From the NCBI RefSeq assembly GCF_020662345.1, contig NZ_VMOA01000005.1:62001-126000 (forward strand): a stretch of DNA of 64,000 nucleotides, written 5' to 3'. The notes beneath the pieces are model-generated. The model was not told where the DNA came from. It searched no databases and saw nothing but the letters and a program-made list of their open reading frames with translations. The translations under genes were made by a program, and so were the position numbers. Numbering within the stretch: position 1 is the first letter of the stretch; every line of letters begins with the position of its first letter. Below are positions 1 to 64,000 of the stretch, piece after piece. The stretch is from Methylobacterium sp. W2. GTDB taxonomy: Bacteria; Pseudomonadota; Alphaproteobacteria; Rhizobiales; Beijerinckiaceae.

Positions 1-1
1 C

Positions 2-1378
2 TCCGATACGCCCCCCGTAGCTTCGTCGGATGCCATCCTGAACGGCGTTCCCGGTCTCGGCCTCGATGGTCTCAAGACCCTGGTGAACGAGCAGGTGGCC
101 GCCGATCTCGGCCCGAACGGCAACGGCCGCATCGCCACCAGCGCGTCGGGCTCCACCGTGACGGTCAGCGAGGAAGGCACGGGCACGGCGGGCACCGAAG
201 CGCGCGCGAATTTCGGCTTCAAGCTCCTCTCGGCCACGAGCTCGAACCCGTCCGCCATCACGGCGGGGGCGAAGTCGGGCGGCACGGCACCGGACGTGAC
301 CTTCGCCGTGGCCAATGCGCCGGCGGAGGGCGACCGCATCCGCGTCGCCGTCAATCAGCCCGATGGGAGCCAAAGCTTCACCGACCTGATCGTCACCGCC
401 AACCCTCCGGCCGACGCGACCAACACGATTGCACTCGGCACGGCCGCCGAGACCGCCGCCGCCCTGACCAAGAGATTCGAGGGCCAGCCGGTCGCCAGCA
501 TCCAGGGCAAGGCCTCCCTCGGGCTCGCGGCGAATTTCGGCACCGGTACGCCGGCTTCCGTGGAGCTCACCGTCAACGCCCCTCCGGCGGCGGGGGACAC
601 GCTGACCTTCAACCTGGCGCTTCGCGACGGGACCACCCAGACGATAACGCTGACCGCGAAGGCAAACGCGGATTCTAAGTCGTCGACCGACTTCTCGCTG
701 ACGGGTGACGTGGCGGCCAACATTTCGAAGGCGCTGTCGAACGCGCTCAAGGAAACGGCCGGGACGACCCTCTCGGCGAGTTCGGCGTCGCGTGCCTCGC
801 AGGACTTCTTCGCGGGATCGAAAACCGAAGGTTTCGCGCCACGCCGCGTCTCGGCGGACGGGAACGGCTACGCCGAGCAGGCCAGCACCAAGACCGTGAT
901 CTGGTACACCGGCGACGATACCTCGACCGATCCCAGGACGACGGCGACGGTGCAGATCGGCGCGGATCGCAGGCTCGGCATCGGAGCCCAGGCCAACGAG
1001 GCTCCGATCCGAGCGGTCCTCGCCGGCATCGCACAGGTCGCGGTGCAGAGCTTCACGCCCTCGACGACCGGATCGCCGGAAACGGCACGCTACAATGCCG
1101 TCTCGGAGCGCGCGCGTTCGCTCCTCACCTCCAGCGATGGCCGCGACGGCGTGCAAAGCATCGCCAGCGATCTCAGCCTGGCGGCCAGGACCATGGCGGA
1201 CACCAAGACCGACAACCGCTCCGCCAGGGCGGCCCTGGAAGACAGCCTCGACGGAGTCGATACAGTCTCCATCGAGGAGGTGACCGCCAAGCTCCTGGCC
1301 CTCCAGAACCAGCTTCAGGCGAGCTATCAGGTCACCTCGATGCTCTCGAAGCTGACGCTGACGAACTATCTCTCCTGA
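2..1378 (+). CDS. Flagellar hook-filament junction protein (FlgL/HAP3-like), 5' truncated by the window edge
   Basis: The reading frame is open from the first bases, so the true start lies upstream of the window; the GTG at 83 is only an internal codon. The visible 458 residues are Ala/Thr/Ser-rich. The last ~80 residues form the amphipathic helical tail typical of the flagellin/FlgL family: a heptad-like stretch, then an ending that reads YQVTSMLSKLTLTNYLS, close to the usual family C-terminus. FlgL sits between the hook and the filament, and the central Gly/Thr-rich part would be the surface-exposed domain. fliP lies 2.3 kb downstream on the same strand, which supports a flagellar locus. 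A flagellin proper is the alternative, because the N-terminal half that would separate the two is not in view. Confidence 0.75.
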   Translation, partial: SDTPPVASSDAILNGVPGLGLDGLKTLVNEQVAADLGPNGNGRIATSASGSTVTVSEEGTGTAGTEARANFGFKLLSATSSNPSAITAGAKSGGTAPDVTFAVANAPAEGDRIRVAVNQPDGSQSFTDLIVTANPPADATNTIALGTAAETAAALTKRFEGQPVASIQGKASLGLAANFGTGTPASVELTVNAPPAAGDTLTFNLALRDGTTQTITLTAKANADSKSSTDFSLTGDVAANISKALSNALKETAGTTLSASSASRASQDFFAGSKTEGFAPRRVSADGNGYAEQASTKTVIWYTGDDTSTDPRTTATVQIGADRRLGIGAQANEAPIRAVLAGIAQVAVQSFTPSTTGSPETARYNAVSERARSLLTSSDGRDGVQSIASDLSLAARTMADTKTDNRSARAALEDSLDGVDTVSIEEVTAKLLALQNQLQASYQVTSMLSKLTLTNYLS

Positions 1379-1379
1379 G

Positions 1380-3452
1380 TCAGGCGGCGGCCAGGCCGCG
1401 CTTGCGCAGCAGCGGATCGATGCTGGGCAGGCGGCCACGGAAGGCGGTGTAAGCCTCGCCGGGCTCGCGCAGGTTCCCGGCCCCGTAGACGAACTTGCGC
1501 AGGCGCGCCGCCGTCTCGGGGTGGAAGATGTCGCCGGCCTCTCGGAAGGCGTCGAACGCATCGGCATCCAGCACCTCGGACCAGAGATAGCTGTAATAGC
1601 CGGCGGCATAACCGTCGCCGGAGAAGATATGCGCGAAATGCGGCGAGCGGTGCCGCATGGAGATCTCCGCCGGCATGCCGATGCGCTGCAGCGCGTCGGC
1701 CTCGAAGGCCAGAACGTCGAGCCCGTCCTCGCCGCCGCTCGACAGATGCAGCGTCATGTCGACGATCGCCGAAGCGGTGTACTCGATGGTGGAGAAGCCC
1801 TGATTGAACGACCGTGCCGCGAGCATGCGCTTGTGCAACTCCTCCGGCATCGGCTCGCCGGTGCGGTAGTGGCGCGCATGGATGCGCAGCACCTCCGGTT
1901 GTTCGAGCCAGTGCTCGTAGAGCTGGGAGGGCAGTTCGACGAAATCGCCCGCCACCGCCGTGCCCGCGAGAAGCGGGTAGGTCACGTCCGAGAGGAGGCC
2001 GTGCAAGGCGTGGCCGAACTCGTGGAACAGGGTGCGCGCGTCGTCGAAGGACAGAAGCGTCGTCTCGCCCGCCGGCGCCTTGGCGAAGTTCATCACATTG
2101 ACGATGATCGGCGTGATCGGGCCGTTGAGCCGCTCCTGGGAGCGGAACGCGCTCATCCAGGCGCCGCTGCGCTTCGACGAGCGGGCGAAGTAATCGCCCA
2201 GGAAGACGCCGACCTCCGACCCGTCGGCATTGCGCACCGTCCAGGCCCGCACGTCGGGATGGTAGCGCGGAAAGTCGGCGAGTTCTTCGAAGCGGAGGTG
2301 GAACAGGCGCGAGGCCGTGTCGAAGGACGCCGCGATGACCCCATCGAGGGGCAGGTAGGGCTTGATCTCGCCCTCGTCGAGATCGTGCTCGGACCGCCGC
2401 AGCTTCTCGGCATAGTGGCGCCAATCGTGGGCGCGGATGGCGAAGTCGGCCCCTTCCGCCGTCGCCAGCGCCTGGAGTCGGTCGCGCTCGGCGCCCGCAC
2501 GGGCATGGGCCGGTGTCCAGACGTTGCGCAGGAGTTCCATCGCCGCATCCGGCGAGCCGGCCATGGTGTCGGACAGCTTGAAATGAGCGAAGCTGTCGAA
2601 GCCCAGAAGCCGCGCCCGCTCCGCGCGGAGGGCGACGATCTCGGCGATGATCCCGGTATTGTCCGTGGTGCCCCCGCTCTCGCCACGGCGGGTCCAGGCC
2701 TCGTAGGCCTTCTCGCGCAGGTCACGCCGGGTGGAGAAGACCAGGAACGGCTCGATCAACGAGCGCGACAGCGTGATGACGTGACCGTGCTCACCGCCAC
2801 GGTCCTTGGCCGCGCTGGCGGCGGCGGCCATCAGGAACTCGGGCAGGCCGGCAAGGTCCTCCTCGCCGTCGAGGGGGAGGATGAAGGCGCTTTCGTCGGC
2901 CAGCAGATTCTGGCTGAACGTCGTTCCGAGCTCGGCCATCCGCCCGGCGATCTCGGCCATCCGCGTCTTCGCCTCGGGGGCGAGATCGGCACCGGCGCGG
3001 CGAAAGCGTGTGCGGTAGCGCTCCAGGACGCGCCGCTCTTCCGCACCGAGCGTCTCCGCATCGGCATCGACAGCGGCGATGCGTGCCCAGAGCCGGGGAT
3101 TCAGGTAGATGGCGCTGCCGTGGCGGGCGAGACGGGGCGTAATCGCCCGCTCGACGGCCTGGAGCTCCGGGCTGGTGTTGCTGCCGCTGAGATTGAAGAA
3201 GACGGAAGCGACACGGTCGAGATCGAGGCCCGCGCGCTCCATCGCCTCCACCGTGTTGGCGAAGGTCGCCGGCTCCGACGCGTCGGCGATGGCGGCGATC
3301 TCAGCATCGTGCGAATCCAGGGCGGTCTCGAAGGCAGGCAGGAAATGCTCCGGGCGGATCCGGTCGAAGGGCGGCAGCCCGAACGGCGTCTGCCACACAG
3401 GCTCCGCGAACGGTCCGATGTCCCGGGTCTCGGTGGCGGTTGCGCTCGTCAT
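1380..3452 (-). CDS. dcp: M3-family zinc peptidase, peptidyl-dipeptidase Dcp
   Basis: A 690-residue protein, the usual length for Dcp/oligopeptidase A. The zinc-binding HEFGH motif falls at residues 477-481. It is followed by a stretch around GDFVELPSQLYEHW that supplies the third zinc ligand and is typical of the Dcp branch. The family releases dipeptides from the C-terminus of peptides and is cytoplasmic; no signal peptide is visible. The gene converges on the flagellar gene to its left with only one base between the two stop codons, and it splits the two flagellar genes. The start used (MTSATATETRD) is the first ATG and is followed directly by the conserved N-terminal region. Oligopeptidase A is the alternative name. 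Confidence 0.9.
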   Translation of the reverse strand: MTSATATETRDIGPFAEPVWQTPFGLPPFDRIRPEHFLPAFETALDSHDAEIAAIADASEPATFANTVEAMERAGLDLDRVASVFFNLSGSNTSPELQAVERAITPRLARHGSAIYLNPRLWARIAAVDADAETLGAEERRVLERYRTRFRRAGADLAPEAKTRMAEIAGRMAELGTTFSQNLLADESAFILPLDGEEDLAGLPEFLMAAAASAAKDRGGEHGHVITLSRSLIEPFLVFSTRRDLREKAYEAWTRRGESGGTTDNTGIIAEIVALRAERARLLGFDSFAHFKLSDTMAGSPDAAMELLRNVWTPAHARAGAERDRLQALATAEGADFAIRAHDWRHYAEKLRRSEHDLDEGEIKPYLPLDGVIAASFDTASRLFHLRFEELADFPRYHPDVRAWTVRNADGSEVGVFLGDYFARSSKRSGAWMSAFRSQERLNGPITPIIVNVMNFAKAPAGETTLLSFDDARTLFHEFGHALHGLLSDVTYPLLAGTAVAGDFVELPSQLYEHWLEQPEVLRIHARHYRTGEPMPEELHKRMLAARSFNQGFSTIEYTASAIVDMTLHLSSGGEDGLDVLAFEADALQRIGMPAEISMRHRSPHFAHIFSGDGYAAGYYSYLWSEVLDADAFDAFREAGDIFHPETAARLRKFVYGAGNLREPGEAYTAFRGRLPSIDPLLRKRGLAAA

Positions 3453-3562
3453 GGTCGTCCTTCGGTCTCGTCCGGGTCTGTGCTGGGGAACCTAGTCATC
3501 CCGGCAAGCGAGCGCAAAGCATCCCGTCGGCATTTTCGCCACGGTGTCACTCGGCCTTCCAT

Positions 3563-3592
3563 CGAGGGAGCTTCGAGCGAGGGAGCTTCGAG
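3563..3592 (+). repeat. Two tandem copies of a 15-bp unit upstream of fliP
   Basis: The unit CGAGGGAGCTTCGAG occurs twice head to tail, in the spacer between the divergent dcp and fliP genes, 50 bp before the fliP start chosen here. Each copy contains AGCT and a partial dyad. It could be a short tandem duplication without function or a paired binding site. If translation began at the far upstream GTG (3544), the repeat would encode an Arg-rich leader unlike any FliP. Confidence 0.6.
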
Positions 3593-3642
3593 GGCGTGGG
3601 CGCTTGCGCCTGGGCTCCCACCGACGCAGGTTGCGCCCCGCC

Positions 3643-4407
3643 ATGGCACCCCTGACTCGACCCACTTCCGTTTCCCTGCGTTCCGCCCGCCTCGTGCTGG
3701 CGGCGGGGGGTATCCTTGCCGTCGGCATCGGTGCGGCCATGGCGCAAAGCCTCTCGGTCGATCTCGGCCAGGGCGGGGTGACGGAGCGGGCACTCCAGCT
3801 CATCGCCCTCATCACCGTCCTGACGCTGGCGCCCTCGGTGTTGGTGATGGCGACCTCGTTCACGCGGATCGTGGTGGTCCTGTCGATCCTGCGCTCGGCC
3901 CTCGGCACGCAGAGCGCGCCGCCGAACGCCGTGATCACCAGCCTCGCCCTGTTCCTCACCGCCTTCGTCATGGCTCCGACGGCGCGGGAGGCCTACCGCA
4001 CTGGCATCGAGCCGCTGATCGCCGGCCAGATCACGCAGAGCGTGGCGTTCGAGCGGGCCTCGGCCCCGTTCAAGACGTTCATGCTGCGCAACGTGCGCGA
4101 AAAGGATCTAAAGCTCTTCCTCGACATGGCGAAGGCCCCCGCCCCTGCGGGGCCGGAGGCCATCGGTCTCGAAATCGTCACGCCGGCCTTCATGATCTCG
4201 GAGTTGCGGCGCGCCTTCGAGATCGGCTTCCTGCTCTTCATCCCCTTCCTCGTCATCGATCTGGTCGTCGCCTCGATCCTGATGGCGGTGGGCATGATGA
4301 TGGTGCCCCCCGCGACGGTGGCGCTGCCGTTCAAGCTGATCTTCTTCGTACTGGTGGACGGCTGGACCCTCGTGGCCGGGTCTTTGATCCAGAGCTACGG
4401 AAGCTGA
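3643..4407 (+). CDS. fliP: Flagellar type III export apparatus protein FliP
   Basis: A 254-residue membrane protein of the flagellar export gate, which with FliQ and FliR forms the channel in the basal body. The N-terminus looks like a cleavable signal (a hydrophobic stretch ending AMAQS), as expected for FliP. The diagnostic first block (LTLAPSVLVMATSFTRIVVVL) and the last block (GMMMVPPATVALPFKLIFFVLVDGW) are both present. The ATG at 3643 is chosen because upstream in-frame codons give an Arg-rich stretch with no FliP similarity, while this start places the signal peptide at the N-terminus. No fliQ, fliR or other export gene follows; the next gene is on the other strand, so fliP is isolated here. 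Confidence 0.93.
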   Translation: MAPLTRPTSVSLRSARLVLAAGGILAVGIGAAMAQSLSVDLGQGGVTERALQLIALITVLTLAPSVLVMATSFTRIVVVLSILRSALGTQSAPPNAVITSLALFLTAFVMAPTAREAYRTGIEPLIAGQITQSVAFERASAPFKTFMLRNVREKDLKLFLDMAKAPAPAGPEAIGLEIVTPAFMISELRRAFEIGFLLFIPFLVIDLVVASILMAVGMMMVPPATVALPFKLIFFVLVDGWTLVAGSLIQSYGS

Positions 4408-4415
4408 GTGCGGGA

Positions 4416-4721
4416 TCAGCCGTGCAGGTGGTCCAGGATGGCGAGGCCCGCCGGCGTCGCCTCGTAGCGGGTCCGCTGGGTGCGCTGGTTCCGCTCGGTG
4501 ACTGACAGCAGCTCCGCTTCCCCCGACAGGGTCTCCACGGCGCGCAGGACGAGGGCATGCTCGACACCGAAGACCCGCGCGAAGCTGCGGCTGTCGGCGG
4601 CGAGCTTCAGGTGCAGTCCCGCCAGCAACCCGGCCTCCAAGGTGGAGAGGCCGGGCTGGAGGTCGGCGATGGAATCGGTGACGGCGAGGAAGGTCTCGGC
4701 GTCGGCGGGCGGCTCGCTCAC
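4416..4721 (-). CDS. Small winged-helix-like protein coupled to the molybdopterin oxidoreductase
   Basis: A 101-residue protein with an alternating helical pattern and a C-terminal stretch (LLSVTERNQRTQRTRYEATPAGLAIL) that resembles the beta-wing of DNA-binding winged helices such as those in PadR or MarR proteins. Its start overlaps the stop of the upstream oxidoreductase by four bases (ATGA, 4718-4721), so the two are almost certainly co-translated. It could be a dedicated regulator or an accessory protein of that enzyme. I do not recognise a named family. Confidence 0.65.
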   Translation of the reverse strand: MSEPPADAETFLAVTDSIADLQPGLSTLEAGLLAGLHLKLAADSRSFARVFGVEHALVLRAVETLSGEAELLSVTERNQRTQRTRYEATPAGLAILDHLHG

Positions 4722-7018
4722 GCGGCTTCCGCCGGGCGCCGGATCGAGACCATCACCGATTTCGAGGTCGGCGTGTCGCTCTCTTTGCCGAAGGACGACA
4801 GGGGAACGAGGACGTTGAGCTCCGGGTAGTAGCCGGCGAGGCTGCCGCGCGGCATGTCGAACGGCACGAGGCGGAAACCTTTGGCCACCCGCACGACGCC
4901 GTCGTCATGGGTGCCGACGATGTCGACCCGGTCGCCGGCGACGGCACGGATCTCGGCCAGATCGTCGGGATGGGCGAACAGCACCTGACGCTCGCCGTAG
5001 ACCCCGCGATAGCGGTCGTCGAGGCCGTAGACGGTGGTGTTGTACTGATCGTGGCTGCGGAAGGTCTGGAGCACGAAGGTGTCGCCCATCGCCCTCGCCT
5101 GCTGATGCTCGGTCGCCTCGGGCAGGGCGTCGGCAGAGAAATTCGCCTTGCCGTTCGCCGTCTCGAAATTGCGCTCGGCGGCGAGGTTGCGCAGCATGAA
5201 GCCGCGCGGGCGGCGGACCCGGACGTTGTAGCCGGTAAAGCCCGGAATGGTCCGCTCGATCAAAGCGCGGATGCCGTCGTAATCGTCGGCGAGCGCCGCC
5301 CAATCGATCTTGTCCGAACCGACGGTGGCCGCCGCCATGCCGGCGATGATGGCGATTTCCGAGCGCAGTTCCGGCGAGGCGGGCTTGTTGATGCCCCCCG
5401 AGCCGTGGACCATGCTCATGGAATCTTCGACCGTGACGATCTGGATCTTGCCCTTGGAATTCCGGTCGATCTCGGTGCGGCCGATACAGGGCAGCAGGTA
5501 GGCGACGCGGCCGGGCACGAGGTGCGAGTGGTTGAGCTTCGTCGCGATATGGACGGTGAGCTCGCAGGAGGCGAGCGCCTTGGCCACCAGCGCCGTATCC
5601 GGCGTGGCGCGGGCGAAATTGCCGCCGAGCCCGATGAAGGCCTTCGAGGATCCGTCGAGCATGGCGCCGATGGCGCCGATGACGTTGTGGCCGTGCTTGC
5701 GCGGGGCGACGAAGCCGATCTCGCGCTCGAGGGCGTCGAGCAACACGGCGGGCGGCTTCTCATTGATGCCCACCGTGCGGTCGCCCTGCACGTTGGAATG
5801 GCCGCGCACGGGGCAGAGGCCGGCGCCGGGACGGCCGATATTGCCGCGCAGGAGCATGACGTTCGTCATCTCCCGGATGGTCGCCACCGAGTGCTTGTGC
5901 TGGGTGACGCCCATGGCCCAGGTACAGATAACCTTGTCGGCGCCGAGATAGACCTCGGCCGCCACCTCGATATCGGCGCGGGAGAGGCCGGACTGATCCT
6001 CGATCGACTCCCAGCTCGTGGCCTCCACGACGGCGCGATAGGCCTCGTGGCCCTCGGCGTGGTGGCTGAGGAAGGCGCGATCCAGAACGGATGGACGGCC
6101 GGCGGCGAGAGCCGCGTCGTCGGCTGCGAAGACCGCCTTGGCGATACCGCGGAACGCCGCCATGTCGCCGCCCGGACGCGGCTGGTAATAATGGCTCGCC
6201 ACCGGGGCGCTGGCACCGCGCAGCATCTCCACTGTGTTCTGCGGGTCGGCGAAGCGCTCGAGGCCGCGCTCGCGCACGGGGTTGAACACCACCACGCGGG
6301 CGCCGCGGGTGGCCGCCTTGCGCAGGTCGCCGAGCATGCGCGGATGGTTGGTGCCGGGATTCTGGCCAACCACGAAGATCGCGTCCGCCTTCTCGAAATC
6401 CTCGAGCAGGACGGTCCCCTTGCCAATGCCGATGGCCGCCTGGAGGGCGATGCCGCTGGCCTCGTGGCACATGTTGGAGCAATCGGGGAAGTTGTTGGTG
6501 CCGTAGAGCCGGGCGAACAGCTGATAGACATAGGCCGCCTCGTTGGAGGCGCGGCCGGAGGTGTAGAACTCGGCCCGGTCGGGGCTGTCGAGGCCGCGCA
6601 GGGTGGCGCCGATCTCGGCGAAGGCCGCATCCCAACTGACGGGCAGATAGCGGTCGCTGCCTGCATCGTAGCGCATGGGATGCGTGAGGCGGCCCTCGCC
6701 TTCGAGCGCATAGTCGGTCCAGCCGCGCAGCTCCGAGACGGTGTGCTTGGCGAAGAACTTCGGCGGCGTACGTTTGTCGGTCGCTTCCCACGAGACGGCC
6801 TTCACACCGTTCTCACAGAACTCGAAGGACGAGCCGTGCGCCGGATCACCCCAGGCGCAGCCGGGACAATCGAACCCGTCCGGCTGGTTGGCCTTGAGCA
6901 TGGCGCGGGCCCCGGAGAGCGGGGCACGGCTGCTCAGCAGGTGCTTGCCGCAGCTCTTCAACGCGCCCCAACCGCCGGCGGCGGAGGAACGCTTGGGGGA
7001 CGCGACCGGGTGATCCAT
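4718..7018 (-). CDS. FdhF/YdeP-family molybdopterin oxidoreductase (formate dehydrogenase-like)
   Basis: A 766-residue protein that begins MDHPVASPKRSS. The N-terminal block with CPGCAWGD and, further on, FEFCENG holds the cysteines of a YdeP-type iron-sulphur site. Molybdopterin-binding signatures follow (YTSGRASNEAAYVYQ, NNFPDCSNMCHEASG, GQNPGTNHPRM), and there is a C-terminal dinucleotide-binding domain. The active-site area carries no selenocysteine. The family resembles formate dehydrogenase alpha subunits, but the physiological substrate of YdeP proteins is poorly settled, so formate is only a guess. The start is set at 7018: an AGGA lies a few bases before this ATG, whereas the longer frame adds a Trp/Arg-rich segment foreign to the family. 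No electron-transfer subunit is adjacent. Confidence 0.88.
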   Translation of the reverse strand: MDHPVASPKRSSAAGGWGALKSCGKHLLSSRAPLSGARAMLKANQPDGFDCPGCAWGDPAHGSSFEFCENGVKAVSWEATDKRTPPKFFAKHTVSELRGWTDYALEGEGRLTHPMRYDAGSDRYLPVSWDAAFAEIGATLRGLDSPDRAEFYTSGRASNEAAYVYQLFARLYGTNNFPDCSNMCHEASGIALQAAIGIGKGTVLLEDFEKADAIFVVGQNPGTNHPRMLGDLRKAATRGARVVVFNPVRERGLERFADPQNTVEMLRGASAPVASHYYQPRPGGDMAAFRGIAKAVFAADDAALAAGRPSVLDRAFLSHHAEGHEAYRAVVEATSWESIEDQSGLSRADIEVAAEVYLGADKVICTWAMGVTQHKHSVATIREMTNVMLLRGNIGRPGAGLCPVRGHSNVQGDRTVGINEKPPAVLLDALEREIGFVAPRKHGHNVIGAIGAMLDGSSKAFIGLGGNFARATPDTALVAKALASCELTVHIATKLNHSHLVPGRVAYLLPCIGRTEIDRNSKGKIQIVTVEDSMSMVHGSGGINKPASPELRSEIAIIAGMAAATVGSDKIDWAALADDYDGIRALIERTIPGFTGYNVRVRRPRGFMLRNLAAERNFETANGKANFSADALPEATEHQQARAMGDTFVLQTFRSHDQYNTTVYGLDDRYRGVYGERQVLFAHPDDLAEIRAVAGDRVDIVGTHDDGVVRVAKGFRLVPFDMPRGSLAGYYPELNVLVPLSSFGKESDTPTSKSVMVSIRRPAEAA

Positions 7019-7340
7019 GAACGATCCTGGTTCGGCAAATGATGGATGGGACAGTGCCATCGCAGGGCGAGGCCACCATCGATTCCACCAGCGATATCGC
7101 ACCGCACAAGGTTCACTCAATCAGGGGCAAACGCGGGCCAGTCATGCGCCTGTGGACGTGTCCTGGCACGAAACCGAGCAGTCTTACGGAGTTCTAAACT
7201 CACCCCCGATCTCAGTGCAGGAGCCGCATGCGAATGACGCCGGGATCGAACCGGCAAATCCGTTCCGAAAACCGGCCTTGCCCAGGCGTCCATCGCAACG
7301 CGGGACCACTGCTCGGCACGTCCCCGGGCCCGATCCTCGC
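7019..7340. other. 322-bp intergenic region upstream of the YdeP-type gene
   Basis: No credible gene. It holds an odd palindrome, GAGTTctaAACTC (7189-7201), which could be a regulator site for the leftward oxidoreductase gene, and a tRNA T-arm-like dyad (7239-7255) that cannot be extended into a tRNA. The promoter of the oxidoreductase should lie here, but no clear -35/-10 pair stands out. Confidence 0.4.
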
Positions 7341-8429
7341 CTACGCCGCGTCGAGGCCGAGCCTGGCCAAGGTCGCGGCATCGCGCCCGACGATGGCGGA
7401 CAGGTCGCTCGCACCCTCCGCGGCGAGTTTACGCAGCAGGCCGGATTTGATCGCGCCCACGAGGCCGGGGCCGGCATAGACCAGGGCCGAGTAGAGCTGG
7501 AGCAGGCTCGCTCCCGCGCGGATCTTGGTCCAGGCCGCCTCGGCGGAGTCGATCCCGCCGACGCCGATGAGTGGGATGGTGCCGCCGACACGCAGGTAGG
7601 TCTCCGCGAGGAGGCGGGTCGCCGGAGCGAACAGGGGACGGCCGGAGAGGCCGCCGGTCTCCGTCGCCAGGGAGGCCTCGGTGAGACTGGCCGGCCGCGC
7701 GATGGTGGTGTTGGAGACGACGAGGCCCTGCACCTTCCGCCGCAAGGCGGTGGCGACGATGGAATCGAGGGCTTCGAGGGAGATGTCGGGGGCGATCTTC
7801 AACAGGATCGCGGTCTCGGGCGAGACCTTATCGCAGGCCTCGACCACGCGTCCCAGCAGATCGTCGAGGAAAGCTTCGCCCTGGAGGTCGCGCAAGCCGG
7901 GGGTGTTCGGCGAGGAGACGTTGACCGTAACGAAGGCGACGTGGAGCGCCAGCGCCGTGGTGCAGGCCACGTAATCGGCGATCCTGTCGGTGGAATCCTT
8001 GTTGGCCCCGATATTGATGCCCACGAGGCCGGTCCGGCCGCCCCTAGCCGCGAGGCGGCCGCGCACGACGTCGAGCCCTTCGCTGTTGAGACCGAAGCGG
8101 TTGATGACGGCACCGTCGGCGCTCAGGCGGAACACGCGCGGGCGCGGGTTGCCGCCCTGCGGCTTCGGCACCACGCCGCCGACCTCCACGAAGCCGAAGC
8201 CCAGGCCGAGCAGCGCATCGGGCACCTGTGCGCCCTTGTCGAACCCTGCCGCGAGGCCGACCGGGTTGGGGAACCGGCGGCCGAAGGCGGTGACCGCGAG
8301 CCTCGAATCATCTGTGGCCGGCTTGCGCGGAGGAAGAAGCCTCAGCCCGCGCAAGGTGAGGTTGTGCGCCGTCTCTGCGTCGAGGCCGTGCAGGATCGGC
8401 CTGGCGAGGGGAAAGAGAGCGCCGATCAT
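7341..8429 (-). CDS. pyrD: Quinone-dependent dihydroorotate dehydrogenase (class 2)
   Basis: A 362-residue enzyme that oxidises dihydroorotate to orotate in pyrimidine synthesis and passes electrons to the membrane quinone. The N-terminal helix-rich extension ([24 protein letters not shown]) is the membrane-association domain of class 2 enzymes. Other visible signatures are [13 protein letters not shown] and the catalytic-serine motif [11 protein letters not shown]. The start at 8429 overlaps the stop of the DUF952 gene by four bases (ATGA), which fixes it; the longer open frame upstream is a shadow of that gene. The two form an operon. Confidence 0.95.
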
Positions 8430-8803
8430 ACCGATGCTCCGGTCGCAGGATCGGCGGACGAGATAAGATCGGCGGGAAACACATGCTGGCCGTCCGGCCC
8501 GATCGGAAGCTCGGTCACGGACCTGACGGCATTGAGGGGAAGATCGCCGTAGAGATGGGGGAACAGCGCCCCGCCACGGGAGGGCTCGTAGCGAAGGGCC
8601 TCGCCCAGCGCCTCGGCCTCGATGCCGATGAGGAGGAGATCGGAGACATTCGCGAAATGCCGTGCGGCCGTTTCGGCCACTTGTTCGGCGGTGGAGAAAT
8701 GGATGAACCCATCGGCCCTGTCGACGGGCGCACCTGCGAACCGCCCCGCCTCTTCCGCCTCGCGCCACAGAGCGCGCGGGCATATCTTGTAGATCACGGG
8801 CAT
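8426..8803 (-). CDS. DUF952-family protein
   Basis: A 125-residue protein beginning [13 protein letters not shown]. The stretch [20 protein letters not shown] is the hallmark of DUF952, a small family with an ADP-ribosyltransferase-like fold and no settled function. A GGAAGG lies about ten bases before the ATG at 8803, which favours this start over the one ten codons upstream. It is the first gene of an operon with pyrD, with a four-base overlap; the pairing is suggestive, but no role in pyrimidine metabolism is shown by the sequence. Confidence 0.82.
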
Positions 8804-8946
8804 CGCGCGTTGCCTTCCGGTTCGTTGGCCCACGCGATAGAACGGGTCGGCATCCGTCGCAACCGCGATCGGTCGCTACCTCAAGTCGTCCGCTCCCGGT
8901 TCCTACACCTTCAGGATTATGGCGGCGTCCCGTTGCTTCCGGCGTA

Positions 8947-8968
8947 TTTTAGTTCTACTTTCCTAAAG
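8947..8968 (+). promoter_or_regulatory. Candidate operator before the LexA-like gene
   Basis: TTTTAG and CTAAAG form a dyad (core TTTAG/CTAAA, ten-base spacer) in the only AT-rich part of the spacer, 40 bp before the S24 regulator. LexA/CI-type proteins usually bind such dyads in their own promoter. The match to any known consensus is not established. Confidence 0.3.
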
Positions 8969-9007
8969 CTAGGCCGGATGTCTTAGCCATTCTGATCGAG
9001 TCTCGCC

Positions 9008-9640
9008 ATGCTATCCCACGAGCAGATCTGGACCGCGATCGACCGTCTCGCGGAACGCCACGGCTTCTCGGCCTCCGGTCTCGCACGCCGTGCGGGTCTC
9101 GATGCCACGAGCTTCAACCGCTCGAAGCGGATCGGGCCGGATGGGCGCAAGCGCTGGCCCTCCACCGAATCCGTGTCGAAGGTGCTCGCGGCCACCAACG
9201 CGACGCTCGACGATTTCCTTCGCCTCATCGAGCCACGGGAAGGCATGCCGCGCGCCATGGTGCCGCTGATCGGCATGACCCAGGCCGGCGCCGGCCGGCT
9301 CTTCACCGAGGAAGGCATGCCCACCGGCGGGCCGGGCTGGGAGGAGATCGAGTTTCCCGATCTCGGCGAGGATCGCGCCTTCGCCCTCGAAGTGCAGGGC
9401 GATTCCATGGAGCCGCTCTATCGCGACGGCGACGTGCTGATCGTCTCTCCCACCGCCAGTGTCCGCAAGGGCGATCGCGTGGTGGTGCGCCTGGCGAGCG
9501 GCGAGGTGCTGGCCAAGGAACTGCGCCGCAAGACCGCCCGGACCATCGAGCTGCTCTCGCTCAATCCGAGCCACCCCGAACGCATCGTCCAGGTGGCCGA
9601 GATCGCGTGGATCGCACGGGTGATGTGGGTGCGGCAATAG
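9008..9640 (+). CDS. LexA/CI-like S24-family transcriptional regulator
   Basis: A 210-residue protein with an N-terminal helix-turn-helix (about residues 19-40, around SASGLARRAGLDATSFNRSKR) and a C-terminal S24 peptidase domain. The catalytic pair is Ser133 (GDSMEPL) and Lys170 (EVLAKEL), 37 residues apart, exactly the spacing of E. coli LexA Ser119/Lys156. Possible scissile Ala-Gly bonds lie at 93-94 and 95-96 (TQAGAGRL). It is not LexA proper, because the N-terminal domain differs. It stands alone and no phage genes surround it, so it is more likely a resident stress or damage regulator than a prophage repressor. Confidence 0.85.
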   Translation: MLSHEQIWTAIDRLAERHGFSASGLARRAGLDATSFNRSKRIGPDGRKRWPSTESVSKVLAATNATLDDFLRLIEPREGMPRAMVPLIGMTQAGAGRLFTEEGMPTGGPGWEEIEFPDLGEDRAFALEVQGDSMEPLYRDGDVLIVSPTASVRKGDRVVVRLASGEVLAKELRRKTARTIELLSLNPSHPERIVQVAEIAWIARVMWVRQ

Positions 9641-9736
9641 CCATCGCCGGGAGCCGCCGTGCCAATCGGTCCTGGCGCCTTCGCCCGATGCGACTCACGC
9701 GGGAGCCGGTTTCGCTCCGACAGGCCTGGAGAGAGC

Positions 9737-10849
9737 ATGGCGTTGCATGATCAGGACGGCGAACCGGACGATGCTCCGGGCTCGCGCATCGATTTTCGCT
9801 CGGCCCTCGCGGCCAGCCCCGTACCGGCCCTGCTGATCGACCCGGCGACGGCGAGGATCGTCTCGGCCAACTCCGCCTTCGCCCGTCTCACCGGCCATGA
9901 GACCGGCGATCTCGCCGGACGCGACGCCCATCTCCTTCTCGGCGCCAATACTGACAAGGAGGCCCGCGCCGCCTTCGCGGCGGCCTTGGCTGGGACGCGG
10001 CCGGAGGGGATCGAGGTGCTGGCCTGGCGCAGGAACGGATCGACCTTCTGGGCCGAGATCTTCGCGGTGCCCCTTCCCGACGCCGATCTCCTCCTCGCGC
10101 AGCTGGTCGACGTCACCCGGCGAAGGGACGCGGAAGGGGCGCTTGCCTTGTCCCGGCAACGCGAGGCGCTTGGCTTGCTCACCAACAGTGTCGCCCACGA
10201 ATTCAACAACTTCCTGCAGATCCTCATCGGCTATATCGACGGGCTGAAGCGGCGTCTCGGCGACCGGGAAGAACCCTTCATCCAGCGGGCCGTGACCCGA
10301 TCCACCGATGCTGTCGAGCGGGCGACGATCCTGACGCGGCAATTGCTGACCTTTTCGCGGCGGATCGCGCCGGATGTCCGCCCCGTCGACATGAATGCCC
10401 TCATCACCGCCTTCGGCGCCCGCATGCAGGCGACGCTTCCCCCCGGAGTGACATTGACGGTCCACACCGCGTCGGACCTGCCCAATGGTCTCACCAACCC
10501 AACCCAGGTGGATCTCGCCCTCTCCCACATCCTCGCCAATGCCTGCGAGGCGATGCCGGGCGGCGGCAGCGTCGAGATCGCGAGCTTCCCGGTGCCGCCG
10601 AGCGATCCGGCCATCCGCCGGCAGGGAGACGGCGCCGTCGGCATCTCGGTGCGTGATACAGGACACGGGATGACACCGGAGATGGCAGCGCGGGCGCTCG
10701 CTCCCTTCATCACGACCCGAGAGGCCGGGCGCGGCGCCGGGCTCGCTATCGTCCATGGCCTGGTGAAGCGCCAGAACGGAACCGTCGCCCTCGACAGCAA
10801 ACCCGGCGAGGGAACATCCGTCCGAATGATCTTCCCGGCCGCCGGCTGA
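9737..10849 (+). CDS. PAS-domain sensor histidine kinase
   Basis: A 370-residue soluble kinase. A PAS domain comes first (about residues 20-130, around PVPALLIDPATARIVSANSAF). A HisKA-type dimerisation helix follows with the phosphoacceptor motif VAHEFNNFLQ, then a HATPase domain with an N-box-like HILANACEAM, the G1 box DTGHGM and the G2 region GRGAGLAIVHGL. No membrane segment is seen, so the signal is cytoplasmic. No response regulator is adjacent. The start at 9737 has a purine-rich GGAGAGAG just upstream; the longer frame adds an Arg-rich leader. Family architecture resembles NtrB/FixL-type hybrids without the receiver. Confidence 0.85.
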   Translation: MALHDQDGEPDDAPGSRIDFRSALAASPVPALLIDPATARIVSANSAFARLTGHETGDLAGRDAHLLLGANTDKEARAAFAAALAGTRPEGIEVLAWRRNGSTFWAEIFAVPLPDADLLLAQLVDVTRRRDAEGALALSRQREALGLLTNSVAHEFNNFLQILIGYIDGLKRRLGDREEPFIQRAVTRSTDAVERATILTRQLLTFSRRIAPDVRPVDMNALITAFGARMQATLPPGVTLTVHTASDLPNGLTNPTQVDLALSHILANACEAMPGGGSVEIASFPVPPSDPAIRRQGDGAVGISVRDTGHGMTPEMAARALAPFITTREAGRGAGLAIVHGLVKRQNGTVALDSKPGEGTSVRMIFPAAG

Positions 10850-10987
10850 GGCGTTTCGGCTCTTGCCAGCGTCGTCCGAAGCACAAAAGCGGCGCTGCAC
10901 ACGGACTAAAACTCTCAGGCGGACGTCACCATATAAGGTCCGGCATTCCCGCCGGAACTCTCTCAGACTTCGTTCAGGGGCGTATTC

Positions 10988-11977
10988 ATGTTCATCTCCT
11001 CCACGCGTCGCACCCGCGCCGCGACCATCTTCGCGCTCGCCGCGGTGCTGGCCGTCGCAGCGCCCGTTGCCGAGGCCCGTCCGGGCGGCGGCGGCGGTAT
11101 GGGCTCGCGCGGCTCGAAGACGTACAACGCCCCCTCCTCCACGGCCACGGCTCCGGGCGCGGCGCCGATTCAGCGCTCGCAGACGCAGCCCGGTTCGACC
11201 ATGGGCAATCCCGGCATGACCAGCGCCGCCACGCAGCGTCCCCGCTTCGGCGGCGGCTTCATGGCGGGCCTGCTCGGTGCGGGCTTGCTCGGCGCGCTCC
11301 TCGGCGGCGGCTTCTTCGGCGGGCTCGGCGGCATCGCCTCGATGATAGGCCTCCTGTTGCAGGTCGGCCTCATCGTAATGGTCGTCGCCTTCGCGGTGCG
11401 TTGGTTCCGCCGCCGCCAGGGCAATCCGGCTCCCGCCGGCATGGCCCGCTCCACCCTGTCGGACAATGCCAATCCTCCCGGCTACGGTTCTGCGCCCGGC
11501 GCGGGCTCGGGCCCCGGCATGGGCGGCGGCCCGGCCATGGGGGCAGCTCGGCGCGGCGCGCCTCAGCCGACCATCGGCAAAGTCGATATCGGCCCCGGCG
11601 ATTTCCAGAGCTTCGAGATCGCCCTCAACGACGTGCAAGCGGCCTATGGCCGTGGCGACGTCGCTGGGCTGCGCAACCTCGCGACGCCGGAAATGGCGGG
11701 CTACTTCGCCGACGAACTGCGTGGCAACGAATCCCGCGGGGTCGTCAACCGGATCTCGAACGTGAAGCTGCTGCAGGGTGACCTGTCGGAATCATGGAGC
11801 GAGGGCCGGATGGAATACGCCACCGTGGCGATGCGCTATGCCATCACCGATGTGACGGTCGACCTCCGGACCAACCAGACCGTCGAGACCGGCGAGCCGG
11901 AGGCCCTGGAACTCTGGACCTTCGTGCGCGAGCGCGGGGGGCGCTGGATCCTCTCGGCGATCCAGCAGGGCCGCTGA
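10988..11977 (+). CDS. Tim44-like domain membrane protein
   Basis: A 329-residue protein with an N-terminal signal/anchor (IFALAAVLAVAAPVAEARPGGG), a Gly/Ser-rich linker, two hydrophobic segments (about residues 90-145) ending in RWFRRRQ, a second Gly/Pro-rich linker, and a C-terminal Tim44/MRPL45-like domain (about residues 205-329: FQSFEIALNDVQAAYGRGD... WTFVRERGGRWILSAIQQ). Bacterial members are inner-membrane proteins related to the mitochondrial TIM44 domain; their role is uncertain. A strong terminator follows. Confidence 0.82.
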   Translation: MFISSTRRTRAATIFALAAVLAVAAPVAEARPGGGGGMGSRGSKTYNAPSSTATAPGAAPIQRSQTQPGSTMGNPGMTSAATQRPRFGGGFMAGLLGAGLLGALLGGGFFGGLGGIASMIGLLLQVGLIVMVVAFAVRWFRRRQGNPAPAGMARSTLSDNANPPGYGSAPGAGSGPGMGGGPAMGAARRGAPQPTIGKVDIGPGDFQSFEIALNDVQAAYGRGDVAGLRNLATPEMAGYFADELRGNESRGVVNRISNVKLLQGDLSESWSEGRMEYATVAMRYAITDVTVDLRTNQTVETGEPEALELWTFVRERGGRWILSAIQQGR

Positions 11978-12003
11978 TCGCCTCGATCATATCGGTCGAA
12001 TCG

Positions 12004-12040
12004 AAAAGGGCCGCGCGGCGAAAGCTGCGCGGCCCTTTTT
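12004..12040. terminator. Strong bidirectional terminator between the Tim44 gene and prfC
   Basis: A 16-bp stem with one G-U wobble closes on a GAAA tetraloop and is flanked by A4 on the left and T5 on the right, so it can end transcription from both converging genes. The left arm begins AAAAGGGCCGCGC; the right arm is its complement. Confidence 0.92.
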
Positions 12041-12061
12041 GCATGATGTTCCCGCCCGGGC

Positions 12062-13696
<1,635 letters not shown>

Positions 13697-13802
13697 CGCG
13701 GGCGGTTGCTTCTCTCGTCCGCCGGGGCGGGTTTTTGTCTGTGCGGGTCGGGCGCGTGTCCCGTCTGTAATGCGAACGGCGACACGGCGAAAGCGGAAGG
13801 CC

Positions 13803-14555
13803 TCAACCCCTGCCGATATAGGGCATCTTCGTTGCCATCACGGTCATGAACTGGACGTTGGCGTCGAGGGGCAATCCGGCCATGTAGACCACCGCATCCG
13901 CCACGTGACGGGCGTCCATCACCGGCTCGACCTTCAGCGATCCGTCCGGCTGGCGGATGCCGGCCGCCATAGGCTTCGTCATGTCGGTCTCGGCATTGCC
14001 GATATCGATCTGCCCGCAGGCGATGTCGTGGTCGCGTCCGTCGAGGGAGGTGGACCGGGTCAGGCCGGTGATCGCGTGTTTCGTGGCCGTATAGGGCGCC
14101 GAGTTCGGGCGCGGCACCTGGGCCGAGATCGAGCCGTTGTTGATGATGCGGCCGCCGCGCGGGCTCTGCGCCTTCATCATCCGGAACGCGCCCTGCGTGC
14201 AGAGGAACGCGCCGGTGAGGTTGACATCCACCACCGCCTGCCACTGCGCCAGCATCAGTTCGTCCAGCGGCACGGACGGTGCGAACAGCCCGGCATTGTT
14301 GAACAGGAGGTCGAGGCGTCCAAACCGCGCCCTCACTTCGGCGAAGAGATGCTCCACGGCGGCGGCATCGCCGACATCGGTCTCCACGGGCAAGGTCTCC
14401 GCCCCGAGCGTCCGCACCGCTTCCGCGACCTCATCGAGAGGCCCGCGCCGACGGCCAGCCAGGGCGAGAGCGAAGCCCGCTCGCGCCAGCCCGAGCGACA
14501 CCGCCCGCCCAATCCCGGACCCCGCCCCCGTGACGATCGCGATGCGTTTCGACAT
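13803..14555 (-). CDS. Short-chain dehydrogenase/reductase
   Basis: A 250-residue classical SDR enzyme. The cofactor motif TGAGSGIG is at residues 10-17, the structural NNAG (FNNAGLF) is in the middle, and the catalytic Tyr and Lys are in PYTATKHA with the upstream Ser in NNGSIS. The Arg-containing segment after the second beta strand (AGRRRG) suggests NADP(H). The substrate cannot be read from the sequence. It lies between prfC and a tRNA gene with no operon partner. Confidence 0.88.
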
Positions 14556-14644
14556 CCGCCCTCTCCATTTCCGTATCGACCGGAGCGAACAGGCTGTTGC
14601 AACGGGCCGACGCGGCGTCTAGACAACGCGCGGCCTTGCGTCGA

Positions 14645-14719
<75 letters not shown>

Positions 14720-14814
14720 TCCACGCAAACGGGCCAATTCGCAGGCGCGCGAGGCTGTCGCTCACAGTCCCGGCGCGGAATGTCGCCTGCGATAGTCGTT
14801 CCTCATCGATTGGA

Positions 14815-15158
14815 CTGACAATCGAACGGATCGAGTACCCTGCTTATACTCACTGAATTTATAATTTATATTGCAGCACCATTATCTACTACAGACAACT
14901 TACGAACCATATAATCATTACGAAAATAAATACTTGGTTTAAAATTCTGATTTTACTTATATGGCAGAAACTTAAAGTCTTATCGAGGCATTGTAGATTG
15001 CCATCTGTAAGTAAGTTCCTTACTATAAAACAAATGAGACGGATACGAAATTTAGAAAAGTCTTAATAGGCCCATCGCGATGCGGGTGATGATTTCTATC
15101 GGGTGTGTGGCATAATAAACCTACCTAGTTCGAAAGAATTGATTGATCCATATTAAAA
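14815..15158. other. AT-rich patch beside tRNA-Gln without recognised genes
   Basis: Base composition drops sharply here compared with the GC-rich flanks, with runs such as AATTTATAATTTATATT. I see no gene in either direction and no obvious direct repeat of the tRNA 3' end in the window, so an intact integrated element is not supported. It may be the eroded edge of an old island inserted at the tRNA, or a promoter-rich spacer. Confidence 0.55.
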
Positions 15159-15245
15159 ATGGAATTTTTCTGCTTGGTCCTGCATTTTAAAGCGGATATC
15201 GTCGCGGTGTTTCGCCAGCCAACGATAACAATATGTGAGTTCGCC

Positions 15246-15395
15246 ATGGTGCCAGCCGCTTTCACAGCCGGCCTCGGAGTCGGTCTTTCGTTTCTTCTTG
15301 GGCCCAATATCGGGGCCATCGCACTGGTTCCAGTGCTCGTCCTATGCATGATTCGCCTTTTTGGCGAACGGATCGTTCGTATGATGGAAGATTGA
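15246..15395 (+). CDS. Possible 49-residue membrane peptide
   Basis: An open frame that extends back to an ATG at 15159; the ATG at 15246 gives MVPAAFTAGLGVGLSFLLG and a second hydrophobic stretch (NIGAIALVPVLVLCMIRLF), so the product would span the membrane once or twice and end in a charged tail (GERIVRMMED). Neither start has a good ribosome-binding site. Composition rises to normal coding levels here after the AT-rich patch. Weakly supported; no family is recognised. Confidence 0.3.
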   Translation: MVPAAFTAGLGVGLSFLLGPNIGAIALVPVLVLCMIRLFGERIVRMMED

Positions 15396-15559
15396 AAGAC
15401 CACCGGGCGACGGGCGCATCCTCCGTATCGAATTCCCACTCCCAATGATCTGGCTGCCGGCGTGATCAATGCTCCGTGCGCCAGGGCGTCGAGATTTGTC
15501 GAAGACTGAGCGCTGGACCCCGCGATTTTGAATGTGTCGTTCGGACGGCGCCGGTTCGG

Positions 15560-15841
15560 CTACCGTGGTTTGTCATCACACTGGCGCAGGCGACCGATGA
15601 CGTCCGCGAAATCCTCCGAGGTCTTGGCTTGGTCATCGAGCTGATAGGCTGCCCGCAGGCCACCGATCAGACTCTCTACCGTCCGTTTTCCAGGCGAACG
15701 TCGCCGCGCCACGATATGGCTGTCCGCGCCGCAAACGCCGCGATCCCCTGCGTCGGAAGAACACTGACCAGACATCGCGTATACCCGTTGTCGCAGACGG
15801 TATCGCAGGTTTGCGCATCGCGCCGGTCTTGGGCATTGCAT
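15560..15841 (-). CDS. NepR-like small protein (possible anti-sigma factor of the general stress response)
   Basis: The last ~40 residues, beginning KRTVESLIGGLRAAYQ and ending SEDFADVIGRLRQ, match the spacing of NepR proteins: a Leu-Arg-x-x-Tyr helix, an acidic linker, then Phe-x-x-Val/Leu-Ile/Leu-x-x-Leu. NepR sequesters the sigma factor EcfG and is itself held by phosphorylated PhyR in Alphaproteobacteria. The usual proline-rich linker is missing and no ecfG or phyR is nearby. The start at 15841 has AGGGAGG nine bases upstream, but the first ~25 residues look unlike a protein; ATG at 15775 would give 71 residues. A frameshift may have altered the N-terminus, because another frame starting at 15863 looks more natural there. 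Confidence 0.42.
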   Translation of the reverse strand: MQCPRPARCANLRYRLRQRVYAMSGQCSSDAGDRGVCGADSHIVARRRSPGKRTVESLIGGLRAAYQLDDQAKTSEDFADVIGRLRQCDDKPR

Positions 15842-15859
15842 CGAGCCCGACCTCCCTGT

Positions 15860-16543
15860 TCATGACGAACCTTCATACAAGTTTGATGCCGCCGGGTTTG
15901 ATCTCCGGAGTTCCGTCGAGCAGATCACTTCGGAGACATGGCTAGGATGCTCGAAAAGGGCGTCCGGCCGCCCAGCGGCCAATACATCCCATCGCGTGTA
16001 TCCCCATGATACGGCTCCGAAATCGCATCCGGCCGCCCTGGCCGCATCATGGTCGCGCAGCTCGTCGCCGATATAGATGACGCCTCCCTGCGCGCCCGCC
16101 TTGCGCATGACCGCCGTCAGGCGCCTGGCCTTACCGAACATCGATGCGCCGCAGGCATAATGACGGAAACGAGCGGCACACGGCCCCAGCACGTGACGGA
16201 TATTGGCCTCGCTGTTCGAGCTGACGATAGCGAGGATGATCCCGGCCTCATCAAGACTGAGAAGCATATCGCGGATGCTGGGAAAGAGCGTGATCGCATC
16301 GATGTCGCGGGCCGCGAGGCCCTGCATGTGCCGGGTGATGAAAGGCAGCTTCCATGCAGGCACGCCGAGTTCGCGAATGAGGGCGTGGGCGGAAAGGCCG
16401 CGAAGCGCCTCGGTCTCGGCGGGATCGATCTCTCGGAAGCGGTAGCGACGGGCGACACCGTTGATGACGCTGCAGAACCACGGAAACGTATCGGCGAGCG
16501 TTCCGTCGAAATCGAAGACGACCAGCCCGTAGGGTTTGCCCAT
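15860..16543 (-). CDS. HAD-superfamily phosphatase (phosphoglycolate phosphatase-like)
   Basis: A 227-residue hydrolase beginning MGKPYGLVVFDFDGTLADT. Motif I (DFDGT) gives the nucleophile Asp and the acid/base Asp, motif II is the SSNS stretch, the conserved Lys lies in MFGKARRL, and motif IV is GDELRDHDAA. A helical cap domain sits between motifs I and II, as in Gph-type enzymes; the substrate is unknown. The ATG at 16543 overlaps by one base the stop of a short upstream frame (TGATG). That upstream frame (68 codons from 16749) is Arg-rich and has no clear ribosome-binding site, so I do not annotate it. Confidence 0.85.
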   Translation of the reverse strand: MGKPYGLVVFDFDGTLADTFPWFCSVINGVARRYRFREIDPAETEALRGLSAHALIRELGVPAWKLPFITRHMQGLAARDIDAITLFPSIRDMLLSLDEAGIILAIVSSNSEANIRHVLGPCAARFRHYACGASMFGKARRLTAVMRKAGAQGGVIYIGDELRDHDAARAAGCDFGAVSWGYTRWDVLAAGRPDALFEHPSHVSEVICSTELRRSNPAASNLYEGSS

Positions 16544-16813
16544 CACGCAGCCGACCCATACGAGAAAAGCCGTTGTCCGGCCCGCGCCTGCCGATGAAGT
16601 CCGCGATCGCGATGCCGGCTCCGGGTCACCACATCGGCATTCGGGATCGCCAATGCGTGCGCGCCACCGCTTCGCCACAAAAATCGTCGAGGGGTCCGTT
16701 GGTCCATGCGGTCATTCCAGTTCATCGGGAAAGGACCGACAAACAGCATCGGCCCGAAGGATAGGTTATCTCCTCCGAGCCGACCGCTTCGCAATCGACG
16801 CAGTCTTAGGAAA

Positions 16814-17905
16814 TCAGGCCGCTCGCGACTCGGTGAGCGTCGGATAGTCGATATAGCCCTCCGGTCCCTGGCTGTACCACGTCGCCTGCACGTCCTTCTG
16901 CAGGGGCGCATGCTCGGCGATCCGCTTGACGAGATCGGGATTGGCAATGAACGGCCGACCGAAGGCGATGGCATCGGCTTTGCCGTCGGCAAGAGCGCCC
17001 TCGGCGGCGGCGGGATCGTAATCCGAATTAAGGATCAGCGGACCGTCGAAAGCCTTCCGTATCACGGGGGCGACCGGCGGGTGGTTCGGCTTGCCGAAGG
17101 TGCCGTTCGGGCCGGGTTCGCGCAGTTCGAGAAAGGCGATGCCGATCTTGGAGAGAGCGGCGGCGGCGGCACCGAACAGGGCGTCCGGGTTGGAATCGTC
17201 CACACCCTGAATTTGGCCATTCGGCGACAGGCGCACGCCGGTGCGGTCCTTACCGATGGCGTCGGCCACGGTCTGCGTGACCTCCGTCAGCAGGCGGATG
17301 CGATTCTCGATGGAGCCGCCGTAGCGGTCGTCGCGGTGATTGGTGTTGTCGCGAAGGAACTGGTCGATGAGGTAGCCATTCGCTGCGTGGATCTGGACGC
17401 CATCGAAACCGGCTGCAATCGCGTTGCGTGCCGCGCGGTCGTAATCCGCCAGGAGGCGCGGAATTTCGTCGACCGGCAGGGCGCGGGCCTCGGCATAGGG
17501 CTGCTTGCCCTCGTAGGTATGGGCCTCATCGGGCGCCGTGGTGGCGGAGGACGAGATCGGCGCCTTGCCGCCATTAAAGCTCGGATGCACTACCCGCCCC
17601 ATATGCCAGAGCTGGCAGACGATCCTGCCACCGGCTTCATGGACCGCCTTCACGACGGGCTTCCAGGCTTCGACCTGCTCATCCGACCAGATGCCCGGCG
17701 CGAAGGGCCAGCCGAGGCCCTCCTGGCTGATGCCCGTCGCCTCCGTGAGGATCACGCCCGCGCCAGCGCGCTGGGTGTAATACTCGATCATGATCGAGGT
17801 CGGCACATGCTCTCGGGTGGCGCGGCCACGGGTGAGAGGCGCCATGAAGATGCGGTTCTTGGCATCGATCGCGCCGATGCGGATCGGATCGTTCAGTGAA
17901 GGCAT
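16814..17905 (-). CDS. Old Yellow Enzyme-family alkene reductase (NemA/XenA type)
   Basis: A 363-residue FMN-dependent ene-reductase. The FMN-binding N-terminus (NRIFMAPLTRGRA), the active-site block HAANGYLIDQFLRDNTNHRDDRYGG, and the C-terminal FMN phosphate site (AIAFGRPFIANPDLV) are intact. Family members reduce activated C=C bonds and nitro compounds with NADPH. No TetR/NemR-type regulator is adjacent. Confidence 0.93.
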   Translation of the reverse strand: MPSLNDPIRIGAIDAKNRIFMAPLTRGRATREHVPTSIMIEYYTQRAGAGVILTEATGISQEGLGWPFAPGIWSDEQVEAWKPVVKAVHEAGGRIVCQLWHMGRVVHPSFNGGKAPISSSATTAPDEAHTYEGKQPYAEARALPVDEIPRLLADYDRAARNAIAAGFDGVQIHAANGYLIDQFLRDNTNHRDDRYGGSIENRIRLLTEVTQTVADAIGKDRTGVRLSPNGQIQGVDDSNPDALFGAAAAALSKIGIAFLELREPGPNGTFGKPNHPPVAPVIRKAFDGPLILNSDYDPAAAEGALADGKADAIAFGRPFIANPDLVKRIAEHAPLQKDVQATWYSQGPEGYIDYPTLTESRAA

Positions 17906-18114
17906 GAAGATCTCTCGTCAGACTACGGCAGTGGAGGCGCGACCGTTCCGGGCGCGCCTTCGATGTCCGTAATTATGGCGCATACGAGAGACCGTCAGGG
18001 GTCACGACCATACGATGCGGTGCCAGTTGTGCGCCGCCGCACGCCCTGGCTCGGAGCATCGCTGCGATGCGGACGGTTGGAGCGGTGCCCCGATCAACGG
18101 CGCGGATACGATCC

Positions 18115-20262
<2,148 letters not shown>

Positions 20263-20605
20263 TCTACCGTCCTTGCGTTGTTATCGTGATGACGAAGCTC
20301 GGCTGGCTGGCCGTGGGACGAGGCGCTTGACGCGTTTTAGGCATTCCCTCCCTGGGATGCCTACTCTGAGTGCCAAACTTCCGAGACAAGAGCAAATCCT
20401 GTCGAGCTATTTTTCCGACGAATATTTTTGCATCGCACAAAACGCTAAGAGTTTGATTGAAATCATTCGTATTAGCATGTGTTCGCATCCTACTTCGAAG
20501 CAGGATGCAGCGCAGCGAAACTTTGAAAGCCTCCACGCGCTCCGGCATCGATTCCCAACCAGTGAGCGGTTTCAAAATCGTGGAAACGCGTTATCTCCTG
20601 AGATC
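20263..20605. other. 343-bp divergent spacer between hppA and the DUF1285 gene
   Basis: No gene. Part of it (about 20395-20490) is clearly lower in G+C than the flanks and probably holds the promoters of both divergent transcripts. An imperfect hairpin lies at 20339-20362 (arms AGGCATTCCC and GGGATGCCT). An open frame runs through it from 20240, but its codon choice is not gene-like. Confidence 0.4.
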
Positions 20606-21196
20606 ATGACTCAGGCGGAACAGCAGACACCGGACCCGGCTCTCGCCCGGCTGAGCCTGGCGCTCGACGGGATACCCAAACGCGGGTTGCCGCCGGTGGA
20701 GCGCTGGAACCCGCCCTATTGCGGGGAGATCGACATGCGGATCGCCGCGGACGGAACCTGGTTCCACAATGGCTCGCCGATCCGCCGCCCGGCCTTGGTG
20801 AAGCTGTTCTCCTCCATCCTGCGGCGGGAGCCCGATGGCCGCATCGTCCTGGTGACGCCGGCGGAAAGCGTGGGCATCGTCGTGGACGATGCGCCCTTCG
20901 CTGCTGTGGAGATGGCGGCGGAGGGGGAAGGCGAGGCCCGGCGCATCGCGTTCCGCACCAATGTCGACGATCTCGTCACCGTCGATTCCGATCACGCCCT
21001 TCGCTTTGAGGAAGGCGGCGACGGGGGCTTGCGCCCCTATATCCATGTGCGCAGTGGTCTCTGGGCGCTCCTCACCCGCGCCACGACCTACGATCTCCTG
21101 GCGCTGGGAGAGGTACGCCCGGTCGACGGCGTCTCATGGTTCGGCATTGCCGGCGGCGGCAGCTTTCACGCCGTCGCCCCCAGCGAAAGCGCATGA
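20606..21196 (+). CDS. DUF1285-family protein
   Basis: A 196-residue protein starting MTQAEQQTPDP. The block PPVERWNPPYCGEIDMRIAADGTWFHNGSPIRRPALVKLFSSILRRE is characteristic of DUF1285 (often annotated as proteobacterial DUF1285 proteins), which has no settled function. It is the first gene of a tight operon: its TGA overlaps the ATG of the Nudix gene (21193-21196). The ATG at 20606 is chosen because upstream codons leave the conserved region and run through an AT-rich spacer. Confidence 0.87.
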   Translation: MTQAEQQTPDPALARLSLALDGIPKRGLPPVERWNPPYCGEIDMRIAADGTWFHNGSPIRRPALVKLFSSILRREPDGRIVLVTPAESVGIVVDDAPFAAVEMAAEGEGEARRIAFRTNVDDLVTVDSDHALRFEEGGDGGLRPYIHVRSGLWALLTRATTYDLLALGEVRPVDGVSWFGIAGGGSFHAVAPSESA

Positions 21197-21831
21197 GTTT
21201 CGACGCGCTGTCGGACCTGCTCGACAGGGCCGGGCGGGGCCTCTCCCCGACCCCGCCCGAAGCCGACGACCCGATCTCGAACCCGCGCGGCGATCACGAC
21301 CTCGATCCCATCGGCATCGCGATCCCTCCGGGAAAACCGCACCGGCCGGCGGCGGTGCTGGTCCCCGTCATCGTCAGGGACGCGGAACTCTCCGTGCTCT
21401 TCACCGTCAGGGCCTCGCACCTGCGTGACCATTCCGGCCAGATCGCCTTTCCCGGCGGCAAGATCGAACCCTCCGACAGGAGCCCGGCCGATGCCGCCCT
21501 GCGCGAGGCCCGGGAAGAGATCGGCCTTCGGCCCGACGACATCCGTATCCTCGGCTATCTCGACCCCTATCTGTCGGCCACGGGCTTCCTCGTGGTGCCG
21601 GTGGTGGGGCTCTGCACGGGAGAGGCACGGCTCGATCTCGATCCGGCCGAGGTGGCGGACGTGTTCGAAGTCCCCCTGGCTCGCCTGATGGACCCGATTC
21701 GTCGCCGGCTCGGCGTGGGAGTCTGGCAGGATCGCCCACGGCGCTACTACGCGATCCCTTTCGGGGACCGCATGATCTGGGGTGTGACGGCGGGGATCGT
21801 GAACAATCTCCACGAACGCCTGTTTCCGTGA
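21193..21831 (+). CDS. CoA pyrophosphatase, Nudix family (NudL-like)
   Basis: A 212-residue Nudix hydrolase. The Nudix box runs GGKIEPSDRSPADAALREAR and continues EEIGL, with its metal-binding Glu residues. Just before it is the UPF0035 signature VLFTVRASHLRDHSGQIAFP, which marks the CoA-hydrolysing subfamily; the reaction gives 3',5'-ADP and 4'-phosphopantetheine. It overlaps DUF1285 by four bases and is followed 33 bp later by the DUF6111 gene, so the four-gene set is one operon. Confidence 0.88.
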   Translation: MSFDALSDLLDRAGRGLSPTPPEADDPISNPRGDHDLDPIGIAIPPGKPHRPAAVLVPVIVRDAELSVLFTVRASHLRDHSGQIAFPGGKIEPSDRSPADAALREAREEIGLRPDDIRILGYLDPYLSATGFLVVPVVGLCTGEARLDLDPAEVADVFEVPLARLMDPIRRRLGVGVWQDRPRRYYAIPFGDRMIWGVTAGIVNNLHERLFP

Positions 21832-21864
21832 CATGACGGCCTTCCACCACCCCGCGAAAGCCCC

Positions 21865-22122
21865 ATGATCCGTCGCCTCTTCGAAGAAGCCCTCATCTTC
21901 CTGCTGCCCTTCGTGCTGTTCGGCGTCTATCTCGCGATCAGGGGCCGCAACCCGCGCCACGGCGCCCATTGGGAAGGATCGGTGTTCCGCCTGACCATGG
22001 GCGGGCTCGTTCTGGTGATCCTGTCTCTGGTCATCGTGGGGTTGACCGGCGAGAAGCATCGCGGCGGCTACGTTCCGCCGAGGATCGAGAACGGTCAGGT
22101 CGTTCCGGGTCATTTCCAGTGA
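21865..22122 (+). CDS. DUF6111-family small membrane protein
   Basis: An 85-residue protein with two transmembrane helices (ALIFLLPFVLFGVYLAI and MGGLVLVILSLVIVGL) and a soluble tail, GGYVPPRIENGQVVPGHF. This tail is the signature I associate with Rhizobiales DUF6111 proteins. Its stop overlaps the ATG of the CCA-adding enzyme (TGATG), so it is translationally coupled. Function unknown. Confidence 0.8.
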   Translation: MIRRLFEEALIFLLPFVLFGVYLAIRGRNPRHGAHWEGSVFRLTMGGLVLVILSLVIVGLTGEKHRGGYVPPRIENGQVVPGHFQ

Positions 22123-23387
22123 TGAGCCGCGAATTGCGGCGGGATGGGCTCGAAGCCCTTCTCGCGGATCCGGCCATCTCGCACGTGCTCTCAGCACTGG
22201 AAGCGGACGGGGAGGAAACCCGGATCGTGGGAGGCTCCGTCCGCGACGCCCTGCTCGGACGGGTTGAATCCGACATCGATCTCGCCACCACCCTGTTGCC
22301 CCAGGATGTGATGCGGCGGGCAACGGCCGCCTCCTTGAAGGCGATCCCTACCGGCATCGAGCATGGGACGGTGACGATCCTGTTCGACGGTCGGGCGTTC
22401 GAGGTGACGACCCTGCGGGAGGACATCGAGACCGACGGGCGGCATGCGGTGGTGAAATTCGGGCGCGATTTCGCGCGCGATGCCGAGCGCCGTGACTTCA
22501 CCATCAACGCCCTGTCCTTGAGCGGGGACGGCGCCTTGCACGACACGACGGAAGGCGAAGCGGATCTTCGTGTGGGCCGCGTACGCTTCATCGGCGATGC
22601 GGCGACCCGGATCCGTGAGGATGCCCTGCGCATCCTGCGCTTCTTCCGCTTCCATGCCCGCTACGGAATCGGAGCGCCCGATGAGGAAGGCTTACGGGCC
22701 GCCACCGATGCAGCGGAGGCCCTCGACGGCCTGTCGCGCGAACGGGTCCGTGCGGAACTCCTCAGGCTTCTGGAAGCGCCCGGCGCCGTCGAGGCTGTCG
22801 CGGACATGCAAAGAGCCGGGCTCTTGAAGCGCATCGTCGGGACGGAAGGTTATCTCGACCGCCTGGAACGGGCCGTTTCGGCGAGTGCGATTCATGGCTC
22901 GCCGCTGAGGGCTGTCGCACGGCTCGCCGCTCTGGCCGTCGATTCCGACGCCGATGCCGAGCGACTGAGACAAGCGCTGCGATTGTCGAACGACGAATAC
23001 ACCAGTCTTCAGGCGTATGCGGCTGCGAGACGGGCGATCGAGCGTCTACCTGTGATTGAAGCTGCAGATACAAGCCGGCTCGTCGCCACGCAGGATCTTG
23101 GCAGTTTGGCCCTTGTCGTCGCCGTGATGGATGACCACCGAAAAGGTCAGATGAGCGTGGAGGCCCGCTCGGCCTTCGAGCGATTCCTCGACGGCACCCA
23201 ACCGGTACCCGTCTTTCTCCTAAGCGGAGCCGATCTCATCGGGGCGGGCATTCCGCCGGGTCGCTCCGTCGGTCAGGGTCTGGCCGCGAGCCGTTCCCTC
23301 TGGCTGGAACGGGGATGCCTATCTGGGGAGGAGGAGCGCGCGCTCCTCCTCGATCACGCTATCGCCACGGCTCGCTCGAAAGCCTGA
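22122..23387 (+). CDS. cca: CCA tRNA nucleotidyltransferase / poly(A) polymerase-family protein
   Basis: A 421-residue class II nucleotidyltransferase. The signature RIVGGSVRDALLGR and the metal-binding DIDLAT pair are at the N-terminus, and the base-selection block ERRDFTINALS follows. It probably adds or repairs the CCA end of tRNAs, although Alphaproteobacterial members can be hard to tell from poly(A) polymerases. The start is fixed by a one-base stop/start overlap with DUF6111. No HD domain is obvious at the C-terminus. Confidence 0.9.
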   Translation: MSRELRRDGLEALLADPAISHVLSALEADGEETRIVGGSVRDALLGRVESDIDLATTLLPQDVMRRATAASLKAIPTGIEHGTVTILFDGRAFEVTTLREDIETDGRHAVVKFGRDFARDAERRDFTINALSLSGDGALHDTTEGEADLRVGRVRFIGDAATRIREDALRILRFFRFHARYGIGAPDEEGLRAATDAAEALDGLSRERVRAELLRLLEAPGAVEAVADMQRAGLLKRIVGTEGYLDRLERAVSASAIHGSPLRAVARLAALAVDSDADAERLRQALRLSNDEYTSLQAYAAARRAIERLPVIEAADTSRLVATQDLGSLALVVAVMDDHRKGQMSVEARSAFERFLDGTQPVPVFLLSGADLIGAGIPPGRSVGQGLAASRSLWLERGCLSGEEERALLLDHAIATARSKA

Positions 23388-23399
23388 GCGCGGCGAAAC

Positions 23400-23801
23400 T
23401 CAGAAGTTGAGGGCGACTTTGGCATCTTGAAGCTGGACGATCTGGCCACTGATCTCGTCCTTCTTGGCGAAATCCTCGGTGGCATCGCGCTGCAATTCGA
23501 GGGCGGCGATATCCTTGTCGAGGGAATCGGGCGTGATCTCCTCGAACGGATTGGCCCGCTCGGCGATGACGGTGACCATGGTGGGGCCGATATCGGCGAA
23601 GCCGCCGCGCACCAGCACGCGCTTGCCGGTATGGCCGGCCTCGTTGATGACGATGACGCCGACCTTGAGGGCGGTGAGCACCGGAGCATGACCCGGCAGC
23701 ACGGTCATCTCGCCCTCGACGCCAGGGAGCTGCACGGCCTCGATCTGACCGGAATAGACCGTCCGCTCGGGGCCGACGAAATCGAACTGGAAAGTGGCCA
23801 T
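23400..23801 (-). CDS. atpC: F1 ATP synthase epsilon subunit
   Basis: A 133-residue protein beginning MATFQFDFVGPERTVYSG. The N-terminal beta-barrel motif (QLPGVEGEMTVLPGHAPVLTALK) is the family hallmark, followed by a C-terminal helical pair. Epsilon belongs to the central stalk and inhibits ATP hydrolysis. The start at 23801 excludes ten upstream codons that lie outside the family. It is the last gene of the atpHAG-D-x-C operon, after the small membrane protein gene. Confidence 0.95.
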   Translation of the reverse strand: MATFQFDFVGPERTVYSGQIEAVQLPGVEGEMTVLPGHAPVLTALKVGVIVINEAGHTGKRVLVRGGFADIGPTMVTVIAERANPFEEITPDSLDKDIAALELQRDATEDFAKKDEISGQIVQLQDAKVALNF

Positions 23802-23877
23802 GACGTCGCGAGTCCCGATTCGGGTTGTCATTTAGAACCGATGGCGCAGCAGCCTGAGCCCTGCGCCATAATGGGTT

Positions 23878-24126
23878 TCAGGCGCGTGCCCGACCGGCGA
23901 CGAAACCAACTCCGAGGCCGAGGGCCGCACCGATCACAGCGAAGATGCCGATGTGCTGCATCTGGCCGGTGGTCAATGAGCCGCCGTTAGTCCCTGCCGG
24001 CCTGTCACCCTGAACCTCAAGGCTGAAGTCGCCGATCTTGATCTCGGCGGCCTGTGGCCGGGTGAGATACCCGGCCAGGGCGCCGACCACGAGTCCAACG
24101 AGGAGGAGGCCGATCTTGGCGTTCAT
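23878..24126 (-). CDS. Unrecognised 82-residue two-helix membrane protein inside the atp operon
   Basis: The product has a first hydrophobic helix (IGLLLVGLVVGALAGYL), a polar loop of about 40 residues, and a second Gly-rich helix (IGIFAVIGAALGLGVGFVAG) ending in Arg/Ala. The Gly spacing in the second helix resembles a glycine zipper. The gene starts four bases after the atpD stop and is followed by atpC, so it must be transcribed with the F1 genes. I do not recognise a family. A possible role in ATP synthase assembly is inferred from position only. Confidence 0.72.
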   Translation of the reverse strand: MNAKIGLLLVGLVVGALAGYLTRPQAAEIKIGDFSLEVQGDRPAGTNGGSLTTGQMQHIGIFAVIGAALGLGVGFVAGRARA

Positions 24127-24130
24127 GCGC

Positions 24131-25618
<1,488 letters not shown>

Positions 25619-25637
25619 TCAGGGCGACGGGGAGCGC

Positions 25638-26513
25638 TTAGAGCGCTTCGGCACCCGAGATGATTTCGATGAGTTCCTTGGTGATCATGGCCTGACGCGT
25701 GCGGTTGTAGATCTGCGTCTGCTTCTTGATCATCTCGCCGGCGTTGCGCGTGGCGGAGTCCATGGCACCCGTGCGTGCACCCTGCTCGGAGGCGGCGTTC
25801 TCGAGGAGCGCCCGGAACACCTGGACGGTGAGGTTGCGCGGCAGGAGCGTGTCGAGGATCGCCTCTTCGCTCGGCTCGAATTCCAGGGCTGCGTCGGGAG
25901 CGGTATCGCCAGCCGCAGGGAGTTCGGCCGGGATGAGCTTCTGGGCGGTCGGCACCTGCGCGATGACCGAACGGAAGCGCGAATAGAACAGCGTCGCCAC
26001 ATCGAACTCGCCGGCTTCGAAGCGGGCGATGATGCTGTTGGCGATCTCGGCGGCGAAGTCGTAATCCACCGGCTTGTTGCCGCGCAGGTCCCGATTCTCG
26101 ATGATCTCGTCGCGGAACTGACGACGCATCAGGTCGTAGCCCTTCTTGCCGACGGTGATGATCTTGACGGTCTTGCCTTCGGCCTTCAGCCCACGGATGT
26201 GCTCGCGGGCCAAACGCACGATCGACGAGTTGAAGCCGCCGCAGAGACCACGATCGGCCGTGCAGACCACGAGGAGATGGACCTTGTCCGAGCCCGTGCC
26301 GGAGAGAAGCTTCGGTCCCTGGACTCCACCGATGAGGTTCGCGGCGAGGTTGCCGAGAACCTGGGACATCTTCTCCGCATAGGGGCGTGCATTCTCGGCC
26401 GCGTTCTGGGCCCGCCGCAGCTTGGCCGCGGCGACCATCTGCATCGCCTTGGTGATCTTCTGCGTGCCCTTCACCGAAGCGATGCGGTTACGCAGATCCT
26501 TCAAACTCGCCAT
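25638..26513 (-). CDS. atpG: F1 ATP synthase gamma subunit
   Basis: A 291-residue protein with the long N-terminal helix ([32 protein letters not shown]) and the matching C-terminal helix ([22 protein letters not shown]) that form the rotating coiled coil. The conserved DRGLCGGFN motif is also intact. Length is normal. A repeat-rich 160-bp spacer separates it from atpA. Confidence 0.97.
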
Positions 26514-26569
26514 GGGGTGACTTCCAGATCCGTTCGGTGCGGTTCGACGCCATTTCTCCTCCCCTTAAC

Positions 26570-26661
26570 TGGGAAAGAGCCGGTGGTGGGGGTGGTGTCG
26601 AAGAGGTCTTGGCCGGTCCGGCACACCTCCACCCCAGTCCCCTCCCCGCTATGGGAGGGGG
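26570..26661. repeat. Palindromic intergenic repeat between atpA and atpG
   Basis: A hairpin with arms CCCCTCCC (26639-26646) and GGGAGGGG (26653-26660) ends a longer, imperfect GGTGG/CCACC dyad. Similar C/G-run hairpins occur at 34024-34046, so it probably belongs to a dispersed intergenic family. Placed inside the F1 operon, it could affect mRNA processing between alpha and gamma. Confidence 0.6.
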
Positions 26662-26674
26662 AAGTCGCCAAGCT

Positions 26675-28204
26675 TTAGGCCAGCGACTTGGCGACGCTCT
26701 CGACGACGCCCTTCAGCGTCTTCGCGCTGTCGTCGGACAGATCCTTCGAGTCGCGGATCTTGGAGAGCAGGTCGGCGTGCTTGGTGCGCAGGGTCGAGAG
26801 CAGGGCGTCCTCGAACGGACGGACCTTCGAGACCGGGAGGCTGTCGAGGTAGCCGTTGACGCCGGCATAGATCACCGCGACCTGCTCTTCCATCTTCAGC
26901 GGCGAGAATTGCGGCTGCTTCAGGAGCTCGGTGAGGCGCGAGCCACGGTTCAGGAGCTTCTGGGTCGAGGCGTCGAGGTCCGAGCCGAACTGGGCGAAGG
27001 CGGCCATCTCGCGGTACTGGGCGAGCTCGCCCTTGATCTTGCCGGCAACCTTCTTCATCGCCTTCGTCTGGGCCGACGAGCCAACGCGGGAGACCGAGAG
27101 GCCGACGTTCACCGCCGGGCGGATACCCTGGTAGAAAAGGTCGGTCTCGAGGAAGATCTGGCCGTCAGTGATCGAGATCACGTTGGTGGGGATATAGGCC
27201 GAGACGTCGTTGGCCTGGGTCTCGATGACCGGCAGCGCGGTCAGCGAGCCGTTGCCGGCGGCGTCGCCCATCTTGGCGGCGCGCTCGAGCAGGCGCGAGT
27301 GCAGGTAGAACACGTCGCCGGGATAGGCTTCGCGGCCCGGCGGGCGGCGCAGCAGCAGCGACATCTGACGGTAGGCCACGGCCTGCTTGGAAAGATCGTC
27401 GTACACGATCACGGCGTGCATGCCGTTGTCGCGGAAATACTCGCCCATGGCACAGCCGGCGAAGGGGGCGATGAACTGCATCGGCGCCGCGTCGGAGGCG
27501 GTGGCGGCGATGACGATGGAGTATTCCAGCGCGCCGTTGTCCTCAAGGGACTTCACGAACTGCGCGACGGTGGAGCGCTTCTGACCGATGGCGACGTAGA
27601 CGCAGTAGAGCTTGGCGTTCTCGTCGGTGCCCGCATGGGCCGGCTTCTGGTTGAGAATGGTGTCGAGGGCGATGGCGGTCTTGCCGGTCTGGCGATCGCC
27701 GATGATGAGCTCGCGCTGGCCGCGGCCGACGGGGATCAGGGCATCGATGGCCTTGAGGCCGGTGGCCATCGGCTCATGCACCGACTTGCGCGGGATAATG
27801 CCCGGGGCCTTCACGTCGACGCGGCGACGCTCGGTGGTGGCGATGGGGCCCTTGCCGTCGATGGGGTTGCCCAGCGCGTCGACGACGCGGCCGAGGAGCG
27901 CCTTGCCGACCGGCACGTCCACGATGGCGCCGGTGCGCTTGACGGTCTGGCCTTCCTTGATGTCGCGATCGGACCCGAAGATCACGATGCCGACGTTGTC
28001 CTGCTCGAGGTTGAGGGCCATGCCGCGCACGCCCGACTCGAACTCGACCATCTCGCCGGCCTGGACGCTGTCGAGGCCGTAGGCGCGGGCGATGCCGTCA
28101 CCGACGGACAGCACCTGGCCTACCTCGGTGACTTCGGCGTCCTGGCCGAAATTCTTGATCTGCTCTTTCAGGATCGCGGAGATCTCGGCAGCGCGGATGT
28201 CCAT
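26675..28204 (-). CDS. atpA: F1 ATP synthase alpha subunit
   Basis: A 509-residue non-catalytic nucleotide-binding subunit. The P-loop GDRQTGKT, the conserved [31 protein letters not shown] block and the C-terminal helical domain are complete. It is the second gene of the operon after atpH. Confidence 0.98.
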
Positions 28205-28278
28205 CGTCTGGCCTCTTTAAATTCGGAACGAAGTTGCTGTGGAGAAAACGGGAGCGGTCGTGCGCCGGGGCGCCGACC

Positions 28279-28848
28279 TCAGGCTTCCCGCATCGCGAGT
28301 CGAATACCGTTGAGCTTGGTCCGCAGGGACGCATCTACCATCCGGCTGCCGATCTTGACGACGAGACCGCCGATCAGGGCCGGATCGACCCGCAGGTCGA
28401 GATCGATCTCGGACCGGGCGACATCGCGCAGGGAGGCCTTGATCTCTTCGATCACGGCGTCGGAGGGGCGCTCGGCCACCGTGACTTCGGCGCGCACGAT
28501 GCCCTTCGAGGCGGCCACGAGCCGGTTGAAGGAGCGGATCATGTCCGGCAGCACGAACAGGCGCCGGTTTGCGGCGACGAGACGGATGAAGTTGGCGCCG
28601 AGGCCGGTAATCCCAGCCTTGTCGAGGATGGCGCCGATGGCGGCTTCCTGCTGCTCGCCGGTGAAGACCGGGCTGCGCACGAGGCGCGTCAGGTCGGCAC
28701 TCTCCTTCAGGAGGCCATCGAATTGCTGAAGGCTCGCCGCCACGGCATCGATCTGGCGCTCGTCGCGGGCCAGCTCGAACAGTGCGGAGGCATAGCGACC
28801 TGCTACGCCTGCAACCGGGGAACCCGCCTCGGAACTGGTCTGCGCCAC
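28279..28848 (-). CDS. atpH: F1 ATP synthase delta subunit
   Basis: A 189-residue peripheral-stalk protein starting with GTG (VAQTSSEAGSPVAGVAGRYASALFELA). The C-terminal signature DPALIGGLVVKIGSRMVDASLRTKL is diagnostic. An AGAGAG lies just before the GTG. The much longer open frame that runs further upstream has no delta-family sequence and crosses the promoter region. It is the first gene of the atp operon; the F0 genes are elsewhere, as is usual in Alphaproteobacteria. Confidence 0.95.
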   Translation of the reverse strand: MAQTSSEAGSPVAGVAGRYASALFELARDERQIDAVAASLQQFDGLLKESADLTRLVRSPVFTGEQQEAAIGAILDKAGITGLGANFIRLVAANRRLFVLPDMIRSFNRLVAASKGIVRAEVTVAERPSDAVIEEIKASLRDVARSEIDLDLRVDPALIGGLVVKIGSRMVDASLRTKLNGIRLAMREA

Positions 28849-29135
28849 GCGCCACTCTCTCTTTTTAATCCGGCCCGGGGTCTCGGCCCGTGACGCCAAT
28901 CGTGGCATCGGCTCTGAAACCGTCAGGAGTGGGAACCGCCTCGGAATACAGGTCTGAAACCCGTCCTCCCGGCGCGGCGAGGGCCTAGCATGCGTGTTGG
29001 GGAGGCGCAAGACGAAGACGGCTCTGCATAAGCTTGTGCGGAGCCCGGTCGTGCGGTCATCCCCAATCCGCGCGAACGATGGCGAAGGTGAGGCGCTGGC
29101 CGGAGGGCATCGGCCAGGACCATCGACGAGGACCG

Positions 29136-29831
29136 TCAGCAGGCGATCTGATCGCAGCGCCGCATAGCGCCGATCATCCGGGCTAGGGACTTTGCCCCGG
29201 GATGTCCGAGAAGGCCGGTATTGCCGAGGACGTAGGAGGGCGTGGCCACGAGACCGAGATCGGCGGCCATCCGCATCTGCGCCTTCAGCGCCAAACGGAC
29301 CTCGTCGCTGTCGGCGATCGTCTCGACTTCGGAGGCGGACATGCCGAGGGTCGCGGCAACCTGCAGCGCGCCGGTGCCGTCGATCTTTCCCGGCTTGGCG
29401 AGCAGTCTCTGGTAGAGCGTCCAGGCTGCGGCCGAGCCCAGTTTGCGCTGGATCGCCAATCCGACCTTCGCCGCTTGAGCCGATTGCGGCGAAAGAATCG
29501 GATTGTTGACGAGCCCGATTTGCAAAGCCGCGTCGCTCGCGGCAAGCGACACCATGTCGGCCGCCGCCTTCCGGCAATACGGGCAATTGTAGTCAAAAAA
29601 TTCGTAGAGCGTGATTTCCGCCTCGCGGGCACCCACGTATGTGACGCCTTTCAGCGCGGGGATTTCCCCCACGATCTCGCCCGGCAGCCGCGTGTTCGCG
29701 ATCGGTCGGCCGTCGTCGTTATCAACCTTGAAGGTCTGGCCATAGCCCTGGGCCTCGCCCGCGCCGGAGGAGGCGACCAGAGAGGCCAGGCTCACGGACC
29801 CGGCCAGGAAAGTTCGACGGTCAATGGTCAT
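29136..29831 (-). CDS. Exported DsbA-family thiol oxidoreductase
   Basis: A 231-residue protein with a signal that carries RRTFL and a hydrophobic stretch (TIDRRTFLAGSVSLASLVASS), which resembles a Tat leader more than a Sec leader. The thioredoxin-type active site is CPYC (FFDYNCPYCRKAAAD), and the cis-proline comes in VATPSYVLG. Family members form or isomerise periplasmic disulfides. A second Cys pair near the C-terminus (RRCDQIAC) is unusual. Starts at 29831 and 29840 are both possible. It faces away from the atp operon. Confidence 0.85.
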   Translation of the reverse strand: MTIDRRTFLAGSVSLASLVASSGAGEAQGYGQTFKVDNDDGRPIANTRLPGEIVGEIPALKGVTYVGAREAEITLYEFFDYNCPYCRKAAADMVSLAASDAALQIGLVNNPILSPQSAQAAKVGLAIQRKLGSAAAWTLYQRLLAKPGKIDGTGALQVAATLGMSASEVETIADSDEVRLALKAQMRMAADLGLVATPSYVLGNTGLLGHPGAKSLARMIGAMRRCDQIAC

Positions 29832-29840
29832 GGGAACCAA

Positions 29841-30331
29841 GCCTCGAATGTGCGCGGTTTCCGATCATTCGGCACCGCAGGTCGCGCCTCTTAATCCCAG
29901 TTCGAGAGGGTATCCAGCCCGCGGCTGCCGACAAAGGTCATCGGCCCGTCAGACACAATCATCCCGTTGATGAGATATCGTTCCACATCCTGCCACCCCG
30001 TACACTACGCAATTTCCTCTTTTTCTTGTAAGATATTGGAATACCCATCGATCAAATCAATACATTTCGGAGTTGTAAGCATAATTGATGGAAAGACACA
30101 CAGAATAATACAAACTCCATCAAACTTGCGCGAAATTTAAGCTAAGTGTATTCGCGAGATCTCAAATATAATCGCGTGGTTCCAGCATTTTATGAAATCA
30201 TCGCGACGGAAGATTTTTGATTTTTATAGCCAGATTGGGGTGTCGTTAACTTGACGGTTAGATAATAGAGCGTATCCGAGATCGCAGGGTCGAGCGCGGC
30301 GATCCCCCCCAACCCTTACGCGTCAAACAGG
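29841..30331. other. 490-bp intergenic region, partly AT-rich
   Basis: No gene in either frame set. From about 30010 to 30260 the sequence is strongly AT-rich (for example runs such as ATTTTTGATTTTTATAG), probably because it carries regulatory DNA for the divergent DsbA-like and chemotaxis genes. I could not assign a -35/-10 pair with confidence. Confidence 0.45.
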
Positions 30332-30334
30332 GTG

Positions 30335-31813
30335 ATGAACTTCTTCACGAACACCGATCTCCGATCCAAGATCGAAGCATTGGAACGCTCGCAAGCGGTC
30401 ATCGAGTTCGATGCCGATGGCAAGATCCTGACGGCCAACGGGAATTTTCTCGCCACGATGGGCTACGAGCTGTCCGAGATCCAGGGCAAGCACCACAGCC
30501 TGTTCGTCGATCCGGCCTACAAGGAAAGCCAGGATTACCGAGCCTTTTGGACGGCGCTCTCCAGCGGCACCTTCCAGTCCGGCGAGTTCAAGCGCATCGG
30601 CAAGGGCGGGCGCGAGATCTGGCTTCAGGCCACCTACAACCCCATCCTCGGCCGCGACGGCAAGACCAAAAAGATCGTCAAGTTCTCCTCCGACATCACC
30701 GACCGGGTGATGCAATCGATCAACAATGAGGGCCAGATCAGGGCCCTCGACCGCTCGCAGGCGGTGATCGAGTTCGCCCTCGACGGCACTATTCTCACCG
30801 CCAACCGGAACTTCCTCGACGTGATGGGCTACGACCTGTCCGAGATCCAGGGCAAGCACCACAGCCTGTTCGTCGATCCCGAGCTGCGCGCCGGCGCCGC
30901 ATACCAGCGCTTCTGGGACGAGCTCGGTCGCGGCGAGTATCAGGCCGACGAGTACCGCCGCATCGCCAAAAGCGGCCGCGAGGTCTTCATCCAGGGCACC
31001 TACAACCCGATCCTCGACCGGGGGGGACGCCCGCTCAAAGTCGTCAAGTTCGCGATCGACGTCACGCGACAGGTGCTGGAGCGCAAGCGTCGCGCCAATC
31101 TCCAGATCTCCATCGCCACCGACCTCAACGCCATAGCGGGAGCCGCCTCGGGCGCGTCGCAACAGGCCGGGCAGGCCGCCCACGCCTCGACCCAGGTCTC
31201 AGCCGACATCCAGACCGTGGCGTCCGGCGCCGAGGAATTGGCAGCGTCGGTGTCCGAGATCAGCATGCAGGTCACCCACGCGTCGGAAATCTCCAGTCAA
31301 GCCGTCAGGCAGGCTCAGGAAACCAGCACCATCATCGCCGGCCTCTCCGGTGCGGCGACTCGGATCGGCGAGGTCGTCGCCCTGATCCAGGGTATCGCCG
31401 CGCAGACAAACCTCCTCGCCCTCAACGCCACGATCGAGGCGGCACGGGCAGGCGAAGCCGGCCGCGGCTTTGCCGTGGTCGCCACCGAAGTGAAGGCTCT
31501 GGCCGCTCAGACCTCCAAAGCCACCGAACAGATCAGCGCTCAGATCATGTCGACCCAGCAGGCCACCGGCGACGCGGTGGGGGCGATCTCTTCGATCCAA
31601 AACACGATCATGACCCTGAACGAGGTGGCGAGCGCGATCTCCGCGGCTGTGGAGGAGCAGAGCGCCGTCACTCGCGAGATGTCGGCCAGCATGCAGACCG
31701 CCTCCAACGGCGTCAGCTCGATCACCGACAGCCTCAGCGAAATCGCCCGCTCCACCGAAGAGGTCGACGAGGCCACGCAGAAGGTCAGGACAGCGTCACA
31801 GGCAGCCGCCTAG
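30335..31813 (+). CDS. Soluble double-PAS methyl-accepting chemotaxis transducer
   Basis: A 492-residue protein with two PAS domains in tandem (about residues 8-120 and 130-240), each with a [18 protein letters not shown]- or [18 protein letters not shown]-type core, then a cytoplasmic signalling domain with the hairpin [20 protein letters not shown] and [18 protein letters not shown]. No transmembrane helix is seen, so it senses an internal signal, possibly redox or energy state as in Aer-type receptors; the bound cofactor is unknown. ATG at 30335 or the GTG one codon earlier may be used. Confidence 0.93.
30470..30513 (+). repeat. 44-bp exact repeat, copy 1 (first PAS domain)
   Basis: This stretch encodes the [14 protein letters not shown] block and is identical base for base to 30836-30879, which sits 366 bp (122 codons) downstream in the second PAS domain. 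Identity at the third codon positions points to a recent duplication or to gene conversion between the two domains. Confidence 0.9.
30836..30879 (+). repeat. 44-bp exact repeat, copy 2 (second PAS domain)
   Basis: The second copy of the identical block described at 30470-30513. The sequence around both copies is similar but diverged, so only this core is fully conserved. Confidence 0.9.
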
Positions 31814-31935
31814 GGCCCTTTTTAAAATAAAGGACGCGGTCTCAGCGCTGCGAGGCGCGCGTCCGGTTGCCGTCCACGTGGTGCAACCTCGTGGCCTCCA
31901 TCCACGACGGCCGTATCGACCCATGTCCGATGCCC

Positions 31936-32562
31936 CTATCGCATCGCCCCCGGTCGGTCCCCGGTCGCCCAGGCGAGAGCCTGCTCCAGCCGGTCGTTGC
32001 CCCAGAACAATTCGCCGTCGCCGGTCAGAAAGGTCGGGGCGCCGAAAATGCCGCGCGAGCGCGCCTCCTCGCCGTTGACGCGCAAACGCCCCTTGTTGCC
32101 CTCCAAGGCCGCAGCCTTGAGGATCACGGTGCCGTCGAGACCGAGCCGGTTGAGGATTCCGGCCACAGCCTGGGGTTCGGCGATGGAGTGCCCGACGGCA
32201 AACTGGGTCTCGTAAACGGCTTTCGAGAACGGAACGAGCCAGTCGTGATCCATGCCGTAAGTGGCTGCGCGCGTGGCGCTCAGGCTGTTCTGCGGGAACG
32301 GGTCAGGCCGTTTCAGCGGCGGCAGGCCCTGCCGCGCGGCCTCGCGCTCCACGTCCCGCCACATATGCCGTCCCTTGGCCGGGAAGAGGTTGAACGGCGA
32401 GGAATTCCAGCCCTGGCTGGCGAAGATCGGGCCGAGGAGGAACGGCCGCCAGCGCAGATCGACGCCAGCGGCATCTGCCATTGCACCGATCCGCATGGCC
32501 GCCAGGTACGAATAGGTGGAGGAGAACTCGTACCAGAATTCGAGGGTCGGCCGTCGCGGCAT
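31936..32562 (-). CDS. DsbA-fold 2-hydroxychromene-2-carboxylate isomerase-like protein (NahD family)
   Basis: A 208-residue protein of the kappa-class GST/DsbA group: it opens with PTLEFWYEFSSTYSYLAAMR, carries WRPFLLGPIFASQGW, and ends with the conserved IFGAPTFLTGDGELFWGNDRL. The N-terminal Ser-Thr-Tyr-Ser replaces a thioredoxin CxxC, as expected for NahD-like isomerases. A glutathione-dependent isomerase role is the family's known chemistry; the substrate here is unknown. It is divergent from argG. Confidence 0.88.
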   Translation of the reverse strand: MPRRPTLEFWYEFSSTYSYLAAMRIGAMADAAGVDLRWRPFLLGPIFASQGWNSSPFNLFPAKGRHMWRDVEREAARQGLPPLKRPDPFPQNSLSATRAATYGMDHDWLVPFSKAVYETQFAVGHSIAEPQAVAGILNRLGLDGTVILKAAALEGNKGRLRVNGEEARSRGIFGAPTFLTGDGELFWGNDRLEQALAWATGDRPGAMR

Positions 32563-32766
32563 TCGTCGAATCTCCGGCGTGGGATCACAGATGGGGTTGG
32601 ATTACGCAGTTTCTGCCGGCGCGACCAGGGCGGCAACAGGCCGTGCTGACGCGGTCGTGGAAAGCGTGACCGACACCTCTGCAACGTCTCCTGCGGCATG
32701 CCGGTTGCACGACGCGGCTCTCGGCTGATAAGTCGCCCCCACTCCACGAGAACCGAAGCGAGCCCG

Positions 32767-34008
32767 ATGTCCGACGCGAATCCGAAGCCCGTCAACAAGG
32801 TCGTGCTCGCCTATTCCGGTGGCCTCGACACCTCGATCATCCTGAAATGGCTGCAGACCACCTATGGCTGTGAGGTCATCACCTTTACCGCCGATCTCGG
32901 GCAGGGCGAGGAACTCGAGCCGGCGCGCAAGAAGGCCGAGCTGCTCGGAATCAAGCCGGAGAACATCTTCATTGAGGACCTGCGCGAGGAATTCGTGCGC
33001 GACTACGTCTTCCCGATGTTCCGCGCCAACGCGGTCTACGAGGGCGTGTATCTGCTCGGCACCTCCATCGCCCGCCCACTCATCGCCAAGAAGCAGATCG
33101 AGATCGCCGAGCGCCTCGGCGCCGACGCCGTCTGTCACGGCGCCACCGGCAAGGGCAACGATCAGGTGCGGTTCGAGCTCGGCTATTATGCCCTGAAGCC
33201 CGATGTGACCGTCATCGCTCCCTGGCGCGAATGGGACCTCAAGAGCCGCGAACAGCTCATCGCCTTCGCCGAGCAGCATCAGATTCCGATCTCCAAGGAC
33301 AAGCGGGGCGAGAGCCCGTTCTCCGTGGACGCCAACCTCCTGCACGCCTCCTCCGAGGGCAAGGTTCTCGAAGACCCGGCCGATGAGGTGCCGGATTACG
33401 TCTATTCCCGCACGCTCTCGCCGGAAGAGGCGCCCGATACGCCCACCATCATCACCATCGGCTTCGAGAAAGGTGACGCGGTCTCCATCGACGGCGAGGC
33501 TCTGTCGCCAGCCACCTTGCTCGCCAAGCTCAACCAGCTCGGCCACGACAACGGCATCGGCCGCCTCGATCTCGTGGAGAATCGCTTCGTCGGCATGAAG
33601 AGCCGGGGCATGTACGAGACTCCGGGCGGCACGATCCTGCTGCCGGCGCACCGCGCCATCGAGTCGATCACCCTGGATCGCGGCGCGGCGCATCTCAAGG
33701 ATCAGATCATGCCGCAATATGCGGAGCTGATCTATAATGGCTTCTGGTTCTCGCCGGAGCGCGAGATGCTCCAGGCCCTCATCGACAAGAGCCAGGAGAT
33801 GGTCACCGGCGAGGTCCGGCTGAAGCTCTACAAGGGCGGCATCCACGTCATCGGCCGCACCAGCCCGAACTCCCTCTACGACCAGGACCTGGTCACCTTC
33901 GAGGAGGGCGCGGTGGCCTACGACCACCGCGACGCGGCGGGCTTCATCAAGCTCAACGCCCTGCGCCTGCGCACCCTGGCGCAGCGCAAGAAGAAGCTCG
34001 GGGCATAG
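32767..34008 (+). CDS. argG: Argininosuccinate synthase
   Basis: A 413-residue enzyme that joins citrulline and aspartate in arginine synthesis. The ATP-binding PP-loop ([19 protein letters not shown]) is near the N-terminus, and [16 protein letters not shown] and [18 protein letters not shown] follow. The ATG at 32767 gives the usual length; the longer open frame adds an Arg-rich leader. A strong hairpin follows its stop. Confidence 0.98.
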
Positions 34009-34023
34009 GCCTGAGGAATCCAC

Positions 34024-34046
34024 CCCTCCCCCGTCGCGGGGGAGGG
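34024..34046. terminator. Hairpin terminator after argG
   Basis: A perfect GC stem (CCCTCCCCC against GGGGGAGGG) with a small loop ends in TTT, between argG and the converging unknown gene. The same C/G-run hairpin style occurs in the atp spacer, so it may also be a member of a dispersed repeat family. Confidence 0.75.
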
Positions 34047-34058
34047 TTTACGCAGCGC

Positions 34059-34628
34059 TCAAACGGCGGCCCAGCGGTCGCCCGCCTTGCCGAAGGGGCC
34101 GGGACCGAGATCGCCGTAGCGCAGGAAGATCTGCAGGGCCGGCTGCATCTCGTGATGCACCGCCGGGCGTTCGGTCCCCGCTCCATAGGGCGCGGCCGTG
34201 TCGAAGGCCGGGACGTCGCGGCCCTCGTCCCAGATGATGTTGAGTTTCGGCATCAGCGCCAGATGTTGGGCCGTGACGTCGAAGGTGACGTGCTCGGGCG
34301 TCTCGCCCGTCGCCTCGTCGCGAAACACGTCGCCGACATCCTCCGAGGACAGCTTGGCCAGGGTGTTGTGGTAGGCGTATCGTCCAGGCTTCAGCACGGC
34401 GTTGTGGAGAAAGACCGCCAGCGCATCTCCCAAAGCCCGGTGCTCCTCGTCCGCCCCATCATCGTCCCCGGTGACGTTGAAGATGTCTCCGTCGCGGTCG
34501 GTGCTGCCATAGGGTGCGTCGGGATGCACGATGGGCGCGCCCTGCCCGGCCGGGTTCCAGGCCACCACCATCCGCCGGATCAGGGCGATCCGCTCGAGGG
34601 TGAGGTCGAAGGTTGTGCTGTCGGCCAT
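34059..34628 (-). CDS. Unrecognised protein made of two related repeats
   Basis: A 189-residue protein beginning MADSTTFDLTLERIALI. Its two halves are homologous: FDLTLERIALIRRMVVAWNP with HPDAPYGSTDR and DALAVFLHNAVLKPGRYAY in the first half correspond to FDVTAQHLALMPKLNIIWDE with DTAAPYGAGTER and PALQIFLRYGDLGPGPFGK in the second. Each half therefore holds a Trp, an Ala-Pro-Tyr-Gly and a Leu-x-Phe-Leu motif at equal spacing. No signal or membrane segment. No known family or function is recognised; it is not a shadow, as the opposite frame is poor. Confidence 0.75.
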   Translation of the reverse strand: MADSTTFDLTLERIALIRRMVVAWNPAGQGAPIVHPDAPYGSTDRDGDIFNVTGDDDGADEEHRALGDALAVFLHNAVLKPGRYAYHNTLAKLSSEDVGDVFRDEATGETPEHVTFDVTAQHLALMPKLNIIWDEGRDVPAFDTAAPYGAGTERPAVHHEMQPALQIFLRYGDLGPGPFGKAGDRWAAV

Positions 34629-34757
34629 GTCGCGTCCGCTACCGATGAGGTGTTCGTGGTGCTTCGTATCCGCCCCATCACGGGCAGGCCCCGGCCGCCT
34701 GCCGGGCAATGGAGGGCTCTATGGCACGAGTCGCGGTGAGCCTCCACGTGTTCGGAT

Positions 34758-35555
34758 TCAGCGAAGGCAGCCCATCAATCCGCCGACCCCATTCATCCGC
34801 GCCTGGATGCGGGCAGCGACCGCGCGAACGCCCCGCGACGGCAGGGCCGGGTTGCGCTGGATTGGATTCGGTAGGACGGCGGCAAGGAGGCTCGCTTCGC
34901 CGCGGGAGAGGTTCCGCGCGCTCTTTCCGAACCAGCGTTGCGAGGCCGCCTCGGCGCCGTAGACGCCCTCCCCCCATTCGGCGATGTTGAGATAGACCTC
35001 CATCATCCGTCGCTTGCCCCACAGGGCGTCGGCGATGACCGCGAGAGGAATTTCGAGGCCCTTCCGGATGAACGAGCGGCCTGGCCAGAGAAACACGTTC
35101 TTCACGGCCTGCATGGAGATGGTCGAAGCCCCGCGGCTCGGCCCCTCGTCATCATCCACCACGTCGCGCAGGGCGCCCCAATCGACGCCGTTATGCAGAC
35201 AGAAGCGCTGATCCTCGGAGGCGATAATGGCCTGGACCAGAATCGGCGAGATCGCATCGAGGGTGACGGCCTCGCGGCTGACGGGTTTACCGCTCACCCA
35301 TCGCGCCAGCATCAGGGTTGAGGGCGGCGTCAGCGCACTATAGACGAGCCCCAGAATAAGAATCAGGGCCAGCATCATGACGGGGAGCAGCATGACGAGG
35401 CCGACGAGCCGCCTCACCCAATGCTTCCTTCGTCCCTGGCGGATGGAATCGAGATCACGCGCATGGCGTGACCGCGGATCCCCGTCTTCCGCCGCACCGT
35501 CGCGCCGTTCCTGAATCCGTACCTCCCGCACAACGACGCGCCCATTCTTGACCAA
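34758..35555 (-). CDS. mtgA: Monofunctional peptidoglycan transglycosylase
   Basis: An inner-membrane glycosyltransferase (GT51) that polymerises lipid II. One transmembrane helix (LVGLVMLLPVMMLALILILGLVY) is followed by the catalytic motifs IIASEDQRFCLHNGVDW (with the essential Glu), RGASTISMQAVKNVFLWPGRS and KRRMMEVYLNIAEWGEG. The N-terminal start is uncertain: the open frame has only TTG and GTG choices (35603, 35555 or 35531) and runs into the divergent polyprenyl synthase gene. I use 35555 because an AGAAGG precedes it closely. Confidence 0.9.
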   Translation of the reverse strand: MVKNGRVVVREVRIQERRDGAAEDGDPRSRHARDLDSIRQGRRKHWVRRLVGLVMLLPVMMLALILILGLVYSALTPPSTLMLARWVSGKPVSREAVTLDAISPILVQAIIASEDQRFCLHNGVDWGALRDVVDDDEGPSRGASTISMQAVKNVFLWPGRSFIRKGLEIPLAVIADALWGKRRMMEVYLNIAEWGEGVYGAEAASQRWFGKSARNLSRGEASLLAAVLPNPIQRNPALPSRGVRAVAARIQARMNGVGGLMGCLR

Positions 35556-35568
35556 GGCCCTTCTTACG

Positions 35569-36528
35569 ATGACCTCACCACAAGCATCCCACGCTTCGGT
35601 CAAGGCGGACGCATCTCAGGCGTTTTCCCACAAGCTTTCGAGCGTGGCCGACGCCGTCGAGGCGTTTCTGGCCGAACGCCTCGGTCCCGAGACGCAGACG
35701 GGGGAGATCACGCGGCCCGCTCGGCTGATGGAGGCCATGCGTCACGCCGTTCTCGGCGGCGGCAAGCGCCTGCGCCCGTTCCTGGCGGTGGAGACCGTCC
35801 GGATGCTGGGCGGCTCCGAAGCGGGGGCGCTGGCCGCCGGTTCGGCCATTGAGCTCGTCCATTGCTACTCCCTCGTCCACGACGACATGCCGGCCATGGA
35901 CGACGACGACATGCGGCGCGGCAAGCCTACTGTCCACAAGGCCTATGACGAGGCGACCGCCATCCTCGTCGGCGATGCCCTGCAGACCCTCGCCTTCGAA
36001 ATCCTGGCCGATGCTGCTTGGCAGCCGGACCCGTCGATCCGCGCCGATCTCGTGCTGGGTCTCGCCAAGGCATCGGGCCTCGGCGGCATGGTTGGCGGGC
36101 AGATCCTCGACCTGGGCGCGGAAGGACGCTTCGGCGCCGTCTCCCTCGACGTCGAGGACACGCTTCAGCTCCAGGCGATGAAGACCGGTGCCATCCTCGC
36201 CTTTTCGGTGGATGCGGGCGCCCTCGTGGGCGGAGCGACGCCCGACCAGCGCGCCGCCCTGTGGCGCTACGGGCTCGCCCTCGGCCAGGCCTTTCAGATC
36301 GCCGACGATATCCTCGACCGCGAGGCCTCGCCGGAAGCCATGGGCAAGGCCACCGGCAAGGACAAGGATGCCGGCAAGGCGACCCTCGTCGACCGGCTCG
36401 GCATCGACGGAGCCCGCGCCGAATGCGACCGCCTCGTCGGCATCTGCGAGGAGGCCGTCTCCACGTGGGGCGATAAGGCCCAGACGCTGCGCGAAGCGGC
36501 GCGGTTCACGGTGGCGCGCAAGGTCTAA
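35569..36528 (+). CDS. ispA: Short-chain polyprenyl diphosphate synthase (FPP/GPP synthase)
   Basis: A 319-residue trans-isoprenyl diphosphate synthase. The first Asp-rich motif is DDMPAMDDDDMRRG, the second is QIADDILD, and the chain-length block is ELVHCYSLVHDDMP. The insertion of two residues in the first DDxx(xx)D motif is typical of bacterial IspA. It supplies farnesyl or geranyl diphosphate for quinones and hopanoids. ATG at 35569 is preferred over the TTG seven codons upstream. It is divergent from mtgA, with starts that touch or overlap. Confidence 0.94.
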   Translation: MTSPQASHASVKADASQAFSHKLSSVADAVEAFLAERLGPETQTGEITRPARLMEAMRHAVLGGGKRLRPFLAVETVRMLGGSEAGALAAGSAIELVHCYSLVHDDMPAMDDDDMRRGKPTVHKAYDEATAILVGDALQTLAFEILADAAWQPDPSIRADLVLGLAKASGLGGMVGGQILDLGAEGRFGAVSLDVEDTLQLQAMKTGAILAFSVDAGALVGGATPDQRAALWRYGLALGQAFQIADDILDREASPEAMGKATGKDKDAGKATLVDRLGIDGARAECDRLVGICEEAVSTWGDKAQTLREAARFTVARKV

Positions 36529-36633
36529 AAACAATCCCGCCACGCCCGCGGGCCTCGAAACTCCGGTTCGCGGCATCTCCTTGATGTGAGGGGTCGGGCC
36601 GGCTCAAAGGCATCGGTCGTCATTAAGACATTC

Positions 36634-36675
36634 GCCGTCATTCCGGGTCTGCGTAGCCGAGCTCGGAATGACGGC
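36634..36675. repeat. Perfect 12-bp inverted repeat, dispersed-repeat type
   Basis: Arms GCCGTCATTCCG and CGGAATGACGGC are separated by 18 bp. This is the form of a palindromic intergenic repeat family common in methylobacteria and relatives, and it could also end transcription after ispA. Only one copy is visible in this window. Confidence 0.65.
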
Positions 36676-36739
36676 TGAATACCCCGGACGTCATGCGGGA
36701 ACGGCAGCGGCGCGAATGTAAGCCCGGCTCCGGCCCGTT

Positions 36740-36754
36740 GCGATGTTGCATCGC
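36740..36754. promoter_or_regulatory. Perfect 6-bp dyad upstream of the SulP leader
   Basis: GCGATGttgCATCGC lies 26 bp before the 15-codon upstream ORF of the SulP gene, close to where the promoter should be. It is a plausible operator for a sulfur- or stress-responsive regulator; no regulator can be named from the sequence. Confidence 0.35.
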
Positions 36755-36779
36755 AGCGGGTCCGTGCTATCAGGCGTCC

Positions 36780-36827
36780 ATGCATCTCAAGCGGTTCATC
36801 GATTTTCTCGGCCTGACCCCGCCGTAG
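36780..36827 (+). CDS. Possible 15-residue leader peptide of the SulP gene
   Basis: ATG to TAG encodes [15 protein letters not shown], 116 bp before the SulP start, with AGGCG about four bases upstream as a weak ribosome-binding site. The peptide ends in Pro-Pro, and consecutive prolines are known to slow ribosomes, so it could act as a translational sensor for the downstream hairpin. This is a hypothesis; no peptide of this sequence is known to me. Confidence 0.35.
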
Positions 36828-36859
36828 GCGTCAGCGTACCGAATCGTGTTCCGTCCGTG

Positions 36860-36883
36860 CCCGGCGAGCGCTAAGCGCCCGGG
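36860..36883 (+). promoter_or_regulatory. Hairpin in the SulP leader
   Basis: CCCGG (36860-36864) pairs with CCGGG (36879-36883), and inside it GCGC pairs with GCGC around a TAA loop, with one three-base bulge. It lies between the leader ORF and the SulP start. A conserved RNA motif named sul1 has been described upstream of alphaproteobacterial sulfate transporter genes; I cannot tell whether this leader matches it. Confidence 0.4.
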
Positions 36884-36942
36884 TTTCCAGATGCCCGTCC
36901 CTGCCGGCTTTTCGCGCGCGGGGACCCTCGAAAGCCTTACCC

Positions 36943-38427
36943 ATGAACCGTCAGCACCTCCGGAGCGAGTGGGCTCCCGACGTCACGCGTGAACTCCTGG
37001 CCGGAACGGTGGTAGCCCTCGCGCTGATCCCCGAAGCCATCGCCTTCTCGATCATCGCGGGCGTGGACCCCAAGGTCGGTCTCTACGCCTCGTTCTGCAT
37101 CGCGGTGATCTCGGCTTTCGCCGGCGGACGCCCGGCCATGATCTCGGCCGCCACCGGGGCCATGTCCCTCGTGATGGTGACCCTCGTGAAGGAGCACGGG
37201 CTCGGCTACCTGTTCGCCGCGACCATCCTTACCGGCCTCCTGCAGATCGCGGCGAGCCTGATGCGCCTCGGCAACCTGATGCGCTTCGTTTCGCGCTCGG
37301 TGGTCACCGGCTTCGTCAACGCCCTGGCGATCCTGATCTTCCTCGCGCAGATGCCAGAGCTCATCGGGCGGGGTCCGGTCGTCTACGCGATGACCGCCAT
37401 CGGCCTCGCGATGATCTACGGCTTGCCCTACCTGACGAAGGCCGTCCCCTCCCCGCTGATCACGATCCTCGTCCTCACCGGGGTCGCCGTCTGGTTCGGG
37501 TTCGACATCCGGACCGTCGGCGATATGGGCGCCCTGCCGAGCGAATTGCCCGTCTTCGCCCTGCCCCAGGTCCCACTCACCCTGGAGACCCTGCGGATCA
37601 TCCTGCCCTATGCCCTCACCCTGGCGATGGTCGGCCTGCTCGAGAGCATGATGACGGCGGCCATCCTCGACGAGATGACCGACACGACTTCGGACAAAAA
37701 CCGCGAATGCGCCGGCCAGGGTCTCGCCAACATCACCTCCGGCCTGTTCGGCGGGATGGCGGGCTGCGCCATGATCGGGCAATCGGTCATCAACGTCTCG
37801 TCCGGCGGGCGGGGCCGACTCTCCACGCTCTGGGCCGGAGCGTTCCTGCTGTTCCTCATCGTCGTGCTCGGCCCCTACGTGGCGCGAATTCCCATGGCGG
37901 CCCTCGTGGCGGTGATGATCATGGTCTCGATCAACACCTTCCAGTGGAACTCCGTCCGCACGTTGCTGACCCATCCGAAAAGTTCCAGCGCGGTGATGCT
38001 GGGCACGGTGGCGGTCGTCGTCACCACCCACGACCTCGCCAAGGGCGTCCTGTTCGGCGTGATCCTCTCGGGCCTGTTCTTCGCCCACAAGGTGACGCGG
38101 TTCTTCCGCGTGTCTTCGGCGCGAGACGAGGGGAGCCGGGTGCGGACCTACCGGGTGAGCGGGCAGATCTTCTTCGCCACGGCAGAAGCCTTCCACGCCG
38201 CCTTCGATTTCCGCGAGAACGATCTGGACGGCGTGGTCCTCGATCTCACCGCCTCGCATTCCTGGGATATCACCGGCATCAACGCGTTGGACCGAGTGGT
38301 GCTGAAGTTCCGACATCACGGCATTCCGGTGGAGATCACTGGAATGAACGAAGCGACCGCGACCCTCGTGGACCAAGTCGGCACGCACCAGAAGCCCGGC
38401 GCGGTGCTCGCCGGGTCGGGTCACTGA
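36943..38427 (+). CDS. SulP-family anion transporter with STAS domain
   Basis: A 494-residue membrane protein: 10-12 hydrophobic helices follow the short N-terminus ([30 protein letters not shown] is the SulP signature), and a C-terminal STAS domain (about residues 395-485) contains [20 protein letters not shown]. SulP members carry sulfate, bicarbonate or other anions; the substrate cannot be read here. A leader with a small ORF and hairpin precedes it. Confidence 0.93.
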
Positions 38428-38524
38428 CCAACGGGATGGACGGCGTCGCGCGGGAATGCTTGCCAAGCGCCCGAGCCCCTCGCTACAGCCGCCCGACGCA
38501 TCACCCCTGGCCGCGAGTGCTCCC

Positions 38525-39634
38525 ATGACCGCCTACAAGCTCCTCCTTCTCCCCGGCGACGGCATCGGCCCGGAGGTGATGGCCCAGGTGACGACCGTGA
38601 TCGGCGCGCTAGCCGAGACTGGTCTCGCCACGTTCGAGACCGAGACCGACCTCGTCGGCGGGTCGTCCATCGACGCCCATGGCGTTCCGCTCACCGATGC
38701 CGCCCTGGCGCGGGCGGACGCGGCCGATGCGATCCTGCTCGGGGCGGTGGGCGGCCCGAAATGGTCCGGCGTCGCCTATGACATCCGCCCCGAGGCGGGG
38801 CTCCTCCGGCTCCGCAAGGATCTTGGCCTCTTCGCGAACCTGCGCCCGGCGATCTGCTACCCGGCCCTTGCCGACGCCTCCGCCCTCAAGCGCGAGTTGG
38901 TCGAGGGCCTCGACATCATGATCGTGCGCGAGCTCACCGGCGGCGTCTATTTCGGCGAGCCGAAGGAGATCACCACCCTCCCCGACGGCAGCAAGCGCGC
39001 CGTCGACACGCAGGTCTACACCACGGGGGAGATCGAGCGGATCGCCCATGTGGCGTTCGATCTGGCGCGCAAGCGTTCGGGCCGCGTCGCCTCGGCCGAG
39101 AAGCACAACGTGATGAAGTCCGGCGTCCTGTGGAAGGAAGTCGTCACCAAGGTCCATTCCGAGCATTACAGCGATATCGAGCTGGAGCACGTCCTCGCCG
39201 ACAATTGCGCGATGCAGCTGGTGCGCCGCCCCAAGCAATTCGACGTTCTCGTCACCGACAATCTCTTCGGCGACGTGCTCTCGGACGTCGCGGCGATGCT
39301 CACGGGCTCCCTCGGCATGCTGCCCTCGGCCTCCCTCGGCGCGGTGGACGACAGGGGCAGCCGCAAGGCGCTCTACGAGCCCGTCCACGGCTCGGCCCCC
39401 GACATCGCCGGCCAGGATCTCGCCAACCCGCTGGCCATGATCGGTTCGCTGGCGATGGCGCTGCGCTACTCGTTCGGCCTCGGCGAGGCGGCGGACCTTC
39501 TCGACGGCGCCATCACCGATGCCCTCGCGGCAGGCGCCCGCACCAAGGACATCGCCGGAGAGGGCGTGACGCCGCTCGGGACGGCGGGAATGGGCGAGGC
39601 CGTGGTGGCGGCTCTCAGGTCGCGGGTCAGGTAG
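38525..39634 (+). CDS. leuB: 3-isopropylmalate dehydrogenase
   Basis: A 369-residue enzyme of leucine synthesis (oxidative decarboxylation of 3-isopropylmalate with NAD+). It begins [18 protein letters not shown]. Substrate-binding Arg residues in [17 protein letters not shown], the metal-binding [19 protein letters not shown] block and the NAD site [13 protein letters not shown] are clear. The ATG at 38525 gives a family-typical N-terminus. leuC and leuD are not nearby. A strong terminator follows. Confidence 0.97.
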
Positions 39635-39669
39635 GCGCCTCGGCGCGACCGCCTTTGTCCGCGCATGGA

Positions 39670-39701
39670 AAAGGCGCCGACCCGGCCGGGTCGGCGCCTT
39701 T
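39670..39701. terminator. Perfect 32-bp palindromic terminator after leuB
   Basis: The whole element is self-complementary (left half begins AAAGGCGCCGACCCGG), with A4 on one side and TTTCTT on the other, so it serves both leuB and the converging secreted-protein gene. Confidence 0.92.
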
Positions 39702-39727
39702 CTTGTCTGCTCGTTTGGCGGTGAGGC

Positions 39728-40132
39728 TCAGTAGGGGTTGCCGTTGCGCGACACATAGGACGTGGGGTCGATCGCATCGACACCGGAAAAGTCGATGTTG
39801 TGGATTGCGCTCGAGCGAGCGCCGACGAACGGGCCGTTGGTGATCGGATCCGGCAGGATCGCGCCACCGAAGCGATCGTTACGGCCGTAGGGCGGCGAGT
39901 TCAGGTAGCTCGCGGTGATGAAGTGCGGGTTCGTGGCCGGGTTGCTGATCGAACCGTTATTCGCCTCGACGACATTGCCGGCATCGAGCCAGCTGCGCGG
40001 ACGGATGCGGATCGGCAATGGCTGGCTGACGCGGATACCGGGGGCGTAGCGGCCCTGCGCCTCGGCGGCGGTGCTCGCGGCGACGGCGGTAAGGGTGAGC
40101 GCGCCCATCAGGGCAATCGTGGCAGTGCGCAT
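39728..40132 (-). CDS. Exported protein of unknown function
   Basis: A 134-residue protein with a signal peptide (MRTATIALMGALTLTAVAASTAAEAQG, cleavage after AEA). The mature part is Asn/Pro/Tyr-rich without Cys and repeats short polar motifs (NNGSISNPATNPHFITASYLNSPPYG). No family is recognised; similar short exported proteins are common in Methylobacterium-type genomes. It is transcribed toward leuB. Confidence 0.7.
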   Translation of the reverse strand: MRTATIALMGALTLTAVAASTAAEAQGRYAPGIRVSQPLPIRIRPRSWLDAGNVVEANNGSISNPATNPHFITASYLNSPPYGRNDRFGGAILPDPITNGPFVGARSSAIHNIDFSGVDAIDPTSYVSRNGNPY

Positions 40133-40232
40133 GACGGACCTTCGTTGAACCTGTGTGAGGGTAGGCCTGATTTCTTAAGAAACTCGGCCATTCATAGTGG
40201 GAAGACGTGCCAGCGGCGCGCTTGTTCCAAGC

Positions 40233-41123
40233 TTACTGCTTCGCTTGCGTGTTCTGCCGCACTTTCGCCTGATTATGTCGGAGCGGGCGTTTCGAGATCG
40301 AACCGGTCTCGGCGGCCGGTTCACGCTTGGGTGCGTCGGCGACAACCGAGGCACAGCCTTTCACCCGCCTGTCCTCGAACACGCGATACGCCGCTTCGAG
40401 GTCCGGAGAAGCTTGGCCATTCAGGACGAGCTTGTCCAGGGCGCAGATGATGGCGCGCGGCTCCGGCGGCTGGCTCAAGGGAGCGCAGAGCCAGCCGTCG
40501 ATGCGCGGAGTGAGCGGCGCGAGCCCGCTCTGTCCCGCGTTGGAGAAACCGGTGCAGACCCGCGTCACCGGACCGCTCAACGTAGCTTCTAGGGTCTCGA
40601 AGGGACCGACCTTGGTCACGATCAAGCCCCGTTCGCCGGTTCGCACCACGGCGATGCCCTGCCCCTCGGCGGCACGCCGGGCGATGGTGACGAACAGGCT
40701 GGCCGGAGGATTGGGGCCCTCGCCGATGGTCAGTCTCAGATAGGGAGCCTCGCTGGCGTCGAAGCGACCCTGCGAGAGGCTGTCCTCGCGGAGCCCTGTC
40801 GCCGGGTTGATGCGCGCGGGCTCGATCCTCGCCTGGTCGAGGGCATCGGGGTCGTCGAGCCGGTATCGCGGCGCCGATGCGGCGATCGGAAGGGCCGGGC
40901 GAACGTTCGTAGCCGTGGATGGACCATATGTCGGAGGGTTCGTGTCCGCCGCTCCGGCTATGCCCGCCTTCGGATCGCGGGGCGTCGGCTCACCTCCGGA
41001 GAATCGTCCGGCGGCGGCAAAGCAGACCAAGACCGCGAGACAGGGCACGGCGAACCGCAACAGCGGGCGGCGGGCTCGCCTTGGCAAGTCCTTCGTCTTG
41101 TCCTGAATGGCGATGCGATGCAT
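40233..41123 (-). CDS. Membrane-anchored protein of unknown function
   Basis: A 296-residue protein starting MHRIAIQDKTKDLPRRARRP. One N-terminal transmembrane helix (LLRFAVPCLAVLVCFAAAGRF) is followed by a Pro/Ala-rich linker and a periplasmic domain (about residues 130-270) with three Cys residues (RVCTGF, WLCAPL, IICALD) and a C-terminal RRVKGCASVV. The Cys spacing suggests disulfides. No recognised family. The frame upstream of this ATG runs through non-coding-like sequence, so 41123 is the likely start. Confidence 0.7.
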   Translation of the reverse strand: MHRIAIQDKTKDLPRRARRPLLRFAVPCLAVLVCFAAAGRFSGGEPTPRDPKAGIAGAADTNPPTYGPSTATNVRPALPIAASAPRYRLDDPDALDQARIEPARINPATGLREDSLSQGRFDASEAPYLRLTIGEGPNPPASLFVTIARRAAEGQGIAVVRTGERGLIVTKVGPFETLEATLSGPVTRVCTGFSNAGQSGLAPLTPRIDGWLCAPLSQPPEPRAIICALDKLVLNGQASPDLEAAYRVFEDRRVKGCASVVADAPKREPAAETGSISKRPLRHNQAKVRQNTQAKQ

Positions 41124-41597
41124 GAAATCCTGAAACCGGCGACTCTTCTCGCGGCTGCCGCCGCTCGGGTGGCAACCATGCCGTCGAGGGTGCGCAGATC
41201 GGGTTTCCCGCCGGGTGTCCGGCCCGAGGTTTCGGAATTTGCGGTGAATCAATCCTTGCCGGAAGCTCGGCGCGCCTGCCGTCGCAAGCCGTTTACGCCA
41301 ACACGGAAGTTTCGCGTGCAGCGCAACCCTTGACAGCCACGAAGACGAGGCGTCTTGCTCCGCCGCTTACGGGATATCCGGTCTTCTTGATGGGCCGGAC
41401 GAGACGGGGCGTGCCGGCAAGTCTGCGGTACGACGCGCCTTCGCAGCCGGCCGGACAGCTCAGTCGAGGTCGGGAACCTCTGCGAACCCCACTGGCAACG
41501 GTACACGGATACGCGCCCGGAGACCCTGCCGGCGGCGCCGAGGCGAAGAGCCCGGCCCCGGCGGGGAGCCAGGGCATCACGAAGCGGAGTTGGAGAG
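41124..41597. other. 474-bp intergenic region before asd
   Basis: No credible gene. A TTGACA hexamer at 41330-41335 could be the -35 of the asd promoter; the matching -10 is poor. A small dyad GACGaggCGTC lies at 41344-41354. Frames that stay open here (for example from 41330) have no conserved features. Confidence 0.35.
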
Positions 41598-42632
41598 ATG
41601 GGTTACAAGGTCGCCGTCGTCGGTGCCACGGGCAATGTCGGACGCGAGATGCTCGACATCCTATCGGAGCGGGCGTTCCCCGCCGACGAGGTCGTGGCTA
41701 TCGCCTCGCGCCGCAGTGCCGGGCAGGAAGTCTCTTTCGGTGACAAGATCCTGAAGGTGAAGGCGCTCGACACCTACGATTTCTCCGACACCGACATCTG
41801 CCTGATGTCCGCTGGCGGTGAGACCTCGAAGGAATGGTCGCCGCGCATCGGCCAGACCGGCTGTGTCGTGATCGATAACTCGTCGGCCTTCCGCTACCAC
41901 CCCGACGTGCCGCTGATCGTGCCGGAAGTGAATCCGGAGGCGATCATCGGTTTCTCGAAGATGAACATCATCGCCAACCCGAACTGCTCCACGGCGCAGC
42001 TCGTCGTCGCGCTGAAGCCCCTGCACGATGTGGCCAAGATCACCCGCGTGGTGGTCGCGACCTATCAGTCGGTTTCCGGCGCCGGCAAGGAGGCGATGGA
42101 CGAGCTGTTCCAGCAGACCCGTTCGGTCTTCACCGCCGGTCAGATGACCATGGAGAAGTTCCCCAAGCGCATCGCCTTCAACGTCATTCCGCAGATCGAC
42201 GTGTTCCTCGACGACGGCTCCACCAAGGAAGAGTGGAAGATGGTCGCCGAGACCAAGAAGATGCTCGATCCCAAGATTAAGCTGACGGCGACCTGCGTAC
42301 GCGTGCCGGTATTCATCGGCCATGCCGAGGCCGTGAACGTCGAGTTCGAGCACCCGATTTCGCCCGAGGAGGCCACCGCCCTCCTGCGCTCGGCACCGGG
42401 CATCCTGGTCGTCGATAAGCGCGAGCCCGGCGGCTACATGACCCCGCACGAGGCGGCCGGCGAGGACGCGACCTATGTCTCGCGCATCCGCGCTGATTCG
42501 ACGGTCGATAACGGCCTCTCGTTCTGGTGCGTCGCCGACAACCTGCGCAAGGGCGCGGCCCTGAACACGGTGCAGATCGCCGAGATGCTGATCAACCGGA
42601 AGCTTCTGAAGGAACGGGCCGCAGCGGCCTGA
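41598..42632 (+). CDS. asd: Aspartate-semialdehyde dehydrogenase
   Basis: A 344-residue enzyme, beginning MGYKVAVVGATGNVGREML, that reduces aspartyl phosphate for lysine, threonine and methionine synthesis and for peptidoglycan precursors. The NADP loop GATGNVG and the catalytic Cys in ANPNCSTAQLV are present. AGTTGGAGAG precedes the ATG as ribosome-binding site. A terminator follows. Confidence 0.97.
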   Translation: MGYKVAVVGATGNVGREMLDILSERAFPADEVVAIASRRSAGQEVSFGDKILKVKALDTYDFSDTDICLMSAGGETSKEWSPRIGQTGCVVIDNSSAFRYHPDVPLIVPEVNPEAIIGFSKMNIIANPNCSTAQLVVALKPLHDVAKITRVVVATYQSVSGAGKEAMDELFQQTRSVFTAGQMTMEKFPKRIAFNVIPQIDVFLDDGSTKEEWKMVAETKKMLDPKIKLTATCVRVPVFIGHAEAVNVEFEHPISPEEATALLRSAPGILVVDKREPGGYMTPHEAAGEDATYVSRIRADSTVDNGLSFWCVADNLRKGAALNTVQIAEMLINRKLLKERAAAA

Positions 42633-42684
42633 TCAATCCACTTCCCGTCCTCGGACCGGAGCGCATTAGAGGCCATCACCACCG

Positions 42685-42715
42685 ACGCCGTCCCGTCCAC
42701 GGGGCGGCGTTTTTT
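42685..42715 (+). terminator. Terminator after asd
   Basis: The 11-bp stem ACGCCGTCCCG/CGGGGCGGCGT with a TCCA loop and one G-U pair is followed by six T residues. It isolates asd from the downstream accessory genes. Confidence 0.9.
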
Positions 42716-42820
42716 ATGGCCTATCCCAATGACGGAACAGAAAGAGATGCAATTCTATTGAATTTTTTCCTATTTTAGGATAGCCAGAGATAGAACGAAA
42801 CACGAACATTGGTGATCGCG

Positions 42821-43912
42821 ATGCGGGACGCCTCCGAACGCGGGCATGAAGCCGAAACCCTCCGTCGCCAGCTCGCCATCCTGGCGACGGAGACAAAACT
42901 GATCCGCCTCCAACAAAGCCTGGACCGCAAGTACGACCCAGCCCAGCCCCGTGCGCCCGCCGGCCAAAGCGATGGTGGGCGGTGGGTCTCCGACGGGGGC
43001 GGCGGAGGTAGTCGCCTGACCAATCGTCCGTCGACCGGTCAGGCGCTTCGATCCTCCATCGACGACGGAAACACGCTAGGCACGTCCAAGCGAGAGGAAA
43101 CCGTCACCGATGACGGGGCTCGGATCCTATCGCTGCGTATTCGCTCGGGACGCGGAGAGTGGGACGACCAGCACGCCGTCGTCACACCGGATGGCGAGAG
43201 CAGGATTTTCGAGAATTCGGGCGACGCTCAGACCATCCGCGACGGGGCATCGGGAGAGGTTCTTTCGCGTGGCACATTCGCGTCATCCGAAGCGCATTCC
43301 CAGCCGACGATACAACAAGTCCTTCTGCCCGCGTTCGTCGTCGCTCCGGCCGTTAAGGTAACGCTCGAAGCGGCAGCACTTCTCTTCACCTATCTGGAAG
43401 CTCGGAGACAAGGATTCGGCAAGGCGCCGGGCAGAACGGCACTGCGCTACGACTTCGACCCAGATCCGGACAAGAAACTTCCCCTCATTTGGGTTGGTCC
43501 GGTCGATCAGACGACACTCGACCAAGCTTGTCCACGCAACGCCGAGGTGCAAGCCGTAACGGACGAGGCGACGAAACGGCTGACAGTCTTGAATCCCCTT
43601 CTGACGAGACAGCAACTTGGCACCATGATCCACGTCGATATCGCACACACATTCATTGCAAGAGCTTATCCTGACGTGCGCGTAGAATTTTCGATAGGCA
43701 GTACCGGCTATGAAGCAGATTACGGAGAAAAGGGTTCGGCACGTCTCGATCTTTTCGAACTATCACCAAATCAAACAGTCTGTGTCTATGATTATAAAAC
43801 TGGATCTGCGGGGCTAAGCTCAAAAAGGGCACTGTTCCTAGCCAGAGCCGCCAAAAAATTTTGGCCTCAGTCGAATGGTATAGTAATTATTCAAGTGAGG
43901 CCGATAAAATGA
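42821..43912 (+). CDS. Possible nuclease toxin with a GGRW-type linker motif (polymorphic-toxin-like)
   Basis: A 363-residue protein. An N-terminal amphipathic helix leads to YDPAQPRAPAGQSDGGRW (residues 38-55), which resembles the PxxPxGxxxGGQW linker seen in phage- and toxin-related proteins of Rhizobiales. A hydrophobic segment (about 165-195) follows. The C-terminal ~100 residues carry Asp310 and, 14 residues later, Asp324-x-Lys326 (RLDLFEL ... VYDYKTG), which fits the PD-(D/E)XK nuclease core. The G+C content falls in this 3' part. Its stop overlaps the next ATG (43909-43912), an arrangement typical of a toxin with its immunity gene. Start at 42821 (ATG) is preferred to GTG/TTG codons just upstream. 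Nuclease activity is inferred. Confidence 0.55.
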   Translation: MRDASERGHEAETLRRQLAILATETKLIRLQQSLDRKYDPAQPRAPAGQSDGGRWVSDGGGGGSRLTNRPSTGQALRSSIDDGNTLGTSKREETVTDDGARILSLRIRSGRGEWDDQHAVVTPDGESRIFENSGDAQTIRDGASGEVLSRGTFASSEAHSQPTIQQVLLPAFVVAPAVKVTLEAAALLFTYLEARRQGFGKAPGRTALRYDFDPDPDKKLPLIWVGPVDQTTLDQACPRNAEVQAVTDEATKRLTVLNPLLTRQQLGTMIHVDIAHTFIARAYPDVRVEFSIGSTGYEADYGEKGSARLDLFELSPNQTVCVYDYKTGSAGLSSKRALFLARAAKKFWPQSNGIVIIQVRPIK

Positions 43913-44616
43913 CAACCATTAAACAAATCAAAAGTCTTTCAAAGAATCTGCTCGATAGAAATACTGATCTTGTCGCTGCCGGCAGGAATTCTTTTTGGCT
44001 TCGCCCCGTCGGGCCTGTTGGACGATTGATCCACCTCGATCGGACAAGCAATCCGGCCTATTGCGTTGCGGGCTGGTATCTCGTCGAGTTCTTCATGCCC
44101 GGAGTTCGTTCATCGTCCTCACTCGGGCGATGCAGCGGAAGAATTGCCCGTTCCGAAGGCTTCGAGGGTGGCCAGGGCTGGTTCTGGTCCGACCCGACGA
44201 TCTACGACGATTTCGTCACTCGTGTCGAAGAGGATGCCCTGGCGATCCTTCGCCCCCTGGACACGACGCAAAGATGTCTCGACTTCGCCCGCACCCGTCC
44301 CGCCACGGTCGGACGTCTTGACCTGGATTGGCACCTCGTCTCCTGCATCGCGCTCGGCGAACTCGATGAGGCTCGGGCGATCTGGTCCAAGATGGGTAAG
44401 CACTACCGCAAGGGGGCGGCAATGGAGGATACGCACTGGCAGTTGATCAACGACCGGACCTGCCTTATCGGCGAGCCGCTCATGGACGACGATCGGGCCG
44501 CTCTCGCCACCCTGTTGCATCGCTGGGAAGCCGAGACCATCGTCGGAAGCCCACTTGAACCATTTTGGAGACCGAGCCCGTTCCCGCTGGAGGACAACGC
44601 ATCTGCGAGCCGGTAA
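43909..44616 (+). CDS. Possible immunity protein of the preceding toxin-like gene
   Basis: A 235-residue soluble protein starting MTTIKQIKSLSKNLLDRNTD, rich in Trp and acidic residues (FWSDPTIYDDFVTRVEEDALAIL, DTHWQLINDRTCLIG), with no signal or membrane segment. The ATGA overlap with the toxin-like gene and the lack of a family match fit a dedicated immunity protein. Position is the main evidence; an unrelated enzyme cannot be excluded. Confidence 0.5.
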   Translation: MTTIKQIKSLSKNLLDRNTDLVAAGRNSFWLRPVGPVGRLIHLDRTSNPAYCVAGWYLVEFFMPGVRSSSSLGRCSGRIARSEGFEGGQGWFWSDPTIYDDFVTRVEEDALAILRPLDTTQRCLDFARTRPATVGRLDLDWHLVSCIALGELDEARAIWSKMGKHYRKGAAMEDTHWQLINDRTCLIGEPLMDDDRAALATLLHRWEAETIVGSPLEPFWRPSPFPLEDNASASR

Positions 44617-44651
44617 GCGTACACGGAAGGCTCGGCGAAAGACGACCGGCA

Positions 44652-45299
44652 TCAAACTTCGGCCTCCAACGCCGCCACATCCCCACCACTGATCGCCGGC
44701 AGGCACCGGGTGATCCGCTCCGCATCCCAGTCCCACCATGCCACGGCCTGGAGTCGCGCAGCGATATCAGGCGGTACGCGCATCCGCACGAGCCTAGCCG
44801 GGTTGCCGGCGACGATGGCGTAGGGAGGTACGTCGCGGGTGACCACGGATTTGGCGGCGACCACGGCTCCGTCGCCGATGCGGATTCCCGGTAGGATCGT
44901 GCTGTCGTAGCCGAGCCAGACGTCGTTGCCGATCACCGTGTCGCCTCGGTTGGGAAAGGCCATCTCTTCGGGGAAGCGTCCGGCCCAGGCGCCGCCGAAG
45001 ATGAGGAACGGGTAGGTGGAGGGCGCGTCGAGGCGGTGGTTGCCCCCGTTCATGAGAAAGCGCGTGCCCGCCGCAAGCGCGCAGAAGCGACCGATTCGCA
45101 AGCGGTCGCCCAGGAAGGCGAAGTGGTAGAGCAGGTTGTCGACGAAGGCCTCCGGGCCGGCGGGGTCATCGTAATAGGTGTAGGCACCGACTTCGACGTT
45201 CGGCGGCAGGGAGAGATTGCGGATAAAAGTGATGCGGCTGTGGCCCGGAACCGGGTGAAGATTGTCCGGGTCGGGTCCGAATGACGGATCGGCGGCCAT
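44652..45299 (-). CDS. CatB/Vat-type hexapeptide acetyltransferase
   Basis: A 215-residue acetyl-CoA-dependent left-handed beta-helix enzyme. The Vat/CatB signature MNGGNHRLDAPSTYPFLIFGG is complete, and hexapeptide turns (VIGNDVWLGYDSTILPGIRIGDGAVVAAKSVVTRDVPPYAIVAGNPA) follow. Related proteins inactivate chloramphenicol or streptogramins; chromosomal forms often have other substrates. The start at 45299 has AGGGAG eight bases upstream; a GTG further up is less likely. It points toward the toxin-like pair. Confidence 0.88.
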   Translation of the reverse strand: MAADPSFGPDPDNLHPVPGHSRITFIRNLSLPPNVEVGAYTYYDDPAGPEAFVDNLLYHFAFLGDRLRIGRFCALAAGTRFLMNGGNHRLDAPSTYPFLIFGGAWAGRFPEEMAFPNRGDTVIGNDVWLGYDSTILPGIRIGDGAVVAAKSVVTRDVPPYAIVAGNPARLVRMRVPPDIAARLQAVAWWDWDAERITRCLPAISGGDVAALEAEV

Positions 45300-45378
45300 G
45301 GCCGAGGCTCCCTGGAGAGAGTTCACGGGGACGGAGCGGCCTGGACGCGCTCCACCTGGGAACGGCTCGCGAAATCGC

Positions 45379-45407
45379 TTGAAACGATCCGACGATGGGA
45401 CTACTCA
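45379..45407 (+). promoter_or_regulatory. Candidate promoter of the rimP-nusA operon
   Basis: TTGAAA (45379-45384), a 17-bp spacer and TACTCA (45402-45407) give an acceptable sigma-70 type promoter. A transcript from here would start near 45414 and carry the leader with the terminator described at 45450-45479. Confidence 0.4.
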
Positions 45408-45449
45408 TACCACATCAGTTCTGGTTGCAGTCTTGAGGCTGCGGTTCGG

Positions 45450-45479
45450 GAGTGGGCCCCACCGGGTCCGCTCTTTTTT
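45450..45479 (+). terminator. Terminator-like hairpin in the rimP leader (possible attenuator)
   Basis: A 10-bp stem (GAGTGGGCCC with GGGTCCGCTC, two wobble pairs), a CACC loop and TTTTTT lie on the + strand, 60 bp before the rimP ATG. The immunity-like gene upstream ends 830 bp away and the intervening gene is on the other strand, so the hairpin makes most sense as a leader attenuator for the operon rather than an end of an upstream gene. Confidence 0.75.
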
Positions 45480-45538
45480 ATTGCCGCAACGCCTCTCGCA
45501 CCGGATCGCCTCACGCAAGGCCGGACGTACAGCGCAGC

Positions 45539-46312
45539 ATGGCGGACACTTCCGAAAAACGTCTGATCACCGAGACCGGCGTCGCCGCGCGGGTCGTGCA
45601 GGTCATCGAGGCTTCGATCGAGGGCCTCGGCTATCGCGTGGTCCGGGTGCGGGTGTCGAGCGCCAATGGCTGCACCGTGCAGATCATGGCCGAGCGGCCG
45701 GACGGCACCATGACGGTGGACGATTGCGAGACCGTGAGCCGGGCGATCTCGCCTCTGCTCGATCTCGACGATCCGGTGGGCAAGGCCTATTATCTGGAGA
45801 TCTCCTCCCCCGGCATCGACCGGCCACTGGTACGGGCCGTCGATTTCGAGCGTTGGGCCGGCTACGAAGCCAAGATCGAGCTGGCGATCCCCCTCGACGG
45901 TCGGAAGCGTTTTCGCGGGATCATTCGAGCCCCCAACGCGGATGGCCTCACGGTGCCGATCGATTTGCCCGACGTGAAAGAGGGCCTGCCGAGCCGCATC
46001 GACCTGCCCCTTCGCGATCTCGGCGACGCCTACCTCGTCCTCACCGACGATCTCGTACGCGAATCGCTGCGACGCGGCGGCGGGCCACCGCCGATGCTGG
46101 ACGATGAGGACGAAGACGAGATCGAGGAGGGCACCGAGGCCGAGATCGAGCCCCCCGCCCCTCTCAAGAAGAAGGTCGAGCGGCCGCTGAAGCCCAAGGC
46201 TTCGGCCAAGCCCAAGCCCGAAAAGATCGAAACCGAGGCGAGCCGGGCCAACAAGGCCAAGCCTGTCCGCACCAAGGCGGTGCGGGTCAAGGACGACGGC
46301 AAGCTTCACTAG
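45539..46312 (+). CDS. rimP: Ribosome maturation factor RimP
   Basis: A 257-residue protein that assists 30S assembly. The N-terminal domain has [28 protein letters not shown], the hallmark of RimP. The C-terminal ~75 residues are an acidic stretch, then Lys/Ala/Pro-rich repeats ([21 protein letters not shown]), an extension common in Rhizobiales. It is the first gene of the nusA-infB operon. ATG at 45539 gives the family N-terminus; its ribosome-binding site is poor. Confidence 0.93.
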
Positions 46313-46398
46313 AGCATCGGCCCGGAGCCCAGGCGGATGCCCGATGGCACGCCGGGGTTTCCGAAAAGAACACACGACGAAGAGAGGGACGAAATCCG

Positions 46399-48000
46399 AT
46401 GGCTGTCGTCAGCGCCAACAGGCTCGAACTCCTGCAGATCGCCGAAGCGGTCGCCCGTGAGAAGGTGATCGACCGCTCCATCGTCATCGACGCCATGGAG
46501 GAGGCCATCGCCAAGGCTGCCCGCTCGCGCTACGGCGCCGAGACGGACGTCCATGCCGAGATCGACCCGAAGACCGGAGCGCTCCGCCTGTCGCGCCACC
46601 TCGTGGTGGTGGACGAGGTCGAGAACGACGCCCGCGAAGTCACCCTCGACCAGGCCCGCCGCTACAATCCCGGCGCTCTCGTCGGGGACGTGATCTCCGA
46701 CACCCTGCCGCCCTTCGATTTCGGCCGCGTCGCCGCCCAGTCGGCCAAGCAGGTCATCGTCCAGAAGGTGCGCGACGCCGAGCGCGACCGGCAGTTCGAC
46801 GAATACAAGGACCGCATCGGCGAGATCGTCAACGGTCTGGTCAAGCGGGTCGAATACGGCAACGTCATCGTCGATCTCGGCCGTGGCGAGGGCATCGTGC
46901 GCCGCGACGAGATGATCCCGCGCGAGACCTTCCGCCCTGGCGACCGCATCCGCTCCTACCTGTTCGACGTGCGCCGTGAAGTGCGCGGCCCGCAGATCTT
47001 CCTGTCGCGCTCGCATCCGCAATTCATGGCCAAGCTGTTCGGCCAGGAAGTGCCGGAGATCTATGACGGCATCGTCGAGGTGAAGGCGGTGGCCCGTGAT
47101 CCGGGCTCGCGCGCCAAGATCGCCGTGATCTCGCGGGACGGCTCCATTGATCCCGTCGGCGCCTGCGTCGGCATGCGCGGCTCCCGCGTCCAGGCGGTGG
47201 TGGGCGAGTTGCAGGGCGAGAAGGTCGACATCATCCCCTGGTCCGAGGATCAGGCGACCTTCATCGTCAACGCGCTTCAGCCCGCCGAAGTGGTCAAGGT
47301 GGTCCTCGACGAGGAGGCCGACCGCATTGAGGTGGTGGTTCCCGACGATCAGCTTTCGCTGGCCATCGGCCGTCGCGGCCAGAACGTGCGCCTGGCCTCG
47401 CAGCTCACGGGCTGGGACATCGATATCCTCACGGAGGCCGAGGAATCCGAGCGGCGCCAGAAGGAATTCGCCGAGCGCACCGCCGTGTTCATGGCGGCCC
47501 TCGACGTCGACGAGACGGTGGGTCAGCTCCTCGCTGCGGAAGGTTTCCGGAACGTCGAGGAAATCGCCTATGTCGAGCCGGGCGAGCTCGCCAACATCCA
47601 GGGCCTCGACGAGGAGAGCGGCACCGAGATCCAGGCCCGCGCCCAGGATCACCTCGCCCGCGTCGAGTCGGAGTTCGATGCCAAGCGACAGGAACTCGGC
47701 GTCGCCGACGACCTGCGTGAGATCGACGGCGTGACCACACCGATGCTGGTGGCGCTCGGCGAGAACGACGTGAAGTCGGTCGAAGATCTCGCGGGCTGCG
47801 CCACGGACGATCTCGTGGGCTATACCGAGGGACGCGGCCCCGAGGCCACCAAGCATGCGGGCTATCTCGACGGGTTCGAGATCTCCCGCGCCGAGGCCGA
47901 GGCCATGATCATGGCGGCCCGCGTCAAGGCCGGCTGGATCGAGGCGCCGGTGGAGGCGGATGAGGCCGAGACCACCGACGGAGAGCCCGAGGCGGTCTGA
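46399..48000 (+). CDS. nusA: Transcription termination/antitermination factor NusA
   Basis: A 533-residue RNA-polymerase-binding protein. The N-terminal domain is followed by an S1 motif ([31 protein letters not shown]), two KH domains ([18 protein letters not shown] and [21 protein letters not shown]) and two C-terminal acidic repeats. It promotes pausing and termination and could act on the hairpin in its own operon leader, as is known for nus operons elsewhere. Confidence 0.97.
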
Positions 48001-48215
48001 GGACGGAGTTCCCGGCGGCCGAGGCGTCCCCCCTTATGACTGAAACGCCCACCTCGACGAATGTCGCAGGAGCGATCCAGGGATTGCAGGGCCGACCGGA
48101 GAGCGCCTTCGCTCCGCTTTGGCACCTTCACCTCGAGGTTGCCGGTGGGTTGCAAGGTGATGGGGCCGCGAATTCTCGCGGTCCGTGCGACGATCAACAG
48201 GGATCCGACCGCCGC

Positions 48216-49034
48216 ATGACAGGCGAATACGCAGATGTCCCGGACGATGCCGCCGAACCGGAGCCGAGCACGCTGCTCGATCCCGGTCTCGGGCGCGGCC
48301 GGCGCAATGCAATGCGCACATGCCTCGTCAGCCGGGTCTCTCAGAATCCGGATGGGATGATTCGGTTCGTCCTGTCGCCGGACGGCGAGGTGGTTACCGA
48401 CCTGAAAGCGAAATTGCCGGGGCGCGGCGCCTGGCTCACTGCCGATCGCGTTACCGTCGAAGCAGCCTTAAAGAAGCGGCTGTTCCAGCGCGCCTTCAAG
48501 ACCAAGGATGCCGCGGCCCCGGCTGATCTGGGTGACCGGATCGCCGCGGTCCTGCGCGAGGACCTGCGCCAATCCCTGTCGCTTGCCAATAAAGCAGGTT
48601 GCCTCGTGGCCGGCTTCGCCAAGGTCGAATCCGCAATCGGTGATAAGGCCGGTGTCGCCGCCGTGATCCAGGCCTCCGATGGCAGTGCGGATGGCAGACG
48701 GAAGATCGCTGCGGCATTGCACCGGAGGCATGGCGATGCCATATCCCGTGTCCCGGTCATCGATGATTTGTCCAATGAAGAATTGGACATGGCCTTGGGT
48801 CGGGATCATGTGATACATGCGGCGCTTGTCGCAGGAGTCGGGAGCACCGGCTGCCTTGCGCGTTGGCGTCGGCTACGCTCTTTCGAGGGCAAGCCCACGA
48901 CGGCCGAGGAGGCCGGTTACGCCCGAACAGGGCAAACCGCTTCGACTCTGCAGGACGACGACGAGACGGATTTACCCGGCGCACAGCAGTTTGCCGGTTC
49001 ACGGGACGATGGAAACCCTCAGGGTTTGGACTGA
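48216..49034 (+). CDS. YlxR-type RNA-binding protein with an L7Ae-like domain
   Basis: A 272-residue protein starting MTGEYADVPDD. The YlxR/DUF448 domain (about residues 30-115) has RNAMRTCLVSRVSQNPDGMIRFVL and GRGAWLTADRVTVEAALKKRLFQRAF. A domain of the ribosomal L7Ae/L30e/Gadd45 type follows (LSLANKAGCLVAGFAKVESAI). This pairing is standard between nusA and infB in Alphaproteobacteria. The longer frame starting at 48036 has poor codon logic. Its stop TGA is directly followed by the infB ATG. Confidence 0.9.
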   Translation: MTGEYADVPDDAAEPEPSTLLDPGLGRGRRNAMRTCLVSRVSQNPDGMIRFVLSPDGEVVTDLKAKLPGRGAWLTADRVTVEAALKKRLFQRAFKTKDAAAPADLGDRIAAVLREDLRQSLSLANKAGCLVAGFAKVESAIGDKAGVAAVIQASDGSADGRRKIAAALHRRHGDAISRVPVIDDLSNEELDMALGRDHVIHAALVAGVGSTGCLARWRRLRSFEGKPTTAEEAGYARTGQTASTLQDDDETDLPGAQQFAGSRDDGNPQGLD

Positions 49035-51965
49035 ATGAGCGATACGAATAATCCGGGCGACAAGACGCAGGCACGACCCCCCTCGAAGCCGCTGTCCTTG
49101 AAGCGCCCGATCGAGCAGGGAACTGTGCGTCAGAGCTTCTCCCATGGCCGCTCCAAGCAGGTCGTGGTCGAGACCGTGAAGCGGCGCGTCATCGGGGCGG
49201 CACCGGCCGCTCCTGTGCGCGAAACGCAACCGGTCGCTCCGGCGTCCCGCGTGGCGCCTCCCGCACCTGCGGCTCCGCGCCCCGCTCAGCGGGCGGCGGG
49301 TGGCGTCGTGCTGCGGACGTTGAGCGAGCAGGAGCGCGATGCACGCGCCGCCGCTCTCGCCGACGCCCAGCGCCGCGAGCAGGAAGCACGCCGCAAGGTC
49401 GAGGAAGAGGCCGCTGCCCAGCGTGCTCGCGAGGCTGAGGAAGTCCGCCAGCGCGAGGCCGAAGAGCGTCGTCGCCAGGAAGAGGAGCGCCTTCGCGCCG
49501 AGGAGCAGGCTCGCCTGCGTGCCGAGGAAGAAGCCGCTCGCGAGGCGGCTCGTGCCGCCGAGGCCGCCGCGAAGGAGGCCGCTGCGGCAGCCCCCGCCGC
49601 TGCCGCGCCAGTTCCCGCAACGCCGCCGAAGCCTGTCTCCAAGACGGTGCCGATGGCGCCCGTTTCGGCTCCCATATCGTCAGCCCCGAAGCCCGCCGCG
49701 GCAGCTCCCGCTGCAGCTCCAGCTCCGCAGGCTGCTGCTCCGGCGCGTCCGACGGCCCCCGCCGTGCGTCAACCCCTGACGGCACGCCCGACACCGGCCG
49801 AGCCGCGCAAGACCATCACCGCAGACGTGCGCAAGCCGCGCGATCTGAACTTCATGGCCAAGCCGGCTCCCGCGCCCGAGCCCGAGGCCGCTCCGACCGC
49901 GTCCACGGCCGCACGTCCGGCCGGTGCGGCGGCGCCCGCTGCCCGCGTGCCGGGCCGGCCCCAGGCTGCCGAGGAGGAGAACGAGCAGAAGCGCGTGATC
50001 CGCCGCCCCGGCATGCCGCTCAAGATCATCACGCCGCCCAAGACCCCGAAGCAGCCGGGCGGCGACCGCAACCGTGGGCGTCTCACCATCGCCACCGCCA
50101 CGTCGGGTGAGGACGAACGCACGCGTTCCGTCGCCTCGTTCCGCCGCCGCCAGCAGCGCATGAGCGGCAACCGGCAGGTGGAGCAGAAGGAGAAGCTCTC
50201 CCGCGAGGTGACGATCCCTGAGACGATCACCATCCAGGAACTCGCCAACCGCATGTCGGAGCGGGCCGTGGACGTGATTCGCTTGCTCATGAAGCAGGGC
50301 GAGATCCACAAGATCACCGATGTGATCGATTCGGATTCCGCGCAGCTGATCGCCGAGGAACTCGGCCACACGGTGCGCCGCGTCGCCGAGTCCGACGTCG
50401 AGGAAGGCCTGTTCAACGACGAGCCCGATCTGGAGGAGGATCTTGATCCGCGTCCGCCCGTCGTGACCATCATGGGCCACGTCGACCACGGCAAGACCTC
50501 GCTTCTCGACGCCATCCGCAAGACGGCGGTTGTGTCCGGCGAGGCCGGCGGCATCACGCAGCATATCGGCGCCTATCAGGTGGCCTCGCCATCGGGCGAC
50601 ATGGTCACCTTCATCGACACCCCCGGCCACGCGGCCTTCACCTCCATGCGTGCCCGTGGGGCCAAGGTGACGGACATCGTCGTGCTGGTGGTGGCGGCCG
50701 ACGATGGCGTCATGCCCCAGACGGTGGAGGCGATCAGCCATGCTAAGGCGGCTGGCGTGCCGCTGATCGTGGCGATCAACAAGATCGACAAGCCCGAGGC
50801 GAACCCGCAGCGGGTCCGCACCGAACTGCTGCAGCACGACATCCAGGTCGAATCTATGGGTGGTGAGACCCTGGAATTCGAAGTCTCCGCAAAGACCGGC
50901 GACGGTCTGCCGGATCTCCTCGAAGGCCTGCAGCTCCAGGCCGAAATCCTCAACCTGCGCGCCAACGAGGCTCGCGACGGTGAGGGTACGGTCATCGAGG
51001 CCAAGCTCGATCGCGGTCGTGGCCCCGTCGCGACAGTGCTCGTGCAGCGCGGAACGCTCTTCACCGGCGACATCGTCGTCGCCGGCGCCGAGTGGGGTCG
51101 CGTCCGCGCCCTCATCGACGACAAGGGCGAGAGCATTCCCTATGCTGGCCCGTCGGTGCCGGTAGAGGTGCTCGGCTTCAATGGAACTCCGGACGCGGGC
51201 GACCGCGTGGCCGTGGTGCCGAACGAAGCCCGTGCCCGTGAAGTCACCGAGTATCGCGCCCGTCAGAAGCGTGAGCGCATCGCTGCACGGACCGGCGGCG
51301 CGAACCGCTCGCTCGTCGACATGATGCGCGACCTCAAGGAAGGCTTGGGCCGCAAGGAACTCGCCCTCGTCGTCAAGGGCGACGTGCAGGGCTCGGTGGA
51401 AGCCATCATCGGCGCGCTGGAGAAGCTCGGCAACGACGAGGTGTCGGCGCGGATCCTGCTCGCGGGTGTCGGTGGCATCACCGAGTCGGACGTGACCCTG
51501 GCGGAGGCCTCCAAGGCCGTCGTCATCGGCTTCAACGTGCGGGCCCACAAGGAAGCGCGTGAATCAGCCGAGAACAAGGGCGTCGAGATCCGCTACTACA
51601 ACATCATCTACGACCTCGTGGATGACATCAAAGCGACCCTGTCGGGCATGCTCCCGCCGACCCTGCGCGAGGAGCGCCTCGGCGAGGCGCAGATCCTGCA
51701 GATCTTCGATGTGTCGAAGGTGGGTAAGATCGCCGGTTGCCGCGTCACAGACGGTGTCGTTCAGCGCGGAGCTCATGTCCGCCTGATCCGCGACAGCGTC
51801 GTAATCCACGAGGGCAAGCTGTCCCAGCTGAAGCGCCTCAAGGACGACGCCAAGGAAGTCGGTTCGGGTTACGAGTGCGGTATGTCCTTCGAGAACTTCC
51901 AGGACATGCGCGCCGGCGACACGATCGAATGCTACCGGGTCGAGGAGATCCGCCGCACGCTCTAG
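49035..51965 (+). CDS. infB: Translation initiation factor IF-2
   Basis: A 976-residue GTPase that brings initiator tRNA to the ribosome. The long N-terminal part is an Ala/Glu/Arg-rich region (residues about 95-190) followed by an Ala/Pro-rich linker. The G domain begins GHVDHGKT at residue 481, with DTPGHAAF (G3) and NKIDK (G4). Domain II and the C-terminal tRNA-binding domain (around [19 protein letters not shown]) are intact. It starts one base after the YlxR stop. Confidence 0.98.
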
Positions 51966-51987
51966 CAGCGACGCGGCCAGACGAACC

Positions 51988-52026
51988 CGGCGGCTGCAGC
52001 GCGCGCTGCAGCCGCCGTTTTGTTTT
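51988..52026 (+). terminator. Perfect 30-bp palindromic terminator between infB and rbfA
   Basis: The arms begin CGGCGGCTGCAGCGC and are fully self-complementary, followed by TTTTGTTTT. As the downstream rbfA and truB belong to the same conserved order, this may lower their expression relative to infB or give them a separate promoter. Confidence 0.9.
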
Positions 52027-52109
52027 GAAGCGGGTCGGCACGTCGATGCGCCCCCGCAAGGTGGGTCGCGCCCCCCTCCAGCCGATCCCGGATCCGAGAC
52101 CAAGCGATC

Positions 52110-52541
52110 ATGGCTCAGAAACCCAATCCCAGCGGCCCATCGCAGCGCCAGCAGCGTGTGGCCGAGCTCGTCCGGCACGCCATCGCCGAGGTGCTCCAAC
52201 GCGGCGACATCCAGGATCCCGTCCTCGGCTCGCACGTCATCACCGTGCCGGAAGTGCGGATGTCCCCCGATCTCAAGATCGCTACGGCCTACATCATGCC
52301 GCTGGGCGGGCTCGACGAGAAACCGGTCATCGCGGCCCTGGAGCGCAACAAGAAAGCGCTGCGCCAGGAAGTCGCCCGGCGCGTGAACCTGAAATTCGCG
52401 CCCGACCTGCGCTTCCTCCGAGACGAGACGTTCGACGAGGCGGATCGGATCGACGCCCTTCTCAGGACCGAAAAGGTTCGGCGCGATCTCGAATCGCAGT
52501 CCGGGAATTCGGACGATCGGGACGGCGACGCTCAGAATTGA
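52110..52541 (+). CDS. rbfA: Ribosome-binding factor A
   Basis: A 143-residue KH-type protein needed for 16S rRNA 5'-end maturation and cold growth. The family stretch [53 protein letters not shown] is clear, and a C-terminal [18 protein letters not shown] follows. It sits between the internal terminator and truB in the usual order. Confidence 0.96.
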
Positions 52542-52676
52542 CCATCGCGGCGACGCCGATCGCCCCCCAGCGATCCGAGCACTGCGTTACACCCCATCAC
52601 GAACTGACCCTGGCGTAGATAAGGATTTCCCGGCTGCAGAGGCCGTTGTTTCCATCTCGCCGTCGCCGAGGACATC

Positions 52677-53702
52677 ATGATCAACGATCCGACGATCGAG
52701 CATTCCGACGTCGCCTCCCCGCCGCCCCACCGTTCCGGCGAGGAAGGCCCCTCCCAGGGCCGCCGCCAACAGCGGGGTCAGGGCTCCGATCGGCCCAAGC
52801 GCCGCGACGTCAACGGTTGGGTCATCCTCGACAAGGGCGTCGGCATGACCTCGACCCATGCGGTCGCCGTAGTGAAGCGTGCCTTCAACGCCAAGAAAGC
52901 CGGCCATGCCGGCACGCTCGATCCGCTGGCATCCGGCATTCTGCCGATTGCCCTCGGGGAAGCGACGAAGACCGTCCCCTTCGTCATGGATGGCCGCAAG
53001 GCCTACATCTTCACCGTGACCTGGGGCATCGAGACGGATACCGACGATGCGGAAGGTCGTCCGGTCGCCACGAGCGACTCGCGGCCGGACCGCGCGCTCG
53101 TAGAGGCCGCCCTCCCCGCCTTCGTCGGGGCCATCGAGCAGGTGCCGCCGCGCTACTCGGCGATCAAGATCGCCGGTGAGCGGGCCTACGATCTCGCCCG
53201 GGACGGCGAAGTGGTGGAACTGGTCGCGCGCCCGGTCCAGATCGATCATCTTGCGGTGGTGGAGCACACGTCCGATCGCACCGTCATTTCGGCCGAATGC
53301 GGCAAGGGCACCTATGTACGTGCCATCGCCCGTGATCTCGGCCGCGTGCTCGGATGTTACGGCCACGTCTCGGCGCTCCGCCGCACGCGCGTCGGCCCCT
53401 TCGCGGAAGCCGAATCCTGCCTCGTGGCCACCCTCGAAGAGGGCGGTCCTGATGGTAACGCCGCTCATCTCCGGCCTGTGGAGACGGCCCTCGACGCGGT
53501 CGTCTCGGTGGCCGTCTCCCGCGACATGGCGCTTCGTCTGATGCGGGGCCAGCCGGTTCTCCTCCGGGGGCAGGACGCCCCCACGGAGGGTAAGGCTTTT
53601 GCCACCTGCGGCGGTATTCTCGTGGCCGTCGGCGACGTCGAACGCGGCGAACTTGTTCCGCATCGTGTATTCCACCTCGGCGGAACGGCACGTCAGGGTT
53701 GA
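52677..53702 (+). CDS. truB: tRNA pseudouridine-55 synthase
   Basis: A 341-residue enzyme that makes pseudouridine 55 in the T-loop of tRNAs. The catalytic Asp lies in the motif KAGHAGTLDPLASGILPIALG. GKGTYVRAIARDLG and the C-terminal PUA-like part (about 270-330) are present. The first ~45 residues are a polar, low-complexity extension. Normally rpsO follows truB; here it does not. Confidence 0.96.
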   Translation: MINDPTIEHSDVASPPPHRSGEEGPSQGRRQQRGQGSDRPKRRDVNGWVILDKGVGMTSTHAVAVVKRAFNAKKAGHAGTLDPLASGILPIALGEATKTVPFVMDGRKAYIFTVTWGIETDTDDAEGRPVATSDSRPDRALVEAALPAFVGAIEQVPPRYSAIKIAGERAYDLARDGEVVELVARPVQIDHLAVVEHTSDRTVISAECGKGTYVRAIARDLGRVLGCYGHVSALRRTRVGPFAEAESCLVATLEEGGPDGNAAHLRPVETALDAVVSVAVSRDMALRLMRGQPVLLRGQDAPTEGKAFATCGGILVAVGDVERGELVPHRVFHLGGTARQG

Positions 53703-53717
53703 AAGCCTCGACGCCTG

Positions 53718-53780
53718 CCAGTACCGGCAATACATTACCTGTACTGGACTGAAGGAGGACCACGAATGTCTTCCGTTTGA
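53718..53780 (+). other. Hairpin, perfect Shine-Dalgarno and four-codon ORF after truB
   Basis: A 7-bp stem (CCAGTAC/GTACTGG, 16-base loop, 53718-53747) is followed by AAGGAGG (53752-53758), then ATG TCT TCC GTT TGA (53766-53780) at ideal spacing. The ribosome-binding site is the strongest in the region but opens only four codons. This is where rpsO stands in related genomes, so it may be the retained leader and start of a lost or moved gene, or a regulatory mini-ORF. Confidence 0.5.
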
Positions 53781-53812
53781 TTTACGGGTTGTTGACGTTC
53801 ATCGACTTTGCC

Positions 53813-53843
53813 TCCCGCCGACCGCTGAGGGCCGGCGGGATTT
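53813..53843 (+). terminator. Terminator after truB
   Basis: TCCCGCCG (53813-53820) pairs with CGGCGGGA (53833-53840), with a 12-base loop and TTT after it. It ends the translation operon before the TadG-like gene. Confidence 0.7.
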
Positions 53844-53880
53844 AGTGTTCCGTTAGAGGGTTCGTCCTACGCCTCGGGAC

Positions 53881-55422
53881 ATGACGATCCACATCAGACA
53901 GTCGGCGATGTATCCCCTCGGCCGGTTCCGCAAGGAGACCGACGGTGCCGTCGCCATTCTGTTCGCCCTGCTTTCGATTCCCCTGTTGATGCTGTCAGGG
54001 CTCGTGATCGATTACAGCGTGAACTCCATGGCCCAACAGGGCCTCCAGGATGCCGCGGATTCCACCGTGATCTCCTTGCTGAAGTTGCCGCTCTCCACCA
54101 CGAATGCCGATCTCCAGGCGAAAGCGGACAAGCAGATCAGGGCCGCCGTTCCCAAACTGGTGGACACCGACACATCGGTCACCGCCACGCGCGTGGACAA
54201 TACGATCACCGTGACGGTGGTCGGCAAGAGCCCCACCAGCGTGTCCAAGATCGCCGGCTACAATGCCTTTCCCGTCTCCGTCACGGCGGCGGGTACACGC
54301 GGATCCGGCAATCTCGAGATCGCTCTCGTCCTCGACAATACCGGATCGATGAGCGGTACGAAGATCACCAACCTGAAAGCGGCGGCCAACGACCTCGTCA
54401 CGACGCTGTTCAAGGAGGCCGACACCACCAAGCCCAACGCCCTCAAGATCGGTATCGTACCGTTCTCGATGACCGTGAATGTCGGGTCCGCGAATGCGAC
54501 CCAGTCATGGCTCGATAAGGATGCAAAGGCTTCGTATCACTCGGAGATCTTCGTCTCCCCGGCGAACCGCATGACCCTCTTCAGCCAGATGGGCGTCCCG
54601 TGGGGCGGGTGCGTCGAGAGCCGGCCGTGGCCTTACGACGTCCAGGACACGCCACCCTCGATCGCCACTCCCAATACCCTGTTCGTGCCCTACTTCGCAC
54701 CCGATGAGTCCGATAAAGACAATAACGCCGTCAACGATTACATGAACGACTATACCACAACGTCATCCGTCACCGACTATCGCACGAGACAGGGCCAAAT
54801 CACAAAATATTCAAGAAACGTCATTTTACAAAAAGGCCGGATCAGCAGCAACATTCCCTATCTCTACGGTCCCAATTCCGGCTGCGAACTCCAGCCCATC
54901 ACGCGTCTCACCACGTCGCAATCCACGCTCACGAACGCGATCAACGCGATGACCATCGTCGGCGACACGAACATTGCCATGGGGTTGGTCTGGGGATGGC
55001 ACCTCCTGTCTCCGAACGCCCCCTTCGCGGAGGGTGTGCCCTATGACGACAAGAACACCCGCAAGTTCGTGGTCCTGATGACGGACGGCCAGAACACCTC
55101 CTACGTCGGATCGTCCGCGAACGCATCGATCTATTCCGGCCTCGGCTTCATCTGGCAGAACCGGATCGGGACCACATCGACCAACACCACGACCCGCACG
55201 AACGCCATGAATGCCCGGCTGTCGACACTCTGCTCGAACATGAAGAATGCCGGCATCACCATCTTCACGGTTCGCGTCGAAGTCACCGAGGGGACCAGCG
55301 ACATCCTGCGCAACTGCGCCACCAGCACCGACAAGTTCTATGACGTGCAGAACTCTGCAACGCTCACCGATGCCTTCAAGGCGATCGGAGCACAAATGAG
55401 CGAATTGCGGATCTCGCGATGA
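53881..55422 (+). CDS. TadG-type protein with a von Willebrand A domain
   Basis: A 513-residue protein. It opens with a TadE/TadG-like segment (AVAILFALLSIPLLMLSGLVIDYSV) holding one membrane helix. A VWA domain follows with a MIDAS-like motif DNTGSMSG and a TDG (MTDGQN) further on. Cysteines near the end may form disulfides. Family members act in tight-adherence pili and surface assembly. It begins a three-gene operon with two TadE-type genes, and overlaps the next gene by four bases (ATGA). Confidence 0.85.
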   Translation: MTIHIRQSAMYPLGRFRKETDGAVAILFALLSIPLLMLSGLVIDYSVNSMAQQGLQDAADSTVISLLKLPLSTTNADLQAKADKQIRAAVPKLVDTDTSVTATRVDNTITVTVVGKSPTSVSKIAGYNAFPVSVTAAGTRGSGNLEIALVLDNTGSMSGTKITNLKAAANDLVTTLFKEADTTKPNALKIGIVPFSMTVNVGSANATQSWLDKDAKASYHSEIFVSPANRMTLFSQMGVPWGGCVESRPWPYDVQDTPPSIATPNTLFVPYFAPDESDKDNNAVNDYMNDYTTTSSVTDYRTRQGQITKYSRNVILQKGRISSNIPYLYGPNSGCELQPITRLTTSQSTLTNAINAMTIVGDTNIAMGLVWGWHLLSPNAPFAEGVPYDDKNTRKFVVLMTDGQNTSYVGSSANASIYSGLGFIWQNRIGTTSTNTTTRTNAMNARLSTLCSNMKNAGITIFTVRVEVTEGTSDILRNCATSTDKFYDVQNSATLTDAFKAIGAQMSELRISR

Positions 55423-56003
55423 AGGTCCGAGGATACCCTCGCCTGCTCAAGCGCACGCTGCGGGATCTCTCGGGCAACCGGAGCGGTGCGACGGCCGTCG
55501 AGTTCGGGCTCGTAAGCCTCCCCTTCTTCGTGCTGCTCGGCGCGATGCTGGAGGGCTTCATGTTCATGGTCGCCCAGGTGTCCTTCGACAACGCCCTCGA
55601 CCGGGCCGCGCGGGCCGTCTTCACCGGCACCTTTCAACAGGGCTCCACCGGCAGCGATCCGGCGACACGCCTAATCCAGGAGATGTGCAAGGACGCCACG
55701 CTGTTCAGTTGCAACGCGGATAAGATCAAGCTTGAGGTCAGCACCTCGGAATCCGGCGACACGCCCGTCACGTGCTCTCCCTACGACAGCACAAGCCAGT
55801 CGGTCTCCACCAGTTTCGGCACAAAGTTCCAGTGTCCCAACGGCGATGACATCGTGACGATCTGCGCCATGGCGGCGATACCGCGTTACTTTCCAACATC
55901 GAAACTCACCTTGCCACCCCTTCCGAACAACGAGCAGATGATCCGGTCGATGGTCGTCTTTCGTGCGGAGCCATACGCGCAGGGAAAATGTCAGGCGAAT
56001 TGA
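55419..56003 (+). CDS. TadE-type pseudopilin-like protein
   Basis: A 194-residue protein with the TadE signature SGATAVEFGLVSLPFFVLLGAMLEGF, a hydrophobic helix with the processing-type Glu, then a globular part with four Cys residues. It overlaps TadG and the third gene (TGATG). Prepilin-peptidase processing of TadE proteins is known in other systems; here it is inferred. Confidence 0.88.
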   Translation: MKVRGYPRLLKRTLRDLSGNRSGATAVEFGLVSLPFFVLLGAMLEGFMFMVAQVSFDNALDRAARAVFTGTFQQGSTGSDPATRLIQEMCKDATLFSCNADKIKLEVSTSESGDTPVTCSPYDSTSQSVSTSFGTKFQCPNGDDIVTICAMAAIPRYFPTSKLTLPPLPNNEQMIRSMVVFRAEPYAQGKCQAN

Positions 56004-56581
56004 TGCGGTCCGTTAATCTCTGTCAGCGGTTCCTCACCGAGCGGTCGGGTGTGTCCGCCGTGGAATTCGCCCTCGTCGCGCCGGTGATGATCCTGATGTT
56101 CATGGGAACGATCGAACTGCCTCGCGCCTACACGACCGCGCAACATGCCAACCGCGCCGCTCGCTCCATGGCGGATCTGATCTCACGCACGACCCTCACC
56201 GCTCAGGAGGTGGACGGCGTCTACAAGACGGGCCGCAACATGATGGCGCCCTACGACGCCACCGACGCGAAGATCATCCTCACCGCGGCGGGCGTCTACC
56301 AGCAGAAAGACGGTTCGTTCAAAGCCAAGGTCTGCTCCAGCACAGCGGTCAACGCGCAGAAATACGCGGCCTCCACGGACCTCGGAGCACCCCCGCCCTC
56401 GGAAGCGGTCGACAAGGCCCGCTACGTCATTGCCAAGATGACGATCGAATATAAGCCCATCTTCGACATCTTCCCGGCGCTGACCGCCCTTCCGTTCGAG
56501 AAGGAGGTGACTTGGCCCGTCCGAGCGATGAACGGAAAGCCGATTATCCTGCCCGGTGGCGTGGCCTGCCCGGCGACATGA
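56003..56581 (+). CDS. Second TadE-type protein
   Basis: A 192-residue protein beginning MRSVNLCQRFLTERSGVSAVEFALVAPVMILMFMGTIELPRAY, again with the TadE helix. The rest is soluble and has a pair of Cys residues. The ATG at 56003 overlaps the previous stop (TGATG); an ATG five codons upstream (55988) is also possible. No tadA, tadB, tadC or cpa genes are in the window, so the assembly machinery must be elsewhere. Confidence 0.87.
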   Translation: MRSVNLCQRFLTERSGVSAVEFALVAPVMILMFMGTIELPRAYTTAQHANRAARSMADLISRTTLTAQEVDGVYKTGRNMMAPYDATDAKIILTAAGVYQQKDGSFKAKVCSSTAVNAQKYAASTDLGAPPPSEAVDKARYVIAKMTIEYKPIFDIFPALTALPFEKEVTWPVRAMNGKPIILPGGVACPAT

Positions 56582-56626
56582 TCCGCGAAGGGCATGGCGG
56601 TTCCGGGAATGCGACCGAATTGACCG

Positions 56627-57796
56627 TCAGCGCGCCGGGAGAGCCGTCTCGATCACCCGCGCCCAAAGCGACGCTCCGTAGGGAATGGCGGCATCGTTGA
56701 AATCGTAATGCGGATGGTGAAGTCCCGCACTGTCCCCGTTGCCCATGAAGATGTAGGCGCCGGGCCGATGGGCCAACATGTAGGAGAAATCCTCCGCCGC
56801 CATCATCGGCGCGACATCCCGCTCTACCCGCTCGTCCCCGACGATCCCCGCCGCCACGTCGGCGATAAAATCCGCCTCGGCCGGGTGGTTTTCCGTCACC
56901 GGATATCCGCCGCTGTAATCCACGCGGGCAGTGGCCCCGTAAGCGGCGGCTGTGTTCGTGACGATGGCGCCGATGCGCTCCTGCATGGTGGCGCGCACCG
57001 CCTTCGAGAGGGCGCGCATGGTGCCCCGCATGGTCACCTGCTGGGGCAGGACGTTGAAGGCGTCTCCGGCTTCGAGGGCACAGACCGACACGACACCGCT
57101 CTCAAGCGGGTTGACGCTGCGCGCCACCACCGATTGCAGCGCGACGACGATGTGGCTCGCCACCAGCACGCTGTCGATGGCGAGATGCGGCTGCGCCGCA
57201 TGGCCGCCGCGCCCTTCGATCGTGATGGTGAAGCGGTCGGTGGAGGCCATGATCGGGCCGGGACGGATCGCGAAGCGGCCGAGTGCCAAGCCGGGAATAT
57301 TGTGCAGACCGTAGACGGTCTCGACGCCGAACCGCTCCATCATCCCGTCGCGGACCATCGCCTCGCCGCCGCCGCCGCCTTCTTCGGCAGGCTGGAAGAT
57401 CATCACCGCCGTGCCGTCGAAATCGCGGGTCTCGGCGAGGTACTTGGCGGCACCGAGCAGCATCGCGGTATGCCCGTCGTGCCCGCAGGCATGCATCCGC
57501 CCCGGCATGGTGGAGCGATAGGCGAGGTCGCGCACCTCCTGGATTGGCAGCGCGTCCATGTCCGCACGCAGACCGATGGCGCGGTTCGAACCGTGCGAGC
57601 GCCCGCGAATGACCCCGACGACCCCGGTCCGGCCGATACCCGTGGCGACCTCGTCGCAGCCGAAATCCCGCAGCTTGTCGGCGACAAAGCCGGCCGTGCG
57701 ATGGACGTCGTATTGCAGCTCCGGATGGGCGTGGAGGTCGTGCCGCCATGCGGTGATCTCATCCGCCAGGGCTGCGATCCGGTCGACGATGGGCAT
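56627..57796 (-). CDS. M20-family amidohydrolase (hippurate hydrolase-like)
   Basis: A 389-residue metallo-hydrolase. The motifs GLRADMDALPI, RMHACGHDGHTAMLLGAAKYL, FQPAEEGGGGGEAMV and AAEDFSYML carry the metal ligands of the amidohydrolase/aminoacylase group. Substrates in this group include N-acyl amino acids and hippurate; no clear choice can be made. It lies next to the copper genes but is not part of them. Confidence 0.92.
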   Translation of the reverse strand: MPIVDRIAALADEITAWRHDLHAHPELQYDVHRTAGFVADKLRDFGCDEVATGIGRTGVVGVIRGRSHGSNRAIGLRADMDALPIQEVRDLAYRSTMPGRMHACGHDGHTAMLLGAAKYLAETRDFDGTAVMIFQPAEEGGGGGEAMVRDGMMERFGVETVYGLHNIPGLALGRFAIRPGPIMASTDRFTITIEGRGGHAAQPHLAIDSVLVASHIVVALQSVVARSVNPLESGVVSVCALEAGDAFNVLPQQVTMRGTMRALSKAVRATMQERIGAIVTNTAAAYGATARVDYSGGYPVTENHPAEADFIADVAAGIVGDERVERDVAPMMAAEDFSYMLAHRPGAYIFMGNGDSAGLHHPHYDFNDAAIPYGASLWARVIETALPAR

Positions 57797-57933
57797 GGTT
57801 CACGTCTCTTGCGCGTCTTGGCTCGTCTCGGGCCGAGCTTGTCGACCATAGCGCATCCCAGCAAAGGCGAGGCCATTTAGATCGATTTCAAAAAGCGCGG
57901 CCGATGGATCATGTGCAGAACGTGATGCCGGTG

Positions 57934-58383
57934 CTAGCGGGAGGGGGGCTTCGCCCGGACAGGCCGTTGTGGAACCGGCGCATGAGCGGCGGCGAGATCG
58001 TCGAGGATCGGGCAATCCGGGCGGGAATCACCGCTGCAATGGTCCGCCAGTGACGCCAGGATTCGGGCCATGGCCTCCAGCTCGGCGATGCGGCGGCGCA
58101 GATCCGCCACATGGTGCAGGGCCAGGGTCTTCACCTGAGCGCTGGCGCGTCCACGATCCTGCCAGAGCGCCAACAGGCCGGCGATGTCCTCCACGGAGAA
58201 GCCAAGATCGCGGGAACGGCGCACGAAGCGCAGAGTGTGCAAATCCTCCTCGCCATAGAGCCGGTAGCCGGACGCGGTCCTGTCCGCCGGCGGCAACAGG
58301 CCGGTCTCCTCGTAATACCGGATCATCTTGGCCGAGACGCCGGTGGCCTTTGCCGCCGCGCCGATGGTGACGGCGCCGCTCAT
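57934..58383 (-). CDS. cueR: MerR-family copper-responsive regulator CueR
   Basis: A 149-residue activator. The MerR helix-turn-helix ([28 protein letters not shown]) and [17 protein letters not shown] are standard. The metal-binding cysteines are Cys116 and Cys124, eight apart, the spacing of the Cu(I) site of E. coli CueR (112/120). Its ATG overlaps the copA stop by four bases, so regulator and pump are co-transcribed, with the CueR site upstream of copA. Confidence 0.93.
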
Positions 58384-60869
58384 CCCAGGCCTCCCACGCC
58401 GCGTCCCGCCTTGCGAAGGCGGAGGGCATTGGCGAGCACGAACAGGCTCGACAGCGCCATGGCGCCTGCGGCCAGGACCGGCGAGAGCGACGGACCGCCG
58501 AACGCGTGGAGCAGCCCCGCCGCCACGGGAATCAGCGCGACATTGTACGCGAAGGCCCAGAACAGATTCTGCGTGATGTTGCGCATCACCGCGCGCGACA
58601 GACCGATGGCGGAGACGATACCGGACAGCGCCCCCGACATTAGCACCACGTCGGCGCTCTCTACCGCGATGTCCGTGCCCGTCCCGATGGCGAAGCCAAT
58701 CTCGGCTTCGGCGAGGGCCGGGGCGTCGTTAATACCGTCCCCGACGAAGGCGACCGGGCCGAACCGGGCGCGCAGGTCCCGCACGGCCGCGACCTTGCCA
58801 CCGGGAAGCACCTCGGCGACGATCTCGGCGATCCCCAGCCGGGCCGCCACCCCGGAGGCCGCTCCCCGTGCGTCGCCCGTGACCATGGCTACGACGAGGC
58901 CCTGTGCCGTCAGGGCCGAGACGGCCTCGGCCGCACCCGTCTTGATCGGGTCCGATACGGCCACGAGGGCGGCAAGGCGACCGTCGATGGCGACGTAGAG
59001 GGGGCTCTTTCCCTCACCCTCCAGTCGAGAGGCCGCCTCGGCGAGATCGCCGGCGGCGATGCCGTGTCCGTTCAGATGGCGCCGTGCGCCGACGATGATC
59101 GCCTGCCCGCCGACGCCCCCCTCGACACCGTGGCCCGGCACGGCCTCGAAACGGTCGACGGGAAGCAGGGAGAGGCCCCGTTCTCCGGCCGCCTCGACGA
59201 TGCTGCGCGCGATGGGATGTTCGGACCGCGCTTCCACCGAGGCCGCGAGGCGCAGCACCGCGTCCGGCTCGAAGCCCGCTGCCGTGACGAGGTCGGTAAG
59301 GGCGGGCCTGCCCTCGGTGAGGGTTCCGGTCTTGTCGAAGGCCACGACCTTGGCGTCGCGCAGGGCCTGCAGCGCCGCGCCGTTGCGGAAGAGCACGCCG
59401 AGCTCCGCCGCGCGCCCCGTGCCGACCATGATCGAGGTCGGCGTCGCCAGTCCCATGGCGCAGGGGCAGGCGATGATGAGGACGGCGATGGCGTGGACGA
59501 GGGCCAGGCCGAGGGCGGGACTCGGACCGAGGGCGAGCCATCCGACGAAAGTCGTCAGGGATGCGGCGATGACGGCGGGCACGAACCAGCCGGTGACCCG
59601 GTCGATCAGGGCCTGGATCGGCAGCTTGGCGCCCTGCGCCGCCTGGACCATCTCTACGATCTGCGCCAGCACCGTGCGCGCGCCGATCGTGTCCACGCGC
59701 AGATCAAAGCCGCCATGGGTGTTTAGCGTGCCGCCGACCGTGCGGTCGCCCTCGCGCTTCCGCACGGGCAAAGGTTCGCCGGTGACCATGCTTTCGTCGA
59801 CGAAGCTCTCCCCCGCCGCGACCACGCCGTCGGCGGCGATGCGCTCGCCGGGGCGAATGCGGACGATGTCGCCGAGCCGAAGGGACGCCAGGGGAATGTC
59901 GCTTTCGTGCCCCTCCCGAATGACGCGTGCGGTCGCCGGCGCGAGCCCGATAAGGCGCGCGATGGCCGCGCCGGTACGCCCCTTGGCCCGAGCCTCCAGG
60001 GTGCGGCCGAGGAGAATCAGCGTGACGATGAGGACGGCGGCCTCAAAATAGAGATGAGCCGTTCCCGGCGGCAGGATCTGCGGCGCCAGGGTCGAGACCA
60101 GGGAATACGAGTACGCGGCCCCCGCACCGAGGGCGACGAGGGCGTTCATATCCGGATGCCCCTTCACCAGGGCCGGAACCCCATGCCGAAAGAAGCGCCG
60201 TCCGGGCCAAGCGAGGACGAGGGTGGCGAGAACGGCCTGAAACAGGCCGGCCGCCGTGCCGAGATGGGCATGGACCGCCTCGCCGAAGCCGGGGACGAGA
60301 TGCCCCCCCATGTCGAGGACGACGATCGGGGCTGACAAGGCGGCGGAGATGATGGCGTCGCGGCGGAGTTCCAAAGCCTCGCGCTCGTGCCGGTCCTCCG
60401 GCACACCGACGCTCCCCTCATCAATGGGAGAGGCCTCGTAGCCGGCGACCGTCACAGCCTCGACGAGATCCGCGACGTCGACCGCTCCTTCCGCATGGCG
60501 CAACGTGGCCCGCCCGGTGGCGAGGTTCACGTTGGCCATGCTTACCCCGTCGAGGGCGAGAAGTGCGCGTTCCACGCGGCCGACGCAGGAGGCGCAGGAC
60601 AATCCACCGACGGACAGCTCCGTGACGGTCTCGGGCACCTCGTAGCCGGCCTTGCCAATTGCGGCGACGACACTCGCCGGGTCGCCGTCCAGGATCAGGC
60701 TAGCCCGGCCGGTGACGAGACTGACAGCAACGTCCGATGCGCCGGGAAGCGCAGCGAGGACGCGCTCGACGCGGCCGACGCAGGTTGCACAGCTCATGCC
60801 GACGACCGGAAGGTCGAGACGACGTCCCCTGACGGGGCGCTGCTTGGGGGAAGCGATCACGGTATCCAT
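58380..60869 (-). CDS. copA: Cu(I)-exporting P1B-type ATPase
   Basis: An 829-residue pump. Two heavy-metal-binding domains (GMSCATC and GLSCASC) open the protein, followed by membrane helices with the metal-site motif CPC at residues 468-470, the phosphorylation motif DKTGT at Asp512, SEHP and the [10 protein letters not shown] hinge. It exports Cu(I) from the cytoplasm. The start at 60869 ([10 protein letters not shown]) is required because the CueR operator lies where longer frames would have to begin. Confidence 0.95.
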
Positions 60870-60876
60870 ACGAGCG

Positions 60877-60907
60877 TATGTGGGGCTTCCCATCGTGGGA
60901 AGGTCAA
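60877..60907 (-). promoter_or_regulatory. CueR operator and promoter of copA
   Basis: On the minus strand, TTGACC (60907-60902) is followed after 19 bases by CACATA (60882-60877). The spacer contains the dyad CTTCCCAcgaTGGGAAG (60886-60902). A long spacer with a CTTCC/GGAAG-type dyad is typical of MerR-family promoters. The deduced start of transcription is at or next to the copA ATG. Confidence 0.85.
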
Positions 60908-60977
60908 GGCTGCGACGCATGGCTCATCGCGTCGCGTGCGCATGGCGTCCGGGGCGTTTCCGCGTCATAGGAAAGCG

Positions 60978-61232
60978 ATGATACAGCCTCTCGACACCTG
61001 CATGCGAACCTTGAGCGCGCTGATCACCTCCGACATCCCGGCGGGTGAGACCGAGGCCAACGCCTGCATCGAGACCTACCTCGCGACGTTTCCCGGTCCG
61101 GCGAAGCAGGTGGCGGCCCTGAGCATGCTCGACCATGCGGTCGACCAGCGCTTGAGCCCCTCCCCCTTCCTGCCCGTGCTGAAGGCGATCATCGAGGCGC
61201 AGTACCGGCGCCTCGGCACCAGTCGAAACTGA
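60978..61232 (+). CDS. Small protein of unknown function divergent from copA
   Basis: An 84-residue soluble protein starting MIQPLDTCMRTLSALITSDIPAGE, with AGGAAAGCG just upstream as ribosome-binding site. It has two Cys residues near the N-terminal half (DTCMRT, NACIETYL). I do not recognise a family. It lies 109 bp from copA, so the CueR promoter region separates the two divergent genes; a copper link is possible but not shown. Confidence 0.6.
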   Translation: MIQPLDTCMRTLSALITSDIPAGETEANACIETYLATFPGPAKQVAALSMLDHAVDQRLSPSPFLPVLKAIIEAQYRRLGTSRN

Positions 61233-61242
61233 AAGGTCAGGA

Positions 61243-62508
61243 TCAGGCGTTCGCAGATGTGTCGTCGCTGGCCTGCCGTTCCGGTAGCAGCGCGCGGACG
61301 GTGGTACCCCGATTCGGCTCGCTCTCGATGACGAGCTTGCCGCGGTGGCGGTTGACGATGTGCTTGACGATGGCAAGGCCGAGGCCCGTCCCGCCCTTCT
61401 GCCGGCTCGAGGCCACATCGACCCGGTAGAACCGTTCCGTCAGGCGGGGAATGTGTTCGGGCGCGATACCCGGTCCGTCGTCCCTTACGCTGAGCGCGAT
61501 CTGCGGCTTTCCCGACGCCGGGCGAAGGGTCCGTTCGAGGCCGACAACGACGTTGCCGCCGCCATACTTCACCGCATTCTCCACGAGGTTCTCGACTACG
61601 CGGGCGAGTTCGTCGCGCTCGCCGAGCACCGGATAGGCGGCATCCGGCGCGTCGAGGGCGACGCTCACGCCGCGCTCGCGGGCCAGCGGCCCCTGCACGT
61701 CCACCATCTGCCGCGCGATCTGACCGAGATCGACGACCTGCGTCGGCGGGACGTGCTCGCGCAGTTCGATGCGCGAGAGTGAGAGCAGGTCGTCGATGAG
61801 GCGCGTCATGCGCTGCGCCTGGGTTTTCATGATGCCGAGGAACTTCTCCCTGGCCGGCGCATCGGCCTTGGCCGGCCCCTGCAGGGTCTCGATGAAGCCG
61901 AGGAGGGAGGCGAGCGGCGTGCGAAGCTCGTGGCTGGCATTGGCAACGAAATCGACCCGCATCGCCTCCAGGCGACGGGCGGCCGTAAGATCGCGCAGGA
62001 ACAGGACGACGTTGGGCTGTCCGCCCCCCGGGCCGTCCGGCATGGGCAACGCGCCGATCTGCACCTCGAACGCCCGCTCGGTCGGCACGCGCGTGGTGTA
62101 GAGGGTCTTCAGCGGGGCGCCGGTGCGGAGCACCTCCTCGATCCCATCGAGCACGTCAGGCGCCCGCAGGGCAAAAGAGAGCGGGTGCTTGAGCTTGAGA
62201 GCCGGCAGGAGCGTGCGCGCGGCCGGATTGACCTCAATGACGACGCTGCGCCGATCCACCAGGATCACCGGATCGGGGATATTGGCCAGAAGCGCTTCGG
62301 CGATGGAATGGCGCGTACGGGCGGCCGCCTCTGGCGGGGCCACCCTCCTCGGCCGGCTCAGGCTGCCGACGAGGCCACCAATGATGATTGCCACCGCGCC
62401 CGCGGCGACGATGGCCGCGAGGTCACCTCTCACGCTCGAGGCGACGACCGTGATCGTGGCCGCGATGCCTGCGCCGATCCAAGCCGATCTTCGCGCGCCA
62501 CGGGCCAT
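61243..62508 (-). CDS. PhoR-like sensor histidine kinase
   Basis: A 421-residue kinase with two N-terminal membrane helices (residues about 8-50), a PAS domain (about 70-185), HisKA with the phosphoacceptor motif NASHELRTPL and a HATPase domain (NLVENAVKYGG, DDGPGIAPEH, KGGTGLGLAIVKHIV). This layout matches PhoR of phosphate-regulated systems; the partner phoB is not in the window. It follows a YbhN-type gene by 30 bp. Confidence 0.87.
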   Translation of the reverse strand: MARGARRSAWIGAGIAATITVVASSVRGDLAAIVAAGAVAIIIGGLVGSLSRPRRVAPPEAAARTRHSIAEALLANIPDPVILVDRRSVVIEVNPAARTLLPALKLKHPLSFALRAPDVLDGIEEVLRTGAPLKTLYTTRVPTERAFEVQIGALPMPDGPGGGQPNVVLFLRDLTAARRLEAMRVDFVANASHELRTPLASLLGFIETLQGPAKADAPAREKFLGIMKTQAQRMTRLIDDLLSLSRIELREHVPPTQVVDLGQIARQMVDVQGPLARERGVSVALDAPDAAYPVLGERDELARVVENLVENAVKYGGGNVVVGLERTLRPASGKPQIALSVRDDGPGIAPEHIPRLTERFYRVDVASSRQKGGTGLGLAIVKHIVNRHRGKLVIESEPNRGTTVRALLPERQASDDTSANA

Positions 62509-62538
62509 CGCTCACCGTTCCATGGCCGAAGACACCGC

Positions 62539-63726
62539 TCAGGAGCCGCTGGACGGGGATGGCGACGCCGCACGCAGGCGCCGGAGGATCTCGTAGACGC
62601 CGAGCATCGCCAGAGCGACCACGAAGGGAACGAGGTAGTAGCAGACCCGGAACAGCAGCAGCGAGCCGAGGACCTGGTCCCGCGGCAGGCTCGAAAGGGC
62701 GAGAAGGATCGTTGCCTCGAAGACCCCGAGCCCCCCCGGTGCGTTGGAGGCGATGCCGAGCATGGCCGCCAGGACGTAGACGCCGACGAAGGTAGTGAAT
62801 CCAATGGTCGAACCAGCAGGGAGCAGGACATAGAGCGTCGCCGCCGCAGCGCAGACGTCGCCGATGCCCACCACCATCTGACTCATCGACACCGTGGCGC
62901 CAGGCAGTTCAAGGGACCAGCCCTTGACCCTGACATGGCGTCGCTTGAGCGAGACCCAGCCGAGATAACCGAACACCATGAGGAGGGCCGCGAAGCCGAC
63001 ACCCTGGTTGAGACGGATGCTGGTGAAGGTGAGCGCCGCCAATTGCCCCGCCTCGACCACCAGGCTGAGCCCCAGGACGACCCCCATGCCAAGCCAGAAG
63101 GTGAAGCCGGCGATGACGGTGAGCGCCGCGATCTTTGCCGCGCTCAAACCTTTCTTCGAGTAGATCCAGTAGCGGATCGTCCCCGCCGTCAGGAGCGGAA
63201 AGCCCAGGGTAAAGCTGACCGCGTAGCTGGTGAACGAGGCAAGCGCCGTCGTCCTGTAGGGAACCTTGATCTTGAGTTGTCGCAGGGCGAGGGCGTCGTA
63301 GCAGGTGAGGAAAAGATAGCTCACCCCGACAAACAGGAAGGCGAATCCGAGCTGTTCGCCGGTGGCCGCCGTCAAAGCCGCATGCAGTTCAGCCCAGGTA
63401 ACCTGCTGCGAGAGCTTCCACAGCACGCCAAGCGACACCGCGAAGATGACGATGCTGGCGGCGGTGCCGAGCCAGGCGTAGCGGTTCCTGTAGGAGCGCT
63501 TCGGCGCGGGCGGAGCGCAATCCTCCGTCTCGGCCGTCGTCACGGCGTCGGCCGGCTTCAAGTCGGCCCGCCGATGATGGTCTCCCGCAAAGTTCATGTC
63601 GTCGGCGTCCGCCTCCGCCGGCCTTCCCGCCCAACCTTGACGGCGGCGTGGATTGGGACCGAGCTTTTGCCGGACCGCGGCCCGTGCCCCGGCATTTAGG
63701 GTCTTTGTGTCCGGATGGCCAGTCAC
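62539..63726 (-). CDS. YbhN/UPF0104-type polytopic membrane protein
   Basis: A 395-residue protein with a soluble N-terminal part (about 80 residues) and eight hydrophobic segments of the AglD2/YbhN type (around SYAVSFTLGFPLLTAGTIRYWIY and ASNAPGGLGVFEATILLALSS). This family corresponds to the flippase half of MprF-like proteins and is often assigned to lipid transfer. GTG at 63726 has GGAAGG upstream and overlaps the preceding stop (GTGA); ATG at 63597 is an alternative with a worse ribosome-binding site. Confidence 0.85.
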   Translation of the reverse strand: MTGHPDTKTLNAGARAAVRQKLGPNPRRRQGWAGRPAEADADDMNFAGDHHRRADLKPADAVTTAETEDCAPPAPKRSYRNRYAWLGTAASIVIFAVSLGVLWKLSQQVTWAELHAALTAATGEQLGFAFLFVGVSYLFLTCYDALALRQLKIKVPYRTTALASFTSYAVSFTLGFPLLTAGTIRYWIYSKKGLSAAKIAALTVIAGFTFWLGMGVVLGLSLVVEAGQLAALTFTSIRLNQGVGFAALLMVFGYLGWVSLKRRHVRVKGWSLELPGATVSMSQMVVGIGDVCAAAATLYVLLPAGSTIGFTTFVGVYVLAAMLGIASNAPGGLGVFEATILLALSSLPRDQVLGSLLLFRVCYYLVPFVVALAMLGVYEILRRLRAASPSPSSGS

Positions 63727-64000
63727 CTCGGCCCTTCCGCTGGTGAAGTCCGGTATGGGAGCAGGATCGCGGCGGCTTGGCCCAGACCCTCGACGATCCG
63801 CCGCGCCACCAGGGGCGAGGTGCAGACGAAGGTCGGGCTCGGGTGCGGAATGGCGAGAACCGGGATCTCCGGCCGGAGCCGTAAGAGCGGTTCGTGCGAC
63901 AGGCCGGCCACGCGCCCGGCCAGCACCACGACGGCGAGGAACGGAAGCAGATCGATGAGCGGCGCCAAGTATGCAGCGGCGGACGCGATCTCGGCCTTCC
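63723..64000 (-). CDS. Uracil-DNA glycosylase-family protein, 5' part outside the window
   Basis: The frame is open to the window end, so only the C-terminal ~92 residues are visible. They contain a hydrophobic strand (LPFLAVVVLAGRVA) and the loop IPHPSPTFV, matching the HPSP motif II of uracil-DNA-glycosylase-fold proteins. The exact family branch cannot be read from this portion. Its stop overlaps the next gene's GTG. Confidence 0.72.
   Translation of the reverse strand, partial: KAEIASAAAYLAPLIDLLPFLAVVVLAGRVAGLSHEPLLRLRPEIPVLAIPHPSPTFVCTSPLVARRIVEGLGQAAAILLPYRTSPAEGPR

Follow-up and report, generated by a model that had tools for sequence, protein, structure and literature searches.

In the tryptophanase operon of Escherichia coli, a short leader ORF precedes a gene of transport and metabolism, and its product, TnaC, arrests the ribosome at termination, stalling with the last proline in the P site and masking a rut site from Rho (passages of PMC8429421). 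The same passages describe SpeFL, whose termination arrest inhibits RF1 and which is named there as an L-ornithine sensor. In E. coli, a C-terminal Pro-Pro before the stop impairs the termination of YbeL-PP, a laboratory variant of an ordinary protein rather than a leader ORF, and Pro-Pro-stop stalls in every context tested (passages of PMC3834316); Pro-Pro is also underrepresented at protein ends, that is, rarer there than expected (PMC3985003, in part). Control before a gene can also reside in structured RNA, such as sul1, which is typed as a riboswitch by Rfam and for which no ligand was met in the open-licence PMC text searched. TnaC-type peptides share a conserved Trp and Asp at a fixed distance from the final Pro, and SpeFL is longer than 15 residues.

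Here we analyze the leader of a SulP-family transporter gene in a 64-kb stretch of Methylobacterium DNA (the whole stretch is referred to as the window; Table 1). The original prediction, made from the letters alone, placed a dyad, a 15-codon ORF and a hairpin ahead of this gene, all of which are present at 36740-36942 as judged by coordinates and folding. It also likened the arrangement to a peptide-controlled leader, a reading that the coding constraint and the conserved Pro-Pro-stop described below support, and held that Pro-Pro before the stop can stall ribosomes, in agreement with the impaired termination reported for this ending (PMC3834316, in part). The leader ORF (uORF) resembles TnaC in being a short ORF before a transport gene and in having Pro as the final sense codon (Pro-Pro-TAG in the window), and shares its C-terminal Pro-Pro with YbeL-PP. 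In contrast to TnaC, the window peptide ends in Pro-Pro, which in its family mostly follows Thr, is shorter and lacks Trp; peptide bodies vary from genus to genus, and the uORF alternates with an RNA element. The Trp/Asp arrangement of TnaC-type peptides is accordingly absent. SpeFL differs in both peptide sequence and target gene. No description of a Pro-Pro-stop uORF before SulP was found among the best-ranked matches listed from open-licence PMC text, and the main text of a study of the S. meliloti small proteome (PMC10117765) does not mention SulP, sulfate or sul1. The uORFs ending in Thr-Pro-Pro before the stop (TPP-stop) would form a new family among leader arrest peptides, unusual for how little of the peptide is conserved and for being exchanged with an RNA element.

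Table 1. Features of the SulP leader and gene in the window.
Feature	Coordinates	Strand	Remarks
Extended inverted repeat around the dyad	36735..36759	.	probably operator; 11-pair hairpin, -18.2 kcal/mol if transcribed
TGTTGCATCGCAGC, predicted PhaR/PhbF-type operator core	36744..36757	.	own-genome pattern match
TGCTATCAG, extended -10-like element	36765..36773	+	putative promoter role
Leader uORF, 15 codons, ends Thr-Pro-Pro, stop TAG	36780..36827	+	synonymous-only variation, shared TPP-stop ending
Hairpin 1, stable, lineage-specific	36859..36884	+	-15.1 kcal/mol, z -1.95
Hairpin 2, stable, lineage-specific	36897..36925	+	-18.1 kcal/mol, z -2.79
SulP-family anion transporter with STAS domain	36943..38427	+	494 residues, ATG at 36943

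The transporter belongs to the Pfam families Sulfate_transp (185 bits) and STAS (50 bits), and its best-ranked relatives in a protein scan of named genomes come from Methylobacterium. It scores under the cut-offs of the NCBIfam models for the sulP sulfate permease (TIGR00815, 289 of 380 bits), DauA (NF008660, 225 of 614 bits) and BicA (NF050096, 156 of 880 bits), and its closest solved chain is 5da0 ('Sulphate transporter', 597 bits), which we take to be SLC26Dg, presumably the protein for which fumarate transport was reported. Given the missed cut-offs and this closest solved relative, sulfate is not established as the substrate. The adjoining genes resemble what we take to be ispA and leuB.

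The window uORF is under protein-level selection. In eight species with the same leader (8 loci), the peptide is identical, the variable sites number 0, 0 and 7 of 15 at the three codon positions, and all 74 pairwise codon differences are synonymous; identity is 94.5% within the uORF compared with 77% in the preceding and 58% in the following 48 nt. The leader DNA search that yielded these loci matched 49 of 111 genomes of the genus, many of them solely at the transporter start, and a pattern for the first eight uORF codons occurs in 8 of the 111, once in each, at the eight SulP leaders and 159-166 nt before the SulP start. Within the window, the uORF is the sole ATG-started TPP-stop ORF of its size range on either strand (2-27 codons between ATG and TPP, the range also used in the chance counts).

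An ORF and stems this short might arise fortuitously, considering that the dyad by itself is not rare in the window and that about 3 of the 94 Pro-Pro calls reported below are expected by chance from shuffles. Among 280 leaders of 300 nt each, however, 74 contain an ATG..TPP-stop ORF, against none in the antisense and a mean of 0.2 (maximum 1) in 50 rounds of dinucleotide shuffles; the respective numbers for ATG..PP-stop ORFs are 90, 2 and 3.1 (maximum 7), and TPP-stop ORFs occur in 0.2% of random 300-nt pieces of the window. These counts are not independent, owing to the kinship of leaders from the same clade, but the TPP ending recurs with unlike peptide bodies. Chance may account for a few of the 94 PP ORFs (about three by the shuffles), for example, MQRKPP or MILRPSARPDAFPAGDPP. 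For the window ORF, a chance origin is ruled out by the TPP-stop excess together with the synonymous-only change in eight species, and a coincidence of chance ORF and chance stems has a negligible probability in our estimate. The uORF is very likely a functional translated regulatory element.

Leaders were collected from 30 genus loci, from protein searches of the family, genus and order, from the named-genome scan (80 loci kept of the 590 relatives found) and from a phylum search (398 genomes), with 139 additional stretches retrieved and the order and phylum places sampled in part. The final set comprises 305 loci, or 281 leaders once identical ones were removed; an earlier, smaller set comprised 220 loci and 199 non-identical leaders. 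One leader with too little upstream sequence was removed per analysis (199 to 198 in two analyses, 281 to 280), and loci L221-L251, which do not stem from SulP searches, were excluded from later counts. The PP class was defined by an ATG-started short ORF with Pro-Pro-stop or by the betaproteobacterial PRGYF type. On this definition, 94 of the 281 leaders have a PP-stop ORF, 98 have sul1 and 89 have neither, and the sensor therefore appears dispensable in many lineages.

Among the 94 PP ORFs, TPP is the ending in 78, followed by GPP (6), APP (3), SPP and NPP (2 each) and KPP, EPP and DPP (1 each), the choice of ORF favoring TPP at loci where several PP ORFs are present. The stop codons are TAG in 71, TGA in 12 and TAA in 11, the peptides have 6-31 residues (15 in 46 of the 94), and the median distance from the stop to the SulP start is 124 nt (quartiles 113 and 142, range 5-267). 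Twelve of the 89 leaders with neither element contain a TPP-stop ORF with a non-ATG start, for example, VRITPP or LIVTITPP, and no other common ending was found among the 133 ATG mini-ORFs of this class, 13 of which end in Pro with no dominant dipeptide. The peptide bodies of the window's genus, including MMQDRAIPVSRPTPP, are unlike those of other genera: Microvirga has MVHDSFRAKTFRMTPP, Sedimenticola MTQYKQSITPP and Alcanivorax MILSRLSPP, the core (M/L)PRGYFCSVTPP or a near variant occurs in Polaromonas, Duganella, Noviherbaspirillum, Hydrogenophaga and Variovorax, and genomes of the phylum search contributed MRITPP, MFVLTPP and MYPMITPP. Across genera, then, the TPP-stop ending is kept and the peptide bodies are not alike; of the conservation between genera on which the original prediction was staked, that of the peptide body and the stem is missing, but that of the ending is present. 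The identical peptide in eight species would also suit a functional microprotein acting in trans, a reading that we consider highly improbable given that the last residues alone remain between genera, that the length varies as much as it does and that the ORF stays in front of SulP. In Roseicella, Roseomonas and Siccirubricoccus (L158, L193 and L198), the PP ORF may begin at an inner ATG, in which case the peptides have six residues only (MILGPP, MTVAPP and MLFAPP, with TAA as the stop).

It had been left undecided from the letters whether the leader is sul1 or a new element. The sul1 model (RF03058, cut-off 36.2 bits) has no match in the window at the gathering score and none in the leader at E values up to 5, and sul1 is rejected by these covariance-model scores; other Rfam matches in or near the leader (E 0.2-3.5) are far under their gathering scores. 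Because orthologues in sister species have sul1 in the same place, the window leader is an alternative to sul1. Of the 30 genus loci read first, L018 and L026 lack the uORF and have sul1 there instead (Rfam, 69.7 and 75.1 bits), and Rfam confirmed sul1 at 15 more, mostly diverged, loci (L138 and L259 being one place). The remaining sul1 calls were made by likeness to the core string, with three loose matches (L069, L128 and L132, 8-9 errors), where Rfam found no sul1, set aside. Diverged sul1 copies with cores of the GGCTCGGCCCGGCGCCTATCCCCGG or GGCTTCTCCGGGCGCC type at L298, L302, L304, L316, L102, L139 and L205 are over the Rfam cut-off; sul1 lies ~265-275 nt upstream of SulP in the last three, as is the case for the GGCTTCTCCGGGCGCC-type variants, and ~100-150 nt upstream elsewhere.

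The uORF and sul1 serve the same gene family from the same place between the promoter and the SulP start, but sul1 is a structured RNA to which the window leader is unmatched, and the two occur together in none of the 281 leaders. None of the 98 sul1 leaders contains an ATG-started TPP-stop or PP-stop ORF; with CTG, TTG and GTG starts allowed, L117, L285 and L325 also contain a PP-stop ORF. By eye, reading frames differ between sul1 members, and the notion of sul1 as a hidden ORF ending in Pro-Pro was dropped. In the genus, every one of the 89 examined leaders carries exactly one element (38 PP, 51 sul1). This holds for 50 of 50 places in the group of SulP proteins at least 76% identical to that of the window (38 PP, 12 sul1), and the more distant SulP places of the genus have sul1 in all 39 examined of 57. 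In a quick tree of 114 SulP proteins, PP and sul1 require six changes among the rows with either element, and L042 and L046 have mutually unlike TPP peptides inside sul1-bearing SulP clades (supports 82-91, below the starred level). Some genomes contain two SulP copies, one per element, for example, G005 with sul1 at L062 and a PP ORF at L063. As read from the leaders, this swapping shows an equivalent role of the PP uORF and sul1, not the same signal; that the uORF answers to the same signal as sul1 has, in our judgment, an even chance.

Building on the coding constraint, the TPP-stop ending, the alternation with sul1 and the operator motif discussed below, each of which is visible in the sequences, we propose, with some confidence, a two-layer control of SulP that combines a PhaR-type promoter with an exchangeable sensor, here a TnaC-like termination-arrest leader peptide. 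The first layer would be a promoter with a PhaR-type operator near the -35 region, and the second an exchangeable sensor at or near the transcript start, in the window the 15-codon uORF. From here on, we infer that the peptide stalls, what signal it answers to, the part played by Rho and the direction of control. Ribosomes translating the uORF would terminate poorly on account of a nascent chain with Thr-Pro-Pro at its end; their staying or departure would decide if the next ~115 nt are open or exposed to premature, probably Rho-dependent, termination, and the outcome in this stretch would decide whether SulP is made. Arrest at TPP-stop is likely, and Rho as the output is a more tentative suggestion. 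Given that orthologues carry sul1 at the same place, the peptide would probably answer to the signal of sul1, perhaps the transported anion. Because the peptide bodies differ between genera, the chain has no evident pocket for a specific ligand of the kind seen in TnaC.

The retention of the ending alone, in peptides of as few as six residues with little chain for a ligand site, could instead mean that the Pro-Pro-stop ORF monitors translation itself (termination, the capacity of EF-P or release factors, ribosome rescue), not a metabolite, and ties the transporter to growth. The stalling in every E. coli context tested (PMC3834316, in part) and the prevalence of TAG would fit, whereas the TGA and TAA stops imply that one release factor is not required, and the alternation with sul1, an Rfam riboswitch, suggests a metabolite; we regard this explanation as unlikely. 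Under the two-layer control that we favor, a broader generalization has in our view somewhat less than an even chance, namely, that these are phylum-wide minimal arrest peptides, down to Met-Arg-Ile-Thr-Pro-Pro-stop, in which the Thr-Pro-Pro-terminating ribosome is the sensor, repeatedly swapped with sul1 under the same promoter and for the same signal. Six-residue TPP-stop peptides, if they arrest ribosomes on demand, would rank with the smallest arrest peptides in regulation and offer a clean system in which to study context-dependent termination. With the uORF found in the place of sul1 in sister species, the same control can be approached from a second and independent side, and any compound acting on peptide and RNA alike would be a strong candidate for the ligand. 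The exclusive alternation of the two at a single gene amounts to a natural experiment on how one regulator replaces another.

The original prediction treated the hairpin as a conserved stem, for which we found no support across species groups. Between the uORF stop and the SulP start, no fold is common to the leader groups (consensus-fold z -1.7, -2.1, -0.2 and -2.0 in four groups, compared with -3.9 for sul1 leaders as the positive control), and the betaproteobacterial group has no structure there. Across this stretch in the eight close species, 3 of 49 pairs have both partners changed, with an unfavorable covariation term (+0.86); two of the pairs of hairpin 1 and none of hairpin 2 show such changes. 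A conserved RNA fold downstream of the uORF is rejected by these consensus-fold and covariation tests; a lineage-specific RNA structure is possible. No T-run of an intrinsic terminator was seen by eye after hairpin 2. As for a C-rich, G-poor stretch resembling a rut site after the uORF, a trait of TnaC-type leaders, 15 MQDR leaders have C fractions of 0.47-0.53 and G fractions of 0.20-0.26, 14 MLKD leaders a moderate excess of C over G, and the window's group of eight leaders C 0.32-0.38 and G 0.28-0.38, with G exceeding C in two; the bias is not specific because it is also present downstream of sul1 (C 0.36, G 0.26).

The dyad (GCGATGttgCATCGC, 36740-36754) is unremarkable alone, the window having 41 perfect inverted repeats with arms of at least 6 nt and a 3-nt center, but it gains interest from the recurrence of its core at a constant position in relatives. 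Passages in the literature give the PhaR operator of Bradyrhizobium as TGCRNYGCASMA (PMC6201568), the Sinorhizobium PhaR motif as WNWD2NYGCRNYGCRNH2WNW with the core YGCRNYGCR (PMC12542648), and the PhbF operator as TG[N]TGC[N]3GCAA (PMC3206438). The window operator core matches 11 of the 12 letters of TGCRNYGCASMA and has the core TGC-RNY-GCA in common with the published PhaR (AniA)/PhbF sites, but its arms are not AT-rich; no SulP gene is named as a PhaR/PhbF target in the passages and table of these three sources. In the 198-leader set, TGCRNYGCA occurs in 31 of 80 PP, 44 of 59 sul1 and 19 of 59 neither leaders, compared with 4.0, 2.6 and 2.8 in shuffles. In PP leaders, 23 of the 32 matches stand 32-39 nt upstream of the uORF ATG; in sul1 leaders, 40 of the 52 stand 41-44 nt upstream of the sul1 start, taken as 15 nt before its core. 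The numbers in the larger set are 31 of 94, 64 of 98 and 24 of 89, so that most PP leaders miss the strict TGCRNYGCA; among the eight closest species, the window alone has it, and the other seven have YGCRNYGCR with GCG for GCA. The window genome encodes PhaR (103.9 bits) and three phasins, with YGCRNYGCR sites upstream of all three phasin genes and none upstream of phaR in the stretch read (L240). The pattern TGYTGCRNYGCARC matches 19 times in this genome, at 15 places of which four are palindromic and count once per strand; its reversed control matches 3 times.

Of the 37 Methylobacterium PP leaders, 36 have a TG(N)TA element 14-16 nt upstream of the uORF ATG. If this is an extended -10, the transcript would start at or near the uORF ATG, leaving the dyad outside the RNA and the uORF nearly leaderless. 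The dyad, originally taken for a part of the RNA leader, is therefore better viewed as probably a PhaR-type operator, situated close to the promoter and ~35 nt upstream of the ORF; such an operator at SulP would point to carbon-storage physiology. The near-leaderless position suggested by the -10-like element, combined with the lack of a conserved switch structure, is also compatible with a constitutive device that senses nothing, in which the role of a fixed pause close to the 5' end is to set or protect expression, be it by a ribosome-loaded 5' end, mRNA stability or a fixed attenuator. The alternation with sul1 and the strong peptide constraint within clades are unexpected for a passive pause, and we find this reading, in any of these forms, improbable compared with a sensor as the second layer of control.

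Several observations concern PhaR-type sites at other loci. In a Polaromonas MAG and a beta proteobacterium MAG (L161 and L171), the PRGYFCSVTPP ORF has its most upstream ATG within reach of a PhaR/PhbF-type site, TGTTGC(AG)ATGCAC, that overlaps it; translation therefore probably begins downstream of this ATG, at the M/L that precedes PRGYF. In the window's own genome, sites at positions 1501-1514 of L226 and 376-389 of L227 (contigs 50 and 59) precede genes for an amino-acid permease (PF13520) and a CsbD-like protein (PF05532), respectively. On contig 93, the PhaR-type palindrome ATGCTGCATTGCAGCAT (L236 1501-1514; 98273-98286) lies close upstream of a patatin-like phospholipase gene (PF01734, 89 bits), and TGTTGCGTTGCAAC (L238 1501-1514; 116751-116764) lies 168 nt before a sigma-54 (rpoN) gene and ~5.5 kb from phaR, so that PhaR and sigma-54 may be linked.
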